A DNA stretch of 53,363 nucleotides. Source: an uncultured Psychroflexus sp. (GTDB taxonomy: Bacteria > Bacteroidota > Bacteroidia > Flavobacteriales > Flavobacteriaceae). Location of the stretch: NCBI GenBank assembly GCA_913062845.1, contig CAJXVZ010000016.1:1-53363 (forward strand). The letters run 5' to 3'. The position numbers and the translations under genes are program-made. The notes under the pieces were generated by a model. The model was not told where the DNA came from. It did no database searches and saw nothing but the letters and a program-made list of their open reading frames with translations. Position 1 is the first letter of the stretch. Every line of letters begins with the position of its first letter. Below, one piece after another: positions 1-53,363 of this stretch.

Positions 1-279
1 AGCACTAAGACCATCTACCATAAGCTTTAGGCCATTCGGGCCATAGGATGGATTTACAAATGATTGCGTTGCTACAACGCCAACACCGGACTTAGCCCAT
101 GCTACAGAATAGCCTACAGCAAACCAATGACTCTGAACAGCCACGCCCATTTCCCCGGTATTCTCGTCTCTGGCAACAATTGAGAAAGTGTGTGCAAATT
201 TATCTTTATAGGGTTTTTTTTGGGCATTTGTATAAGTAAGCATAATACAACACAAGTATGTGATAAAAAAATATTTCAT
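1..279 (-). CDS. DUF1028 family protein, 5' part only (runs off the left edge)
   Basis: The first 93 codons read on the minus strand from an ATG to the window edge without a stop. Residues 1-19 form a Sec signal peptide (MKYFFITYL start, cut before QKKPYK). What follows matches the start of DUF1028 proteins: [23 protein letters not shown], then [18 protein letters not shown] recall DUF1028 being grouped with Ntn-hydrolase-like folds, but its substrate is unknown. The signal peptide suggests a periplasmic or secreted protein. It is divergent from pyrH across about 120 bases. The rest of the gene is outside the window, so integrity cannot be judged. Confidence 0.8.
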
Positions 280-372
280 GATTATTTAATTTTAAGGGTC
301 TCACAAAAATGGGTAATTATTTAATAAGACACAAAACACATATGCAAGTTAAATTTCTAAACACATATTCCC

Positions 373-380
373 TATATTTG
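373..380 (+). promoter_or_regulatory. Bacteroidetes -7 element (TATATTTG) of pyrH
   Basis: TATATTTG fits the Bacteroidetes TAnnTTTG -7 consensus and lies 21 bases before the pyrH ATG. No convincing TTG-type -33 element is seen at the usual distance. Its position inside the longest possible reading frame argues against a start upstream of it. Confidence 0.5.
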
Positions 381-401
381 CATAATGTTGAAATATCTAT
401 T

Positions 402-1109
402 ATGCCTTACAAAAGAATACTCTTAAAGTTATCCGGAGAAGCCCTTATGGGTAACAGACAATACGGAATAGACCCCGAAAGACTCGCTGAATACGCTGAA
501 GAAATCAAAACCGTTGTCGATAAAGGAATTGAAGTCGCTATAGTGATTGGCGGTGGCAACATTTTTAGAGGCATAGCCGGCGCAAGCAAAGGCATGGACC
601 GTGTACAGGGCGATCATATGGGTATGCTGGCAACCGTTATCAACGGCTTGGCACTTCAAAGTGCCTGTGAAGAAAAAGGCATAAAAACCCGTTTACAATC
701 CGCCATAAAGATCAATGAGGTGGCCGAGCCGTTCATAAGACGTCGCGCCATGAGACATCTTGAAAAAGGCAGAGTGGTCATTTTTGGTGGTGGCACCGGA
801 AACCCCTATTTCACGACAGATTCTGCTGCTGTTCTAAGAGCCATTGAAATTGAAGCAGATGTTATTCTTAAAGGCACAAGAGTAGACGGAATTTATACCG
901 CGGATCCGGAAAAAGACGATAGCGCAACAAAGTTTGATTTCATCAGTTTTGATGATGTTTTAAAGAAAGGATTGAAAGTCATGGATACAACTGCTTTCAC
1001 TCTTAGTCAGGAAAATGAATTACCAATTATAGTTTTTGATATGAATACACCGGGTAATCTCCTCAAAGTGGTTTCCGGGGAAAATATCGGAACCAAAGTA
1101 AACCTATAA
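402..1109 (+). CDS. pyrH: UMP kinase
   Basis: Phosphorylates UMP to UDP with ATP in de novo pyrimidine synthesis; a cytoplasmic hexamer of the amino-acid-kinase fold, unrelated to eukaryotic UMP/CMP kinases. The 235-residue length is normal. Visible motifs are the N-terminal KLSGEALMG phosphate loop, [10 protein letters not shown] near residue 50, [15 protein letters not shown] near residue 130 and [13 protein letters not shown] near 165. The frame is open back to position 309, but that extension has no family similarity and contains the promoter element, so the ATG before PYKRILLK is chosen. frr follows after 21 bases, the usual pyrH-frr pairing. The rpsB-tsf genes often found upstream are absent; a divergent DUF1028 gene is there instead. 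Confidence 0.97.
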
Positions 1110-1130
1110 AAGAATTAACGACATTTAATT

Positions 1131-1685
1131 ATGAACGAAGATTTAGAAATTGTATTAGATACGGCAAAGGAGGCTATGGAAAATTCTGTTGCTTACCTGA
1201 AAAAACAATTGATGAACATAAGAGCCGGTAAAGCAAGTCCCAGTATGCTTAATGGTGTTCAGGTTGAGTACTACGGCAGCATGACGCCACTCAATCAGGT
1301 CAGTAATGTTAATACACCAGACGCCAGAACAATAACGATCCAGCCCTTTGAGAAATCCCTAATCCCTGAAATTGAAAAGGGGATCATGAAAGCAGATCTG
1401 GGCTTTAATCCGCAAAACAACGGCGAAAGCGTGATCATAAATGTTCCGCCACTTACTGAGGAACGCCGTAAACAATTGGCTAAGCAGGCTAAAGCGGAAG
1501 CTGAAGAAGCAAAAATTGGCGTTAGAAATGACAGAAGAAGTGCCCTTCACGAATTAAAAGATATTGATCTGTCTGAAGATGAAATGAAAAGTGCTGAACA
1601 GGATATTCAGGAAATTACTGACGCTTTCATAAAAAATATTGAGGAGATTTACGCGGTCAAAGAAAAAGAAATCATGACGGTTTAG
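1131..1685 (+). CDS. frr: Ribosome recycling factor
   Basis: Splits the post-termination ribosome together with EF-G so the subunits can be reused. At 184 residues it has the family length and composition: a long charged helix at residues 1-30, the conserved RAGKASPSML segment, a small beta domain around residues 34-105, then LTEERRKQLAKQAK leading into the second and third helices of the bundle. The ATG follows pyrH by 21 bases, so the two are almost certainly co-transcribed. The next gene begins 23 bases downstream. Nothing is unusual. Confidence 0.97.
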   Translation: MNEDLEIVLDTAKEAMENSVAYLKKQLMNIRAGKASPSMLNGVQVEYYGSMTPLNQVSNVNTPDARTITIQPFEKSLIPEIEKGIMKADLGFNPQNNGESVIINVPPLTEERRKQLAKQAKAEAEEAKIGVRNDRRSALHELKDIDLSEDEMKSAEQDIQEITDAFIKNIEEIYAVKEKEIMTV

Positions 1686-1708
1686 CATTCGTCTCAAAAC
1701 AAATTGTC

Positions 1709-4045
1709 TTGCTTAATAAAATTTTATTGTGTGTTGCATTAATATGTAGTCTCCATTCGACACTGATAGCACAAGACAATTTCAGTATCAGTCTGCTTGA
1801 CCAGAACAATACCCCTGTCAAATTTGCTTTTGCCATTACAGGTGATACCATTGTATACGCAAATACCTACGGTAAGTTGGTGTTCAACCGTAAACCCGTA
1901 GACCTCAAAATATATTCAGAGGCTTATGAGACAGCGTTCTTAAGTACCTTTGGCACTGAGGTTTTACTCGATGATAAACGATCACCAAATGATAGTGCCG
2001 AAAGTGTCATGCAGGCATTCTTCAAAAATTCAGAAAAAAATAATCCTTATAATAATTACAAAAACCTTTCCTTTAAACGATACAACAGAACACTCATCAA
2101 AAGGAATCGTCTAAAAAATGTAAGTGTAAACGAAAACCTTTTCTCCGAACGTATTTCTGAGTATGCCATTAATCAGGATAAGGAAAAGGAGTTTATTGTA
2201 GCTCAAAAAAACCAGGGTTTCAGTAAACCTGTCCTTCAGATTTTAAGTCACAGGATGCACGACATCAATTGGTATGACAAGAATTTTGTGATCTTCGAAA
2301 CCGAATATTTTTCACCGCTTCACAAGGATAACTCAAAAGCATACGGCTATAAAATTATACTGGAAAATGACAATTTTTTTTACATAAAATTTACACCTCT
2401 TCTAAAAGCTAACGACAAGCTTCTCGAAGGGATTTTCAGGCTAGATAAAAGTTTTGCACTTTCCCAGATCTATGTTAACAAAGATGATGTTTTAAAACTT
2501 GACCTCTTCCAGAGTTATTTCCAAAGCCCAAAGAAAAAACTATGGCTCACCGAGGACATTTTAGTCAAAATGACACCAGGTAAAGGTGGGAAGCCGGTAA
2601 GTCTTTTTGGTTCAACTATTAATATCGGCACGCTTCAGGAGAAAAGCGTGGGTCAGTCTGACCTCAATAATGAACTGCAATCCAGATCAATTTTTTACGG
2701 GTATGAATTTAATACGACTGATCTCAGAGATCAGAAATTTGATGTTCTGGTTGAAGATAACGCCCACGAAAAGAATAAGGCGTTCTGGAATGATCAAAGA
2801 AAAATTGCAATTACACCAAAAGACAGTATATTTTTTAGTGGTACTGAAAAAACTATCCAAAATAAAAATACGCTAAGCAAAATTAACCGGATCCAAAATG
2901 TAAATGACGGCTTTTTTCCAATTCTAAAGTGGAAAACCGATTTAAAAACACTGATCAAAATAAACAATTATGAAGGTGTAAGACTTGGATTAGGAGGCCT
3001 CACAAATAACGAATTTTCTGATAAATTCAGAATTGGTGGCTATTTAGCTTACGGAACAAAAGATAAAACTGTAAAATTTGGCGTAAATACCGGTTTACTT
3101 TTAGACCGGGATTCTAATATGTGGTTGAATGCCAATTATGCCGACGACGTCAGAGAGGTTGGCAGCAATTCTTATCTCACAGATGAAAGGGTTTATTCCC
3201 TGTTTGAACCACGTTTGGTCAACATCATATTTTTCTACAAGGAAAAAACAACATCTCTAAGCCTGCAAAAAAGATTATCTCCATCAATTCTGTCCGAGTT
3301 TAAGGTAGGCTATGACCGGATTTTTCAAACTGAGAATTATGCCTTTATCAACGGCAACATAGCGCTACAGAGTTATGATTTAACCAGGGCTCTGCTTAGT
3401 GTAAGATGGTCTCCAAACAGCAAATTTCTTAAGTTTGACAGTGATTTGGTTAACATCAGAGAGAATTCACCAATCATTTCCGGTCAGGCAGAGCAATATT
3501 TTGGTAATTTCCTGGGAGGCGATCTGGCTTTTACAAAGATCAGTTTAAAGAGTGAGTATTTTATCAACCATATTAATAACCAAAGAACTGAATTCTCTGT
3601 TGAAGGGAATTTAGCCTTTGGTGATGTGCCTCTCACCCACTCTTTTCATGCTTTTCCTAATGCACCAAACAAATCTACAATCCTTGAAAGGTTTTCTGTA
3701 GCTGGTGTAAAAAGCTTTGAAACCATGTTCTTCAGTGAGTTTTTCAGTACCAGACTGGCAAGTTTACATATTAAACACAGATTGGCACCTTTGTATATTT
3801 CAAATAAAATTCAACCGGAACTTGTCTTTATTTCGAGGCATGCCATTGGAAATTTCACCAACCCGGAAAGGCATCTCGGGATAGATTTTAACACACTGGA
3901 TAAGGGCTATTCTGAAGCCGGGCTTGAGCTTAACAAGATCTTCTGGGGTTTTGGTTTAAGCTTTGCTTACCGATATGGTGCTTATCATCTTCCACAATTT
4001 GAAGACAACATCGCATTTAAATTCACATTTAACTTAAAGCTTTAA
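1709..4045 (+). CDS. DUF5686 family outer-membrane protein
   Basis: A 778-residue secreted protein. Residues 1-22 form a signal peptide ending ...TLIAQ. A short N-terminal beta domain follows (about 23-85), shorter than the carboxypeptidase-regulatory-like domain usual in the family. The central region (about 90-330) and a C-terminal half of alternating amphipathic strands ending in FKFTFNLKL look like an outer-membrane beta-barrel. The best start is TTG, because no ATG lies between the frr stop and the signal peptide. It follows frr by 23 bases and probably rides on the pyrH-frr transcript. The family is widespread in Bacteroidetes but I know no proven function; the neighbouring MMPL protein makes an envelope-transport partner possible (inference). 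Confidence 0.75.
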   Translation: MLNKILLCVALICSLHSTLIAQDNFSISLLDQNNTPVKFAFAITGDTIVYANTYGKLVFNRKPVDLKIYSEAYETAFLSTFGTEVLLDDKRSPNDSAESVMQAFFKNSEKNNPYNNYKNLSFKRYNRTLIKRNRLKNVSVNENLFSERISEYAINQDKEKEFIVAQKNQGFSKPVLQILSHRMHDINWYDKNFVIFETEYFSPLHKDNSKAYGYKIILENDNFFYIKFTPLLKANDKLLEGIFRLDKSFALSQIYVNKDDVLKLDLFQSYFQSPKKKLWLTEDILVKMTPGKGGKPVSLFGSTINIGTLQEKSVGQSDLNNELQSRSIFYGYEFNTTDLRDQKFDVLVEDNAHEKNKAFWNDQRKIAITPKDSIFFSGTEKTIQNKNTLSKINRIQNVNDGFFPILKWKTDLKTLIKINNYEGVRLGLGGLTNNEFSDKFRIGGYLAYGTKDKTVKFGVNTGLLLDRDSNMWLNANYADDVREVGSNSYLTDERVYSLFEPRLVNIIFFYKEKTTSLSLQKRLSPSILSEFKVGYDRIFQTENYAFINGNIALQSYDLTRALLSVRWSPNSKFLKFDSDLVNIRENSPIISGQAEQYFGNFLGGDLAFTKISLKSEYFINHINNQRTEFSVEGNLAFGDVPLTHSFHAFPNAPNKSTILERFSVAGVKSFETMFFSEFFSTRLASLHIKHRLAPLYISNKIQPELVFISRHAIGNFTNPERHLGIDFNTLDKGYSEAGLELNKIFWGFGLSFAYRYGAYHLPQFEDNIAFKFTFNLKL

Positions 4046-4076
4046 TTTATTAATGCTGCTTTGTAATTGGTTTTTA

Positions 4077-4084
4077 TACCTTTG
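4077..4084 (+). promoter_or_regulatory. -7 element (TACCTTTG) before the MMPL gene
   Basis: TACCTTTG matches TAnnTTTG and lies 23 bases before the ATG. A TTTG at 4060-4063 is closer than the normal -33 spacing, so only the -7 half is supported. It suggests the MMPL gene can be transcribed apart from the pyrH operon. Confidence 0.45.
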
Positions 4085-4107
4085 CGAACTTTCAAGAGAT
4101 TTCTGTA

Positions 4108-6489
4108 ATGCAAAAGCTTTTTAGTTTTGGGTTTTGGAATACCATAGCAGGTACTATTTTAAGGAATAGAATACTCTTTATTGGGCTTATTGCTATTGTT
4201 ACAGCGCTTTTGATTTCCCAGTGGAAATACATCGGTTTTTCTTATACCGAAGCAAATCTGCTGCCGGACAATCATCCCATGAATCTGGAATACCAGTCAT
4301 TTTTAGACAAGTTTGGCGACGAAGGCAACGTCATAGTCGTAGCAACCCAGGATTCTACCATTTTTAAAGCAGATAAATTCAGGCAGTGGGCTTTTCTATC
4401 AGATACTATCAGACAATTTGATGAAATTAAAAGTGTCATCGACATATCTGACCTTAAAGATCTTAAAAAGTTTGTAGATCCAAAGCGGTTTGAATTTGAA
4501 TCTGTACTTCCTGACAAAAAATTTACCGATGAAAGTCTGGACGGCTTCAGACAGTATGTTTATGATTCTTTACCATTCTACCAGGGTCTTGTCTTCAATG
4601 GTAAAACCAACACCATACAGACAGCCATTTATCTGGAAGACTCTATTGTAAACACCAAATCCCGAAAGGATTTTGTTTTAGACGACTTTATTCCACTTGT
4701 AGAAAATTTTTCATCGAAAACCGGAATAGAAGTTCACGTTTCCGGTATGCCATACGTAAGAACGCTCAATTCTCAAAATATTATAGATGAGATCAAATGG
4801 TTTGTCCTGGCTGCTTTACTGGTCACGTCATTCATATTTTACTTCTTTTTTCGTTCTTTCAGAGCGACTTTTATTTCGATGCTTACGGTAATCATTGGCG
4901 TAATGTGGGCTTTTGGTGTCATTGGTTTGATGCGCTATGAAATTACAGTACTTACAGCCATAATTCCGCCATTGATCATTGTTATAGGTATTCCCAACTG
5001 CATTTTCCTGATCAATAAATATCAACAGGAGATAAAACGACACGGTAATCAGGCAAAATCTCTTCAGCGGGTTATTGCAAAAATCGGTAATGCCACTTTA
5101 ATGACAAATGTAACCACAGCCTCTGGTTTCGCTACTTTTATTTTTACACAAAGTGAATTACTGAAAGAATTTGGGGTAGTTGCTTCCATAAATATCATTT
5201 CGATTTTTTTGCTAAGCCTATTGATCATCCCGATCATCTATAGCTATATGGCTCCACCCAAAGAAAAGCATCTTAAACACCTCGGCAAAAAATGGATAGA
5301 AGGCTTTGTAAACTGGATAGAAAGAATGGTAAGATACCGAAGAATCACCATTTACTTTACCTCAGTGGGTGTTTTAATGCTCAGTTTCATAGGGATTTAT
5401 TTCATCAAGGTTTCCGGCAGTTTACTGGAAGACATGCCCCAAAAAGCTGAATTCATCCAGGACGTAAGATTTTTTGAAAAGGAATTCAATGGTATTATGC
5501 CTCTTGAATTTCTGATAGATACCAAAAGAGAAAACGGGGTATCAAAACTTTCTACTTTAAAGAGAATTGACCGGCTTGGTGAACTTTTGGAAGATTTCCC
5601 GGAGTTATCCAAACCCATTTCAGTAGTAAATATTGCTAAATATGCAAAACAGGCTTATTATAATAACAACCCCAAATACTATCAATTACCTACTTCTCAG
5701 GAACAAAATTTCATGCTGCCTTATTTCAAAAATTTTGAATCTGAAGGAAGTCTCAACTCCTATGTTGATTCTACAGCACGCTATGCACGTTTGACAGTGT
5801 TCATGAAGGATGTAGGTACGGACAGGATGGAGGAAATAGAATCTCAAATACAAAGTAAACTTGGTAAAATTTTTCCTGAAGAACGCTATCATGTGAGCAT
5901 GACCGGTAAAGCTCTTACCTTTCAAAAGGGAACAAATTATCTTGTGAAGAATTTGGTCGTTTCCTTAAGCCTTGCGGTTTTGTTGATTGCTCTTTTTATG
6001 GCGTGGATGTTCCGTTCATTCAGGATGATTTTAATTTCTCTTGTACCAAATATGCTTCCGCTACTTATGACTGCAGGTATGATGGGCTTTTTAGGGGTTC
6101 CTATTAAACCATCAACAATTCTGGTCTTCAGTATTGCCTTTGGCATTAGCGTAGATGACACCATTCACTTTCTCGCCAAATACCGGCAAGAACTCAAACA
6201 ACACAACTGGAAGATCAGAAAATCTGTGTATCCTGCCTTACGGGAAACTACCGTAAGTATGTTCTACACCTCTATTGTACTTTATTTTGGGTTTTCAGTT
6301 TTCATGATCAGTAGTTTTGGTGGTACTGTTGCACTTGGTGGTCTTGTTTCTGCAACCCTCTTATTTGCAATGCTGTCCAACCTTTTGTTGTTACCTTCTC
6401 TCTTGCTTTCCTTAGAAAGGAATATTGCCAACAAACAGACTTTAAGAGAGCCTCAAATCAATATTATTGAAAGTGAGGAAGAAAAATAA
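4108..6489 (+). CDS. MMPL/RND superfamily membrane transporter
   Basis: A 793-residue inner-membrane protein with the duplicated RND layout: TM1 near residue 20, a periplasmic domain (about 50-225), a five-helix sterol-sensing-like block (about 230-380), TM7 near 415, a second periplasmic domain (about 440-620) and a second helix block (about 625-770). The second block carries SIAFGISVDDTIHFLAKYRQE, whose Asp pair is typical of proton-coupled MMPL exporters. Such proteins usually move lipids or hydrophobic molecules; the substrate is unknown. No membrane-fusion or TolC-type genes are adjacent, so a classic drug pump is unlikely. The DUF5686 barrel gene lies 62 bases upstream. The charged tail ends ESEEEK. 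Confidence 0.85.
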   Translation: MQKLFSFGFWNTIAGTILRNRILFIGLIAIVTALLISQWKYIGFSYTEANLLPDNHPMNLEYQSFLDKFGDEGNVIVVATQDSTIFKADKFRQWAFLSDTIRQFDEIKSVIDISDLKDLKKFVDPKRFEFESVLPDKKFTDESLDGFRQYVYDSLPFYQGLVFNGKTNTIQTAIYLEDSIVNTKSRKDFVLDDFIPLVENFSSKTGIEVHVSGMPYVRTLNSQNIIDEIKWFVLAALLVTSFIFYFFFRSFRATFISMLTVIIGVMWAFGVIGLMRYEITVLTAIIPPLIIVIGIPNCIFLINKYQQEIKRHGNQAKSLQRVIAKIGNATLMTNVTTASGFATFIFTQSELLKEFGVVASINIISIFLLSLLIIPIIYSYMAPPKEKHLKHLGKKWIEGFVNWIERMVRYRRITIYFTSVGVLMLSFIGIYFIKVSGSLLEDMPQKAEFIQDVRFFEKEFNGIMPLEFLIDTKRENGVSKLSTLKRIDRLGELLEDFPELSKPISVVNIAKYAKQAYYNNNPKYYQLPTSQEQNFMLPYFKNFESEGSLNSYVDSTARYARLTVFMKDVGTDRMEEIESQIQSKLGKIFPEERYHVSMTGKALTFQKGTNYLVKNLVVSLSLAVLLIALFMAWMFRSFRMILISLVPNMLPLLMTAGMMGFLGVPIKPSTILVFSIAFGISVDDTIHFLAKYRQELKQHNWKIRKSVYPALRETTVSMFYTSIVLYFGFSVFMISSFGGTVALGGLVSATLLFAMLSNLLLLPSLLLSLERNIANKQTLREPQINIIESEEEK

Positions 6490-6598
6490 ATCAAAAGCCT
6501 ACCGAATTAATTATCTTCTGTTTTTAAGCCATAAATTATTCTAAATTCTGTATTTTTAAACCATATATTTTAATCCTAAAAGATATTTTCAGTAAAAT

Positions 6599-7423
6599 AT
6601 GAAACAATACCACGACCTGATAAAACATGTTCTGGAACATGGCGTTGATAAAGGCGACAGAACAGGTACAGGCACAAGAAGTGTTTTTGGATACCAGATG
6701 CGATTTGATCTAAATGAAGGTTTTCCGCTGGTTACTACCAAAAAGATACACCTTAAGTCTATCATTCATGAGTTATTATGGTTTATAAAAGGAGACACCA
6801 ACATCAAATACCTACAAGATAAGGGCGTGCGCATCTGGAATGAATGGGCCGACGAAAATGGTGACCTCGGACCAGTTTACGGCCATCAGTGGCGCAACTG
6901 GAACAGTGAAAGTATAGATCAGCTTTCCGATGTTATTGAGACCATAAAAAACAATCCAAACAGCAGAAGAATGCTTGTATCCGCCTGGAATCCAAGTGTA
7001 TTACCAGATACAAGCATATCATTTGCCGAAAACGTGGCCAATGGTAAAGCCGCCTTGCCACCTTGCCATACTTTCTTTCATTTTTATGTCGCAGAAGGAA
7101 AACTTTCTTGTCAGCTTTATCAGCGAAGTGCTGATATTTTCCTTGGTGTGCCTTTTAATATCGCATCATATGCTCTGCTTACCATGATGATCGCGCAGGT
7201 TTGTGATCTGGGTTACGGTGATTTTATCCATACTTTTGGCGACGCACATATCTACACGAACCATTTTGAGCAGGTAAAGCTGCAACTGAGCAGAGATTTT
7301 AGACCATTACCTGAAATGAAAATAAATCCCGAAGTCAAGTCTATTTTCGACTTCAAATTTGAAGATTTCGAATTATTGAATTATGACCCACATCCTCATA
7401 TTAAAGGAAAGGTAGCTGTATAA
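6599..7423 (+). CDS. thyA: Thymidylate synthase (ThyA type)
   Basis: Methylates dUMP to dTMP using 5,10-methylene-tetrahydrofolate, which becomes dihydrofolate. At 274 residues it shows the dUMP-binding RTGTGTRS loop (21-28), the catalytic cysteine C156 in [25 protein letters not shown] after it, and the C-terminal [10 protein letters not shown] that closes on the substrate. The insert around residues 140-152 before the Cys is usual in flavobacteria. The folA gene often found next to thyA is not here; instead egtB starts 23 bases later, so the three genes probably share a transcript. Confidence 0.97.
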
Positions 7424-7446
7424 AATCCTCAAAAAGGAATCTATTT

Positions 7447-8607
7447 ATGTCATTTGACAAACTCTTGCAATTTTTTTCAGAAACCAGAAGAAGAACGGAA
7501 GAAATCTGCGAACCCCTTAAAACAGAAGATTATGTTGTTCAACCCATTGTAGATGTATCGCCACCAAAGTGGCATCTGGGCCACACCACCTGGTTCTTTG
7601 AGGAGTTTGTTTTAAAACCTCATTACAAAGGCTATAAGCTTTACAACAAAGATTTTTCGTTTGTTTTTAATTCCTATTATGAAAGCGTTGGAGATAAAGT
7701 TATAAGAACCAATCGCGGTAATTTATCAAGACCAACTGTAGAGGAGATATACAAATACAGAAATTATGTCAACAAATTGATGGTAGAATTTATTCAGGAT
7801 TCTGTTCCTGATGATATTGTAGAGACCATTGAAATTGGTATTCATCACGAAAAACAACATCAGGAATTATTGCTTACCGATATAAAATACATTTTGGGCC
7901 ATAATCCTTTATTTCCTGTTTACAAAGAGAATTTCAACGAACCCGAAACGGAACAAGAACCTCAGAAATGGCTAAAAGTCAATGGAGGCTTACATCAAAT
8001 AGGGCATTCCGGTAAGGATTTTTGCTATGACAATGAGTTGAAAAAACACAGTGTCTATTTAGAAGATTTTGAAATCAGCAACAAGCTTGTAACCAATGCA
8101 GAATATATTGAATTTATTAATGATGGTGGTTATGAAAATGTTTTACTATGGCATGCTGAAGGTTGGGATTGGGTAAATCAAAACAATATCTCCTCTCCGG
8201 AATACTGGCACCGTATTGATGGCAAATGGCATCGCTATAGTTTGGCTGGGCTTCAAAATCTGGATCCGGAAAAACCTGTATCGCATTTGTCATACTATGA
8301 AGCTTTTGCTTTTGCGCAATGGAAAGGCATGCGACTCCCAACCGAATTTGAATGGGAAGCTGCGCAAGATCAATTTAACTGGGGACAATGTTGGGAATGG
8401 ACCGAAAGTGCCTACCTGCCCTATCCCGGATATAAAAAAGCAGATGGTGCGATTGGCGAATACAATGGCAAATTTATGGTCAATCAAAAGGTATTGAGAG
8501 GGAAGTCAATCGCCACTTCAGCAAAGCATGTCAGGCCAACTTACAGAAATTTTTTTCATCCACATCTACGCTGGCAGTTTACAGGTCTAAGACTCGTAAA
8601 ATCATAA
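7447..8607 (+). CDS. egtB: Ergothioneine biosynthesis protein EgtB (iron sulfoxide synthase)
   Basis: Oxygen-dependent non-haem iron enzyme joining hercynine to a thiol donor. The 386-residue protein has an N-terminal DinB-like four-helix domain and a C-terminal formylglycine-generating-enzyme/C-type-lectin domain. Predicted iron ligands are H46 in LGHTTWFFEE plus H134 and H138 in the HHEKQHQE helix. The lectin-like half (about 175-386) has the usual NAEYIEFINDGGY, GMRLPTEFEWEAA and terminal FTGLRLVKS. egtD follows after 17 bases. No egtA or egtC lies nearby, as in bacteria whose EgtB takes cysteine directly instead of gamma-glutamylcysteine; that substrate choice is inference. Confidence 0.93.
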   Translation: MSFDKLLQFFSETRRRTEEICEPLKTEDYVVQPIVDVSPPKWHLGHTTWFFEEFVLKPHYKGYKLYNKDFSFVFNSYYESVGDKVIRTNRGNLSRPTVEEIYKYRNYVNKLMVEFIQDSVPDDIVETIEIGIHHEKQHQELLLTDIKYILGHNPLFPVYKENFNEPETEQEPQKWLKVNGGLHQIGHSGKDFCYDNELKKHSVYLEDFEISNKLVTNAEYIEFINDGGYENVLLWHAEGWDWVNQNNISSPEYWHRIDGKWHRYSLAGLQNLDPEKPVSHLSYYEAFAFAQWKGMRLPTEFEWEAAQDQFNWGQCWEWTESAYLPYPGYKKADGAIGEYNGKFMVNQKVLRGKSIATSAKHVRPTYRNFFHPHLRWQFTGLRLVKS

Positions 8608-8624
8608 CCTATTAAAATCAATTC

Positions 8625-9578
8625 ATGCATAAGATAAAAACCCAATTTGAAAAAGATGTCATTAAGGGGCTAACAGATTATCCTAAACATTTACCCTCTA
8701 AATATATTTATGATGAAAGAGGAGACAAGCTTTTTCAGGAGATCATGGCCATGCCTGAATACTATCTTACCGATTGTGAATTTGAGATTCTAAGTCAAAA
8801 AAAATCACAGATTTGCGAAACCTTTTTTGATTCCGATGGTTTTGATTTGATAGAACTCGGTGCAGGCGACGGAAAAAAGACAAAGATCCTTTTAAAGCAA
8901 TTAGCCGAAAAAAAATATGACTTCAAATACCTGCCTGTTGACATCAGCAAAAGTGTCCTTGAAGAATTAAAATCAACATTGCACATCGAAATACCTGAGG
9001 TAAAAGTTGAACTTCAACAAGGCACATATTTTGACATTTTAGCAGATCTTGATAAATACAGAAACCGAAAAAAGGTCATTCTCTTTTTAGGCTCTAACAT
9101 AGGCAATCTGCTTCATGAAAATGTGATTAAATTTCTGAAACAGATTCAGGAGAACATGCAGAAAAACGATATATTGTTTATGGGTTTTGATCAGAAAAAG
9201 CAGCCTCAGACCATTCTTGATGCTTATAATGATAAAACCAAGATCACTGAAAGCTTCAATAAAAACCTTCTGCGAAGGATCAACAATGACTTTGAAGCCA
9301 ACTTCGATCTTGATGAGTTTATACATTGGGAAACATATAATCCTGAAACCGGTACGGCACTAAGTTTTTTGGTCAGCAAAAAGGATCAAAATGTAAAGAT
9401 TGAAAAATTGAATTTAGATGTCCACTTTAAGGCCTGGGAAAGCCTGCATGTAGAAATTTCGCAAAAATATGACGACGAAGTGATAAGGTGGATTGCCGAT
9501 AAGGCAGATCTTGAGATTGTTGACTTCTTTTCAGATGAAAAAGATAATTACCGGAATTATATTTTCAGATCTAAATAA
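8625..9578 (+). CDS. egtD: L-histidine N-alpha-methyltransferase EgtD
   Basis: Trimethylates histidine with S-adenosylmethionine to hercynine, the first ergothioneine step. At 317 residues it shows KYIYDERGDKLF (about 26-38) and PEYYLTDCE (44-52) of the EgtD substrate domain, the SAM-binding ELGAGDG (77-83), and LFLGSNIGNLL (about 150). These mark it as EgtD and not the fused methyltransferase of OvoA, so the product should be ergothioneine and not ovothiol. It is the last gene of the thyA-egtB-egtD run and converges on the deacetylase gene, whose stop is only 3 bases away. Confidence 0.95.
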   Translation: MHKIKTQFEKDVIKGLTDYPKHLPSKYIYDERGDKLFQEIMAMPEYYLTDCEFEILSQKKSQICETFFDSDGFDLIELGAGDGKKTKILLKQLAEKKYDFKYLPVDISKSVLEELKSTLHIEIPEVKVELQQGTYFDILADLDKYRNRKKVILFLGSNIGNLLHENVIKFLKQIQENMQKNDILFMGFDQKKQPQTILDAYNDKTKITESFNKNLLRRINNDFEANFDLDEFIHWETYNPETGTALSFLVSKKDQNVKIEKLNLDVHFKAWESLHVEISQKYDDEVIRWIADKADLEIVDFFSDEKDNYRNYIFRSK

Positions 9579-9581
9579 TGT

Positions 9582-10205
9582 CTATAAGGTTTTAAAAACA
9601 TAGCCTTTTCTCAATAGAGCCTGAATAGCTTTAGGTAAAGCGTTTTTGATATGATCAAAAGCCTTTATATTGTCATGGCAAACAATGATGCTGCCTGCAG
9701 AAGCTTTCAGAAAATTATTATAAACAGTATCAGACTTTAATCCCGGGTCATAATCTTTGGTCAACACAGACCACATGATGATATTTTTTCCTGTATTTCT
9801 AACCGCTTTTGACTGATGCGGTTTAAGTTTACCATAAGGAGGTCTGAATAATGCTGTACTGACACCATACTGATTTAAAACCGCGTCTGTCTTTTTAATA
9901 TTGTCTATGTAGTTATCCGTATCGGTTTTCCAGCCACTGAGATGATTATAAGTATGGTTTCCTACCTGATGACCTTCGGCAATTAGTCGCTCAAAAATTT
10001 TTGAGTGCTTTATTATGTTCTCACCAACACAAAAAAATGTAGCTTTAATATTGAATTTTTTCAACAGATCCAGGATCCAGGGTGTAACCTCAGGGATTGG
10101 ACCATCATCGAATGTCAAAAATATCTCGTTGTCATCGTTTGGGATTTCCCAAACATATTTACCAAAATAGCTGGAGATAAAACGAGGTGTTTTTGAAGGT
10201 ATCAT
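9582..10205 (-). CDS. Polysaccharide deacetylase family protein (NodB domain)
   Basis: Predicted metal-dependent carbohydrate-esterase-4 deacetylase that removes N- or O-acetyl groups from a glycan. All five NodB motifs are present in 207 residues: TFDDGP (31-36, base D33 and metal ligand D34), the HTYNH metal site (H84, H88), RPPYG (121-125), the MWSVLTKDYDP segment (near 149) and IIVCHDN (near 173). It has no clear signal peptide or membrane anchor, so it may act in the cytoplasm or as part of a membrane complex. Its ATG overlaps the stop of the upstream DUF2723 gene (ATGA), implying translational coupling and perhaps a shared pathway. The glycan target is unknown. Confidence 0.88.
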   Translation of the reverse strand: MIPSKTPRFISSYFGKYVWEIPNDDNEIFLTFDDGPIPEVTPWILDLLKKFNIKATFFCVGENIIKHSKIFERLIAEGHQVGNHTYNHLSGWKTDTDNYIDNIKKTDAVLNQYGVSTALFRPPYGKLKPHQSKAVRNTGKNIIMWSVLTKDYDPGLKSDTVYNNFLKASAGSIIVCHDNIKAFDHIKNALPKAIQALLRKGYVFKTL

Positions 10206-13200
10206 TCATTACTTATTGTATCAGAATCAGCCGAATCCGAATCTTCTATGAATTGCTTGATCAAATCTTCTTCCGTAGGCTCTTCCTCTGCTTCACCATA
10301 ACTAAACAATTCTAAATAGGAATTGAATTTTTCAGCCTCAATCTGCATCATTTCATCATCCTGAACATAAAGCAACAGGTCTACCAAAGCCCTATACCTT
10401 TGAATTTCACTCGAAATTTCATCGACAAGATCACTCTGGTGCTCGTAGCTCAGGCTTCCAAAATACCTCAATTTTTCCTGATATTTTTCTGCTACTTTTT
10501 GCCATATCTCTCTGGCTTTTTCTTTTTTATCTATTTTATAATAGACCTCTATAATCGGATTGACCAAAGTGTAGTAACCAAAATGCTCAATTGGCATTTT
10601 TTCCATAGCAAGATCGAGCACTTCTTCGGCCTTCTGCTCTTTATTTTCTTTGACTAAAGAATCTGCCAGGCGTGCCATATTACTGCGGTAGGTTATGGAA
10701 TTCCTTTGAGTTTCAACGTCATAATAAATGCCGTCTTTACCACTGTTCATCCAATCCCACTTCATAACGATATCGTACATTTTTTCTGTATCAATTCGTC
10801 CCATATCCACATCCGTTTTTGGATTGAATGGTGTTTTGATAGGTACAAGTTTATAGCACACACCATCCAATTGCAGATAACTCTTCATCCATAAAAAATC
10901 AGCACTATCATAGCTTCCGCCTGTAAAATAAATTGGACGATTCCAATCTGTATTGGCTAAAACATCCAACATTAAGAGTCTGTGTTTATACAAAAACTGG
11001 CCCGGAATTTTTATAACGATCTCATCGACTATCTTATCGGCGTCTTTTTGAGATACAATGCCTGAATTGACAGCGTTTTGTTTATTAACAGGTATTCTTA
11101 CGTATTTGGTTGGAAAAGTATTCATCCATTGACCGCTTTGCATTTCGGCCTTGGTTCTTTTATCGTCACTCTTTATAAACTTTATCCAGGTATCTATGTC
11201 AAGTGTATCGGGAAAGCGATTATCTTCATTATAGATCACAGCTTCATTTGTACCATAACTATAGTTTTCGTGCTCGAGATAGGTTTTCAAGGGTTCGCTT
11301 TCGTAAGCTTTTACCCGCATCTGATCGATATACCAATCTGTGGCAAAAAGCTGGGTATTCACCACGCGAACATCGGTTCTGTAACCTAATATTTCCTGGG
11401 CATACCAGAGCGCAAAGGTATCATTGTCACCGATGGTAAATAAAATGGCATTTTCATCCACAGAATCCAGGTATTTCTTGGCCATGGTTAAAGCCGAATA
11501 ACGACCGGAGCGGTCATGGTCATCCCAGTTTTCACTGGCCATTAACACAGGTGCAGCCAACAGGCAAACTATACTGATCACAGGTACCAGAATTTTGGAA
11601 GTGAGCTTTTTCCTTAATCCCTCAAAAATACTGAAAACACCAAAACCAATCCACATACAGTAAACATAGAAAGATCCTACCAGTGCGTAGTCCCGTTCTC
11701 TGGGCTCAAACGGCCTCTCATTCAGATAGATCTTTAAAGCAATGCTGGTAAACAAAAAGAATACAAAAAGTACCCAAAACGACTTTATGTCCTTTTGTGA
11801 GTGAAATAACAAACCAATAAAACCAAGGATCAATGGTAGAAAATAATATTGATTTCTGGCTTTATTGTTTTTCATATCTGAAGTCAATTCGTCTTGATTA
11901 CCCAATCTGGCTTCATCGATAAATTTGAAACCGCTTATCCAATTACCATCCATGATATTATTTGTACCCTGGATATCATTTTGTCGACCGGCAAAGTTCC
12001 ACATAAAATAGCGCCAATACATATACATAAACTGATGTTCCAGCATGTATGAAAAGTTTGCGAGGGTTGAAGGTTTTTCAACATTCAGGTATGGAGAAAA
12101 ATCCTTAAGGAAAGAGATATAGCCATCAGCTCCTATCATTCCGTCATCAAAATCTCTTCTGAATTTATTGACAATCTGCGTCAATTCTTCACTTCCCTGG
12201 TATTCCTCTTTAACAGTGAATTCTATAGGACCGGTATAAGCCAAGTAATTTTCAGCATGTTCAAAACTCCACATTCTGGGAAGAAATGTCTCATGAGCAG
12301 AATTTGGGTTTTGTTTGGCATTTTTGTAATCATTTACAATGACATACTTACCAGCCTCTTCGTCTCTTTCATATTTTGGTTCTTCGTCAGAATACGGATT
12401 TTCAGGATCTAATCCGGAGAATATATCTGTAAACTGAGGACCGTAAAATAATTTCACTTCAGGATACTGGTCACGGTTGTAGTAGGCCAAAAGAGCCTGG
12501 GCACTGCTTGGATTATTTTCATTAATGGTAGTTCCCGCATTTGCGCGAATAGGCAGCATGATCCAGCTGGAAAATCCTATAAAAATAAATAAGATACAAA
12601 GTACTACGGAATTGATGACCGGATAATTTTTTCGACGGGTATACTTTAGTAAGAAAACAAACAGAGCGATGAGTACCAGTCCGGCTATCACAGTTCCTGA
12701 ATGGAATGGCAATCCAAGGCTATTGATGAAAAATATTTCTGATTTGGCAAAAAAGGTTAATGTATAAGGCAATAAAAATTTAAAAATAAACATCAAAACA
12801 CCTATGATAAGTAAACTTGATATCACGAAATTTTTTAAGGTTATGTTTTTTGTGTTTTTAAAATAGTACATGTAACCAATGGCCGGTATGGTCAACAGAC
12901 CCATAAAGTGTACACCAAAAGACAACCCAACAATAAAGCTTATGAGTATAAGCCATCGATTCCCTCTCGGTTTGTGCATGTCTCTTTCCCATAAGAGTCC
13001 GACGTAAAACATAATAGACATGATACATGAGGCCATGGCGTAGACTTCAGCTTCTACGGCATTAAACCAGAAACTATCTGAAAATGTCAAACTTAAACCT
13101 CCGATCATTGCCGACATCAAGACCATGATTTGTCGCCCAACTGATCCATTCTCAAGATCAGGATAGATCTTTTTAAATAACAAGACAACACTCCAGAACA

Positions 13201-13483
13201 TGAATAAAACGGCAAAAGCGGCAGAAATGCCTGACATGACATTAACCATAAATGCGATTTGAGAAGGCTCCGGAGCAAATATGGAAAAAACAGCGCCCAG
13301 CATCTGGTATAAAGGTGCACCCGGTGGATGACCAACCTGAAGCTTTGACGATGTCGCTATATACTCACCTGCATCCCAAAAACTCAAGGTGGGCTCGGCT
13401 GTCATTATGTAGGTCACTAATGCTATTGTGAATGTAAACCAAGCTAAAATCTTGTTCCAGAAAGAAAAGTTGAATTTAGTCAT
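10202..13483 (-). CDS. DUF2723 family membrane protein, putative protein O-mannosyltransferase
   Basis: A 1093-residue protein with a GT-C-like layout. About a dozen membrane helices fill the first 680 residues. The first periplasmic loop, after TAEPTLSFWDAGEY, has the acidic residues expected of a GT-C active site, and VGHPPGAPLY follows. A soluble helical, TPR-like region fills about 960-1060 and the tail is acidic. The DUF2723 family includes eukaryotic TMEM260, reported as a protein O-mannosyltransferase, and Bacteroidetes attach O-mannose glycans at D-S/T motifs; a similar role here is inference. The ATG before TKFNFSF is preferred over an upstream TTG. A NodB deacetylase overlaps its stop by 4 bases. 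Confidence 0.85.
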   Translation of the reverse strand: MTKFNFSFWNKILAWFTFTIALVTYIMTAEPTLSFWDAGEYIATSSKLQVGHPPGAPLYQMLGAVFSIFAPEPSQIAFMVNVMSGISAAFAVLFMFWSVVLLFKKIYPDLENGSVGRQIMVLMSAMIGGLSLTFSDSFWFNAVEAEVYAMASCIMSIMFYVGLLWERDMHKPRGNRWLILISFIVGLSFGVHFMGLLTIPAIGYMYYFKNTKNITLKNFVISSLLIIGVLMFIFKFLLPYTLTFFAKSEIFFINSLGLPFHSGTVIAGLVLIALFVFLLKYTRRKNYPVINSVVLCILFIFIGFSSWIMLPIRANAGTTINENNPSSAQALLAYYNRDQYPEVKLFYGPQFTDIFSGLDPENPYSDEEPKYERDEEAGKYVIVNDYKNAKQNPNSAHETFLPRMWSFEHAENYLAYTGPIEFTVKEEYQGSEELTQIVNKFRRDFDDGMIGADGYISFLKDFSPYLNVEKPSTLANFSYMLEHQFMYMYWRYFMWNFAGRQNDIQGTNNIMDGNWISGFKFIDEARLGNQDELTSDMKNNKARNQYYFLPLILGFIGLLFHSQKDIKSFWVLFVFFLFTSIALKIYLNERPFEPRERDYALVGSFYVYCMWIGFGVFSIFEGLRKKLTSKILVPVISIVCLLAAPVLMASENWDDHDRSGRYSALTMAKKYLDSVDENAILFTIGDNDTFALWYAQEILGYRTDVRVVNTQLFATDWYIDQMRVKAYESEPLKTYLEHENYSYGTNEAVIYNEDNRFPDTLDIDTWIKFIKSDDKRTKAEMQSGQWMNTFPTKYVRIPVNKQNAVNSGIVSQKDADKIVDEIVIKIPGQFLYKHRLLMLDVLANTDWNRPIYFTGGSYDSADFLWMKSYLQLDGVCYKLVPIKTPFNPKTDVDMGRIDTEKMYDIVMKWDWMNSGKDGIYYDVETQRNSITYRSNMARLADSLVKENKEQKAEEVLDLAMEKMPIEHFGYYTLVNPIIEVYYKIDKKEKAREIWQKVAEKYQEKLRYFGSLSYEHQSDLVDEISSEIQRYRALVDLLLYVQDDEMMQIEAEKFNSYLELFSYGEAEEEPTEEDLIKQFIEDSDSADSDTISNE

Positions 13484-13544
13484 ATAAATCAATCAATTGA
13501 ATATAAATATATTGTTTTCATCTTTTTGTTTACGCAAAAAAGTT

Positions 13545-13552
13545 CAAATATA
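13545..13552 (-). promoter_or_regulatory. -7 element (TATATTTG on the minus strand) of the DUF2723 gene
   Basis: The plus strand reads CAAATATA, which is TATATTTG on the minus strand and a full TAnnTTTG match 61 bases before the DUF2723 ATG. No clear -33 partner is visible. It lies in the 224-base gap shared with the M16 operon. Confidence 0.42.
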
Positions 13553-13707
13553 AAGTTTAATAACATAAAATGAACTGATTTATTGAAATGGCTATATTGA
13601 AATTTTAGGTATTCAAATCATATTATATGACTTTAAGAATTTTTAACAATCAAAAATGTAACAATATTGTATGTTTACGTACGTATACACAAACTTAAAA
13701 ACAAACA

Positions 13708-15039
13708 ATGATGATTAAAAAAAGTATCTTTTTACTTTTTCTCAGCTTTTGCGTAACGGCATTTGCTCAAAAAGTAGAATTTGAAGAATTTGACCTGGAA
13801 AATGGTCTGCATGTTATCATGCATCAGGACAATTCTGCTCCTGTTGTCGTAACATCTGTAATGTACAATGTAGGCGGCAAGGATCTTGGTGGCACAGAAG
13901 AGAATGGCTACCGAACAGGATTTGCCCATTTTTTTGAACACCTTCTTTTTGAAGGCTCCGAAAATATAGACCGGGGAGAATTTATGAAAATCATACCTGC
14001 AAACGGAGGTAGATTTAACGCCAACACTTCACAGGACAGAACTTACTACTATGAGGTGTTCCCGTCAAACAAACTTGAATTGGGTTTATGGTTAGAATCA
14101 GAAAGAATGTTACACCCCGTGATAGACCAGGTTGGTGTAGATACGCAAAATGAAGTTGTAAAAGAGGAAAAAAGACAACGTTATGATGCGCCTTACGGAA
14201 AGCTTTTGGAAGTTATCGGAGAAAATTTATACGATAAACACCCTTACAAGTATCCAAACATTGGTTACATGGAAGATTTGGATGCTTCAACCCTGGAAGA
14301 ATTTTACGCTTATTTCGACAAATGGTACACACCAAACAATGCGGTACTTATTGTTGCCGGAGATATTGAATATGATGAAACTAAGGAATTGATTACAAAA
14401 TACTTTAGCGAAGTTAAGGAAAGACCTAAGCCTGAAAGAAACTTCCCGGAAGAAGAGCCAATTACAGAAACAAAAAAAGTAACAGCTTACGATGATAAAA
14501 TTCAGATTCCTGCCGTAATTGCTGCATATCGTTTACCTGGACAATCTTCCAGAGAAGCTTTTGTTCTGGATATGATATCGACATACTTAAGTGGCGGAAA
14601 AAGTTCCGTACTTTACAAGAAAATTGTAGACGAGCAAAAACAGGCACTATCAGTTTCTGCTATCAATTTAAAACAAGTGGATTATAACATCTTTGCGATT
14701 TTTGCATTACCACAGGGTGATGTAGAACTTGAAACACTTTTGGCTGAAGTAGATGAAGAAATAGCCAAAATGCAAAATGAATTAATCTCAGAGCGCGATT
14801 ATGAAAAGTTACTCAACAAATTTGAAAGCAGATTTGTAAGCTCCAATTCCAGCGTAGAAGGTATTGCAAGTTCACTTGCTACATACTATATGTTGTATGG
14901 AGACGTAGACCTCATCAACACACAATTAGATCTTTACAATTCTATCACTAGAGAAGAAATAAGAGAAGTTGCTAAAAAATATTTAAGTCCTAATCAACGT
15001 GTAGAAATAAAATATCTACCTCAAAATGAAGCGAATTAA
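13708..15039 (+). CDS. M16 family zinc peptidase, catalytic subunit
   Basis: Predicted periplasmic insulinase-like metallopeptidase. Residues 1-20 are a signal peptide cut before QKVEFEE. The inverted zinc motif HFFEH (H74, E77, H78) sits in GFAHFFEHLLFEGS, and the downstream acidic ligand lies in NEVVKEEKRQRYD. At 443 residues it is a one-halfcore M16 protein, which works with a second subunit; the next gene supplies it. Two ATGs lie in a row, so the start could be one codon later. Upstream, TATGTTTA at 13670-13677 is a one-mismatch -7 element near a TACGTACGTA palindrome. The substrate is unknown. Confidence 0.93.
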   Translation: MMIKKSIFLLFLSFCVTAFAQKVEFEEFDLENGLHVIMHQDNSAPVVVTSVMYNVGGKDLGGTEENGYRTGFAHFFEHLLFEGSENIDRGEFMKIIPANGGRFNANTSQDRTYYYEVFPSNKLELGLWLESERMLHPVIDQVGVDTQNEVVKEEKRQRYDAPYGKLLEVIGENLYDKHPYKYPNIGYMEDLDASTLEEFYAYFDKWYTPNNAVLIVAGDIEYDETKELITKYFSEVKERPKPERNFPEEEPITETKKVTAYDDKIQIPAVIAAYRLPGQSSREAFVLDMISTYLSGGKSSVLYKKIVDEQKQALSVSAINLKQVDYNIFAIFALPQGDVELETLLAEVDEEIAKMQNELISERDYEKLLNKFESRFVSSNSSVEGIASSLATYYMLYGDVDLINTQLDLYNSITREEIREVAKKYLSPNQRVEIKYLPQNEAN

Positions 15040-15040
15040 T

Positions 15041-17107
15041 ATGAAAATTTCAAAATTTAACCTCGTTATACTCATAAGTGCTATTCTCCTTAGTATAGGT
15101 GCAAAAGCGCAGATAGACAGGTCAGAGATGCCTGCACCTGGTCCAGAACCCAAGATCAATCTGGAAAAACCAAAGGAGTTTGAACTCAAGAACGGCATAA
15201 AAGTTCTTGTGGTGGAAAACAATAAGCTTCCAAGGGTTTCCTACCAGTTGTCAATAGACAACAAACCATATGTCGCCGGAGATAAGGCCGGTGTCGGAAG
15301 CATGTTATCATCTATGCTGGGTAACGGTACAACATCTATCTCAAAAGATGATTTTAATGAAGAAGTAGATTATCTTGGAGCAAGCATGAGCTTCGGTTCC
15401 AGTGGAGGTTTTGCAAGTGGACTTGTAAAATATTCAGATCGAATAGTAGAGCTTATGGCAGATGCCGCAATAAACCCATTGTTTACCGAAGAAGAATTTC
15501 AGAAAGAAAAAGACAAATTCTTAGAAGGTTTAAAAGCTGATGAAAAAAACCTGGATGCTATTTCAGGAAGAGTTGTCAGTGCTTTAGCTTATGGTAAAGA
15601 CCATGCCTACGGTGAATTTGTTACTGAAGAAACTGTAAACAATATTACACTTGAAGATGTAAAAGATCTTTACAAAAAAAGGTACGCACCAAACAATGCT
15701 TATATCGTGGTTGTTGGTGACATAAAGGCCAAAGATGTAAAAAAACAACTTAAGAAATACTTTGGCAAGTGGGAAAAGCAGGATTTACCCGAATTAGCGC
15801 CACCATCGCTTACTGATAATGTAGAGTCTACACAAATCAATTTTGTAGATTTACCTACAGCTACACAGTCTGACATTACGGTAACCAACAATGTAAGTCT
15901 AAAGCAAAATGATCCAAATTACTTCGCCGCACTTATGGCCAACAACATTTTAGGTGGTGGCGGTGAAGGCTACCTGTTCAAGAATTTAAGAGAAGATAAG
16001 GGTTATACTTATGGTGCTTATTCAAGCTTAGGTTCAAACCGTTATGGTGTTTCACGTTTTAATGCCAGTGCAAAAGTAAGAAATGCTGTTGCAGATAGTG
16101 CTGTTGTGGAATTTATCAAAGAAATAAAGAGAATTCGTACTGAACCTGTAGACGAAAAAACACTTGAAAATGCAAAAGCCAAATATGTTGGGAATTTTGT
16201 AATGGCTCTTGAACGTCCACAGACTATTGCAAACTATGCCCTGAATATTAAAAGAAATAACCTACCTGATGATTTTTACACAAATTATCTTGAAAGCATC
16301 AATAACGTAAGCGTTGAAGATGTTCAAAGGGTTGCTAAAGAATACTTTAAGATAGATAATGCAAGAATCGTAATCGTTGGTAAAGCCAGTGAAGTCCTTG
16401 ACGGTCTTGAAAGACTGGAATTACCTATCAAGTATTTTGACAAGTATGCAAATCCAACAGAAAAGCCTGAAATTAACAAACCTATTCCTGAAGGTGTAAC
16501 TGTTGAGACTATTTTTAACGATTACATTGAAGCCATAGGCGGTGAAGAAAATGTAAAAGAAATAGAAAATGCTGTAATGAAAGGAAAAATGTCAGCAATG
16601 GGACAGTCTCTTGATGTTGAAATGGTAATGTCTCAAAACAACAAATCCTTTATGCAAATCTCCATGCCTGGCATGACGATCATGAAGTCTGCTTTTGACG
16701 GTGAAAAAGGTTATCAGGAAATGCAGGGTCAAAGAAGAGACATGGCAGAAGAAGAAGTCAAAAATGCACAAATGACTGAATATCTTTTCCCTGAACTTAT
16801 GGATGGCAGCAATTTTAAACTGTTAGGTATAGAATCTACTGATGAAGGTGATGCCTATGTGATTCAGATTACTGAAAATGAAAAATCATTTTACAGTGTT
16901 GAGACTGGTCTGAAGTTAAAAGAAGTAACCACTGTTGAGCAAATGGGACAAACCATGGAGTCTACAATACAATACGGAGATTACAAAGTAGTTGACGGTG
17001 TATTAATGCCTTATAAACTGACTCAGCAAATGGGGCCACAAAACTTTGAAATTTCGATTAATGAAATTATGGTAAACCAGGATATACCAGCTTCTAAATT
17101 TCAGTAA
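15041..17107 (+). CDS. M16 family protein, non-catalytic subunit with C-terminal LolA-like domain
   Basis: Partner of the preceding peptidase. A signal peptide ends ...IGAKAQ. Two M16 folds cover about residues 30-460. The HxxEH motif is missing (GVGSMLSSMLGNGT stands there), but the R/Y substrate-binding loop of partner subunits is present (NLREDKGYTYGAY). The last 200 residues are an addition starting DYIEAIGGEENVKEIENA, which resembles LolA-like/outer-membrane-lipoprotein-sorting beta domains of Bacteroidetes. The ATG one base after the previous stop is preferred; one 15 bases earlier would overlap the upstream gene. Co-translation suggests a periplasmic heterodimer. A strong terminator follows. 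Confidence 0.88.
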   Translation: MKISKFNLVILISAILLSIGAKAQIDRSEMPAPGPEPKINLEKPKEFELKNGIKVLVVENNKLPRVSYQLSIDNKPYVAGDKAGVGSMLSSMLGNGTTSISKDDFNEEVDYLGASMSFGSSGGFASGLVKYSDRIVELMADAAINPLFTEEEFQKEKDKFLEGLKADEKNLDAISGRVVSALAYGKDHAYGEFVTEETVNNITLEDVKDLYKKRYAPNNAYIVVVGDIKAKDVKKQLKKYFGKWEKQDLPELAPPSLTDNVESTQINFVDLPTATQSDITVTNNVSLKQNDPNYFAALMANNILGGGGEGYLFKNLREDKGYTYGAYSSLGSNRYGVSRFNASAKVRNAVADSAVVEFIKEIKRIRTEPVDEKTLENAKAKYVGNFVMALERPQTIANYALNIKRNNLPDDFYTNYLESINNVSVEDVQRVAKEYFKIDNARIVIVGKASEVLDGLERLELPIKYFDKYANPTEKPEINKPIPEGVTVETIFNDYIEAIGGEENVKEIENAVMKGKMSAMGQSLDVEMVMSQNNKSFMQISMPGMTIMKSAFDGEKGYQEMQGQRRDMAEEEVKNAQMTEYLFPELMDGSNFKLLGIESTDEGDAYVIQITENEKSFYSVETGLKLKEVTTVEQMGQTMESTIQYGDYKVVDGVLMPYKLTQQMGPQNFEISINEIMVNQDIPASKFQ

Positions 17108-17130
17108 AAGTTTATAACACTTAAACCTAA

Positions 17131-17157
17131 AACCGCTCCATTGGAGCGGTTTTTTTA
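17131..17157 (+). terminator. Rho-independent terminator after the M16 pair
   Basis: A perfect 9-base-pair stem (AACCGCTCC / GGAGCGGTT) with a 3-base loop, followed by a run of T. It lies 24 bases after the M16 stop and before the next start, so the large gene downstream needs its own promoter. Confidence 0.93.
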
Positions 17158-17221
17158 TGTAATACCTACAAATTCAATTCCTGAAGGTAAAATATATCCA
17201 AATTCTTTTAGTTTTACCATT

Positions 17222-20200
17222 ATGCAAAAAGCCTTGGTGATTTTTGGAATACTCTGCCTGTCCGCAGCTTCTGCCCAGCAGTCTGTGATAAAAACCTTTA
17301 GGGTAACAGACAGTATTCAAATAGACACTACAAGCATAAGTCCTTTCGACTTTAAGGTTTTGGATTTACAAAATCAACCTGTTGACAGCAGCTGGTACGA
17401 GGTAAGTTTTAGAAAAGCATTGCTATATCCTAAGACACTGCTTAAAGAAAATCACGACAAAATTCGAATTGAATATTATCAACTTCCAGCAGTACTTACA
17501 CAAAATTATAGCCTGCTCGACCCAAAAATTATAGTTAGCGAAAACCGAAACAGAGACAGTTATTTTGACTTAATAAATACCAGAAAGAAAACTATTGAAA
17601 CACCTTTTGAAGGTTTAAATACCAGCGGTAATATCTCCAGAGCTGTTGTAATTGGCAACAATCAAAACACCGTAACCCAATCTGAACTCGACCTGCAGAT
17701 TTCAGGTGATATATCTCCAAATGTAAGTTTACGGGCATCTATTCAGGATGCCAATATTCCACGACAAAATAATGGGTTTTCACAGCGTCTTGATGAGTTT
17801 GATCAGATATTTATCGAAATTAATGGTCCAAAGTGGAATATCAGGGCCGGAGATATAGACCTGGTTGAGAATAATTCCTTTTTTGGAGCTTTTACAAAGC
17901 GGGTACAGGGACTTCAACTTGCTGTAAACCTTGAGAATGATGACAGGAAAACCAACTTTGGCATTGCCGGGGCATTGGTCAGAGGTGTATTTGCAAGAAC
18001 AGAAATCAATGCTCAGGAAGGTAATCAGGGACCATATAAAATAAGAGGCCCAAATGGTGAATTGTTTGTCCTGATAGTTTCTGGTAGTGAAGCTGTTTTT
18101 GTAAATGGTAGAAGATTGAAACGCGGTGAGAATTTTGATTACGTCATCAATTACAACGCCGGCGAGCTCATATTTAATCCAACATTTCCTATTACGTCAG
18201 AAATGCGAATAATTGTTGAATACCAGTACACTGAACAAAACTTTACCAGATTTGTTGCACAGGCCAAAAGCAGTCATGAAGCAAAAAACTGGGGAATTAG
18301 AGGCATGTATTATAACGAGACTGATCTAAAAAACCAACCTTTGCAACAAAGCTTGAACGCAGAACAAGTAGAAGCCTTATCAAATGCCGGCGATGATGAG
18401 GACCAAATGTTCGTGCCCAGTGCGATTGAAGCCGAATTTTCTGAAAACCGAATTCTGTATAAGAAAGAAAATATAAACGGTGTTGAAGCTTTTGTATTTT
18501 CAAACAATCCTGAGGATGAACTCTTTGCCGTTAACTTTACTCAAGTCGGACAAAATCAGGGAAACTATATCCTGGTAAATTCTACGACGATAAGTAATAT
18601 TTTTGAATACGTTGAACCTGTAAATGGTGTACCACAAGGTGATTTTGAACCCATTCGCCAACTCATCGCGCCTCAAAAACTTCAATTGGCAACTGTAAAT
18701 GGTTTTTATAAGATTTCAAAAAAAACTAAGGTTGACTACGAAATTGCACTCAGCCAGAATGACAGAAATTTATTTTCTGAGCTCGATGATGATAATAATA
18801 ATGGTCTAGCCGGAAGGTTAAATATGAACCAAAATATTTTAAAAAAAGAGGATAAAAATCTAGATATTGGTTTGGACATAAACTACATAGACAGCAATTT
18901 CACTCCTATACAACGTCTGTTCAACGTAGAGTTTACCAGAGACTGGAACCTAGACAGCCGCTCTGGCTTTCAACCACAAAGCAATCAATTGCTTACAGAT
19001 GCTTATGCTAATTTCAGGCTCAAAGATAACATTTTTTCAACTTACCGTTTTCAAAGATTGGAATTTTCAGAAGCCTATCTGGGTAATAAGCATTTCTTTC
19101 AATCTTCGGTAAATAAAAATGGTTTTCAATTGAATCTGAATTCAAGTTTTCTGAATTCAGATTCAGAGCTGTTTCAGTCAGAATTTCTCAGACTTAACGC
19201 TCAATCCACATATAGTCTGAAAAAGTACTGGATTGGGGCAAAAATAGATCTGGAAGACAATCAGGAAAAAAATAAACAAACCGATAGTCTTACACTACTC
19301 TCCCAGCGTTTTACAGATTATGAAACTTATGTTGGCGTTGGAGATAGTGTAAAAGTTTTTGCCCAACTGGGTTACAGGTACAGACAGACCGACAGTATCA
19401 ATATGGGAAGACTAGAAAGAGCTTCAACCTCAAACGATATTTACATCAAGTCCAGGCTTATCCAAAAAAAGACTTCTCAACTGAATGTCTTTGCAAATTA
19501 CAGAAGGATAAATTTCTCAGATGAGAATAAAAATGACCAAAACATCTTAAATGCAAGATTACAATACAATCAATATTTTTTTAAACAGAAGCTTAACCTG
19601 AGAACGACCTACGAAACCAATAGCGGTACTGTAGCCCGACAGGATTTCACATTTGTACAGGTAGAACCCGGTCAAGGCCAATATACATGGATAGATTACA
19701 ACAATGACGGTGTTCAGGATCTTAATGAATTTGAATTGGCACAATTTCAGGATCAGGCGGAATATGTTAGGATTCTTTTGCCTAATCAGGTCTTTGTAGG
19801 CATTAATCAAAATCGTTTTTCTGAACAATTAATTTTAAACCTTTCCTCCTGGCAAAACGAAAATGGACTTAAAAAAATATTATCACACTTTTATAACCAA
19901 AGTGCTTATAGTGTAGACCGAAAAATCGCAAGAAACGGACAGGATTTTAATATCAATCCTTTTAGCTCCGGTAATTCTGAAGAATTGGCACTAATTTCAA
20001 ATTTCAGAAATACGCTTTTCTTCAATCGTGGAAAGCAATTCTTTACCAATACTTATACCTTTATTTCAAATGCAAATAAAAATTTACTTAGCACCGGACT
20101 TCAGGAAAATATCATAAAAAGCCATCAGTGGGAATTCTTACATAAAATTAAAGAAAACTGGCTTATAAACGCCAATGCCATTTATGGTGAAAATGAAAGC

Positions 20201-20632
20201 ATCTCTGAAAATTTTAATAACCGAAATTTCAAATTAATATCAAATGAAGCTGCTTTAAAAGTCAGTTATCTGTTTTCTACACAAAACCGTCTGGATGCTT
20301 TTGTAGAATACAAAAATCAGGAAAACACGACTGGTCCGGAAAAACTGACTCAACTAGCTCTAGGTACATCATTTACGCTGATAAACGGGAGTAAGTATAA
20401 CATTACCGGAGAAGCCCGGTACATTAATAATGCTTTTGAAGGTAACAGCTTCTCCCCTGTTGCTTTTCAAATGCTTGAAGGCTTACAACCTGACAACAAT
20501 TTTACATGGACACTTTTCTTACAAAGAAAAATAACCTCTTTTCTGGACCTCAATATCAATTATTCTGGCAGAAAGTCTCAGGATTCCAGAACTATCCATA
20601 CAGGAAGTGTTCAGTTACGGGCCTATTTTTAA
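17222..20632 (+). CDS. Large outer-membrane beta-barrel protein, function unknown
   Basis: A 1136-residue protein with a signal peptide (MQKALVIFGILCLSAASAQ). The N-terminal quarter has beta repeats with phrases such as QSELDLQISGDISPNVSLRASIQD and NGRRLKRGENFDYVINYNAGEL, reminiscent of segments in SprA-type gliding/secretion proteins but in a far smaller protein. The rest is dense amphipathic strands ending QLRAYF, a typical barrel end. Residues 825-836 (DYNNDGVQDLNE) form an EF-hand-like calcium loop. The frame is open further upstream, but that part spans the terminator; the ATG before the signal peptide is chosen. It stands alone on its transcript. Outer-membrane location is confident, function is not. 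Confidence 0.72.
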   Translation: MQKALVIFGILCLSAASAQQSVIKTFRVTDSIQIDTTSISPFDFKVLDLQNQPVDSSWYEVSFRKALLYPKTLLKENHDKIRIEYYQLPAVLTQNYSLLDPKIIVSENRNRDSYFDLINTRKKTIETPFEGLNTSGNISRAVVIGNNQNTVTQSELDLQISGDISPNVSLRASIQDANIPRQNNGFSQRLDEFDQIFIEINGPKWNIRAGDIDLVENNSFFGAFTKRVQGLQLAVNLENDDRKTNFGIAGALVRGVFARTEINAQEGNQGPYKIRGPNGELFVLIVSGSEAVFVNGRRLKRGENFDYVINYNAGELIFNPTFPITSEMRIIVEYQYTEQNFTRFVAQAKSSHEAKNWGIRGMYYNETDLKNQPLQQSLNAEQVEALSNAGDDEDQMFVPSAIEAEFSENRILYKKENINGVEAFVFSNNPEDELFAVNFTQVGQNQGNYILVNSTTISNIFEYVEPVNGVPQGDFEPIRQLIAPQKLQLATVNGFYKISKKTKVDYEIALSQNDRNLFSELDDDNNNGLAGRLNMNQNILKKEDKNLDIGLDINYIDSNFTPIQRLFNVEFTRDWNLDSRSGFQPQSNQLLTDAYANFRLKDNIFSTYRFQRLEFSEAYLGNKHFFQSSVNKNGFQLNLNSSFLNSDSELFQSEFLRLNAQSTYSLKKYWIGAKIDLEDNQEKNKQTDSLTLLSQRFTDYETYVGVGDSVKVFAQLGYRYRQTDSINMGRLERASTSNDIYIKSRLIQKKTSQLNVFANYRRINFSDENKNDQNILNARLQYNQYFFKQKLNLRTTYETNSGTVARQDFTFVQVEPGQGQYTWIDYNNDGVQDLNEFELAQFQDQAEYVRILLPNQVFVGINQNRFSEQLILNLSSWQNENGLKKILSHFYNQSAYSVDRKIARNGQDFNINPFSSGNSEELALISNFRNTLFFNRGKQFFTNTYTFISNANKNLLSTGLQENIIKSHQWEFLHKIKENWLINANAIYGENESISENFNNRNFKLISNEAALKVSYLFSTQNRLDAFVEYKNQENTTGPEKLTQLALGTSFTLINGSKYNITGEARYINNAFEGNSFSPVAFQMLEGLQPDNNFTWTLFLQRKITSFLDLNINYSGRKSQDSRTIHTGSVQLRAYF

Positions 20633-20699
20633 AATTTTTGACTTAAGCTTATAAATGATATAACATTCTATATGTTTGATTTCAAAAGCAAATATTACT

Positions 20700-20820
20700 T
20701 GGTGTTTCCCTGCCCGTCTGGCAGGCAGGTCTGAGATCTCTTAGTGTTTCCTTTGTGTTAAAGCTATAACACTGAGCTGCACTAAGAAGACTCTAAGTTT
20801 CACAAAGTATAGTTTGAGTT
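20700..20820. repeat. Intergenic repeat-like stretch with GC-rich hairpin
   Basis: This part of a 276-base gap holds a GC-rich hairpin, CCTGCC-CGTCT-GGCAGG (20709-20725), followed by a further CAGG, in an otherwise AT-rich spacer. After it come shuffled copies of short words such as CTTAGTGTTTC, CTTTGTG, ACTAAG and TTTCACAAAG in both orientations, the look of a decayed dispersed intergenic repeat. No reading frame or T-run is present, so it is neither a gene nor a simple terminator. No second copy occurs in this window. Confidence 0.4.
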
Positions 20821-20908
20821 TAATATAATGTATATCAAACAATTAATGGTATTCATTAGATGCCTCAGTCGATAAAATTTTAAGGAATACTTAGATCAAA
20901 TTTTAAAA

Positions 20909-22459
20909 TCAAGACTTTATTTTTAAAGTCATTCCCGGTTTAAGAGCATTGTTCTTAAGATTATTCAAGGATTTTAGATCATTAACGCTTACCCCTTTAA
21001 ATTTCTTAGAAATACTCCATAACGAATCGCCGGATTTTACGGTATAATATTCGGTAGAATTTTCTGTCTCTTTCTCAGAAGGCCCTGATGGACTTGCGTT
21101 TTTAGGCACTTTTACCAGACTCTGGGTATAATTTGCTTTTCTTGGATAAACCACAAGCCTGTCTCCTATATTAATTCTGGAGTTCCTTAGGCCATTCCAG
21201 CGTTTTATTTCACTGACCCGCACACCATATCGTTCTGCTATTTTACCGAGAACATCTCCACTTCTCACTCGGTAAAAGACTTTATCGCTTGTTTTATAAT
21301 ATTCAGGAAGTTTTTCTTTGGATCTGGCGATCTCCTTTTTTGCATAATCATAGATCTTATCTTCATTTGCAGCGTAAAGACCTGCAGCCTTGTATGGCAA
21401 CCTTATGCTGTATGATTTTTCCGGCTCATATGGAATAATACCTAACTTGTAACTGGGGTTTAAAAATTCTAAAAACTCCGGATCTGTTTTTGTTATTTTC
21501 GCTATTTGTTCAAGTTTTATAAGATTTCTTGTTTGTATAGTATCTGTAGCAAGATAAGGTACCGCTGGTAATTCCGGCTGATATTTATGCTCATCGGCAT
21601 ATTCAAAAAGGTACATCATGGCAAAGAATGAAGGCACGTAACCAGCAGTTTCTCTTGGCAGAAAAGGCCTCAACGCCCAATAATTTTTCTGTCCACCACT
21701 CCTTCTGATAGCTTTATTGACATTTCCCGGACCGGAGTTATATGCCGCCAGAGCCAGGTTCCAGTCATCGAACATACCGTAAAGGTGCTTCAAATACTTT
21801 GCCGCAGCCTCTGTAGACCGCAAAGGATCCATGCGCTCGTCGACATAGCTGCTCACATCAAGATCGTATACCTTTCCCGTCCCATACATAAATTGCCATA
21901 AACCTGTAGCACCAACCCAGGATTTGGCCTTAGGATTTAAGGCTGACTCTACAAGTGCGAGGTATTTAATCTCTAATGGAATGTCATACTTATCAAAAAC
22001 GCTTTCGAACATAGGGAAATAGTACATGCTGAGACTCATAAGACGCTCTGTATTCGCCTTTTCACTATTAAGATAATAGTTTATCACATTTTCTAAGTCT
22101 GGATGATACCCTATATCCAATGGCGTTTTGGCATTTAAAACTTTCAGCCTCTCTTTTATGATTTCAGTTGAAATGCGCTTATCAACAGTTTCAAAATATT
22201 TTTCCTCCTTATATAATTTTTGTTGGTGTTTATATAGATTCAGGTCTGAAAACAATTCCTGCCATTTCTTATCGATCACCAAAGTCTTTTTAAAATCTTC
22301 AAAATACCACACTACAGTATCAAGCTTAAGCTCATTTACTATGACCTTATCCAGTTTGGATTTGGTAAGGGGATAGTTATTCTGTGCTTTAGCCTCCGGG
22401 AAAAGTAGTACAGCAAGAATTAAAATAACTTTGAATTGTATTGATTTGTGTTTGAACAT
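20909..22459 (-). CDS. Lytic transglycosylase with two LysM domains (MltD-like)
   Basis: Predicted periplasmic enzyme cleaving peptidoglycan glycan strands to 1,6-anhydro ends. Order: signal peptide to about residue 25; an N-terminal helical region; an SLT domain (about 150-300) with the catalytic glutamate in YLALVESALNPKA, then GATGLWQFM and LALAAYNSGPGNVNKA; and two LysM domains (YRVRSGDVLGKIAERYGV near 400, YYTVKSGDSLWSISKKF near 470) for peptidoglycan binding. At 516 residues it is the size of MltD. It is a single gene ending in a short hairpin that overlaps its stop codon. Confidence 0.93.
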   Translation of the reverse strand: MFKHKSIQFKVILILAVLLFPEAKAQNNYPLTKSKLDKVIVNELKLDTVVWYFEDFKKTLVIDKKWQELFSDLNLYKHQQKLYKEEKYFETVDKRISTEIIKERLKVLNAKTPLDIGYHPDLENVINYYLNSEKANTERLMSLSMYYFPMFESVFDKYDIPLEIKYLALVESALNPKAKSWVGATGLWQFMYGTGKVYDLDVSSYVDERMDPLRSTEAAAKYLKHLYGMFDDWNLALAAYNSGPGNVNKAIRRSGGQKNYWALRPFLPRETAGYVPSFFAMMYLFEYADEHKYQPELPAVPYLATDTIQTRNLIKLEQIAKITKTDPEFLEFLNPSYKLGIIPYEPEKSYSIRLPYKAAGLYAANEDKIYDYAKKEIARSKEKLPEYYKTSDKVFYRVRSGDVLGKIAERYGVRVSEIKRWNGLRNSRINIGDRLVVYPRKANYTQSLVKVPKNASPSGPSEKETENSTEYYTVKSGDSLWSISKKFKGVSVNDLKSLNNLKNNALKPGMTLKIKS

Positions 22460-22562
22460 AAAACTAAAGGGCTATTTGTTATTAGTGAAACAAAATAAAA
22501 TTTAAAATATTGTAAGGTACTGTCACCTGATTAATTCACAGTTAAATATGAATTGATCAATT

Positions 22563-22592
22563 TTAAAAAACCCTGACCGTCAGGCCAGGGTT
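22563..22592 (-). terminator. Terminator downstream of the DUF4293 gene
   Basis: Read on the minus strand: AACCCTG, a loop region that is itself self-complementary (CCTGACGGTCAGG), then CAGGGTT and a run of T. It lies about 30 bases past the DUF4293 stop and before the transglycosylase start, separating the two minus-strand genes. Confidence 0.8.
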
Positions 22593-22618
22593 TGCACTAA
22601 AATATACTAAGGCAAAGA

Positions 22619-23026
22619 CTATCTGAATCGGTCTGCAGATTTTACGAGCTCGTCATCCCTTTTTATGGCCTTTTGAGCCAAAACAATAAATACGATAGAA
22701 ATGACGGGAACTACGAGCCCAATACCCTTCTCTGAAAATTGAATTTCTCCGGGTAAAATTAGCAACCAATAAATCAAAAAGCCTAAGGCGACAAAGTTCA
22801 AAATAAAATTCAATCTGCCAAGCAACATCTGAAATCCCCGCTTTTTAAAACTAAGAATAGCCCATAATGCCAGCAGAGTGATGATTAGAAAATATAACTG
22901 ATACTCATATTCAAATGACGCAACCGCATCGGCCTGATTTTCCAATATATTAGCCACAAGAAAAACAGCCAACACATTAAATAAAGTAACCAAAAACAGG
23001 TATATGCTTTGAATACGTTGGATCAT
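22619..23026 (-). CDS. DUF4293 family membrane protein
   Basis: A 135-residue protein with four predicted membrane helices (about residues 8-27, 42-61, 68-90 and 100-117) and a short charged tail, RDDELVKSADRFR. It matches the DUF4293 family, found in Bacteroidetes and, from recall, often divergent from rho as it is here. No function is known. A -7 promoter element lies 17 bases before the ATG, giving a very short leader. Confidence 0.85.
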   Translation of the reverse strand: MIQRIQSIYLFLVTLFNVLAVFLVANILENQADAVASFEYEYQLYFLIITLLALWAILSFKKRGFQMLLGRLNFILNFVALGFLIYWLLILPGEIQFSEKGIGLVVPVISIVFIVLAQKAIKRDDELVKSADRFR

Positions 23027-23043
23027 ACTTTTTCAATTTTGTG

Positions 23044-23051
23044 CAAAAATA
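23044..23051 (-). promoter_or_regulatory. -7 element (TATTTTTG on the minus strand) of the DUF4293 gene
   Basis: The plus strand reads CAAAAATA, which is TATTTTTG in the gene's direction and a full TAnnTTTG match 17 bases from the ATG. The predicted leader is therefore about 10-15 bases. Confidence 0.42.
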
Positions 23052-23216
23052 GAGGAATATTTTATAAATAGTATATTGAAAACAAAATAAAGTTGTATTA
23101 TTGTACACCGAAGATTTTAGATACTATCTAATCAACAACATATCTTAAGTTTTAATTCTCTCCAAGATAATATTGAAACCAATACATAATTTTCTAAACT
23201 AACACTTTTTACATAA

Positions 23217-24902
23217 ATGTTTGAAATCATAGACTTAAAGTCAAAGAAACTGACTGAACTACAAGAAATTTCTAAAGAATTATCCATTCCAAAATTCAGA
23301 GGCCTTAAAAAGCTTGATCTTGTTTACAAAATTCTGGATTTCCAGGCCTCAAATCCTGAGGATGTAAAATCTTTCCTTCAGAAGAGCAAGAACGAATCTA
23401 ATAATACAGAAAACGGTAAAGATAATTCTCAAAACAAAAGAAGTTCTTCAACAAACAAAAGAACGCCCAGGAAACAGAATGCTTCTCAGAAAAACAATAA
23501 TTCAGGTAATGAAGGGCAAAAAGGAAGAACCCGAAAATCAAAAACAACAAAATCTGATAACACCCAAAACGACAAACCTCAGAGTAAGTCCAATCAACAG
23601 GCAAAAGATAATTCTTCTGATAATGACAAAAGCAGTCAGAGATCTAATCAAAATGCTAAAGACCAGAGAAGCTCCCAAAAACATAAAAGCCAACAAAAAG
23701 ACAATAATTCAAAGGGCAACACACAAAATGACAATAAATCTGAAAGCAATCAAGATAAAAACAAATACAGACATCCAAATTACGAATTTGATGCTTTAAT
23801 AAAATCTGAAGGCGTTTTGGATATCATGCAGGATGGTTATGGTTTTTTAAGGTCTTCAGATTACAATTACCTTTCATCTCCTGATGACATTTATTTGTCA
23901 CAATCTCAAATTAAACTTTTTGGCTTAAAAACGGGTGATACTGTGCTGGGTGAAATAAGACCACCAAAAGAAGGTGAAAAATATTTTCCACTCATCAAGA
24001 TCTTAAAAATAAACGGTATAGATCCTAAGGTAGTTAGAGATCGCGTATCTTTTGAACATCTTACACCATTATTCCCTCAGGAAAAATTCAATATTTCAGG
24101 CTTAGACAGCAGTATATCAACAAGGGTAATTGATTTGTTTTCTCCTATCGGAAAAGGACAGCGTGGTATGATTGTTTCTCAACCTAAAACCGGTAAGACC
24201 ATGTTGCTGAAAGATGTTGCCAATGCCATTGCAGCAAATCATCCGGAAGTCTATCAAATCGTTTTACTAATAGACGAACGTCCTGAAGAGGTCACCGATA
24301 TGCAACGTCATGTTAAAGGTGAAGTTGTGGCTTCCACTTTCGATAAAGAAGCCCATGAACACGTTCGTGTTGCAAACATCGTAATTGAAAAAGCTAAAAG
24401 ATTAGTCGAATGCGGCCACGATGTGGTGATTTTACTCGACTCAATAACCCGTCTTGCACGAGCATACAATACTGTTCAACCTGCTAGTGGTAAAGTATTA
24501 AGTGGTGGTGTAGACGCTAATGCATTGCATAAACCTAAACGATTCTTTGGTGCTGCCAGAAATATTGAAAATGGTGGATCATTGTCTATCATAGCTACAG
24601 CGCTGATTGATACGGGCTCAAAAATGGACGAGGTGATCTTTGAAGAATTTAAAGGCACAGGTAACATGGAATTACTGTTAGACAGAAAAATTGCCAACAG
24701 AAGAATTTTCCCTGCTATTGACTTGAATTCATCCAGTACGAGAAGAGACGATATGCTTCACGACGAAACCACACTTCAGAAGATGTGGGTCCTTAGAAAA
24801 TATCTCAGCGATATGAATCCGATTGAAGCTATGGAATTTATTCACGACAGGATAAAAACCACAAAAAGTAATGAAGAGTTTTTGATTTCTATGAATAATT
24901 AA
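23217..24902 (+). CDS. rho: Transcription termination factor Rho with long disordered insert
   Basis: Hexameric RNA-dependent ATPase that ends transcription. Residues 1-45 form the Rho N-terminal SAP-like helix domain ([17 protein letters not shown]). Residues 57-186 are a low-complexity insert almost entirely of N, S, K, Q, D and R. The primary RNA-binding OB domain follows (about 195-270, [14 protein letters not shown]), then the ATPase with Walker A PKTGKT (323-328), [12 protein letters not shown] and the Walker B region [16 protein letters not shown]. The core is complete; at 561 residues the extra length is all insert. In Bacteroides a comparable disordered Rho region was reported to drive condensate formation. 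The gene is monocistronic and followed by a terminator. Confidence 0.97.
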
Positions 24903-24927
24903 TCTGGAGTCAAAAGAGTTTTACCTT

Positions 24928-24963
24928 AAAGACCAAACTGATAGTATTCAATTTGGTCTTTTT
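24928..24963 (+). terminator. Rho-independent terminator after rho
   Basis: A perfect 10-base-pair stem (AAAGACCAAA / TTTGGTCTTT) with a 14-base loop runs directly into TTTTT, 26 bases after the rho stop. Confidence 0.85.
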
Positions 24964-25093
24964 GATTTTTACTTGTGACATGCCGAATAAAACCCATATT
25001 GCTTAGATTCAGAATTATATAACAATTTATTGTTTTACAATTACAAATCTAAATAACTCATCATGGGTTTCATATTTTAAACTGGTAATAGTT

Positions 25094-25627
25094 TTACCTT
25101 CTTCTGGGCGTTCTTCTAGTTTTTGGATTATAGTTTTCAAAAGTCAAACCCGTATTTGAAGTTAAAAAATCTATAGTTGGATTGACATTTTTCTTATTTT
25201 TCAAATCCATAAGGACATTTCTTTGGGTATGCTTTTCATTGAGAATGTTTATCTCAAAAGAATTAAAATCTACACTGGCATCAGGCTGAGCAACACTGAA
25301 CCAAGGTAATTTTCTTGTTTTTCTGAATTTGAGCACCGAGAGTTTAGGATATTTTGACATATCTATCTGGCTTTTGGAAATTACAATTCGAACAAAAAAC
25401 TGAGCCTTAAATAATTGTCCATCAACAACTACAAAACCACGCTTTGAAAATGCCAGAACAACCAAAACAGCATATCCTGTAATAAATACAAAGGCATTTA
25501 CCATTGGATGGCTTGTTATTACTCCTGTAATTAAAGATTGAATCGTAAGCCAGAATAACCCCACTACAATGAGAAGCATCATTTTTTGCAGTATGGTAAA
25601 GCGATATTCAAGTATTTTTTTCTTCAT
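25094..25627 (-). CDS. Hypothetical membrane protein
   Basis: A 177-residue protein I do not recognise. Two membrane helices lie at about residues 14-36 and 43-62, followed by a soluble beta-rich region (VVVDGQLFKAQFFVRIVISKS) whose size and layout resemble membrane-anchored PH-like domains; that comparison is a guess. The tail is very basic (PKTRRTPRRR). Its ATG overlaps the stop of the upstream SpoU methyltransferase gene by 4 bases, so the two are translationally coupled on the minus strand. Confidence 0.7.
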   Translation of the reverse strand: MKKKILEYRFTILQKMMLLIVVGLFWLTIQSLITGVITSHPMVNAFVFITGYAVLVVLAFSKRGFVVVDGQLFKAQFFVRIVISKSQIDMSKYPKLSVLKFRKTRKLPWFSVAQPDASVDFNSFEINILNEKHTQRNVLMDLKNKKNVNPTIDFLTSNTGLTFENYNPKTRRTPRRR

Positions 25628-26154
25628 AAATATACTTTTTCATAATATGTCCAACAGCATATGCCAGTACTCACCGAAATATTTACGGAGTGCTTCGTGC
25701 CGAACTGAGGAATTTCAATAACCGCATCACTTTTGTCAACTACTTCCTGCTGAACACCTTTGACCTCATGTCCAAAAATCATGGCGTAGGTGACATCAGG
25801 CTGAAAGTCAAATTTCTGCAACATCGTGCTGCCTTCAGCCTGTTCAATACTCAAAATTTTAACGCCGGCATTTTTTAATCGGCTTACAACATCGAGAGTG
25901 TTTTCTGCGTATTCCCATTCTACACTGTCTGTGGCGCCAAGCGCGGTTTTTTGAATTTCACGATGTGGTGGCCTGGCTGTAATACCACAGAGGTATATCT
26001 TTTGCACTTTAAAAGCATCAGCTGTACGGAATACCGAACCAATATTGTTTAAGCTTCGGATATTATCCAAAATTAAAATTAAATTAGATTTATCAGCAGA
26101 TTTGTATTCTTCTACTGATAAACGTTCAAGTTCTTCGTTTTTAAGTTTACGCAT
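25624..26154 (-). CDS. SpoU/TrmH family RNA 2'-O-methyltransferase
   Basis: Predicted SAM-dependent ribose methyltransferase of the SPOUT (knotted) fold acting on tRNA or rRNA. In 176 residues it shows motif 1 ILDNIRSLNNIGSVFRTADA (the N and R shared by SpoU enzymes), motif 2 YAMIFGHEVKGV and motif 3 IPQFGTKHSVNISVSTGI. It lacks the N-terminal RNA-binding extension of TrmH/RlmB, so the substrate cannot be named. It is divergent from mutS and coupled to a small membrane-protein gene downstream. Confidence 0.9.
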   Translation of the reverse strand: MRKLKNEELERLSVEEYKSADKSNLILILDNIRSLNNIGSVFRTADAFKVQKIYLCGITARPPHREIQKTALGATDSVEWEYAENTLDVVSRLKNAGVKILSIEQAEGSTMLQKFDFQPDVTYAMIFGHEVKGVQQEVVDKSDAVIEIPQFGTKHSVNISVSTGICCWTYYEKVYL

Positions 26155-26188
26155 AAATTCTATTTTTTGAATTTAAAAACAGAGACTC

Positions 26189-26217
26189 CAAAATTATAGC
26201 TATTTGCTGTATTCCAA
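26189..26217 (-). promoter_or_regulatory. Complete -7/-33 promoter of the SpoU methyltransferase gene
   Basis: On the minus strand TTG (26217-26215) is followed after 18 bases by TAATTTTG (26196-26189), a full Bacteroidetes promoter 34 bases from the ATG. Confidence 0.55.
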
Positions 26218-26392
26218 TGTAAAATATTTACTTTTAAACCACAAATTCACGAATTTTCAGAAGTTCATACATTCATGCTGTTATGATGATTATAACTTCC
26301 ATAATTCAGGTAAAAAAACCACATTAGCAAATTAAAAAATTGCCACATTAACACAATATATTTAAATTCGCCTTCCATCCAAAATAAAAAAC

Positions 26393-29002
26393 TTGACTAA
26401 GAAAAAATCAACCATCACACCACTGATGAGGCAGTATAATGCTATAAAACAGAAGCATCCAGATGCTTTATTGTTGTTTCGTGTGGGCGATTTTTATGAA
26501 ACCTTTGGCGAAGACGCGGTTAAAACCGCTCAGATTCTCAATATTGTTTTAACAAATAGAAATAATGGTAGTGAACGTACAGAGCTGGCCGGGTTTCCTC
26601 ATCACTCGCTGAACACCTATCTGCCAAAGCTCGTAAAAGCAGGTCAACGTGTGGCCATTTGTGATCAGCTGGAAGATCCTAAGCAGACTAAAAAAATCGT
26701 AAAACGCGGTGTAACAGAATTGGTAACACCTGGTGTGGCTTTAAACGATGAAGTTTTAAAAAGCCGTTCTAATAATTTTTTGTGTGCTCTGCATTTTGCC
26801 AAGAACAATATCGGAATCGCTTTTCTGGATATTTCAACCGGTGAATTTTTAACCTCAGAAGGTTCAAAAGATTATATTGATAAGTTATTACAAAACTTTT
26901 CCCCGAGTGAGGTTTTGGTTTCAAAATCCCATAAACAAACTGTAAAAGAATATTTTAATCAGGATCTGCATTTATTTTATTTGGAAAACTGGTTATTTAA
27001 AATTGATTACGCGCAGGAAACACTTAACGCCCACTTTGAGACTTCATCTCTCAAGGGCTTTGGTATTGAACACCTGGAGTCCGGTATTATTGCCGCCGGT
27101 GCAGTAATGCATTATCTGTCCGAAACCCGACATGACAAGCTTCAGCATATCAATACCATTTCCAGAATTAGTGAAGAAGCCTACGTTTGGATGGACAGGT
27201 TTACGATTCGCAATCTTGAGCTTTACCACGGTAACGCGCTTCAATCGGTGACTTTACTCGATGTTGTAGATAAAACGATTTCTGCAATGGGTAGTCGATT
27301 ATTAAAACGCTGGCTGTCCTTACCCTTAAAGCAAAAAGATAAGATTGAAGAACGACTAAATGCGGTTGATTACCTCAATTCCCATCAAAGCTTACTACAA
27401 AAAATTCAGCAGCAGCTTAAAAAAATAAGTGATCTGGAACGATTGATCTCCAAGATTGCAACACAGAAAGTGAACCCAAAAGAATTACTTCAGCTTAAAG
27501 ACTCTTTGGACGCCATCATACCTGTAAAAAAAGAATTATCCCGGCATGATAATGAATCTTTAAAAGTCATAGCTGATAATATCCATTCCTGTGATTTGCT
27601 CAGAGAGAAAATCGAGGCTTGCATTCAGGAAGAAGCGCCGGTCTTATTGAGTAAAGGCAATGTTATAGCTAAAGGATTTCATGAAGAATTGGATGAACTG
27701 CGACATTTGGCCTTTTCAGGTAAAGATTATCTGGACGAGATGTTGAAACGTGAAACTGAACGTACCGGTATTTCCAAATTAAAAATAGGCAATAACAATG
27801 TCTTTGGTTACTATCTTGAAGTCAGGCATGCCCATAAAGAAAAGGTTCCGGAAGACTGGATAAGAAAACAGACCCTTGTCAATGCTGAACGCTACATCAC
27901 CGAAGAACTCAAAACCTACGAAGCCAAAATCCTAAGCGCAGAGGAAAAAATCAGCGTACTGGAAGCTGATATTTATAACAATTTAGTGATTTGGTGTCAG
28001 GACTATATCAAACCTGTTCAACAAAATGCTGCTTTGATTGCAAAGCTTGATGTTCTCAGTGGCTTTGCACAATTGGCTTTGGAAGATCAATTCATAAAAC
28101 CACTCATTCATGATGATTATAGTCTTGACATCAAAGGTGGCAGACACCCGGTGATAGAAAGGCAGCTCCCCGAAGGAGAAGCTTATATCGCAAATGATGT
28201 TTACTTAGACCGTGAGGAGCAACAAATCATCATGATCACAGGCCCAAACATGAGTGGTAAATCGGCGCTCTTACGGCAAACTGCTATTATCGTTTTATTG
28301 GCTCAAATGGGCTGTTTTGTCCCGGCATCTTCAGCAGAGATTGGCATTGTAGATAAGATCTTCACCCGCGTTGGTGCCAGCGACAACATTTCCATGGGCG
28401 AATCTACCTTCATGGTAGAAATGAATGAAACAGCTAGTATCCTGAACAATATTTCTGAACGCAGTCTGGTACTGCTTGACGAGATTGGAAGAGGAACCAG
28501 TACTTACGATGGTGTGTCCATCGCATGGGCGATCACTGAATATCTGCATGAGCATCCTTCGAGGGCAAAAAGTTTGTTTGCTACACATTATCACGAACTC
28601 AATGAAATGACTCATACTTTTAATCGGATTAAAAACTTTAATGTCTCAGTAAAAGAATACAATAATAAAATATTATTCCTACGGACTCTGAAACCAGGAG
28701 GCAGCGAACACAGCTTTGGTATCCATGTGGCAAAAATGGCCGGTATGCCTCAGCATGTGGTGCATAAAGCCGAAAAGATCCTCAAAAAACTGGAAGAATC
28801 CCGAGCCACAGATGACCGAACCGACAAGTTGAAGCAGGCTGCTAAAGAAGATACACAGCTGAGTTTTTTTCAACTGGACGATCCTATTTTGGAAGACATC
28901 AAACAAGAAATATTAGATTTAGACATTAATACCTTAACTCCTGTTGAAGCCTTGATGAAATTGAATGAGATCAAACGGATTTTGGGAGAGAAGGGTAAAT
29001 AA
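26393..29002 (+). CDS. mutS: DNA mismatch repair protein MutS
   Basis: Binds mismatches and insertion/deletion loops and starts repair with MutL. The 869-residue protein has domain I with the mismatch-wedging FYE in RVGDFYETFG (about 33-38), connector, lever and clamp domains, and the ABC-type ATPase with Walker A GPNMSGKS (617-624), signature region STFMVEMNE and Walker B LLDEIGRGTSTYDG. The C-terminal helix-turn-helix dimerisation part is present. The likely start is TTG before TKKKS; no in-frame ATG lies upstream of the conserved TPLMRQYNAIK. The 238-base gap upstream contains short direct repeats. It stands alone on its transcript. Confidence 0.96.
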   Translation: MTKKKSTITPLMRQYNAIKQKHPDALLLFRVGDFYETFGEDAVKTAQILNIVLTNRNNGSERTELAGFPHHSLNTYLPKLVKAGQRVAICDQLEDPKQTKKIVKRGVTELVTPGVALNDEVLKSRSNNFLCALHFAKNNIGIAFLDISTGEFLTSEGSKDYIDKLLQNFSPSEVLVSKSHKQTVKEYFNQDLHLFYLENWLFKIDYAQETLNAHFETSSLKGFGIEHLESGIIAAGAVMHYLSETRHDKLQHINTISRISEEAYVWMDRFTIRNLELYHGNALQSVTLLDVVDKTISAMGSRLLKRWLSLPLKQKDKIEERLNAVDYLNSHQSLLQKIQQQLKKISDLERLISKIATQKVNPKELLQLKDSLDAIIPVKKELSRHDNESLKVIADNIHSCDLLREKIEACIQEEAPVLLSKGNVIAKGFHEELDELRHLAFSGKDYLDEMLKRETERTGISKLKIGNNNVFGYYLEVRHAHKEKVPEDWIRKQTLVNAERYITEELKTYEAKILSAEEKISVLEADIYNNLVIWCQDYIKPVQQNAALIAKLDVLSGFAQLALEDQFIKPLIHDDYSLDIKGGRHPVIERQLPEGEAYIANDVYLDREEQQIIMITGPNMSGKSALLRQTAIIVLLAQMGCFVPASSAEIGIVDKIFTRVGASDNISMGESTFMVEMNETASILNNISERSLVLLDEIGRGTSTYDGVSIAWAITEYLHEHPSRAKSLFATHYHELNEMTHTFNRIKNFNVSVKEYNNKILFLRTLKPGGSEHSFGIHVAKMAGMPQHVVHKAEKILKKLEESRATDDRTDKLKQAAKEDTQLSFFQLDDPILEDIKQEILDLDINTLTPVEALMKLNEIKRILGEKGK

Positions 29003-29099
29003 TATCATATTGTAAAGATAAAAATACTTGATTTTACCTACTCTTGAGGAAAAATTAAAAATTGACTATAGAAACAAAAAATAAATTTTCACTTTTTAC

Positions 29100-29129
29100 T
29101 TTGGCAATTTAATAAAAAGCTTAAATTTG
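29100..29129 (+). promoter_or_regulatory. Promoter of tRNA-Gly (TTTG-N18-TAAATTTG)
   Basis: A full Bacteroidetes promoter: TTTG at 29100-29103, an 18-base spacer, then TAAATTTG at 29122-29129, 24 bases before the mature tRNA-Gly. It probably drives tRNA-Leu as well. Confidence 0.6.
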
Positions 29130-29153
29130 CATCCGCAATTTTGTTTGCACAAT

Positions 29154-29225
29154 GCGAAAGTAGCTCAGGGGTAGAGCATCACCTTGCCAAGGTGAGGGTC
29201 GCGGGTTCAAATCCCGTCTTTCGCT
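29154..29225 (+). tRNA. tRNA-Gly (anticodon GCC)
   Basis: A full cloverleaf of 72 bases: acceptor stem GCGAAAG/CTTTCGC, D-arm GCTC...GAGC, anticodon stem TCACC/GGTGA with loop TTGCCAA (anticodon GCC), and T-arm GCGGG-TTCAAAT-CCCGT. CCA is not encoded. A fragment of its 3' half lies 80-140 bases downstream, and tRNA-Leu follows. Confidence 0.97.
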
Positions 29226-29302
29226 CTTTTTTATTTATGTTCTTTTTAAAATAAATGAAGTTAAAAATTGGAGTGATTTGGTGTACTTGCCTTTATTTGG
29301 AG

Positions 29303-29366
29303 GCGGGTTCTCCTCGATCCCGAAGTTTCGGGACGGGACCGTCTTTCGCTCTTTTTTATTTAAGTT
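29303..29366 (+). pseudogene. 3' fragment of tRNA-Gly interrupted by a palindrome in the T-loop
   Basis: GCGGGTTC (29303-29310) repeats the 5' side of the tRNA-Gly T-arm. CCGTCTTTCGCT and the trailer CTTTTTTATTTA (29339-29362) repeat its 3' end and flank exactly, and similarity runs on to about 29366. Between them the five T-loop bases AAATC of the real gene are replaced by 28 bases containing TCCCGAA-GT-TTCGGGA (29318-29333). The 5' two thirds of the tRNA are absent, so it cannot be functional. Confidence 0.8.
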
Positions 29367-29382
29367 CATTACAACTCATTTT

Positions 29383-29468
29383 GCTCGGATGGTGGAATTG
29401 GTAGACACGTTGGACTTAAAATCCAATGGCCATATGCGGCCGTGCGGGTTCAAGTCCCGCTCCGAGTA
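29383..29468 (+). tRNA. tRNA-Leu (anticodon UAA)
   Basis: An 86-base class II tRNA: acceptor GCTCGGA/TCCGAGT (first pair G-U), D-arm region TGGTGGAATTGGTAGACA, anticodon loop CTTAAAA (anticodon TAA), a long variable arm TGGCCATATGCGGCC, T-arm GCGGG-TTCAAGT-CCCGC and discriminator A. CCA follows directly at 29469-29471. A terminator begins 3 bases later. Confidence 0.96.
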
Positions 29469-29473
29469 CCAAA

Positions 29474-29502
29474 GGCCTTTCATTAATGAAAGGTCTTTTT
29501 TT
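29474..29502 (+). terminator. Terminator after tRNA-Leu
   Basis: GGCCTTTCATT pairs with AATGAAAGGTC (one G-U pair) and runs into a T tract. It closes the tRNA-Gly/tRNA-Leu unit and touches the stop codon of the converging small-protein gene. Confidence 0.88.
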
Positions 29503-29941
29503 ATTTATCGTCTTTTAATGCTGTTTTTAAAATTGCTGATGTCAATTCGCAATCTGTTTGAGAATTAAAATAATCCATTATCTTAGACTGTAATTCCTGA
29601 TCATCTCCTTTTAATTCATCAACTTTCTGGTAGATATTTTCACAGTTTGGATAGGTTGATATTAATGTTTCAATATTTCCCATCTTTTTTACATCACTCA
29701 TTATTTTATCAGTCTCATCTTGATTTTCGATCAAATATTGAATAAGATTTTGTTCAGCTTGAACTTCACCAACTTCAGCAACATCAATAATCATCTTTTT
29801 TAGTTTTGGATGGAAATCAGCCATAACTTGATTGATGCAATTACAAAATAAATTTGTAAAATCCTTGATTTTCTCATCTTGAGCATTGGCTTGAAAAATA
29901 GTATTTATTGAAATTAATAGAATTATACAAAACTTTTTCAT
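29501..29941 (-). CDS. Hypothetical secreted protein
   Basis: A 146-residue protein I cannot assign. Residues 1-20 are a signal peptide (MKKFCIILLISINTIFQANA). The mature part looks helical and acidic, with four cysteines in three places (LFCNCIN, TYPNCEN, QTDCELT) that could form disulfides in the periplasm. The stop codon lies in the terminator of tRNA-Leu, converging on it. No promoter match is visible. It appears to be a single gene. Confidence 0.65.
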   Translation of the reverse strand: MKKFCIILLISINTIFQANAQDEKIKDFTNLFCNCINQVMADFHPKLKKMIIDVAEVGEVQAEQNLIQYLIENQDETDKIMSDVKKMGNIETLISTYPNCENIYQKVDELKGDDQELQSKIMDYFNSQTDCELTSAILKTALKDDK

Positions 29942-30040
29942 GAAACAGGTTTTTAATTTAGATTATAGGGATTCTGTAAAAATTACATTTATCAAAAGCA
30001 AAACAATTAATTTTGTATTGATTACTATTTGTATGCCCTT

Positions 30041-30799
30041 ATGTACTTTTATTCAGAAAACAGACCAATAACAATCCCAAAAAGAATAGTTTCTTTAGTA
30101 CCGAGTCAAACCGAGCTTTTGATAGACTTAGGATTGAAGGACCATATTGTAGGAATAACTAAATTTTGCGTTCATCCCAAACATCTACGAAAAGAAAAAA
30201 CTGTTATTGGAGGAACTAAAGAAGTCCATTTTGATAAAATAAAAGCACTACAACCGGATATCATCCTGTGCAACCAAGAAGAAAATACTAAGGAAATGGT
30301 TGAAAATTTGGCAAATCTAGCTCCAATTCACATTTCCGAAATCAAAACCCTGGAAGACAACTATCAATTAATATGGGATTATGCCGAGATCTTTCAAAAA
30401 CAAGACATAGGTCTTAAAATCATTAACGACATTAAAAGTAATCAAGATGATTTTCAAAAGCACCTACAAAGCAAACCCAAACTAAAGGTAGCTTATCTGA
30501 TCTGGAGAGATCCCTGGATGACAGTCGGTGCTGATACCTTTATCCACCACATGCTTGAAGTCAATAACTTTAAAAATGTATTTGCTCATCTGAGCCGCTA
30601 TCCGGAAATTGATATCCATAAACTGCCCGATATAGATTTACTCCTGCTTTCTTCTGAACCTTATCCATTTAAAAATAAACATTTAGAAGAGATTCCATTA
30701 CCTAAAGAAAAAATCAGATTTGTTAATGGTGAATTCTTCAGCTGGTACGGGTCGAGAATGATTAAGGTATTCGACTACTTTAAACGCACATTTTGGTAA
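30041..30799 (+). CDS. BtuF-like helical-backbone metal receptor
   Basis: A 252-residue protein of the periplasmic-binding fold used for cobalamin, haem or siderophores: IVSLVPSQTELLIDLGL, VVGITKFCVHP-like ITKFCVHPK, GGTKEVHFDKIKALQPDIIL, then VAYLIWRDPWMTVGADTFIHHML in the second lobe. It has no signal peptide or lipobox, so the usual role as an ABC transporter's periplasmic binding protein is doubtful; cytoplasmic relatives are common in Bacteroidetes with unclear function. The ATG at MYFYSENRP is preferred over a TTG 12 bases earlier. No ABC permease or ATPase gene is adjacent. Confidence 0.82.
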   Translation: MYFYSENRPITIPKRIVSLVPSQTELLIDLGLKDHIVGITKFCVHPKHLRKEKTVIGGTKEVHFDKIKALQPDIILCNQEENTKEMVENLANLAPIHISEIKTLEDNYQLIWDYAEIFQKQDIGLKIINDIKSNQDDFQKHLQSKPKLKVAYLIWRDPWMTVGADTFIHHMLEVNNFKNVFAHLSRYPEIDIHKLPDIDLLLLSSEPYPFKNKHLEEIPLPKEKIRFVNGEFFSWYGSRMIKVFDYFKRTFW

Positions 30800-30841
30800 A
30801 TTTCATTTACACCAATAAAATTGTTAATTCAAATATGTTTT

Positions 30842-30964
30842 AACATTAAGGCATTTAGGAACATTAAGCTCTGTATTTCTTGGTATAGCATGAAAATAAT
30901 ACATCAATTGAAAATAAGTTTTCTTATGTCCAGCGTTCTTAAAGCCTCTTAATTTCTTAATGTT
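30842..30964. repeat. Imperfect inverted-repeat element (MITE-like)
   Basis: Arms of 27 bases (30842-30868 and the complement of 30938-30964) match at 20 positions, including 9 consecutive bases at the outer ends (AACATTAAG) and 5 at the inner ends. The left arm also contains the word ACATTAAG twice. The 69 bases between carry no gene. It fills most of the gap between the BtuF-like gene and the hydrolase gene. No transposase or second copy is seen here. Confidence 0.5.
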
Positions 30965-31098
30965 TTGACCTTTTTGAACTATAAAGTTTTTAATATTTTA
31001 AGATGGTATTCGAAAGATTAAAATCTGTTTTACTTAAAATCATTACAAATTATCTCCAAATATTTTATTATTTACAGTCATGTAGTATTTTAGCAAAT

Positions 31099-31875
31099 AT
31101 GTTGCACTACTCTACATATCTGATTGACAACACAAAACCCTGGGTCACCTTTGTTCATGGTGCCGGCGGAAGTTCATCCATTTGGTTCAAGCAAATCAGA
31201 GATTTTAAAAAAGAATTCAATATACTATTGCTGGATCTGAGAGGACACGGCAACTCTAAACCAAAGTTTAAGGATAGTTTTAAAGATGATTATACATTTG
31301 ACAGTATTTCGAACGATATCATAGAAGTTCTTGACCATGAGAAAATCGAAAAATCTCACTTTATAGGTATTTCATTGGGTACAATCATCATTAGAAATAT
31401 AGCTGAAAAATACCCGGAGCGAGTCAATAAGGTTATTTTAGGTGGTGCCATCATGAAGCTGAATATCCGTTCAAGATTTTTAATGAAAGTTGGTGTAGCC
31501 TTCAAATCCGTTGTGCCTTATATGTTGCTATATAAGCTGTTCGCATTCATCATTATGCCTCGTAAAAACCATAAGGCCTCAAGATTACTGTTTGTCAATG
31601 AAGCCAAAAAACTCTATCAAAAGGAATTCATCCGATGGTTTAAACTGGCCTCTGAAATTAACCCGCTTTTAAAGTTCTTTAGAGAAAAAGATACTCATAT
31701 CCCTTCTTTATATGTCATGGGTGCTCAGGATCATTTATTCTTACCGAGCATTAAAAAAATTGTTAAACAACAAAAAAATGCCCTTTTACATATTATAAAA
31801 GACTGCGGTCATGTGGTCAATGTAGAACAACCCAACGACTTTAATCAAAGAAGCATTGCTTTCCTAAAAGCTTAA
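31099..31875 (+). CDS. Alpha/beta hydrolase
   Basis: Predicted serine hydrolase of 258 residues, substrate unknown. Oxyanion-hole motif VHGAGGSS near residue 20, DLRGHGNS at 46-53, nucleophile S92 in the elbow GISLG, acid in MGAQDHLFLP and base in DCGHVVNVEQP complete the triad. A helical lid (about 125-190) is rich in hydrophobic residues. The frame is open to 31003, but that extension is low-complexity and AT-rich; the ATG before LHYSTYL fits the family. It is followed after 74 bases by a promoter and the dehydrogenase operon. Confidence 0.88.
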   Translation: MLHYSTYLIDNTKPWVTFVHGAGGSSSIWFKQIRDFKKEFNILLLDLRGHGNSKPKFKDSFKDDYTFDSISNDIIEVLDHEKIEKSHFIGISLGTIIIRNIAEKYPERVNKVILGGAIMKLNIRSRFLMKVGVAFKSVVPYMLLYKLFAFIIMPRKNHKASRLLFVNEAKKLYQKEFIRWFKLASEINPLLKFFREKDTHIPSLYVMGAQDHLFLPSIKKIVKQQKNALLHIIKDCGHVVNVEQPNDFNQRSIAFLKA

Positions 31876-31927
31876 GATTCATTCTCTAAAACTCCTTTAA
31901 GTAAACTTATGTTCATCATAATAATCC

Positions 31928-31935
31928 TATCTTTG
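31928..31935 (+). promoter_or_regulatory. -7 element (TATCTTTG) of the dehydrogenase-TatD-asparaginase operon
   Basis: TATCTTTG is a full TAnnTTTG match 14 bases before the ATG. No TTG-type -33 element stands at the normal distance. It marks the start of a three-gene unit with gaps of 7 and 18 bases. Confidence 0.45.
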
Positions 31936-31949
31936 GTCAAAAATTTATT

Positions 31950-33110
31950 ATGAAGATTGGTATTGTAGGTGCCGGAACCATGGGAAGCGGCATAGCGCAG
32001 GTTGCTTGTCTCAGCAATTGTGAGGTCCTTATTTTTGACAAAAATCCAAAAGCGCTGGAACAGGTAAAACTTCAATCAGAGAAAAACATCAGACGCTATT
32101 TAAAGCGACAAAAAAAAACTGAAGATGAGTTGAATGCATTGTTTAATCAAATCAACTACACTGAAAATCTTGAAGACTTCAAAAATGTTAATTTCTGCAT
32201 TGAAGCCATAGTAGAAAATCTGGAGATAAAACAACAGTTATTTCAGGAATTAGAAAGTATTGTGAGTACTGATACGGTTTTAGCTACAAACACCTCATCC
32301 TTATCTATTGCCTCTATTGCGTCTGTGTTAAAACATCCGGAACGTTGTCTTGGTGTACATTTTTTTAATCCAGCCATCATGATGCCTTTGGTAGAAGTTA
32401 TCCCGGCAGTACAAACCAGTCAGGCTGTGTTTGATCAGGTTTATGGAATGATAAAAAGCTGGGGCAAAACAGCTGTGAAGGCAAAAGACACGCCCGGCTT
32501 TATTGTCAATCGTGTAGCCAGACCTTTCTATGGAGAAGCCTTGAGAATTTTGGAAGAAGGTATTGCCGATGTGCCTACCATTGACTGGGCAATGACCAAA
32601 CTGGGTAAATTCAGAATGGGGCCATTTCAATTGATGGATTTTATTGGAAATGATGTCAACTACACTGTGACCGAAACAGTATTCAAGGCCTTTTATTACG
32701 ACCCGAGGTACAAACCATCTTTTACACAAAAGCGATTGGCGGAAGCCGGTTACTTAGGCAGAAAATCCGGCAAAGGTTTTTACGATTACACTAATGAAGA
32801 TAAAAATCCAAGCCCAAAAAAGGATGAAGTTTTGGGTTATCATATTCTCAACCGGATCTTGGTCATGTTGATTAATGAAGCTGCAGATGCTTTATTCTTA
32901 AATATCGCCTCAGCTGAAGATATAGACTTGGCTATGACTAAGGGTGTAAATTATCCCAAAGGCCTCTTGGAATGGGCAAATGAAAAAACATTAATGTGGT
33001 GCGAACAGCGAATGGATGAACTTTATGATATTTACAGAGAGGATCGCTACCGTTGCAGCCCTATAATTCGTCATCTTAACCAGGAAAATAAAACATTTCA
33101 AATAGACTAA
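31950..33110 (+). CDS. 3-hydroxyacyl-CoA dehydrogenase
   Basis: NAD-dependent oxidation of 3-hydroxyacyl-CoA to 3-ketoacyl-CoA (or the reverse) in fatty-acid, phenylacetate or butanoate metabolism. The 386-residue protein has an N-terminal Rossmann domain with GAGTMG (7-12), ATNTSSLSI, the catalytic His in GVHFFNPA and the NRVARPFYGEA helix, followed by two C-terminal 3HCDH domains, the second around residues 290-370. The duplicated C-domain resembles PaaH/PaaC-type enzymes more than simple butyryl-CoA dehydrogenases of about 280 residues. TatD follows after 7 bases. No other beta-oxidation gene is adjacent. Confidence 0.9.
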   Translation: MKIGIVGAGTMGSGIAQVACLSNCEVLIFDKNPKALEQVKLQSEKNIRRYLKRQKKTEDELNALFNQINYTENLEDFKNVNFCIEAIVENLEIKQQLFQELESIVSTDTVLATNTSSLSIASIASVLKHPERCLGVHFFNPAIMMPLVEVIPAVQTSQAVFDQVYGMIKSWGKTAVKAKDTPGFIVNRVARPFYGEALRILEEGIADVPTIDWAMTKLGKFRMGPFQLMDFIGNDVNYTVTETVFKAFYYDPRYKPSFTQKRLAEAGYLGRKSGKGFYDYTNEDKNPSPKKDEVLGYHILNRILVMLINEAADALFLNIASAEDIDLAMTKGVNYPKGLLEWANEKTLMWCEQRMDELYDIYREDRYRCSPIIRHLNQENKTFQID

Positions 33111-33117
33111 GAGTCAA

Positions 33118-33888
33118 ATGATTTTAACTGACACCCACACACATTTATATAGCGAGGCTTTTGACGAAGACAGAGATCAAATGATCCAACGTTCATTAAA
33201 GAATGATGTGAAGCGTTTTTTTATACCGGCTATAGATTCTAAAACCACCCAGGCCATGTATGATTTGGAGCAAACCTACCCCGAAAACATGTTTCTGATG
33301 ATGGGGTTGCATCCGACCTCTGTTAAAGCTGAAACCTATAAGGATGAATTGGCTCACGTTAAATCTGAACTTGATAGAAGATCATTTTATGCTGTTGGAG
33401 AAATAGGAATAGATTTATATTGGGATAAAAGCACGCTTGGAATCCAGCAGGAAGCTTTTCATCAACAGATAGAATGGGCAAAAGCCATGGAGCTTCCTAT
33501 AGTTATCCACTGCAGAGAGGCGTTTGATGAAATTTTCGAAGTATTGGAGCAACACAAAAGCGATAACCTATATGGTATATTTCACTGTTTTACAGGCAAT
33601 AAAACACAAGCAGAACAAGCCATATCCTATAATATGAAATTAGGTATAGGTGGTATAGTGACTTTCAAAAACGGAAAGATTGATCAGTTTATTAATGAAA
33701 TTGATTTGAAACATATTGTTTTAGAAACTGATTCCCCCTATTTGACACCTAAACCATATAGAGGAAAAAGAAATGAATCTTCATATCTAAGCTATATTGC
33801 AGCCAAATTAGCGGATTTATACGGAAAACCAGTTGAAGAAATTGCCAGAATCACTAGTGAAAATTCTAAGCTTGTTTTTGGTGTATAA
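33118..33888 (+). CDS. TatD family metal-dependent hydrolase
   Basis: Predicted cytoplasmic TIM-barrel nuclease/hydrolase of 256 residues. Metal-ligand motifs: TDTHTHL at the start (H7, H9), AVGEIGIDLYW near residue 95, VIHCREAFDE near 130, GIFHCFTGN near 156 and LETDSPYLTP near 204. Relatives are 3'-5' exonucleases or D-aminoacyl-tRNA deacylases; the exact activity cannot be read here. It is the middle gene of the dehydrogenase-TatD-asparaginase unit. Confidence 0.92.
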   Translation: MILTDTHTHLYSEAFDEDRDQMIQRSLKNDVKRFFIPAIDSKTTQAMYDLEQTYPENMFLMMGLHPTSVKAETYKDELAHVKSELDRRSFYAVGEIGIDLYWDKSTLGIQQEAFHQQIEWAKAMELPIVIHCREAFDEIFEVLEQHKSDNLYGIFHCFTGNKTQAEQAISYNMKLGIGGIVTFKNGKIDQFINEIDLKHIVLETDSPYLTPKPYRGKRNESSYLSYIAAKLADLYGKPVEEIARITSENSKLVFGV

Positions 33889-33906
33889 AACTTATTTTCA
33901 AAATAT

Positions 33907-34941
33907 ATGACAGAGACCAGGTCAAAAATATTGCTGATCTATACAGGAGGAACCATTGGAATGGTTCGAGACGACGAGCAAGGTAATCTTAAAGCCTTTA
34001 ATTTCAGCCAGCTATTATCTAAAATTCCGGAAATAAAACTTCTGGAACATGAGATAGAGACCATTAGCTTTGAAAATCCATTAGACTCTTCAGATTTTGG
34101 AACTAAAGAGTATCAGAAATTAGCACAAATTATTTTTGACAACTATCAAGATTACGATGGATTTGTGGTGCTCCATGGCAGTGATACCATGTCCTATTCT
34201 GCCTCTGTATTATCTTTTATGTTGGAAAATCTCTCCAAGCCCATAATTTTCACAGGTTCACAACTTCCAATAGGCGACCTGAGAACAGATGCAAAAGAAA
34301 ATTTAATTTCAAGTATACAAATCGCTGGTTTAAAGCAAAATGGCAAACCTGTCATTAAAGAAGTTGGTCTTTATTTTGAATATAAGTTATACAGAGCAAA
34401 CCGAACGACAAAAGCCAGTGCAGAGCATTTTGAAGCATTTGATTCTCCTAATTATCCGCCATTAATTCAATCTGGTGTTAATTTGAATATCAATTATGCT
34501 GCCATCAAAAAGATCAGAAAAGAAAAAAAATTAGTTCTGCATACTGATTTGGAAGACAAGATCTTATTATTAAAGCTTTTTCCCGGGTTGGATGAAACTG
34601 TTTTTAAAGCTTTATTAGAGATACCACATATTAAAGGTATTATTCTTGAAAGTTTTGGCAGTGGTAATTTTAAAACCGCAGATTGGTTTCTGGAAGGTGT
34701 TCGAAGAAAGATTGAACAATCTATCCCGGTCATAAATATCACGCAGTGTATTGGTGGAAGAGTACAAATGGGAAAATATGAAACAAGTCAAAAACTAAAA
34801 ACAATTGGAGTCATTTCAGGAAAAGACATGACCACTGAAACTGCAGTCGCAAAAATGATGTATCTTTTGCCAAAACGCTTAAGTATGAAAGTATTCAAGA
34901 CGATTTTCGAGACCTCGCTTAGAGGTGAAATTTCTGATTAG
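33907..34941 (+). CDS. ansA: L-asparaginase, type I (cytoplasmic)
   Basis: Hydrolyses asparagine to aspartate and ammonia. The 344-residue protein lacks a signal peptide, as expected for type I. The two active-site motifs are IYTGGTIGM (T13) and VLHGSDTMSYSAS (90-100), and FTGSQLPIGDLRTDAKEN follows; a C-terminal allosteric-like domain completes it. The start is the ATG 18 bases after the TatD stop. No terminator hairpin with a T-run follows; a GC-rich palindrome-like sequence lies 10 bases downstream. Confidence 0.93.
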   Translation: MTETRSKILLIYTGGTIGMVRDDEQGNLKAFNFSQLLSKIPEIKLLEHEIETISFENPLDSSDFGTKEYQKLAQIIFDNYQDYDGFVVLHGSDTMSYSASVLSFMLENLSKPIIFTGSQLPIGDLRTDAKENLISSIQIAGLKQNGKPVIKEVGLYFEYKLYRANRTTKASAEHFEAFDSPNYPPLIQSGVNLNINYAAIKKIRKEKKLVLHTDLEDKILLLKLFPGLDETVFKALLEIPHIKGIILESFGSGNFKTADWFLEGVRRKIEQSIPVINITQCIGGRVQMGKYETSQKLKTIGVISGKDMTTETAVAKMMYLLPKRLSMKVFKTIFETSLRGEISD

Positions 34942-34950
34942 AGCCTCACT

Positions 34951-34979
34951 ATCCCGAAGCCTCGAGACCTCCGAGGGAT
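34951..34979. repeat. GC-rich palindrome-like element after ansA
   Basis: ATCCC (34951-34955) pairs with GGGAT (34975-34979), and CCTCG with CGAGG forms an alternative inner stem. It begins TCCCGAAG like the palindromes at 29318 and 35081, but lacks a T-run, so it reads as a decayed member of that family and not as a terminator. Confidence 0.4.
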
Positions 34980-35020
34980 GGACTTTTGTATTTTGTTGGG
35001 AAAGGAAATAATAAAATTAA

Positions 35021-35051
35021 TTGCTTACTCAATCAAATATGCTTTAATTTG
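35021..35051 (+). promoter_or_regulatory. Candidate promoter of tRNA-Ser (TTG-N20-TTAATTTG)
   Basis: TTG at 35021-35023 and TTAATTTG at 35044-35051 (one mismatch to TAnnTTTG) are 20 bases apart. They lie 10 bases before the first tRNA-Ser 5' fragment and 118 bases before the intact tRNA, so transcripts would carry both fragments as a leader. Confidence 0.4.
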
Positions 35052-35061
35052 CAAAATATTT

Positions 35062-35120
35062 AGAGAAGTGACCGTCCCGATCCCGAAGCTTCGGGACTTG
35101 AAGGTCGAAGGCGAAGTTTT
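35062..35120 (+). pseudogene. 5' fragment 1 of tRNA-Ser with a palindrome in the D-loop
   Basis: AGAGAAGTGACCG (35062-35074) matches the first 13 bases of tRNA-Ser with two changes, and GGTCGAAGGCG (35103-35113) matches the D-arm remainder exactly. Between them the tRNA's AGT is replaced by 28 bases holding the perfect 16-base palindrome TCCCGAAGCTTCGGGA (35081-35096). AAGTTTT then leads into the next copy. Confidence 0.8.
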
Positions 35121-35169
35121 AGAGAGGTGGCCGTTCCGATAGCTATCGGAAGGTCGAAGGCGAAGTTTT
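35121..35169 (+). pseudogene. 5' fragment 2 of tRNA-Ser with a different palindrome in the D-loop
   Basis: AGAGAGGTGGCCG (35121-35133) and GGTCGAAGGCG (35152-35162) match the real tRNA-Ser perfectly. The AGT between them is replaced by the perfect 18-base palindrome TTCCGATAGCTATCGGAA (35134-35151). AAGTTTT joins it directly to the intact tRNA, as it joins fragment 1 to this one. Confidence 0.82.
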
Positions 35170-35257
35170 AGAGAGGTGGCCGAGTGGTCGAAGGCGCACG
35201 CCTGGAAAGTGTGTATACGCCAAAAGCGTATCGAGGGTTCGAATCCCTTCCTCTCTG
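35170..35257 (+). tRNA. tRNA-Ser (anticodon GGA)
   Basis: An 88-base class II tRNA: acceptor AGAGAGG/CCTCTCT, D-arm with GTGGTCGAAGGC, anticodon loop CTGGAAA (anticodon GGA), variable arm TATACGCCAAAAGCGTAT, T-arm GAGGG-TTCGAAT-CCCTT, discriminator G. CCA is not encoded (GCA follows). Two 5' fragments precede it and a 3' fragment follows about 150 bases later. Confidence 0.96.
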
Positions 35258-35264
35258 CAAAAGA

Positions 35265-35293
35265 AAATCCATAACGACAGTTGTGGATTTTTT
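35265..35293 (+). terminator. Terminator after tRNA-Ser
   Basis: A 10-base-pair stem (AATCCATAAC / GTTGTGGATT, one G-T pair) with loop GACA runs into TTTTTT, 8 bases after the tRNA. Confidence 0.85.
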
Positions 35294-35404
35294 GTTTTTA
35301 GAAACGTTGAAAGCTAAAAGGTTTCATAAGTGTATAAAAATGAAAAAGACACAAAATCACGATAGTGATTTGGATTTTTATGCTTGCTCAAGATAACTTA
35401 AAAT

Positions 35405-35440
35405 GGGTTCATGAAAAATAATCCATTCCTCTCTACAAAA
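35405..35440 (+). pseudogene. 3' fragment of tRNA-Ser
   Basis: GGGTTC (35405-35410) and TCCATTCCTCTCTACAAAA (35422-35440) match the T-arm and 3' end of tRNA-Ser with its flank (TCCCTTCCTCTCTGCAAAA) at 17 of 19 positions. The T-loop GAA between them is replaced by 11 AT-rich bases. There is no palindrome here, but the break falls in the same T-loop as in the tRNA-Gly fragment. Confidence 0.65.
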
Positions 35441-35442
35441 AT

Positions 35443-35476
35443 AAAAGCCCCCAAACCTCCAAGGAGTGCTTTTTAT
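35443..35476. terminator. Terminator between the tRNA-Ser region and the DUF3857 gene (probably two-way)
   Basis: AAAAGC and GCTTTT flank an inner CCTCC/GGAG stem; T-rich runs lie on both sides. It ends the minus-strand DUF3857 transcript about 40 bases after its stop and could also stop read-through from the tRNA side. Confidence 0.65.
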
Positions 35477-35514
35477 TTAAATCGAAAGCTTAAATATTCC
35501 AGAAGTTAAATAAT

Positions 35515-37455
35515 CTATTCTTTTACCTCGATTAAAAAACTTTGCGCTTTTATTACCTCATCATAAAAATCTCTAAGTTCAACATATTCATTAGGAAAAT
35601 AAATGTGTTTATTAAAGGACAGCTCACTAAATAGTAAAATTTTGTTGTCCTCTTGAGATACTTTCAAAAGATAACCACCACCAGAATTGGAGAGCTTTAC
35701 ATTTTTATTTTCAGGCAAATTATTGACTTTATATTTATTAGGTAATTTGATACTTACAGAATAAGCATAGGTTCTAGGATAACCAAAATTGACTGGGTAT
35801 TTCCTCTCTTTTAAAGTAAAAGGATTTTCAACAATGTTTTTTAAGACAAATGGGGAATATAGCATCCGATTGTCAATTTCACTATTGAATGTAACTTCAA
35901 AATTTTGAATCAATTTCTCTTCTAATTCATGTTGATTTTTTAAGCTAAAATTTTTTAAGCTTAGATTAGGAAACAAGTTTTGAAAATTATTTTGGTATTG
36001 TTCAAAGGGATTATTTTTCAGTATATCTCTCACATCTGATGAAAAGTAACCATCACTTATTATGGTAAGATCTCCTTTTAATTTAAAATCGTCTTCAAGT
36101 GTTAAGTCTAATTTAATGTGCTCAAAAGATGGTAAACCTGAAGAAACATCTATCCAATAACTCTCTTCTGCAATGTCTAGAACTCTACCTTCTCCATTAA
36201 GACACCTGAAAGGGAGTTGACCAAATGGCAAGGTCTTTTCTGTCACGTCAAGCAAATAAGTTTTATCATCAATATTTAATTTAACAACTAAGTAGTTAAA
36301 ATCCTTTACGTTAGGGTAAACTTTTGTGATCAAACCATTTTCTCTAGTTGATAAGACAACAATATTAGTTTCTAAGCCAGATGCTTTAAGAGAATTATAT
36401 AAAATTAAGTTGAGAGCATCTGCGCTTCCATTTTTTTCTTTAAAAACATTTTTTATATCTATTTCTCTGAGGCTTCTATTAGTTTTATCCCAAAATAGCG
36501 ATTTTTGAATGTATTTATATATTGCTTTGGCCTTAGTTAGCTTGTTTTTAATTGATAAAATATTTTCAGGTAGTTTTCTTTTAAAATATCTTTCCTTATC
36601 AATTTGATTGTCTAGAAAACGTTTCTTTAAAGTTTCATCTGCATCTGCCCAAGTGTTTGTGTATTTATTGGCTCTATTATAAAGATTGGTAAAGGATTTT
36701 AAGTCCCAGACAAGTCTAGACCTATAATTATCTTTACTAGTCATGTGTTTTTCTTCAACAAATGCAGGAATTAAATCCATGCTGAGAGAATACAAAGCAC
36801 ATCCACCAGATCCAAAATTTGGAATATACATGCAATTCTTTTTTACAGATTGAAAATTTTTGCTGAGTGGATGATATCCAAATAATCTAAAGTTATAATC
36901 AAAGTTACCTAAAATTGAAGCATTGAATTCGCTCTTTATCTTTGGAATATCTGATTGAAAATACCAATCATCAAGTTGAGAATATGGGCTAATTATACTG
37001 TAAGAATATTCTATAATCGCTCCTTCACTTACGTTTGGAAATGTAAATTTAGTTTCTGTCCAAAATTCGTCTCTTTCTATTACAAATATGTCTTTTTCTT
37101 CAAGTTTTGTTTTTACGATTTCATCATTAACTAAATTATATGTAGTTGCTTGAATATCTAACACTTCCTCCTCTTTGTATGTCGGAATTACGATATCTGA
37201 TCTGGAAAAAGCATCTTTATTAAATAGCTTAATTCGAAAAAAATAATCTGTTCTAAATTTATATTCATTTTCTTCATCTATATACAAATTAGCCTTTTCG
37301 AATAAAACAAGAGCATTTGCCAAACTATCATTCTTGTATTGTTTAAGAAGCAATTCTTCCTTATTTACTTCTTCAACATTTGTGTCGAAATCAATCTGAC
37401 AAAAACTGGTATAAGTGAATATAAAGAAAATTAAATATGATAAAAGTAACTTCAT
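35515..37455 (-). CDS. DUF3857/transglutaminase-like family protein, catalytic Cys absent
   Basis: A 646-residue periplasmic or secreted protein. A signal peptide (MKLLLSYLIFFIFTYTSFC) is followed by an N-terminal DUF3857 domain (about 50-250) and a transglutaminase-like fold (about 265-400). Where active transglutaminases have a Cys this protein reads EKNGSADALNLIL, so it cannot be a classic Cys protease; Bacteroidetes relatives often share the loss. A C-terminal beta region (DUF2569/3858-like position, about 420-646) completes it. A second ATG 33 bases earlier would place a hydrophilic stretch before the signal peptide and is rejected. The gene is visibly more AT-rich than its neighbours and stands alone. 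Confidence 0.8.
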   Translation of the reverse strand: MKLLLSYLIFFIFTYTSFCQIDFDTNVEEVNKEELLLKQYKNDSLANALVLFEKANLYIDEENEYKFRTDYFFRIKLFNKDAFSRSDIVIPTYKEEEVLDIQATTYNLVNDEIVKTKLEEKDIFVIERDEFWTETKFTFPNVSEGAIIEYSYSIISPYSQLDDWYFQSDIPKIKSEFNASILGNFDYNFRLFGYHPLSKNFQSVKKNCMYIPNFGSGGCALYSLSMDLIPAFVEEKHMTSKDNYRSRLVWDLKSFTNLYNRANKYTNTWADADETLKKRFLDNQIDKERYFKRKLPENILSIKNKLTKAKAIYKYIQKSLFWDKTNRSLREIDIKNVFKEKNGSADALNLILYNSLKASGLETNIVVLSTRENGLITKVYPNVKDFNYLVVKLNIDDKTYLLDVTEKTLPFGQLPFRCLNGEGRVLDIAEESYWIDVSSGLPSFEHIKLDLTLEDDFKLKGDLTIISDGYFSSDVRDILKNNPFEQYQNNFQNLFPNLSLKNFSLKNQHELEEKLIQNFEVTFNSEIDNRMLYSPFVLKNIVENPFTLKERKYPVNFGYPRTYAYSVSIKLPNKYKVNNLPENKNVKLSNSGGGYLLKVSQEDNKILLFSELSFNKHIYFPNEYVELRDFYDEVIKAQSFLIEVKE

Positions 37456-37536
37456 ATTTTTATAAGATTGGCATTCTGATTTCAACATTCTAACTCAAAT
37501 TTTTTATCTGTGTAAGTAATAATTTTATTTACAAAA

Positions 37537-37567
37537 AAAGCCACTTCATTTAAAATAAAGTGGCTTT
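37537..37567 (-). terminator. Terminator after the phytase gene
   Basis: AAAGCCACTT pairs with AAGTGGCTTT; on the minus strand the stem is followed by seven T. It closes the TonB receptor-phytase unit, about 18 bases after the phytase stop. Confidence 0.85.
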
Positions 37568-37584
37568 TATAAAATTCAATTGGT

Positions 37585-38637
37585 TTATTTTTCAGTGTTT
37601 TGCTCTATAGCTCTTTTGATTTCAGCAAAATCATGAAAATGAAAAGTTTTATCGTCATTCATAGACACAAACAAACCATTTGGAAATTTAGTTCCTAAAT
37701 TTTCTGTAGTAGCCTCGCAACCATCAGTTTCTAAAGTTCCTAAATTTAAAGTTTTTACATATTTGTTGGTTTGCCTATCAAAAATCACAAAACTATGGTC
37801 TTGTTGATTAGATACAATCAAATAACCGCTGCCGTCTTCATTTTTTGCAATAGCGATGCCTTCAATATCTCTATCGAAATATGCATTACCAAAACAGGAT
37901 ATCTCTTCGCTGCCATCTTCAGGGTTTGCATGGTATTTTCTAATGCAATGGTCTTCATCTGAATAATAAATATATCCAGCTTCTTGATCTACAGCTATGG
38001 CTTCTATCTCTTTTACGCCGCTAAAAGCCCCAAATTTTCTGACCAATTCTGCGTCAAAATTTCCTAAACTATCTACAACTAGTTTATATTGATGTAAATA
38101 ATTCTCCTCTGGCCCTTCTTTTCTGCTTACGATGATAAAAGTTTCATTATTATTTCTGTCAACATAAGTCGCAATACCCATAGGTCGTCTGTTATTGATG
38201 TCTTCTTCCTCAGAAAAAACTGAAAATCCACCATTATCTAGCATTGTCATTTCTGGAATGCTAAACACTCGCATTTGATTTTTTTCTCTTTCAGAAAAAA
38301 CTAGAAGATCTACAAATGTTGAATCGTTGACTTTAAAATTATAGGAAACATCCACATTATTAGGATAGCTGATTCCTGTTATTGATTTATTTTCAATAAT
38401 ATTTCCGTCCAAATCGAATGCATACACACCGCCGTTGGTTTCATCTTTATCGGTTCCAAAAACAATGCTTTCAGCTGGATTTTCTTTATTTATCCAAATT
38501 GCTGGATCGTCGGTATCGTGCGGCGTTTTCTCTGTAATAAGAGCTGGCTCTATTACAGATAATTGTTCTTTACAAGAGACTGTAAAAGCGACAATAAGAG
38601 CTAAAACTATTAATCTATTTTCTTTTAAATAAGTCAT
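37585..38637 (-). CDS. Beta-propeller phytase, predicted lipoprotein
   Basis: Predicted calcium-dependent phytase removing phosphate from inositol hexakisphosphate. The 350-residue protein starts with a lipoprotein-type signal ending FTVSC. The propeller carries family phrases: HDTDDPAIWIN, FGTDKDETNGGVYAFDLDG, YPNNVDV, IEAIAVDQEAGYIYYSDED, RDIEGIAIA and SNQQDHSFVIFDR; the many Asp/Glu residues are the calcium and phosphate ligands. Its ATG overlaps the end of the TonB receptor gene by 23 bases, so the two are co-translated and likely work together at the cell surface: the phytase degrades, the receptor imports. A terminator follows. Confidence 0.9.
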   Translation of the reverse strand: MTYLKENRLIVLALIVAFTVSCKEQLSVIEPALITEKTPHDTDDPAIWINKENPAESIVFGTDKDETNGGVYAFDLDGNIIENKSITGISYPNNVDVSYNFKVNDSTFVDLLVFSEREKNQMRVFSIPEMTMLDNGGFSVFSEEEDINNRRPMGIATYVDRNNNETFIIVSRKEGPEENYLHQYKLVVDSLGNFDAELVRKFGAFSGVKEIEAIAVDQEAGYIYYSDEDHCIRKYHANPEDGSEEISCFGNAYFDRDIEGIAIAKNEDGSGYLIVSNQQDHSFVIFDRQTNKYVKTLNLGTLETDGCEATTENLGTKFPNGLFVSMNDDKTFHFHDFAEIKRAIEQNTEK

Positions 38638-41470
38638 ATTTAAGTCCTAAAGTTATACGTCTTCCATAATATTCTGCTTGCATAGTTCTGTTTGCTGTAC
38701 CTTGAAAAAATCTTAAAGGTTGATCTGTAATGTTCATTAAATCAAAATACACTCTCAAATTATTATTAATAGCATAGTTAACATTAAAATCTAAGAAAAA
38801 TTGCTCGTCATAAAAACGGTCTGTAAATGCATTACCACCGATTTCGTCAACATATGCATCAGAATAATTTGCAGAAAGACGAACATTTAATTTTTTATCA
38901 TTGTAAGCTAATGAGGCATTGAACATATTTGGTGCTGTACCTGGTAACCCTAAATCGTCTGTTCTAATATTTCCAGCCTGGTCCTCTACACCATCTGTTG
39001 AAGAATCTAAGAATGTATAATTTAAATAAACATTGAAATTCTTAGCAAATCCCGGTAAGAAATCTAATTGTCTTTGGAAAGCTACTTCAAAACCTAACAC
39101 ATCTGCATTATCTCCATTTAATGGCTGAAAGACGTTGTATCCTGTAGTGCCTGGACCAAATGTATCATCACTTGTAGAAATATTTTGTGCTACATAAATA
39201 AAATTTTGGATATCTTTATAAAAAACACCCCCAGAAATAATACCAACTTTATCCAAATAGTGTTCAGCCATTAAATCAAAATTCATTGAAGTTGTTGCTT
39301 CCAAATCAGGGTTTCCTAGTTCTATTTCTTCGTCTTCGTTAATTATATTTCTGAAAGGCACTAAATCTTCGTAGTCTGGTCTTGCCAAGGTATTTGTCCA
39401 AGCTAACCTCAAAACCGTTTTTGGAGTAATGTCATACTTAAAATGAACACTTGGAAGAATGTTTGTATAAGAACTTGTTTCTCTTATCACACTCGAAGAA
39501 TCAAAATCTCCTTCTTCATCAAAGTTTACAATATTTCCTTCTGTTTCTATACTTGTATTTTCAATCCTCACACCAGCTAAAACTGAAAGTTTATCAGATA
39601 ACTTTTGATTAGCCATTAAGTAACCAGCAAATACATCTTCTTTAATGTCAAAATTTTGAGATAAAAATTCTTCTGGTAGTGCTTCAGACTCAAACAATTC
39701 AGAATTGAATAAATCAAGTCTTCCTAAAAAGCGAGGATCTACGTAATCTCCTGCTATGTATTGACTCCCTGCTAAATAATTAGAATCAGTTTGGTTTGTA
39801 AGTGGTACAGCATCAAAATCAAAGTTGCCTGATAAAGGTTCAAATTCAAAAAAGTCATTGTCTCTTATTTTGGTTTTTAACCTTGCTCTTACTCCAGCTT
39901 TTATAAATCCATCACCTTTTCCAAAGAAATCTGATGGCATTTGAACATTAGCAAAAAAGTTAAAATCTTCTTCTTCGGTAAATTGATTTTCTTCTGTGAT
40001 TTCTCTTAATGAATAATTTGCTAAAGCAGCATCACTTGAGTTTCTTGGGACAACTGTTGGAAATCTTGGGTCCGAAAGGTCTACATTAAAAGGAATTGGA
40101 TCACCATCTGCAGTTTCCTCAAGTTCGTAAGATATGTATCTCTCATTAAGACGTTCCTCTGAAGCACTTGCATAAGATGCTAACCAATCAAATTTTACTT
40201 TTCCAAAAAGGTGATCTCCACCCAATGTATAATTCTGCATTCTTTGATCTTCAAGCCTTGTGTTCTGGCTACGGTTGTTATCAATACCACCTTTGGTTTG
40301 TCTTCTAATTTCTCCCTGAAAATCAGATCCTACGCCATTAACTATGGTTGTAGGTTCTATCGATCTATATCGTACTCTATATCTGTTTTCTCTATCGTCT
40401 CTCCAGTTATACATTGTTTTTACATAAACTGTGTTGTTTTCGTCAAATCTATAATCAAAATTTGCAGAGAAACTTCTTCTTACACGTTGAACAATATAAG
40501 TTCTTATATCATGTTCTGCAACGTAAGGGTCTACATCTACATCTTCACCAGAAATAGGATCTTCGGCTTCGTTTGCCCATTCAAATTCTATATTATCAGA
40601 GCCAAAATCATTGTCATTTACTGAACCTGCAAACATCCAACCAAATTTTCCATCTTTAGTTCTATCTCCGTACAGTAATGTCCCGTTCAAAATTCTTTTG
40701 TTGGTAATAAAATTTACACCAGAACCTGCTGTTGCAGATAATCTAAAACCTTCTGGAGCTGAACGTGTTATTAAATTTACAGAACCACCAATAGCATCTG
40801 CATCCATATCAGGAGTTACGGCTTTATTTACTTCAATTTGCTGAATCATATCTGCAGGAATAAGGTCCATTTGAATATTACGATTATCACCTTCTGCTGA
40901 TGGGATTCTTGAACCATTCAACGTTACTGAGTTTAACTGTGGAGCCAAGCCTCTGATAATGATATCTCTGGCTTCACCCTGATCTACCTGCATGGTGATT
41001 CCAGGAATACGCTTCATTGCATCACCAATGTTGGCATCAGGAAACTTACCAATCTGGTCTGTAGAAACAATGTTGGTGATATTAAGTTTGTTTTTCTGTG
41101 TGTTTAAAGCTCGGGCCTGCCCACCCAAAAAACCGGTTAAGAGTACAGCATCTAATTGTTCAGTATTTGCTGAAAGCACAACTTCTACACGAGTTGTTTT
41201 TCCTCCCTGAACTTCAACTTTTAATTCTTGGTTTTTGTAACCTAGATATTGAACTGTAAGCGTGTAACTTCCAACTGGGACATCTATAATTAAGAATGTT
41301 CCTTCAGAATTTGAAACAACTCCTTTATTTGTTTCTTTAAGAGATACTGTTGCGTAAGGGATGAATAAACCTTCCTCATCGGTAATTACCCCTCTAACGT
41401 TTCCTTCTTGTGAAAAAGAACTCATCACAAAAAAGGAAACAAGTAAGCTAAATAATAATTTTTTCGACAT
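38615..41470 (-). CDS. TonB-dependent outer-membrane receptor with carboxypeptidase-regulatory-like domain
   Basis: A 951-residue receptor for energised uptake. Signal peptide MSKKLLFSLLVSFFVMSSFSQ; a CarboxypepD_reg-like domain (about 22-105, VRGVITDEEGLFIPYATVSL); a plug (about 115-240) with DANIGDAMKRIPGI, DIIIRGLAPQLNSVTLNG and GGSVNLITRSAP; then a 22-strand-type barrel ending GLKYDLFKRK. No SusD partner is adjacent, so it belongs to the stand-alone receptor class. The overlapping phytase gene suggests a phytate-derived substrate such as inositol phosphate. The ATG is preferred over a GTG 30 bases upstream. The upstream gap holds a TTGTTAA-AATA-TTAACAA inverted repeat that may be an operator. 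Confidence 0.92.
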   Translation of the reverse strand: MSKKLLFSLLVSFFVMSSFSQEGNVRGVITDEEGLFIPYATVSLKETNKGVVSNSEGTFLIIDVPVGSYTLTVQYLGYKNQELKVEVQGGKTTRVEVVLSANTEQLDAVLLTGFLGGQARALNTQKNKLNITNIVSTDQIGKFPDANIGDAMKRIPGITMQVDQGEARDIIIRGLAPQLNSVTLNGSRIPSAEGDNRNIQMDLIPADMIQQIEVNKAVTPDMDADAIGGSVNLITRSAPEGFRLSATAGSGVNFITNKRILNGTLLYGDRTKDGKFGWMFAGSVNDNDFGSDNIEFEWANEAEDPISGEDVDVDPYVAEHDIRTYIVQRVRRSFSANFDYRFDENNTVYVKTMYNWRDDRENRYRVRYRSIEPTTIVNGVGSDFQGEIRRQTKGGIDNNRSQNTRLEDQRMQNYTLGGDHLFGKVKFDWLASYASASEERLNERYISYELEETADGDPIPFNVDLSDPRFPTVVPRNSSDAALANYSLREITEENQFTEEEDFNFFANVQMPSDFFGKGDGFIKAGVRARLKTKIRDNDFFEFEPLSGNFDFDAVPLTNQTDSNYLAGSQYIAGDYVDPRFLGRLDLFNSELFESEALPEEFLSQNFDIKEDVFAGYLMANQKLSDKLSVLAGVRIENTSIETEGNIVNFDEEGDFDSSSVIRETSSYTNILPSVHFKYDITPKTVLRLAWTNTLARPDYEDLVPFRNIINEDEEIELGNPDLEATTSMNFDLMAEHYLDKVGIISGGVFYKDIQNFIYVAQNISTSDDTFGPGTTGYNVFQPLNGDNADVLGFEVAFQRQLDFLPGFAKNFNVYLNYTFLDSSTDGVEDQAGNIRTDDLGLPGTAPNMFNASLAYNDKKLNVRLSANYSDAYVDEIGGNAFTDRFYDEQFFLDFNVNYAINNNLRVYFDLMNITDQPLRFFQGTANRTMQAEYYGRRITLGLKYDLFKRK

Positions 41471-41675
41471 TGTTTTAGTGTGTTTGTTTATAGTAGCCAC
41501 AAAAAAAACTAAGTCAAGGTTTTTTTTATTTAACTTATTATTAAGATATATTTCACAAAACGATAAAATTTTTAATTATTAATGAAATTGTTAAAGTTTA
41601 ATTTACTTGATAAGTTTTGAACTTAAGGATAGCAGCACTTTCAATGTTAAGACAAGATTTGACAAAGCATCTATA

Positions 41676-41693
41676 TTGTTAAAATATTAACAA
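41676..41693. promoter_or_regulatory. Inverted repeat TTGTTAA-N4-TTAACAA, possible operator
   Basis: A 7-base perfect inverted repeat with a 4-base centre lies in the 257-base gap between the HMG-CoA lyase stop and the TonB receptor start, about 205 bases upstream of the latter. No T-run makes it a terminator. In AT-rich DNA such a repeat could be chance; it is listed as a candidate binding site only. Confidence 0.3.
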
Positions 41694-41727
41694 TTTATTA
41701 ATGTGAGAATATTAAGGCCTATTGTAA

Positions 41728-42588
41728 TCAAATATTATGAAACAATTCTAGCGCTTTGTTATAGGCAGTTTCAAAACGGGTCATCTTAACGCCGTGTGAA
41801 GCATGCTGTGTATTAAAATAAGAGAGGAGTTTTTCTGTAGGCATATTTCCGGTAAGTTCATCTTTGGCCATTGGGCATCCGCCAAAACCTTCAATCGCAC
41901 CATCAAAACGTCTGCATCCTGCTTTATAGGCTTCATCTACTTTTTCATGCCAGCCTTGTGGTGTCGTGTGTAGATGTGCTCCAAATTCTATATCCGGATA
42001 TTCAGGAATAAGTGCTGAAAATAAATCTCGAATAACTTCACCGGTTGAAGTCCCGACAGTATCAGAAAGTGATAGTATTTTCACGCCCATTCGGGCAAGC
42101 TTTTCTGTCCATTCAGCTACTATTTCAGGACCCCAAGGATCACCGTACGGATTACCAAATCCCATTGACAAATAAGCCACAACAGCTTTGTCTTTATGAT
42201 GTGCTAAATCCAGAATGCCTTTCAATACCTCAATAGATTGAGAGATCGTTTTATGTGTGTTTCTCATTTGAAAATTTTCTGAAATTGAGAATGGGTATCC
42301 TAAATAATCAATTTCTTCAAATTTTACAGCATTCTCAGCACCTCGAAGGTTGGCAACGATAGCTAGAAGTTTTGATGAAGTTTCGGACAGATCAAGAGCT
42401 TTTAAAACTTCAGCAGTATCTTTCATCTGCGGAATGGCTTTTGGAGATACAAAGCTTCCGAAATCTATAGTATCAAAACCGCAAGACAGCAAACTCTGTA
42501 TATACTTCACCTTAGATTTTGTAGAAATAAATGGTTTTATGCCTTGCATGGCATCCCTCGGGCATTCTATAATTTTTATCTCAGACAT
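41728..42588 (-). CDS. Hydroxymethylglutaryl-CoA lyase
   Basis: Cleaves HMG-CoA to acetyl-CoA and acetoacetate, the last step of leucine degradation. The 286-residue TIM-barrel protein shows ECPRDAMQG (R11 and metal ligand D12), FGSFVSPKAIPQM, SLSDTVGTST, the metal-binding HLH (H205, H207) and the catalytic C238 in GFGGCPMA. No other leucine-catabolic gene (liuA-D type) is adjacent. The minus-strand TACTTTTG element ends only 4 bases before the ATG, so the mRNA may be nearly leaderless. Confidence 0.94.
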   Translation of the reverse strand: MSEIKIIECPRDAMQGIKPFISTKSKVKYIQSLLSCGFDTIDFGSFVSPKAIPQMKDTAEVLKALDLSETSSKLLAIVANLRGAENAVKFEEIDYLGYPFSISENFQMRNTHKTISQSIEVLKGILDLAHHKDKAVVAYLSMGFGNPYGDPWGPEIVAEWTEKLARMGVKILSLSDTVGTSTGEVIRDLFSALIPEYPDIEFGAHLHTTPQGWHEKVDEAYKAGCRRFDGAIEGFGGCPMAKDELTGNMPTEKLLSYFNTQHASHGVKMTRFETAYNKALELFHNI

Positions 42589-42592
42589 TTTT

Positions 42593-42626
42593 CAAAAGTA
42601 ATTGATTTTTTTGATTCTTGTAGCAA
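42593..42626 (-). promoter_or_regulatory. Promoter of HMG-CoA lyase, immediately before the start codon
   Basis: On the minus strand TTG (42626-42624), 23 bases, then TACTTTTG (42600-42593). The -7 element ends 4 bases before the ATG, so transcription should start at or next to it. Confidence 0.42.
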
Positions 42627-42708
42627 TGGCATAAGGTATCATTACTGATTTCCACAAATCAAAATCGTAATATTCAGCTAAAATTTTAGTCTAATTTAAA
42701 GAGGACTC

Positions 42709-42716
42709 TATATTTG
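42709..42716 (+). promoter_or_regulatory. -7 element (TATATTTG) of the DjlA-like gene
   Basis: A full TAnnTTTG match 18 bases before the ATG. No -33 TTG is seen at the right distance. Confidence 0.48.
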
Positions 42717-42734
42717 CAACTTTAGTTTGTTTTT

Positions 42735-43472
42735 ATGTTAAAATGGGTCGGAGCGTTTATAGGGTTTATGGCAAGAGGCTTTATCGGTGCACTTGCAGGT
42801 TATCTTCTGGGCAGTTTACTCGATTTAGTGCTTATGCCAAAGCGCAATCAGCGTTCGTTTACTGGTACTTTTACCAGATCTCAAACTGTATCACCAGGCG
42901 ACTTTGAGCTAAATCTACTATCTCTGGCAAGTCTTGTAATCAAAGCAGATGGCAACGTAAGCCAAAGAGAACTAGATTACGTACGACACTACTTCGTTCA
43001 GGCGTATGGAAAGGAAAGAGCAAACGCCACTTTCAAGACCTTTAATGAAGTCATAAAAAAGAGAGAGATTTCGGCCTTCAAGATTTGTACATTCCTTAAA
43101 CCCCGATTGCAGTATGAGGTTAGGCTACAGGTCATTCATTTTTTATTTAATATCGCACAGGCCGATGGTCATGTTTCAGAGAAAGAAGTTAGAAAGCTTC
43201 AGGAAATATCGGGATACTTCAACATAAGTTCTTACGATTTCCAGAGCATAAAAGCCATGTTTATAAAGTCGGCAGATAGTGCTTACAAAATCCTGGAAAT
43301 CGATAAAAATGCCAGTATTGATGAAATTAAAAAAGCTTACAGGAAAATGGTAAAGAAATATCATCCGGACAAACTTGTTAATATGGATGAAGCCTATCAA
43401 AAAGGGGCCAGAGAAAAATTTAACCAGGTTCAGGAAGCTTATGAAAAGTTGCAAAAAGAGCGTGGATTTTGA
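42735..43472 (+). CDS. DjlA-like membrane-anchored TerB/J-domain co-chaperone
   Basis: A 245-residue protein with the layout of E. coli DjlA. A Gly-rich N-terminal membrane segment (about 5-33, [20 protein letters not shown]) is followed by a TerB-like helical domain (about 55-175, with [13 protein letters not shown] and [13 protein letters not shown]) and a C-terminal J-domain (about 181-245) with the HPD tripeptide at 210-212. The J-domain should stimulate DnaK; the anchor places it at the inner membrane facing the cytoplasm. It lies upstream of a DUF4199 gene but 73 bases apart, so co-transcription is uncertain. Confidence 0.88.
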
Positions 43473-43545
43473 ACCAATTTGGTTAATTTATTGAAAAATA
43501 CCCTTTGCTTTTTAACATTATTACTATTTTGGAAAATAAAAAATC

Positions 43546-43983
43546 ATGAGTAAATTTATACTTCCAGTAAGATTTGGTGTTGCTATTAGTGGATCTTTAA
43601 TTGGTTACTTTTTGCTGTTATCCTTATTTAACTTACATATTAATCCGTTTTACAGTTTATTTAATGGTGTTATCACAGGATTTGGCATTTTTGAAGCAAT
43701 AAGGTACAGGCGTTTAGAATATGGTCCAAAATATACTTACTCAACAGGTTTTAGTTGTGGTATCATAGCAGGATTTATAGCAACAATTTTATTTTCAATT
43801 TTCATGGCCATATATGTCACCGAACTGAATCCTAATTTTATTCACGCTCTGCTCACAAGCTGGGATAATAATTTTGATGTCGGTGTTGGCACCTTTATAT
43901 TTGTTGTTGCGCTAATGGGGTTTGCTACGGCTGTAGTGCTTTCATTAACAGTTATGCAACTGTACAAAAACCCCAAAACATAA
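43546..43983 (+). CDS. DUF4199-like membrane protein
   Basis: A 145-residue protein with four predicted membrane helices (about 8-28, 36-50, 66-92 and 113-138) and a GPKYTYSTGFSCGIIAG segment between the second and third, as in DUF4199 proteins of Bacteroidetes. No function is known for the family. It lies just upstream of rplU, which has its own promoter. Confidence 0.68.
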   Translation: MSKFILPVRFGVAISGSLIGYFLLLSLFNLHINPFYSLFNGVITGFGIFEAIRYRRLEYGPKYTYSTGFSCGIIAGFIATILFSIFMAIYVTELNPNFIHALLTSWDNNFDVGVGTFIFVVALMGFATAVVLSLTVMQLYKNPKT

Positions 43984-43985
43984 AC

Positions 43986-44016
43986 TTGTTTATATAAAAA
44001 ATAAGTTCTACATTTG
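43986..44016 (+). promoter_or_regulatory. Promoter of rplU-rpmA (TTG-N20-TACATTTG)
   Basis: TTG at 43986-43988, a 20-base spacer and TACATTTG at 44009-44016 form a complete Bacteroidetes promoter 35 bases before the rplU ATG. Confidence 0.6.
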
Positions 44017-44051
44017 CAATCCTTAAAAATTATGTATAAAAATTAAAAGCT

Positions 44052-44567
44052 ATGTATGCAATTGTAGAGATAGCAGGGCAGCAATTTAAAGTTGCAAAAG
44101 ACCAAAAAGTATTTGTACATCGTTTATCTGAAGAAGAAGGAACAAATGTAAATTTTGACAATGTTCTTCTTCTGGATAATGATGGCAAAGTAGAAGTTGG
44201 CGCCCCGGCTATAGACGGTGCTCAAGTGAGTGCTAAAATTTTACGTCATCTTAAAGGTGATAAAGTAATTGTCTTTAAAAAGAAAAGACGTAAAGGTTAC
44301 AAAAAGAAAAACGGACACAGACAATATTTGACTGAAATTCAGATTGAAAACATTGTTGCATCCGGAGCTAAAAAAGCTGAAAAGAAGGAAGTAAAAAAAG
44401 CTGAACCTAAAAAAGAGGAAGTAAAGTCTGAAGCCAGAGAAGAATTGAATTTATCTAATATGACTGTTGCGGAACTCAAAAGTTTAGCTAAAGAAAAAGG
44501 ACTTGAAGGCTACTCAAGCTTAAAGAAAGCAGAATTAATTGAAGCAATAGAAAACTTTAAATCTTAA
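44052..44567 (+). CDS. rplU: 50S ribosomal protein L21 with C-terminal SAP-like extension
   Basis: bL21 binds 23S rRNA. Residues 1-102 are the standard protein: [18 protein letters not shown] start, [33 protein letters not shown] with the rRNA-binding basic stretch. Residues 103-171 are an addition: a Lys/Glu-rich linker, then [33 protein letters not shown], a helix-extended-helix motif like SAP/Rho N-terminal domains. Extended L21 occurs in Bacteroidetes. The start of Rho in this window has a closely similar motif. rpmA follows after 4 bases. Confidence 0.95.
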
Positions 44568-44571
44568 AATT

Positions 44572-44832
44572 ATGGCACATAAGAAAGGTGTTGGAAGTTC
44601 GAAAAACGGAAGAGAGTCAGAATCAAAACGACTCGGTGTAAAAATATTTGGTGGTCAACCTGCAGTTGCCGGTAACATTATTGTCAGACAAAGAGGTACA
44701 GCTCATAGACCAGGAGAAAATGTATATGCCGGAAAAGATCATACTTTACACGCAAAGGTTGATGGCATAGTTAGATTTCATAAATCTAAAGGCGATAAAT
44801 CTTATGTTTCAATAGAGCCATTTCAGGCTTAA
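44572..44832 (+). CDS. rpmA: 50S ribosomal protein L27
   Basis: bL27 lies near the peptidyl-transferase centre. At 86 residues it has the normal [20 protein letters not shown] start without the cleavable leader seen in Firmicutes, then [22 protein letters not shown]. It follows rplU after 4 bases and ends in a strong terminator. Confidence 0.97.
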
Positions 44833-44862
44833 GAAATTTTAAGAACATATAATTAATGAAGT

Positions 44863-44890
44863 AGGGACATATCACATGTCCCTTTTTTTT
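44863..44890 (+). terminator. Terminator after rplU-rpmA
   Basis: AGGGACAT pairs perfectly with ATGTCCCT across a 5-base loop and runs into eight T, 30 bases after the rpmA stop. The rest of the 295-base gap up to the lipoprotein gene holds no gene I can support. Confidence 0.93.
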
Positions 44891-45127
44891 CGCTAAAACT
44901 AAAAACAGCGATAATTATAATAATTTACTTAAGGATTAAAAAAACACTATCTTCAATTAACTTATACGCCATTTTTCTAGCCTTATTTAAAGAATCAAAA
45001 CTATTCAAGATCTTTGATAATCTTGTTTTTTGGCTTTAACTTATTTCAATAATCGCAAACCTTGAGAAAATAAGGTGATTCCAATATCAGTAAATTCCAT
45101 AAGACATAATAATGGACTTTAATTATT

Positions 45128-45676
45128 TTAATCTATAGACACAAGCGTTCCTTTATAGTAACCACTTATACTTCTTCCAAGATCATCTACACCACTAAAT
45201 TCAAATTCATATTCAGGACCGTTTTTAATGACATCAATTGAACCTTGCACAAGTTCTGAAAAGATTCCTGTTTCATCTTCATTATCAATTTCTGCGTCTT
45301 GTATTACCTCTGAATATTCGAATGTCTGAGCATCAATATCTTCAAAAGGCACCTGAGTATATGTACCAACAGCTAAATCTCCTTGATCACTTGTAAACAG
45401 CTCAAAATAAATGCCACTAAAAACCTGATCCTCTGGCACAAATTCTCCATTAACCAGGTTGACCGCTGTACTAATGAGAACAATATCAAAATTATAAATC
45501 CCAGCCTGATATTCCCCGTAATTTTCTACGCTTCCGGCTTTAAGCTCATATTCTGAATTTCCGATTTTCAGGAAATTATTATTAGATTCAGATGCATTAT
45601 TGTCGTCATCGTTAGAACATCCACTTAAAAGAGAAGTGCTCAGCACTACAAATAGTAATAAAATTCGATTCATCAT
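45128..45676 (-). CDS. Hypothetical lipoprotein
   Basis: A 182-residue protein with a clear lipoprotein signal (lipobox LLSGC at about 16-20) followed by an Asn/Asp/Ser linker (SNDDDNNASESNNN), the acidic type linked to surface export in Bacteroidetes. The mature part is a small, acidic, probably all-beta domain (GNSEYELKAGSVENYGEYQAG ... ISGYYKGTLVSID). I do not recognise the family. Two ATGs lie in a row; the start may be one codon later. It converges on rpmA and diverges from metG. Confidence 0.7.
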   Translation of the reverse strand: MMNRILLLFVVLSTSLLSGCSNDDDNNASESNNNFLKIGNSEYELKAGSVENYGEYQAGIYNFDIVLISTAVNLVNGEFVPEDQVFSGIYFELFTSDQGDLAVGTYTQVPFEDIDAQTFEYSEVIQDAEIDNEDETGIFSELVQGSIDVIKNGPEYEFEFSGVDDLGRSISGYYKGTLVSID

Positions 45677-45757
45677 GTTTATTTTTTTACAATTTTACGA
45701 ATAAAATGGATTAGTTGATTACAACTAAAAAAATAATGCCATACTTTATAGTTTATG

Positions 45758-45765
45758 TAATTTTG
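45758..45765 (+). promoter_or_regulatory. -7 element (TAATTTTG) of metG
   Basis: A full TAnnTTTG match 9 bases before the first downstream ATG and 18 before the second. It lies inside the frame that is open from a TTG at 45715, so that far-upstream start is excluded. Confidence 0.5.
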
Positions 45766-45774
45766 CATTATAAA

Positions 45775-47847
45775 ATGAGCCAGATGAAAGACCCAAAACG
45801 TTACACAATTACAGCAGCACTACCTTATACTAATGGTCCTATACATATAGGCCATCTTGCCGGAGTTTACGTTCCTGCGGATATTTATGCCAGATATCTA
45901 AGATTGCAAAATAAGGATGTTCTTTTTGTCTGCGGTAGTGATGAACATGGTGTTCCCATAACCATAAAGGCAAAAAAAGAAGGCGTAACGCCACAGGATA
46001 TTGTCGATAAATATCACGAGATGATAAAAACCTCTTTTGATGAGTTCGGAATAGATTTAGATTATTACGGCAGAACAACTTCAGAAATACATCACCAAAC
46101 GGCTTCTGATTTTTTTAGAAAACTGAATGAAAACAACAAGTTTGTAGAACAAACCACGGAACAATTATTTGATGAAGAAGCCAATCAGTTTTTGGCGGAT
46201 CGTTTTGTTACAGGCACCTGTCCTAAATGCGGCCATGAGGAAGCTTATGGTGATCAATGCGAAAAATGCGGAACCTCTTTAAATGCAACAGATCTCATCA
46301 ATCCTAAATCTGCCATTACGGGTAATACACCAAGTTTAAAAACCACAAAACACTGGTTCTTACCACTTGACCAGTATGATGATTTTTTACGAGAATGGAT
46401 ATTAAAAGAACATAAAGAAGACTGGAAATCCAATGTATACGGTCAATGCAAATCCTGGATAGACGAAGGCTTAAGACCAAGGGCCGTTACCAGAGATCTG
46501 GACTGGGGAATTCCTGTTCCTGTGGATGGCGCAGAAGGCAAAGTACTTTATGTATGGTTCGATGCGCCTATTGGATACATTTCAGCAACCAAAGAGTGGG
46601 CTGAAAAAAACGACAAAAACTGGGAAGATTATTGGAAAAAGAATGACACCAAATTGTTGCATTTCATCGGAAAAGATAATATTGTATTTCACTGTATCAT
46701 TTTCCCATCAATGCTTAAGGCAGAAGGGAGCTTCATTTTACCGGATAATGTCCCTGCAAATGAATTCCTGAATCTTGAAGGACAAAAACTGTCAACTTCA
46801 AAAAACTGGGCAGTATGGCTACATGAATACCTTGAAGAATTCCCCGATCAACAGGATGTTTTGAGGTATGTTTTAACCGCAAATGCCCCTGAAACTAAGG
46901 ATAATGACTTTACCTGGAGTGATTTTCAGGCAAGAAACAACAATGAACTAGTAGCTATTTACGGAAATTTCATCAACAGGGTAAGCGTATTAACGCATAA
47001 ATATTATGATGGCAGAATTCCGGAAGCCGGGAATTACGAAGAAATTGATGAAAAAGTTTTAGAAGAGATCAAGTTATTTCCAGAACGAATAGGAGAATCT
47101 ATAGAGCGCTACAGATTCAGGGAAGCACAACAAAGACTGATGGAATTAGCCAGATTAGGTAATAAATACCTGGCTGACGAAGAGCCATGGAAGCAGTTTA
47201 AAACAAATCCGGAAAGAACAAAAACAATCCTGTTTGTCGCTTTACAAATTTCAACAGCTCTGGCGGTATTAAGTGAACCGTTTTTACCTTACACTTCAAA
47301 AAAGCTGAAGCAAATACTAAATTTTGAAACACTGGCTATAGATTTGAACTGGAGTAATATATCAAATTTTGATGTTCTATTACCAACAAACCATAATCTG
47401 AATAAAACAGAATTATTATTTTCAAAAATTGAAGATCAACAAATTGAAAAACAATTGGATAAATTAAAAGCGAATAAAAAAGAAAATGAAGCGGAAAATG
47501 CCCAATTAGAACCTCAAAAAGAAGAGATCGGCTTTGAAGATTTTAGCAAGCTCGACATCAGAACAGGTACAGTTGTTCAGGCTGAAAAAATGCCAAAGGC
47601 CAAAAAGCTATTGGTGTTAAAAGTAGATATTGGATTGGAAACAAGAACGATCGTCTCCGGAATCGCTGAACACTACACAGCTGAAGAGATCCTTGGAAAG
47701 CAAGTTAGTGTCATCATTAATTTAAAACCAATTAAATTAAGAGGAACACTAAGTGAGGGTATGATTTTAATGACGGAAGATAAAGGCGGAAAATTGGTTT
47801 TTGTTAATCCTGATGCTAAAACTCCCAATGGTATGGGAATAGCATAG
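45775..47847 (+). CDS. metG: Methionyl-tRNA synthetase
   Basis: Charges tRNA-Met. The 690-residue class I enzyme has the HIGH motif in [11 protein letters not shown], a zinc knuckle CPKCG...CEKCG (about 148-166), the KMSKS-type motif [10 protein letters not shown], an anticodon-binding helical domain (about 385-545) and a C-terminal EMAP/Trbp111-like tRNA-binding domain (about 590-690, [18 protein letters not shown]). A Lys/Glu/Gln-rich linker joins the last two. The start is [12 protein letters not shown], though the second ATG (MKDPKR) fits the promoter position equally well or better. It converges on the epimerase gene with 4 bases between the stops. Confidence 0.96.
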
Positions 47848-47851
47848 ATAT

Positions 47852-48853
47852 TTATTTCACATCTAGATTTTCCCAATACCAGTCCACAGCTTCTTTTAAA
47901 CCTGCTTCAAACTCATGTGTTGGCTTGTAGCCTAAAAGATCTTTGGCTTTAGCTATTGAAGCTAAAGAATGCGGCACATCACCTTTACGATTTGGACCGT
48001 GTTTAATTTCGATGTCTGCGATTTTAGAGTCATAAGCAGAAAGGTATTCTTTAAGCAATTCTGCCATATCCTTTATAGTGGTTCTGTCTCCAACTGCTGT
48101 ATTATATACCTGATTGAGGGCATTTTCGTTATCTGTTGTTATGGCCAGAACATTCATTTGAATGACATTATCTATGTAAGTAAAATCACGCGAATAGGTG
48201 CCATCTCCGTTTATGGTTGGACTTTCGTGTTTCATCAACTGAATAACAAATTTAGGGATTACCGCAGCATAAGCACCTTTGGGATCCTGTTTTCTTCCAA
48301 AAACATTAAAATACCTTAAACCAACAGTATCCAAATCATATGTCAATTTAAAATTTTTAGCGTATAATTCATTGACATATTTAGTGATAGCATAGGGTGA
48401 AAGCGGATTGCCTATAACATCCTCAACTTTAGGCAAAGATTTGGAATCACCATAAGTAGAAGAACTTGCCGCATAGACAAAACGTTTAACGCCCTGATCC
48501 CTTGAAGCAACAAGCATATTCAAAAAACCATCAATATTAGCCTGATTGGTGGTGATTGGGTCTTCAATAGAACGAGGTACAGAACCCAGAGCAGCTTGGT
48601 GCAAAACAAAATCAACACCCTTACATGCTTTTTGACAGGTCTCTAAATCTCTTATATCACCTTCTATAAAGTTGAAATATTGATTATCCAATAAATGTCG
48701 GATATTGTGATAATGCCCCGTGGCAAAATTATCCAAAGCAACAACCTTAACTTCGTTAGAAACCAGATACTCACAAAGGTTAGACCCTATAAATCCCGCA
48801 GCTCCTGTAACTAATACAGTTTTATCTTTAAGTAAATTAATTTGTGCTATCAT
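47852..48853 (-). CDS. wbpP: UDP-N-acetylglucosamine (or UDP-GlcNAcA) 4-epimerase, WbpP/TviC type
   Basis: SDR-family NAD-dependent sugar-nucleotide epimerase of 333 residues. Rossmann motif GAAGFIG (17-23), the YAITK catalytic pair (Y154, K158), the ASSSTYGD segment, and WbpP-like phrases HQAALGSVPRSIEDPITTN, GLRYFNVFGRRQDP-like YFNVFGRKQDPKGAYAAVIPKF and YSRDFTYIDNVIQMN. With the TviB-like dehydrogenase nearby it should supply UDP-GalNAcA (or UDP-GalNAc) for a surface glycan. Its first codons overlap the end of the GIY-YIG gene. A truncated copy of its start, about three quarters identical at DNA level, lies about 360 bases upstream. Confidence 0.9.
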   Translation of the reverse strand: MIAQINLLKDKTVLVTGAAGFIGSNLCEYLVSNEVKVVALDNFATGHYHNIRHLLDNQYFNFIEGDIRDLETCQKACKGVDFVLHQAALGSVPRSIEDPITTNQANIDGFLNMLVASRDQGVKRFVYAASSSTYGDSKSLPKVEDVIGNPLSPYAITKYVNELYAKNFKLTYDLDTVGLRYFNVFGRKQDPKGAYAAVIPKFVIQLMKHESPTINGDGTYSRDFTYIDNVIQMNVLAITTDNENALNQVYNTAVGDRTTIKDMAELLKEYLSAYDSKIADIEIKHGPNRKGDVPHSLASIAKAKDLLGYKPTHEFEAGLKEAVDWYWENLDVK

Positions 48854-49106
48854 TGTTATTTTTATTTAAATCTGTAAAATAAGATTTGAGGCGATTTTTT
48901 AGAAACATTTTCACATAATGGGTTTTTAAATATTTCTCTCTTTTAGTTGCATCCCTTTGCGTTAAACACGCCTCATAATATATTAGTTTAAATGGTCTTC
49001 TATGTTTTGTGGATTGAACTTTTCCAGATTGATGAGCCTCAAATCTTAATGACAAATTTTTAGTAAATCCGGTATATTTTTTCCCATCTTTAAGATTTAG
49101 AAGCAC
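48837..49106 (-). CDS. Short GIY-YIG nuclease-like protein, N-terminus clipped
   Basis: An 89-residue GIY-YIG domain protein: KKYTGFTKNLSLRFEAHQ carries the YIG-like part and the catalytic Arg, and STKHRRPFKLIYYEACL is typical of the small UPF0213/YhbQ-like family. The GIY strand should be TYVLL; those codons exist, but a TAA lies directly before them, so translation must begin at the GTG inside the strand, losing a few residues. The gene sits between a truncated epimerase start and the intact epimerase, overlapping the latter by 17 bases. It could be a marginally functional nuclease or a decaying mobile passenger. Confidence 0.75.
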   Translation of the reverse strand: MLLNLKDGKKYTGFTKNLSLRFEAHQSGKVQSTKHRRPFKLIYYEACLTQRDATKREKYLKTHYVKMFLKNRLKSYFTDLNKNNNDSTN

Positions 49107-49141
49107 ATAAGTTTAATAAAATCCATCCATTTGTCATTATT

Positions 49142-49213
49142 TCATGGGTTGAACCCAGCGGCTCCGGTAACTAATACAGTTTTATTTTTCAATAATTTCA
49201 TTTGTGTTTCCAT
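49142..49213 (-). pseudogene. Truncated 5' end of a second WbpP-like epimerase gene
   Basis: On the minus strand an ATG opens 23 codons, METQMKLLKNKTVLVTGAAGF then NP and TGA. KNKTVLVTGAAGF equals the nucleotide-binding start of the intact epimerase (KDKTVLVTGAAGF). Similarity extends into the leader (TTTAAAT...ACAATG in both). It ends abruptly in the glycine loop and the GIY-YIG gene begins about 35 bases further on. It is clearly a remnant and not a gene. Confidence 0.85.
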
Positions 49214-49271
49214 TGTCGTTTTGATTTAAACCTTTGACATAAAGTTCACCTTCTTGTCAATATTTCGCAGC

Positions 49272-50564
49272 TTAGAGTTTCGCGTCACATTTATCGCCTA
49301 GTATACCTTTGACATCATAAACTACTGCGCTTTCAGTTTTTAGTTCATCTAAATCTAAATCTAAAAATTCTTTATGGGCTACGCAGAGTACTACGGCTTC
49401 ATATTTTTTTGAAGGTGTTTCTTTAAAGGATTTTATACCATATTCATGTTCTACTTCATCAGGACTTGCCCACGGATCATAAATATCAACATTTGTTTCG
49501 TAAGACATCAATTGTCTGACCACATCGACTGCTTTGGTGTTTCTCACATCAGGGCAATTCTCCTTAAAGGTAATTCCCAAAACTAAAACATTGGCATTTT
49601 TGATTTTCAGGTCATGTTTAAGCATGAGTTTAACCACCTGACTTGCTACATATTCCCCCATAGAATCATTGAGTCTTCTACCGGCCAGGATTATTTCCGG
49701 ATGATAACCTACTTCCTGAGCTTTCTGTGCCAGATAATAGGGGTCTACGCCTATACAATGCCCTCCTACCAGTCCTGGTTTAAAAGGCAAAAAATTCCAT
49801 TTGGTTCCTGCTGCCTCCAACACAGCCTGTGTATCAATTCCCATTAAATTAAAAATCTTAGCCAACTCATTAACAAAAGCAATGTTGATGTCTCGCTGTG
49901 AGTTTTCAATAACTTTTGCAGCTTCAGCAACTTTTATTGAAGGAGCAAGATGAGTACCGGCAGTAATAACTTCTGCATAGAGCTTATCTACAAGCTTTCC
50001 AGTTTCAGGTGTTGAACCTGAAGTTACCTTTAATATTTTTTCTACAGTATGCAACTTATCGCCTGGATTTATCCGCTCAGGTGAGTAACCTACGTAGAAA
50101 TCTGTATTGAAATTCATTCCTGAAATACGTTCCAATACCGGCACACACTCATCTTCTGTTGCGCCTGGATAAACGGTACTTTCATAAATAACTATATCAT
50201 CTTTCTTAAGCACTTTCCCAACAGTTTCTGAAGCTTTTATAAGAGGCGTCAGGATAGGTCTGTTATTTTTGTCAACAGGAGTTGGAACTGTTACTATAAA
50301 GATATTACAATCTTCTATATCATTAATCTCATATGTACAAAACAGGCCAAAATCTTTATTTGTATCTATCGGATTTTCAGTTAAGAGCACAGACTGGAGA
50401 ACCTCGTCTTCGACCTCGAGAGTATCATCGTGTCCTTCATTTAATTGTTTTACTCTTTTTTGGTTGATATCGAACCCAACTACAGGATATTTTGTAGCAA
50501 ATAATCTGGCCAGTGGAAGACCAACATAGCCTAAGCCTATAATTGCTATTTTATGATTTTTCAT
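49272..50564 (-). CDS. tviB: UDP-N-acetylglucosamine 6-dehydrogenase, TviB/WbpO type
   Basis: Oxidises UDP-GlcNAc (or UDP-GalNAc) twice to the uronic acid with two NAD. The 430-residue protein has an N-terminal Rossmann domain (IGLGYVGLPLA, 9-19), YESTVYPGATE, GYSPERINPGD, the catalytic C270 in GGHCIGVDPYYL and a C-terminal sugar-binding domain (GITFKENCPDVRNTK). The AQKAQEVGYHPEIILAGRR stretch is characteristic of the TviB/WbpO branch and not of UDP-glucose dehydrogenase. A -7 element 19 bases upstream suggests it can start its own transcript within the cluster. Confidence 0.93.
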   Translation of the reverse strand: MKNHKIAIIGLGYVGLPLARLFATKYPVVGFDINQKRVKQLNEGHDDTLEVEDEVLQSVLLTENPIDTNKDFGLFCTYEINDIEDCNIFIVTVPTPVDKNNRPILTPLIKASETVGKVLKKDDIVIYESTVYPGATEDECVPVLERISGMNFNTDFYVGYSPERINPGDKLHTVEKILKVTSGSTPETGKLVDKLYAEVITAGTHLAPSIKVAEAAKVIENSQRDINIAFVNELAKIFNLMGIDTQAVLEAAGTKWNFLPFKPGLVGGHCIGVDPYYLAQKAQEVGYHPEIILAGRRLNDSMGEYVASQVVKLMLKHDLKIKNANVLVLGITFKENCPDVRNTKAVDVVRQLMSYETNVDIYDPWASPDEVEHEYGIKSFKETPSKKYEAVVLCVAHKEFLDLDLDELKTESAVVYDVKGILGDKCDAKL

Positions 50565-50583
50565 ATTATAATAAATCGATTTA

Positions 50584-50591
50584 CAAATGTA
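50584..50591 (-). promoter_or_regulatory. -7 element (TACATTTG on the minus strand) of the tviB-like gene
   Basis: The plus strand reads CAAATGTA, a full TAnnTTTG match in the gene's direction, 19 bases before the ATG. No -33 partner is evident. Confidence 0.42.
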
Positions 50592-50595
50592 TTAT

Positions 50596-51195
50596 TTAAA
50601 ATAAGGTTTTTAATATAAATTTAATGTCTTTTTTTAAAGAATAATCTTTAATATAAGCTTTATTGATTTCAACTTTTTTTGGCCATATGATTTGATCATT
50701 ATACTGTTTAGGATTAGCCTGTTTTGCCAATAACTCTTCTTCATTTTTGAATATTAAGGAAGCCGGACCGGTTATCCCGGGTCTTAAAGAAAGTATGATC
50801 CTATCTTCTCCTCTTAGCTCGTCTGCGTAACCGGGAACATCCGGACGTGGTCCTACAAAACTCATGTCCCCAATCAAAACATTAAATAGCTGAGGGAGTT
50901 CATCAAGTTTAGTTTGTCTCAAAAAACGACCAAATTTCGTAATTCTGGGATCGTTGATGGTAGTAATATAATTTTGAGGCTGCGTGGTGTCGCGCATGGT
51001 TTTAAATTTAAACAACCTGAAAGTTTTACCAAAACGACCTATTCTTGTTTGGGATATAATACCTAAAGATTTTGTATCGATAGTGCATAAAACAAAAAGA
51101 ATTATTAAAACCAAAAAAAAAATTGTTATACCAAAAAAAGAAAGACATAAATCTAAAAGTCTTTTTATAATTTGCTGAGTCTTTGTTATACTCAT
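50596..51195 (-). CDS. Sugar transferase (monotopic phosphoglycosyl transferase), copy 1
   Basis: Moves a phospho-sugar from a UDP-sugar to undecaprenyl phosphate, starting a lipid-linked glycan. The 199-residue protein is the PglC-size core: one re-entrant membrane helix (about 10-38), FRLFKFKTMRD, the catalytic Asp-Glu dyad D98-E99 in KLDELPQL, then GDMSFVGPRPDVPGY and SLRPGITGPASL. It lies 20 bases after the purU gene and probably shares its transcript. A second enzyme of the class lies 1.5 kb upstream. Confidence 0.92.
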   Translation of the reverse strand: MSITKTQQIIKRLLDLCLSFFGITIFFLVLIILFVLCTIDTKSLGIISQTRIGRFGKTFRLFKFKTMRDTTQPQNYITTINDPRITKFGRFLRQTKLDELPQLFNVLIGDMSFVGPRPDVPGYADELRGEDRIILSLRPGITGPASLIFKNEEELLAKQANPKQYNDQIIWPKKVEINKAYIKDYSLKKDIKFILKTLF

Positions 51196-51215
51196 CTACA
51201 ACAGCAGTTTATGGC

Positions 51216-52082
51216 TTAAGAAAAAATAACCGTTTTATTATTATAGACCATAACCTTTCGCTTAGCGTGAAGTTTTACAGCATTTGAAAGTACTATTTTT
51301 TCTATATCCTTTCCTTTTAAAATTAAATCGTTTATACTATAAGTATGAGACACGTGAGCCACATCCTGATAAATGATTGGCCCTGCATCAAGCTCTTCGG
51401 TCACATAATGACTAGTGGCACCAATTATTTTAACGCCTCTTTTAAATGCTGAATGATAAGGCTTTGCCCCAATAAATGCCGGTAAAAACGAATGATGGAT
51501 GTTAATAATATTATACTTGTAATGATTAATGAGTTTTGGTGTTACTATTTGCATATACCTTGCAAGTACAATAAAATTTATATGATATTTATGTAACAAC
51601 TTTAGCTGTTCTTCCTCAGCTTGTATTTTATTATCTTTGGAAACAGGTATATGATAAAATGGTATCTCAAAATTTTCGGCTATTCCTTTTAAATCAGCAT
51701 GATTACTTACTATAAAAGGAATTTCTACATTAAGTTCGTTTGATCTGTATCTGCCTAAAAGGTCATACATGCAGTGGTCATATTTTGAAACAAAGATGGC
51801 CATTTTTAATTTTTCTTTACTGTGATATAAACTCCAATTCATTTTAAACTTTACGGATAATTCTGAACTAAAGTCTGATTTGAATTGAGAAAGAGAAAAA
51901 TCTTCATTCTCAATTTCAAATTCCAGTCTCATAAAAAAAACATTTTGTGATTCATCTACATGTTGATCAAGATACGTAATGTTTCCTGTTTTATCAGAAA
52001 TAAAATTAGTAACTTTTGCTATTATGTTACTACTATCCCTGCAATTTATTAGCATGATGTATTTATCCATGTAATTAAACAT
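51216..52082 (-). CDS. purU: Formyltetrahydrofolate deformylase PurU
   Basis: Hydrolyses 10-formyl-tetrahydrofolate to formate and tetrahydrofolate. The 288-residue protein has an N-terminal ACT domain (about 8-85) and a formyl-transferase domain (about 92-288) with the catalytic N194, H196 and D232 in NIHHSFLPAF and EELDAGPIIYQD. ARYMQIVTPKL and the GKDIEKIVLSNAV tail are PurU hallmarks, and residue by residue it is PurU and not a sugar N-formyltransferase. Its place inside a polysaccharide cluster, 5 bases after a PglD-like gene, is odd. A second ATG 12 bases later is possible. Confidence 0.9.
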   Translation of the reverse strand: MFNYMDKYIMLINCRDSSNIIAKVTNFISDKTGNITYLDQHVDESQNVFFMRLEFEIENEDFSLSQFKSDFSSELSVKFKMNWSLYHSKEKLKMAIFVSKYDHCMYDLLGRYRSNELNVEIPFIVSNHADLKGIAENFEIPFYHIPVSKDNKIQAEEEQLKLLHKYHINFIVLARYMQIVTPKLINHYKYNIINIHHSFLPAFIGAKPYHSAFKRGVKIIGATSHYVTEELDAGPIIYQDVAHVSHTYSINDLILKGKDIEKIVLSNAVKLHAKRKVMVYNNKTVIFS

Positions 52083-52087
52083 TTTAA

Positions 52088-52711
52088 TTATCTACCAGGC
52101 ACGCCTTTAACGATAACACCGCTTTTAACATCTCTGACAACAACACAATTACCACCGACTACAGATTCATTTCCAATATTAATGAATTGCAAAGTAGAGG
52201 CACCAATGCCTATCTCACTTTGCCTGCCGATTTTAGTGTAACCACCAAGATTTACACCCGGAGAAAGACTAGCGTAATCACTTATAACACAATCATGGCC
52301 AATGGCACAATTCATGTTCATTATGACAAATTTTCCAATGTTTGTATTATAATTCACAGTACATCCTGGATATACTATACTTCCTCTACCAATTTCTACT
52401 TCATTAGAAATCCAGGTACTTCTTGACACAAGAGTTGGAAAGTTATCAAATCCTAGTTTCTTTAAATAATTATATATTTTAATCTTGATTGAAGGGAATG
52501 AAATGCCTATGATAACAGGGCAATTCAAATCGAATTTTTCTACTTCTGAAATACCCCCAAGAATATCCACTCCGCAGAACTTTTTATTATGTTTTTCTTG
52601 GTCATCATCCAAGAAAATAGGATGTATTCTTTTTGTAAAATATAAATTTAGATTGGATACAATATGTCCCCCTACACTTCCTGCTCCTATTATAATGAGT
52701 TCTTTTGACAT
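52088..52711 (-). CDS. PglD/NeuD-like sugar O/N-acetyltransferase
   Basis: Predicted acetyl-CoA-dependent acetyltransferase of 207 residues. The N-terminal Rossmann-like domain (LIIIGAGSVGGHI) binds the nucleotide-sugar; the C-terminal left-handed beta-helix has hexapeptide repeats and the catalytic H139 in NCAIGHDCVISDYASLSPG, ending IVKGVPGR. In PglD the substrate is UDP-4-amino-sugar; the matching aminotransferase is not in this window. Its ATG abuts the stop of the preceding sugar transferase with no spacing, the common PglC-PglD arrangement. Confidence 0.88.
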   Translation of the reverse strand: MSKELIIIGAGSVGGHIVSNLNLYFTKRIHPIFLDDDQEKHNKKFCGVDILGGISEVEKFDLNCPVIIGISFPSIKIKIYNYLKKLGFDNFPTLVSRSTWISNEVEIGRGSIVYPGCTVNYNTNIGKFVIMNMNCAIGHDCVISDYASLSPGVNLGGYTKIGRQSEIGIGASTLQFINIGNESVVGGNCVVVRDVKSGVIVKGVPGR

Positions 52712-53314
52712 TTAATTTCCTTTAAATGGTTGCATTGGTCTTTTATCCGTTTGATTTATTCCTTCACTTTTGAAAACCTTGTTGAAGGATCTGAATATAA
52801 TTTTAAAATCGAGCAGAAGAGATAAATTATCGACATAATAAATATCCAAATTAAATTTTTCATCCCATGAAAGTGAATTTCTGCCATTGATTTGAGCCCA
52901 GCCGGTTATACCAGGTTTAACTTCATGTCTACGTTTTTGAAAATCTGAATAAAGGTCTAAGTACCTGACCAATAGAGGCCTTGGTCCAACAATACTCATA
53001 TCTCCTTTTAATACATTTATTAATTGTGGAATTTCATCCAGAGATGTTTTACGAATAAATGCCCCTGCCTTAGTAATTCTTTCATTATCCGGTAATAAAT
53101 TTCCAAAACTATCTTTTTTATCGGTCATCGTTTTAAATTTAATTACCTTAAAAATACGTTCATTTTTACCAGGTCTTTGTTGAAAGAAAAAAGGCTTTCC
53201 ATTATTTGTAATTAACAATACAATAAATACACCCAAAAATATTGGACTGAGAATAAGGATAGAAGTTAAACTGAAAAAAAAGTCAAATATTGGTTTAATC
53301 AAATTTTTGTACAT
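52712..53314 (-). CDS. Sugar transferase (PglC-like phosphoglycosyl transferase), copy 2
   Basis: A second monotopic phosphoglycosyl transferase, 200 residues: membrane helix at about 8-36, FKVIKFKTMTD, catalytic D93-E94 in SLDEIPQL, GDMSIVGPRPLLVRYLDLY and KPGITGWAQINGRN. The last phrases place it nearer PglC than copy 1, which has GPASL. It is the first complete gene of the cluster read on the minus strand, and its stop touches the PglD start. The ATG before YKNLIK is chosen over a TTG six bases earlier. Upstream genes lie beyond the edge, 49 bases away. Confidence 0.9.
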   Translation of the reverse strand: MYKNLIKPIFDFFFSLTSILILSPIFLGVFIVLLITNNGKPFFFQQRPGKNERIFKVIKFKTMTDKKDSFGNLLPDNERITKAGAFIRKTSLDEIPQLINVLKGDMSIVGPRPLLVRYLDLYSDFQKRRHEVKPGITGWAQINGRNSLSWDEKFNLDIYYVDNLSLLLDFKIIFRSFNKVFKSEGINQTDKRPMQPFKGN

Positions 53315-53363
53315 GATCAATCTAATTAATTATACAATAATTCCTTGAGCCCTTTTTTTACAG

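Follow-up and report, generated by a model that had tools for sequence, protein, structure and literature searches.

Broken tRNA-Ser(GGA) fragments in an uncultured Psychroflexus as probable remnants of miniature, tRNA-targeted elements associated with small GIY-YIG nucleases

tRNA genes are essential, and they are known chiefly as landing sites of large integrase-borne islands. In Escherichia coli, the rtT repeats of tyrT lie 3' of the tRNA gene and contain its 3' end; to our knowledge, they possess neither a T-loop palindrome nor a nuclease gene. The T-even phages encode a free-standing GIY-YIG homing endonuclease, SegB, whose gene lies beside tRNA genes; according to the portion of the report drawn on here, SegB cuts tRNA-containing DNA and the tRNA-segB unit undergoes SegB-dependent tandem amplification (PMC13096335). 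Mobile ORFs of fungal mitochondria, found in atp6, atp9, cox2 and nad3 of Glomus and in atp6 of Allomyces, are portrayed in the excerpted account as carrying a copy of the host-gene end, the atp9 ORF being a GIY-YIG one (PMC3630166). The Slx1-like/UPF0213 proteins are, in the cited section of their survey, predicted to function in repair and to have descended largely vertically (PMC1564403). GIY-YIG elements in bacterial tRNA genes were not described among the open-access matches listed, which is no proof, and subscription papers were mostly absent from that set.

Here, we describe a 53,363-nucleotide stretch of DNA from an uncultured Psychroflexus sp. (CAJXVZ010000016.1; hereafter the window), in which two broken 5' fragments of the tRNA-Ser(GGA) gene lie directly ahead of the intact one, their D-loops replaced by palindromes. 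We assign a probability of about 0.7 to the reading that these fragments belong, as copies lacking an ORF or as remnants, to a family of miniature mobile elements that are target-specific and that in their complete state possess a single small GIY-YIG gene. The features of the locus, and of a tRNA-Gly locus in the same window, are as follows:

29303-29351, plus strand: 3' piece of tRNA-Gly(GCC), situated downstream of the intact gene; its T-loop contains a nested palindrome of 28 nt
35043-35051, plus strand: promoter-like TTTAATTTG, just 5' of copy 1
35062-35120, plus strand: tRNA-Ser(GGA) 5' fragment 1, consisting of AGAGAAGTGACCG, an insert, GGTCGAAGGCG and AAGTTTT
35075-35102, plus strand: insert 1, 28 nt, in the D-loop of fragment 1
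35081-35096, plus strand: palindrome TCCCGAAGCTTCGGGA of insert 1, nested behind TCCCGA
35121-35169, plus strand: tRNA-Ser(GGA) 5' fragment 2, consisting of AGAGAGGTGGCCG (positions 1-13), an insert, GGTCGAAGGCG (positions 17-27) and AAGTTTT
35134-35151, plus strand: insert 2, the perfect 18-bp palindrome TTCCGATAGCTATCGGAA in place of the D-loop AGT
35170-35258, plus strand: intact tRNA-Ser(GGA)
35262-35293, plus strand: terminator-like hairpin 3' of tRNA-Ser(GGA) (one found against 0.8 expected, no evidence alone)
35405-35436, plus strand: degraded tRNA-Ser(GGA) 3' piece, consisting of GGGTTC, 9 nt without a palindrome, and AATCCATTCCTCTCTAC

A first-pass annotation of this DNA had the tRNA start and D-arm occurring three times in a row. 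This holds for the D-arm GGTCGAAGGCG, which has exactly three occurrences in the window (35103, 35152 and 35186); the exact 13-mer start occurs only twice (35121 and 35170), because the start of copy 1, AGAGAAGTGACCG, differs at two bases from that of tRNA-Ser(GGA). The annotation was accurate in placing AAGTTTT joints after copies 1 and 2 (within 35062-35258), in having the D-loop AGT replaced by a 28-nt insert in copy 1 and by exactly TTCCGATAGCTATCGGAA in copy 2, and in placing a promoter-like element, TTTAATTTG, ahead of copy 1. We take the latter to be a putative promoter element; a sigma-70 scan gave no plus-strand match at 35043-35051. A 34-nt stretch is repeated exactly at the locus with a spacing of 49. 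The palindromes of both inserts exceed chance: TCCCGAAGCNTCGGGA, at up to three mismatches, gave 6 matches (three places, both strands) against 0.42 expected, and CCGATAGYTATCGG, at up to one mismatch, gave 2 (one place, both strands) against 0.00. The gene at 35170-35258 is the only one for tRNA-Ser(GGA) among the 35 ARAGORN entries of the draft genome, and Rfam models found nothing but this tRNA at threshold over 34000-36000. The locus bears no GIY-YIG gene, which counts against a homing origin. Nested forms close to insert 1 are found in pieces of tRNA-Gly and tRNA-Val in the same genome; in L257 one precedes a tRNA-Met, and in L259 one occurs with no tRNA detected nearby. Directly 3' of an asparaginase-like gene (named from its translation), a TCCCGAAG...GAGGGA hairpin at 34950-34980 is related to insert 1, yet lies outside any tRNA piece.

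Comparison of the Ser(GGA) locus with its counterparts in the genus reveals an empty site. At three same-genus loci (L007, L014 and L019), a TTTAATTTGCAAA element is followed by the intact tRNA 9-10 nt past TTTG; in the window, fragment 1 begins 10 nt past TTTAATTTG, and the intact gene lies 108 bases further on. Fragment 1 thus occupies the site at which the relatives' intact tRNA starts. Inspection of 29 other tRNA-Ser(GGA) loci revealed no such 5' fragment; the nearest features are a single 10-nt match 329 nt upstream of the tRNA in L014 and an 11-nt 3' piece downstream of it in L017 and L019. This genome is the only one of 199 in the family to yield the exact fragment pattern, and none of the others showed a Ser(GGA) D-loop fragment, with or without an ORF. 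Similar units were not found beside Ser(GGA) itself in the related genomes searched; the architecture does recur at other tRNAs, including the same D-loop break, also ORF-less, before a tRNA-Ser(TGA) (L256, in G025). One contig, from a deltaproteobacterial MAG (L032, JAFDDA010000115.1, 4616-4679), was the sole match to a pattern of a Ser fragment before a tRNA-Ser.

These counts bear directly on the proposal that the fragments constitute a leader RNA which acts on RNase P processing or expression, or which yields small RNAs. The promoter-like element does lie 5' of both copies, and the inserts lengthen the D-stem into longer hairpins, as such a leader might. A leader with a function of its own, one of the options first annotated, is not supported, in view of its absence from the 29 other Ser(GGA) loci and its presence in only 1 of 199 family genomes, of the unremarkable folding of leader plus tRNA (z -1.2, with 26 of 200 shuffles at least as good), and of the existence of a mirror type that sits 3' of the tRNA. 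We rejected this candidate on the grounds of conservation and folding, and regard it as very unlikely.

The mirror type is represented in the window itself, by the tRNA-Gly(GCC) piece at 29303-29351, and both arrangements are widespread in the genome. A same-strand piece of the tRNA itself, at least 12 nt long and within 400 nt, accompanies 18 of 33 tRNA entries; opposite-strand self pieces within that distance accompany one entry, and among control pairs of tRNAs for different amino acids 21 of 1012 had a piece. The 33 entries represent 31 distinct sequences (two of the 35 ARAGORN entries lay at contig ends and lacked a sequence), and exact-word matching misses degraded pieces such as the 5' piece before tRNA-Ser(TGA). 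The 5' pieces sit upstream and are broken in the D-loop, as in Val(TAC), Leu(TAG), Pro(GGG) and Met, with a break extending from the D-loop into the anticodon arm in Arg(TCT). The 3' pieces sit downstream, often carry a copy of the trailer, and are mostly broken in the T-loop (Val, Gly, Tyr, Met and Phe), the Asn piece being broken in the anticodon arm. Break points recur: Phe 56|62 was found in five genomes, and an Asn break near 25|36 in five.

Across all loci collected, 48 split pieces contained 41 distinct inserts. Their mean best stem was 6.0 bp, compared with 3.1 in letter shuffles (the highest of 1000 shuffle means was 3.6), and 28 of the 41 had a stem of at least 6 bp (shuffles: mean 0.7, most 4). 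The other 13 fell below 6 bp, which counts against a homing origin. Some pieces contain other repeats, for example CTGAGCTTGTCGAAG in Lys and Gly(TCC), and some have no clear palindrome, as at 35405-35436.

The form of these pieces also bears on two further explanations. The integration of islands is known to leave tRNA pieces next to tRNA genes, as noted in the excerpt consulted (PMC9897764), and the pieces might accordingly be attachment-site remnants of integrase-borne islands or phages. Here, however, the pieces are split internally, often by a palindrome, they are found on either side of the gene at distances of tens to hundreds of bases, and the gene-to-piece stretches inspected have room for little more than one ORF of about 90 codons; we find this origin most improbable. 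An assembly artefact would be suggested by the several draft contigs that end at tRNA genes, but the same architecture is present in other drafts and in the one-contig genome G010 (L165 and L192). Such recurrence in many genomes makes an assembly error, which the annotation had allowed for, unlikely, and we give it next to no weight. Contigs C14, C38, C71, C113, C116 and C134 of this draft (G000) end a few bases from tRNA genes, and more repeated units may therefore be collapsed or lost.

In this genome, tRNA-Ser(TGA), Asn, Met and Leu(TAG) each have a small GIY-YIG gene on their downstream side and, beyond it, a piece of that tRNA; another such gene precedes tRNA-Cys, where no piece was detected. 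PF01541 matches occur in at least 26 of 27 genus genomes and include long proteins of about 600 and 455 amino acids. Among the matches listed, a tRNA on the same strand and no more than 300 nt away accompanies 36 of 105 small GIY-YIG loci, and none has one on the opposite strand; the gene follows the tRNA in 28 and precedes it in 8. A piece of that tRNA lies beyond the nuclease gene in 31 of these 36, and 24 of the 31 pieces have a hairpin stem of at least 6 bp within 30 nt, compared with 220 of 1160 windows taken at random from these loci. Also among the matches listed, three counts run against a homing origin: 69 of the 105 loci have no same-strand tRNA within 300 nt (most of them in other clades of a 122-domain tree), a far-side piece went undetected at 5 of the 36 tRNA-linked loci, and 7 of the 31 pieces lack a 6-bp stem. 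For the genus, 70 stretches were picked by hand among the matches listed, a sample that favours high-scoring small genes. The count of 105 leaves out L119 (which overlaps L136), a spurious Phe, four loci fetched twice and four loci without a small GIY-YIG match.

These genes are found in two layouts. One comprises the tRNA, a terminator, the GIY-YIG gene and a broken 3' piece; its mirror comprises a broken 5' piece, the GIY-YIG gene and the tRNA, and here the end of the gene may overlap the tRNA start. Tandem arrays are also present. Exact repeats follow tRNA-Phe in L127. In L166 (G013:C34:5000-11800), eight GIY-YIG units recur at a spacing of about 364 bp, accompanied by hairpins and tRNA-Met-like pieces; ARAGORN detected no intact tRNA in that stretch. 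At least seven ORF-less 5' units precede a tRNA-Met in L165. At Phe and Asn, ORF-bearing and ORF-less units have break points and palindromes in common.

The tRNA-linked GIY-YIG genes fall in one part of the 122-domain tree (support 0.80, midpoint root), and the nuclease subfamilies sort by target tRNA: the 12 target labels require 12 changes on the tree, compared with a mean of 29.5 and a minimum of 25 for shuffled labels, and with one row per locus (33 rows) the 12 changes compare with a mean of 24.3 and a minimum of 21. For this test L126 was relabelled Arg(TCT) from a spurious tRNA-Phe(AAA) built of Arg pieces. Such sorting would be equally expected from plain vertical inheritance of each locus. 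The tRNA-linked nucleases are under purifying selection, the dN of 11 same-target pairs being 0.16-0.40 and their dS 1.4-2.1 in six and saturated in five. PF01541 scores above its cut-off, and Y6, Y17, G19, R27, H31, E65 and K69 (the Y, Y-x-G, R, H, E, K set) are invariant in 23 chosen aligned sequences. As in free-standing homing endonuclease elements, the family thus has a GIY-YIG domain with its catalytic residues, and it combines a fixed insertion site in a conserved target gene with target-specific lineages; an empty site in relatives, as such elements leave, is seen at the Ser(GGA) locus. Two of four queries, L127 and L099, matched TIGR01453 (group I intron endonuclease) below its cut-off; L192 had a single match among PDB sequences, 1ywl (UPF0213; E 0.006), L127 had none there, and the L127 nuclease had no match in phage records.

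Alternatively, the ends of tRNA genes might have been duplicated in tandem and then received dispersed palindromic repeats through another enzyme, the GIY-YIG genes being separate passengers. This would suit the Ser(GGA) copies, which have no ORF, as well as the presence of the same palindromes away from tRNAs in L033, L034, L044 and L046 and of other repeats, such as CTGAGCTTGTCGAAG, in the Lys and Gly(TCC) pieces. It is at odds with the coupling of side and break (5' pieces upstream, 3' pieces downstream, the break in an arm), with the break points and palindromes shared by ORF-bearing and ORF-less units at Phe and Asn, and with nuclease clades that track the tRNA target, and we consider it rather unlikely. 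The first annotation's suggestion of stepwise insertion of a small palindromic element with flank duplication comes close to what the comparison reveals; it did not foresee that the pattern is genome-wide and tied to GIY-YIG genes.

The elements seem to extend beyond the genus. The A2 profile matched 43 of 60 family genomes at E no greater than 1e-8, a count that includes this genome and other GIY-YIG clades, and a tRNA lies on the same strand and no more than 500 nt away at 17 of the 30 best-scoring family loci (16 of 29 once L226, the locus of this genome, is set aside). A junction palindrome, judged by eye, is present at all six loci of other genera that were inspected (L230, L233, L236, L240, L241 and L242). 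A pattern of T-loop plus palindrome was found in 10 of 395 class genomes, including this one; the reversed pattern gave no match in the table for the 395. Three of these genomes, from other families (G279, G420 and G113), have a tRNA with pieces of itself. A tRNA lies about 100 nt from the pattern, without exact pieces, in G159 and 1.1 kb from it in G324, and G229 and G442 have a GIY-YIG gene without a tRNA. In G053 (one place) and G270 (eight places) neither a tRNA nor a GIY-YIG gene was found in the stretches examined, some of which end at contig ends; these matches are counted against a homing origin.

Related arrangements also exist outside tRNA genes. An epimerase-like gene in the window is organized as follows:

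48400-48853, minus strand: start of the intact epimerase-like gene (part read)
48888-49118, minus strand: GIY-YIG match with one in-frame stop, between the epimerase-like fragment and the intact gene
49151-49213, minus strand: 5' fragment of the epimerase-like gene (ATG ... VLVTGAAGF), then AACCC

The same order of fragment, GIY-YIG gene and epimerase-like gene is found in two relatives (L124 and L132). Because this gene shows it, the layout of fragment, nuclease and rebuilt gene is not limited to tRNA genes. In L125, L137, L149 and L156, a GIY-YIG gene lies between the inverted ends ACCTGTGAAAT and ATTTCACAGGT and splits a small four-helix-type gene (this name and epimerase-like were judged from translations); the split gene is conserved and is not rebuilt, and these bounded units resemble a minimal insertion sequence. 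Other GIY-YIG clades, with no tRNA detected beside them (L090, L111, L122, L131, L135, L145 and L157) lie amid dispersed repeats such as GTCATGCTGAACTTGTTTCAGCATCT, or TTCTCGATACAAT...ATCACTCGAACTGACA.

A repeat common to both flanks was found at 36 of 54 testable tRNA-less GIY-YIG loci, compared with 6 of 57 control windows; the test took 57 of 83 tRNA-less small GIY-YIG matches, those of the tRNA clade and doubtful ones being left out by hand, and three of the 57 were too short, hence 54. Some inserts are nested in the form TCCCGA-TCCCGAAGTTTCGGGA-CGGGA, a palindrome within a palindrome. It is possible, though we hold the idea only tentatively, that small GIY-YIG nucleases move dispersed palindromic repeats in this bacterial group, as a counterpart of the REP/RAYT system, by inserting palindromes into the loops of existing hairpins, whether tRNA arms or palindromes, one branch being specific for tRNAs. 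As part of the same tentative proposal, the tRNA branch would be tolerable to the host through the rebuilding of the tRNA, and the other branches would reside in repeat arrays or split genes.

Our preferred reading, that of miniature elements directed at tRNA genes, starts from observations on the architecture and position of the pieces, the empty site, recurrence among genomes, the link with GIY-YIG genes, target-sorted subfamilies and purifying selection. A GIY-YIG nuclease would cut within one of the hairpin loops of the tRNA gene (the D, anticodon or T loop), and repair would insert the element together with a fresh copy of the severed part of the gene. The intact tRNA would thereby be rebuilt beside the element, and the displaced piece would persist as the leftover fragment, its loop filled by a palindrome. 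At 35062-35169, the D-loop of tRNA-Ser(GGA) would have received the insertion, after which the unit would have been tandem-duplicated or added twice. Cutting and repair from a donor allele would account for how the gene comes to be rebuilt and a leftover remains, why the break point is fixed and the layouts mirror each other, and why the tree sorts by target. We class the Ser(GGA) locus as an ORF-less relative rather than a full member, since it bears no ORF; we read its copies as members without an ORF for two reasons: at Phe and Asn, units with and without an ORF share break points and inserts, and an ORF-less D-loop break also precedes tRNA-Ser(TGA) in L256. No ORF-bearing Ser(GGA) unit was found among the 199 family genomes, and we therefore infer, rather than observe, an ORF-bearing ancestry. 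The palindrome is not accounted for by homing and repair; it may destroy the site and so keep the leftover piece uncut, or it may be the real substrate. That the rebuilt tRNA still contains the presumed target counts against this scheme.

Units of about 50-400 bp seem to have struck roughly one in two tRNA genes in a single genome. They also seem to recur throughout a family and in some genomes outside it, and to restore the gene that they hit. A homing origin would account for the odd tRNA pieces in these genomes. The elements also provide a collection of minimal GIY-YIG nucleases, about 80-110 amino acids long and target-specific, and the origin of palindromic repeats in this group becomes testable.

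The SegB protein is larger than the nucleases described here. Like the rtT repeats, the units include repeats that follow a tRNA gene and contain its 3' end. The likeness to SegB lies in a nuclease gene adjoining tRNA genes and in tandem units; SegB differs in residing in phage genomes, the cited part of its report describes no rebuilt tRNA with a broken leftover, and palindromes go unmentioned in the main text (PMC13096335). On the basis of that part, SegB provides a precedent, established by experiment, for GIY-YIG enzymes that cut tRNA DNA and generate tandem repeats. With the Slx1-like/UPF0213 proteins, as characterized in the excerpt, the nucleases share a stand-alone minimal GIY-YIG domain, from which group they differ in being multi-copy and target-linked (PMC1564403). 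The fungal mobile ORFs, in the sections drawn on, likewise place an endonuclease ORF in a conserved gene, replace the severed end and leave the native end behind, a layout similar to that of our epimerase-like gene; theirs are mitochondrial protein genes, whereas ours are mainly bacterial chromosomal tRNA genes, in which insertion occurs at either end of the gene and the leftover contains a palindrome (PMC3630166).
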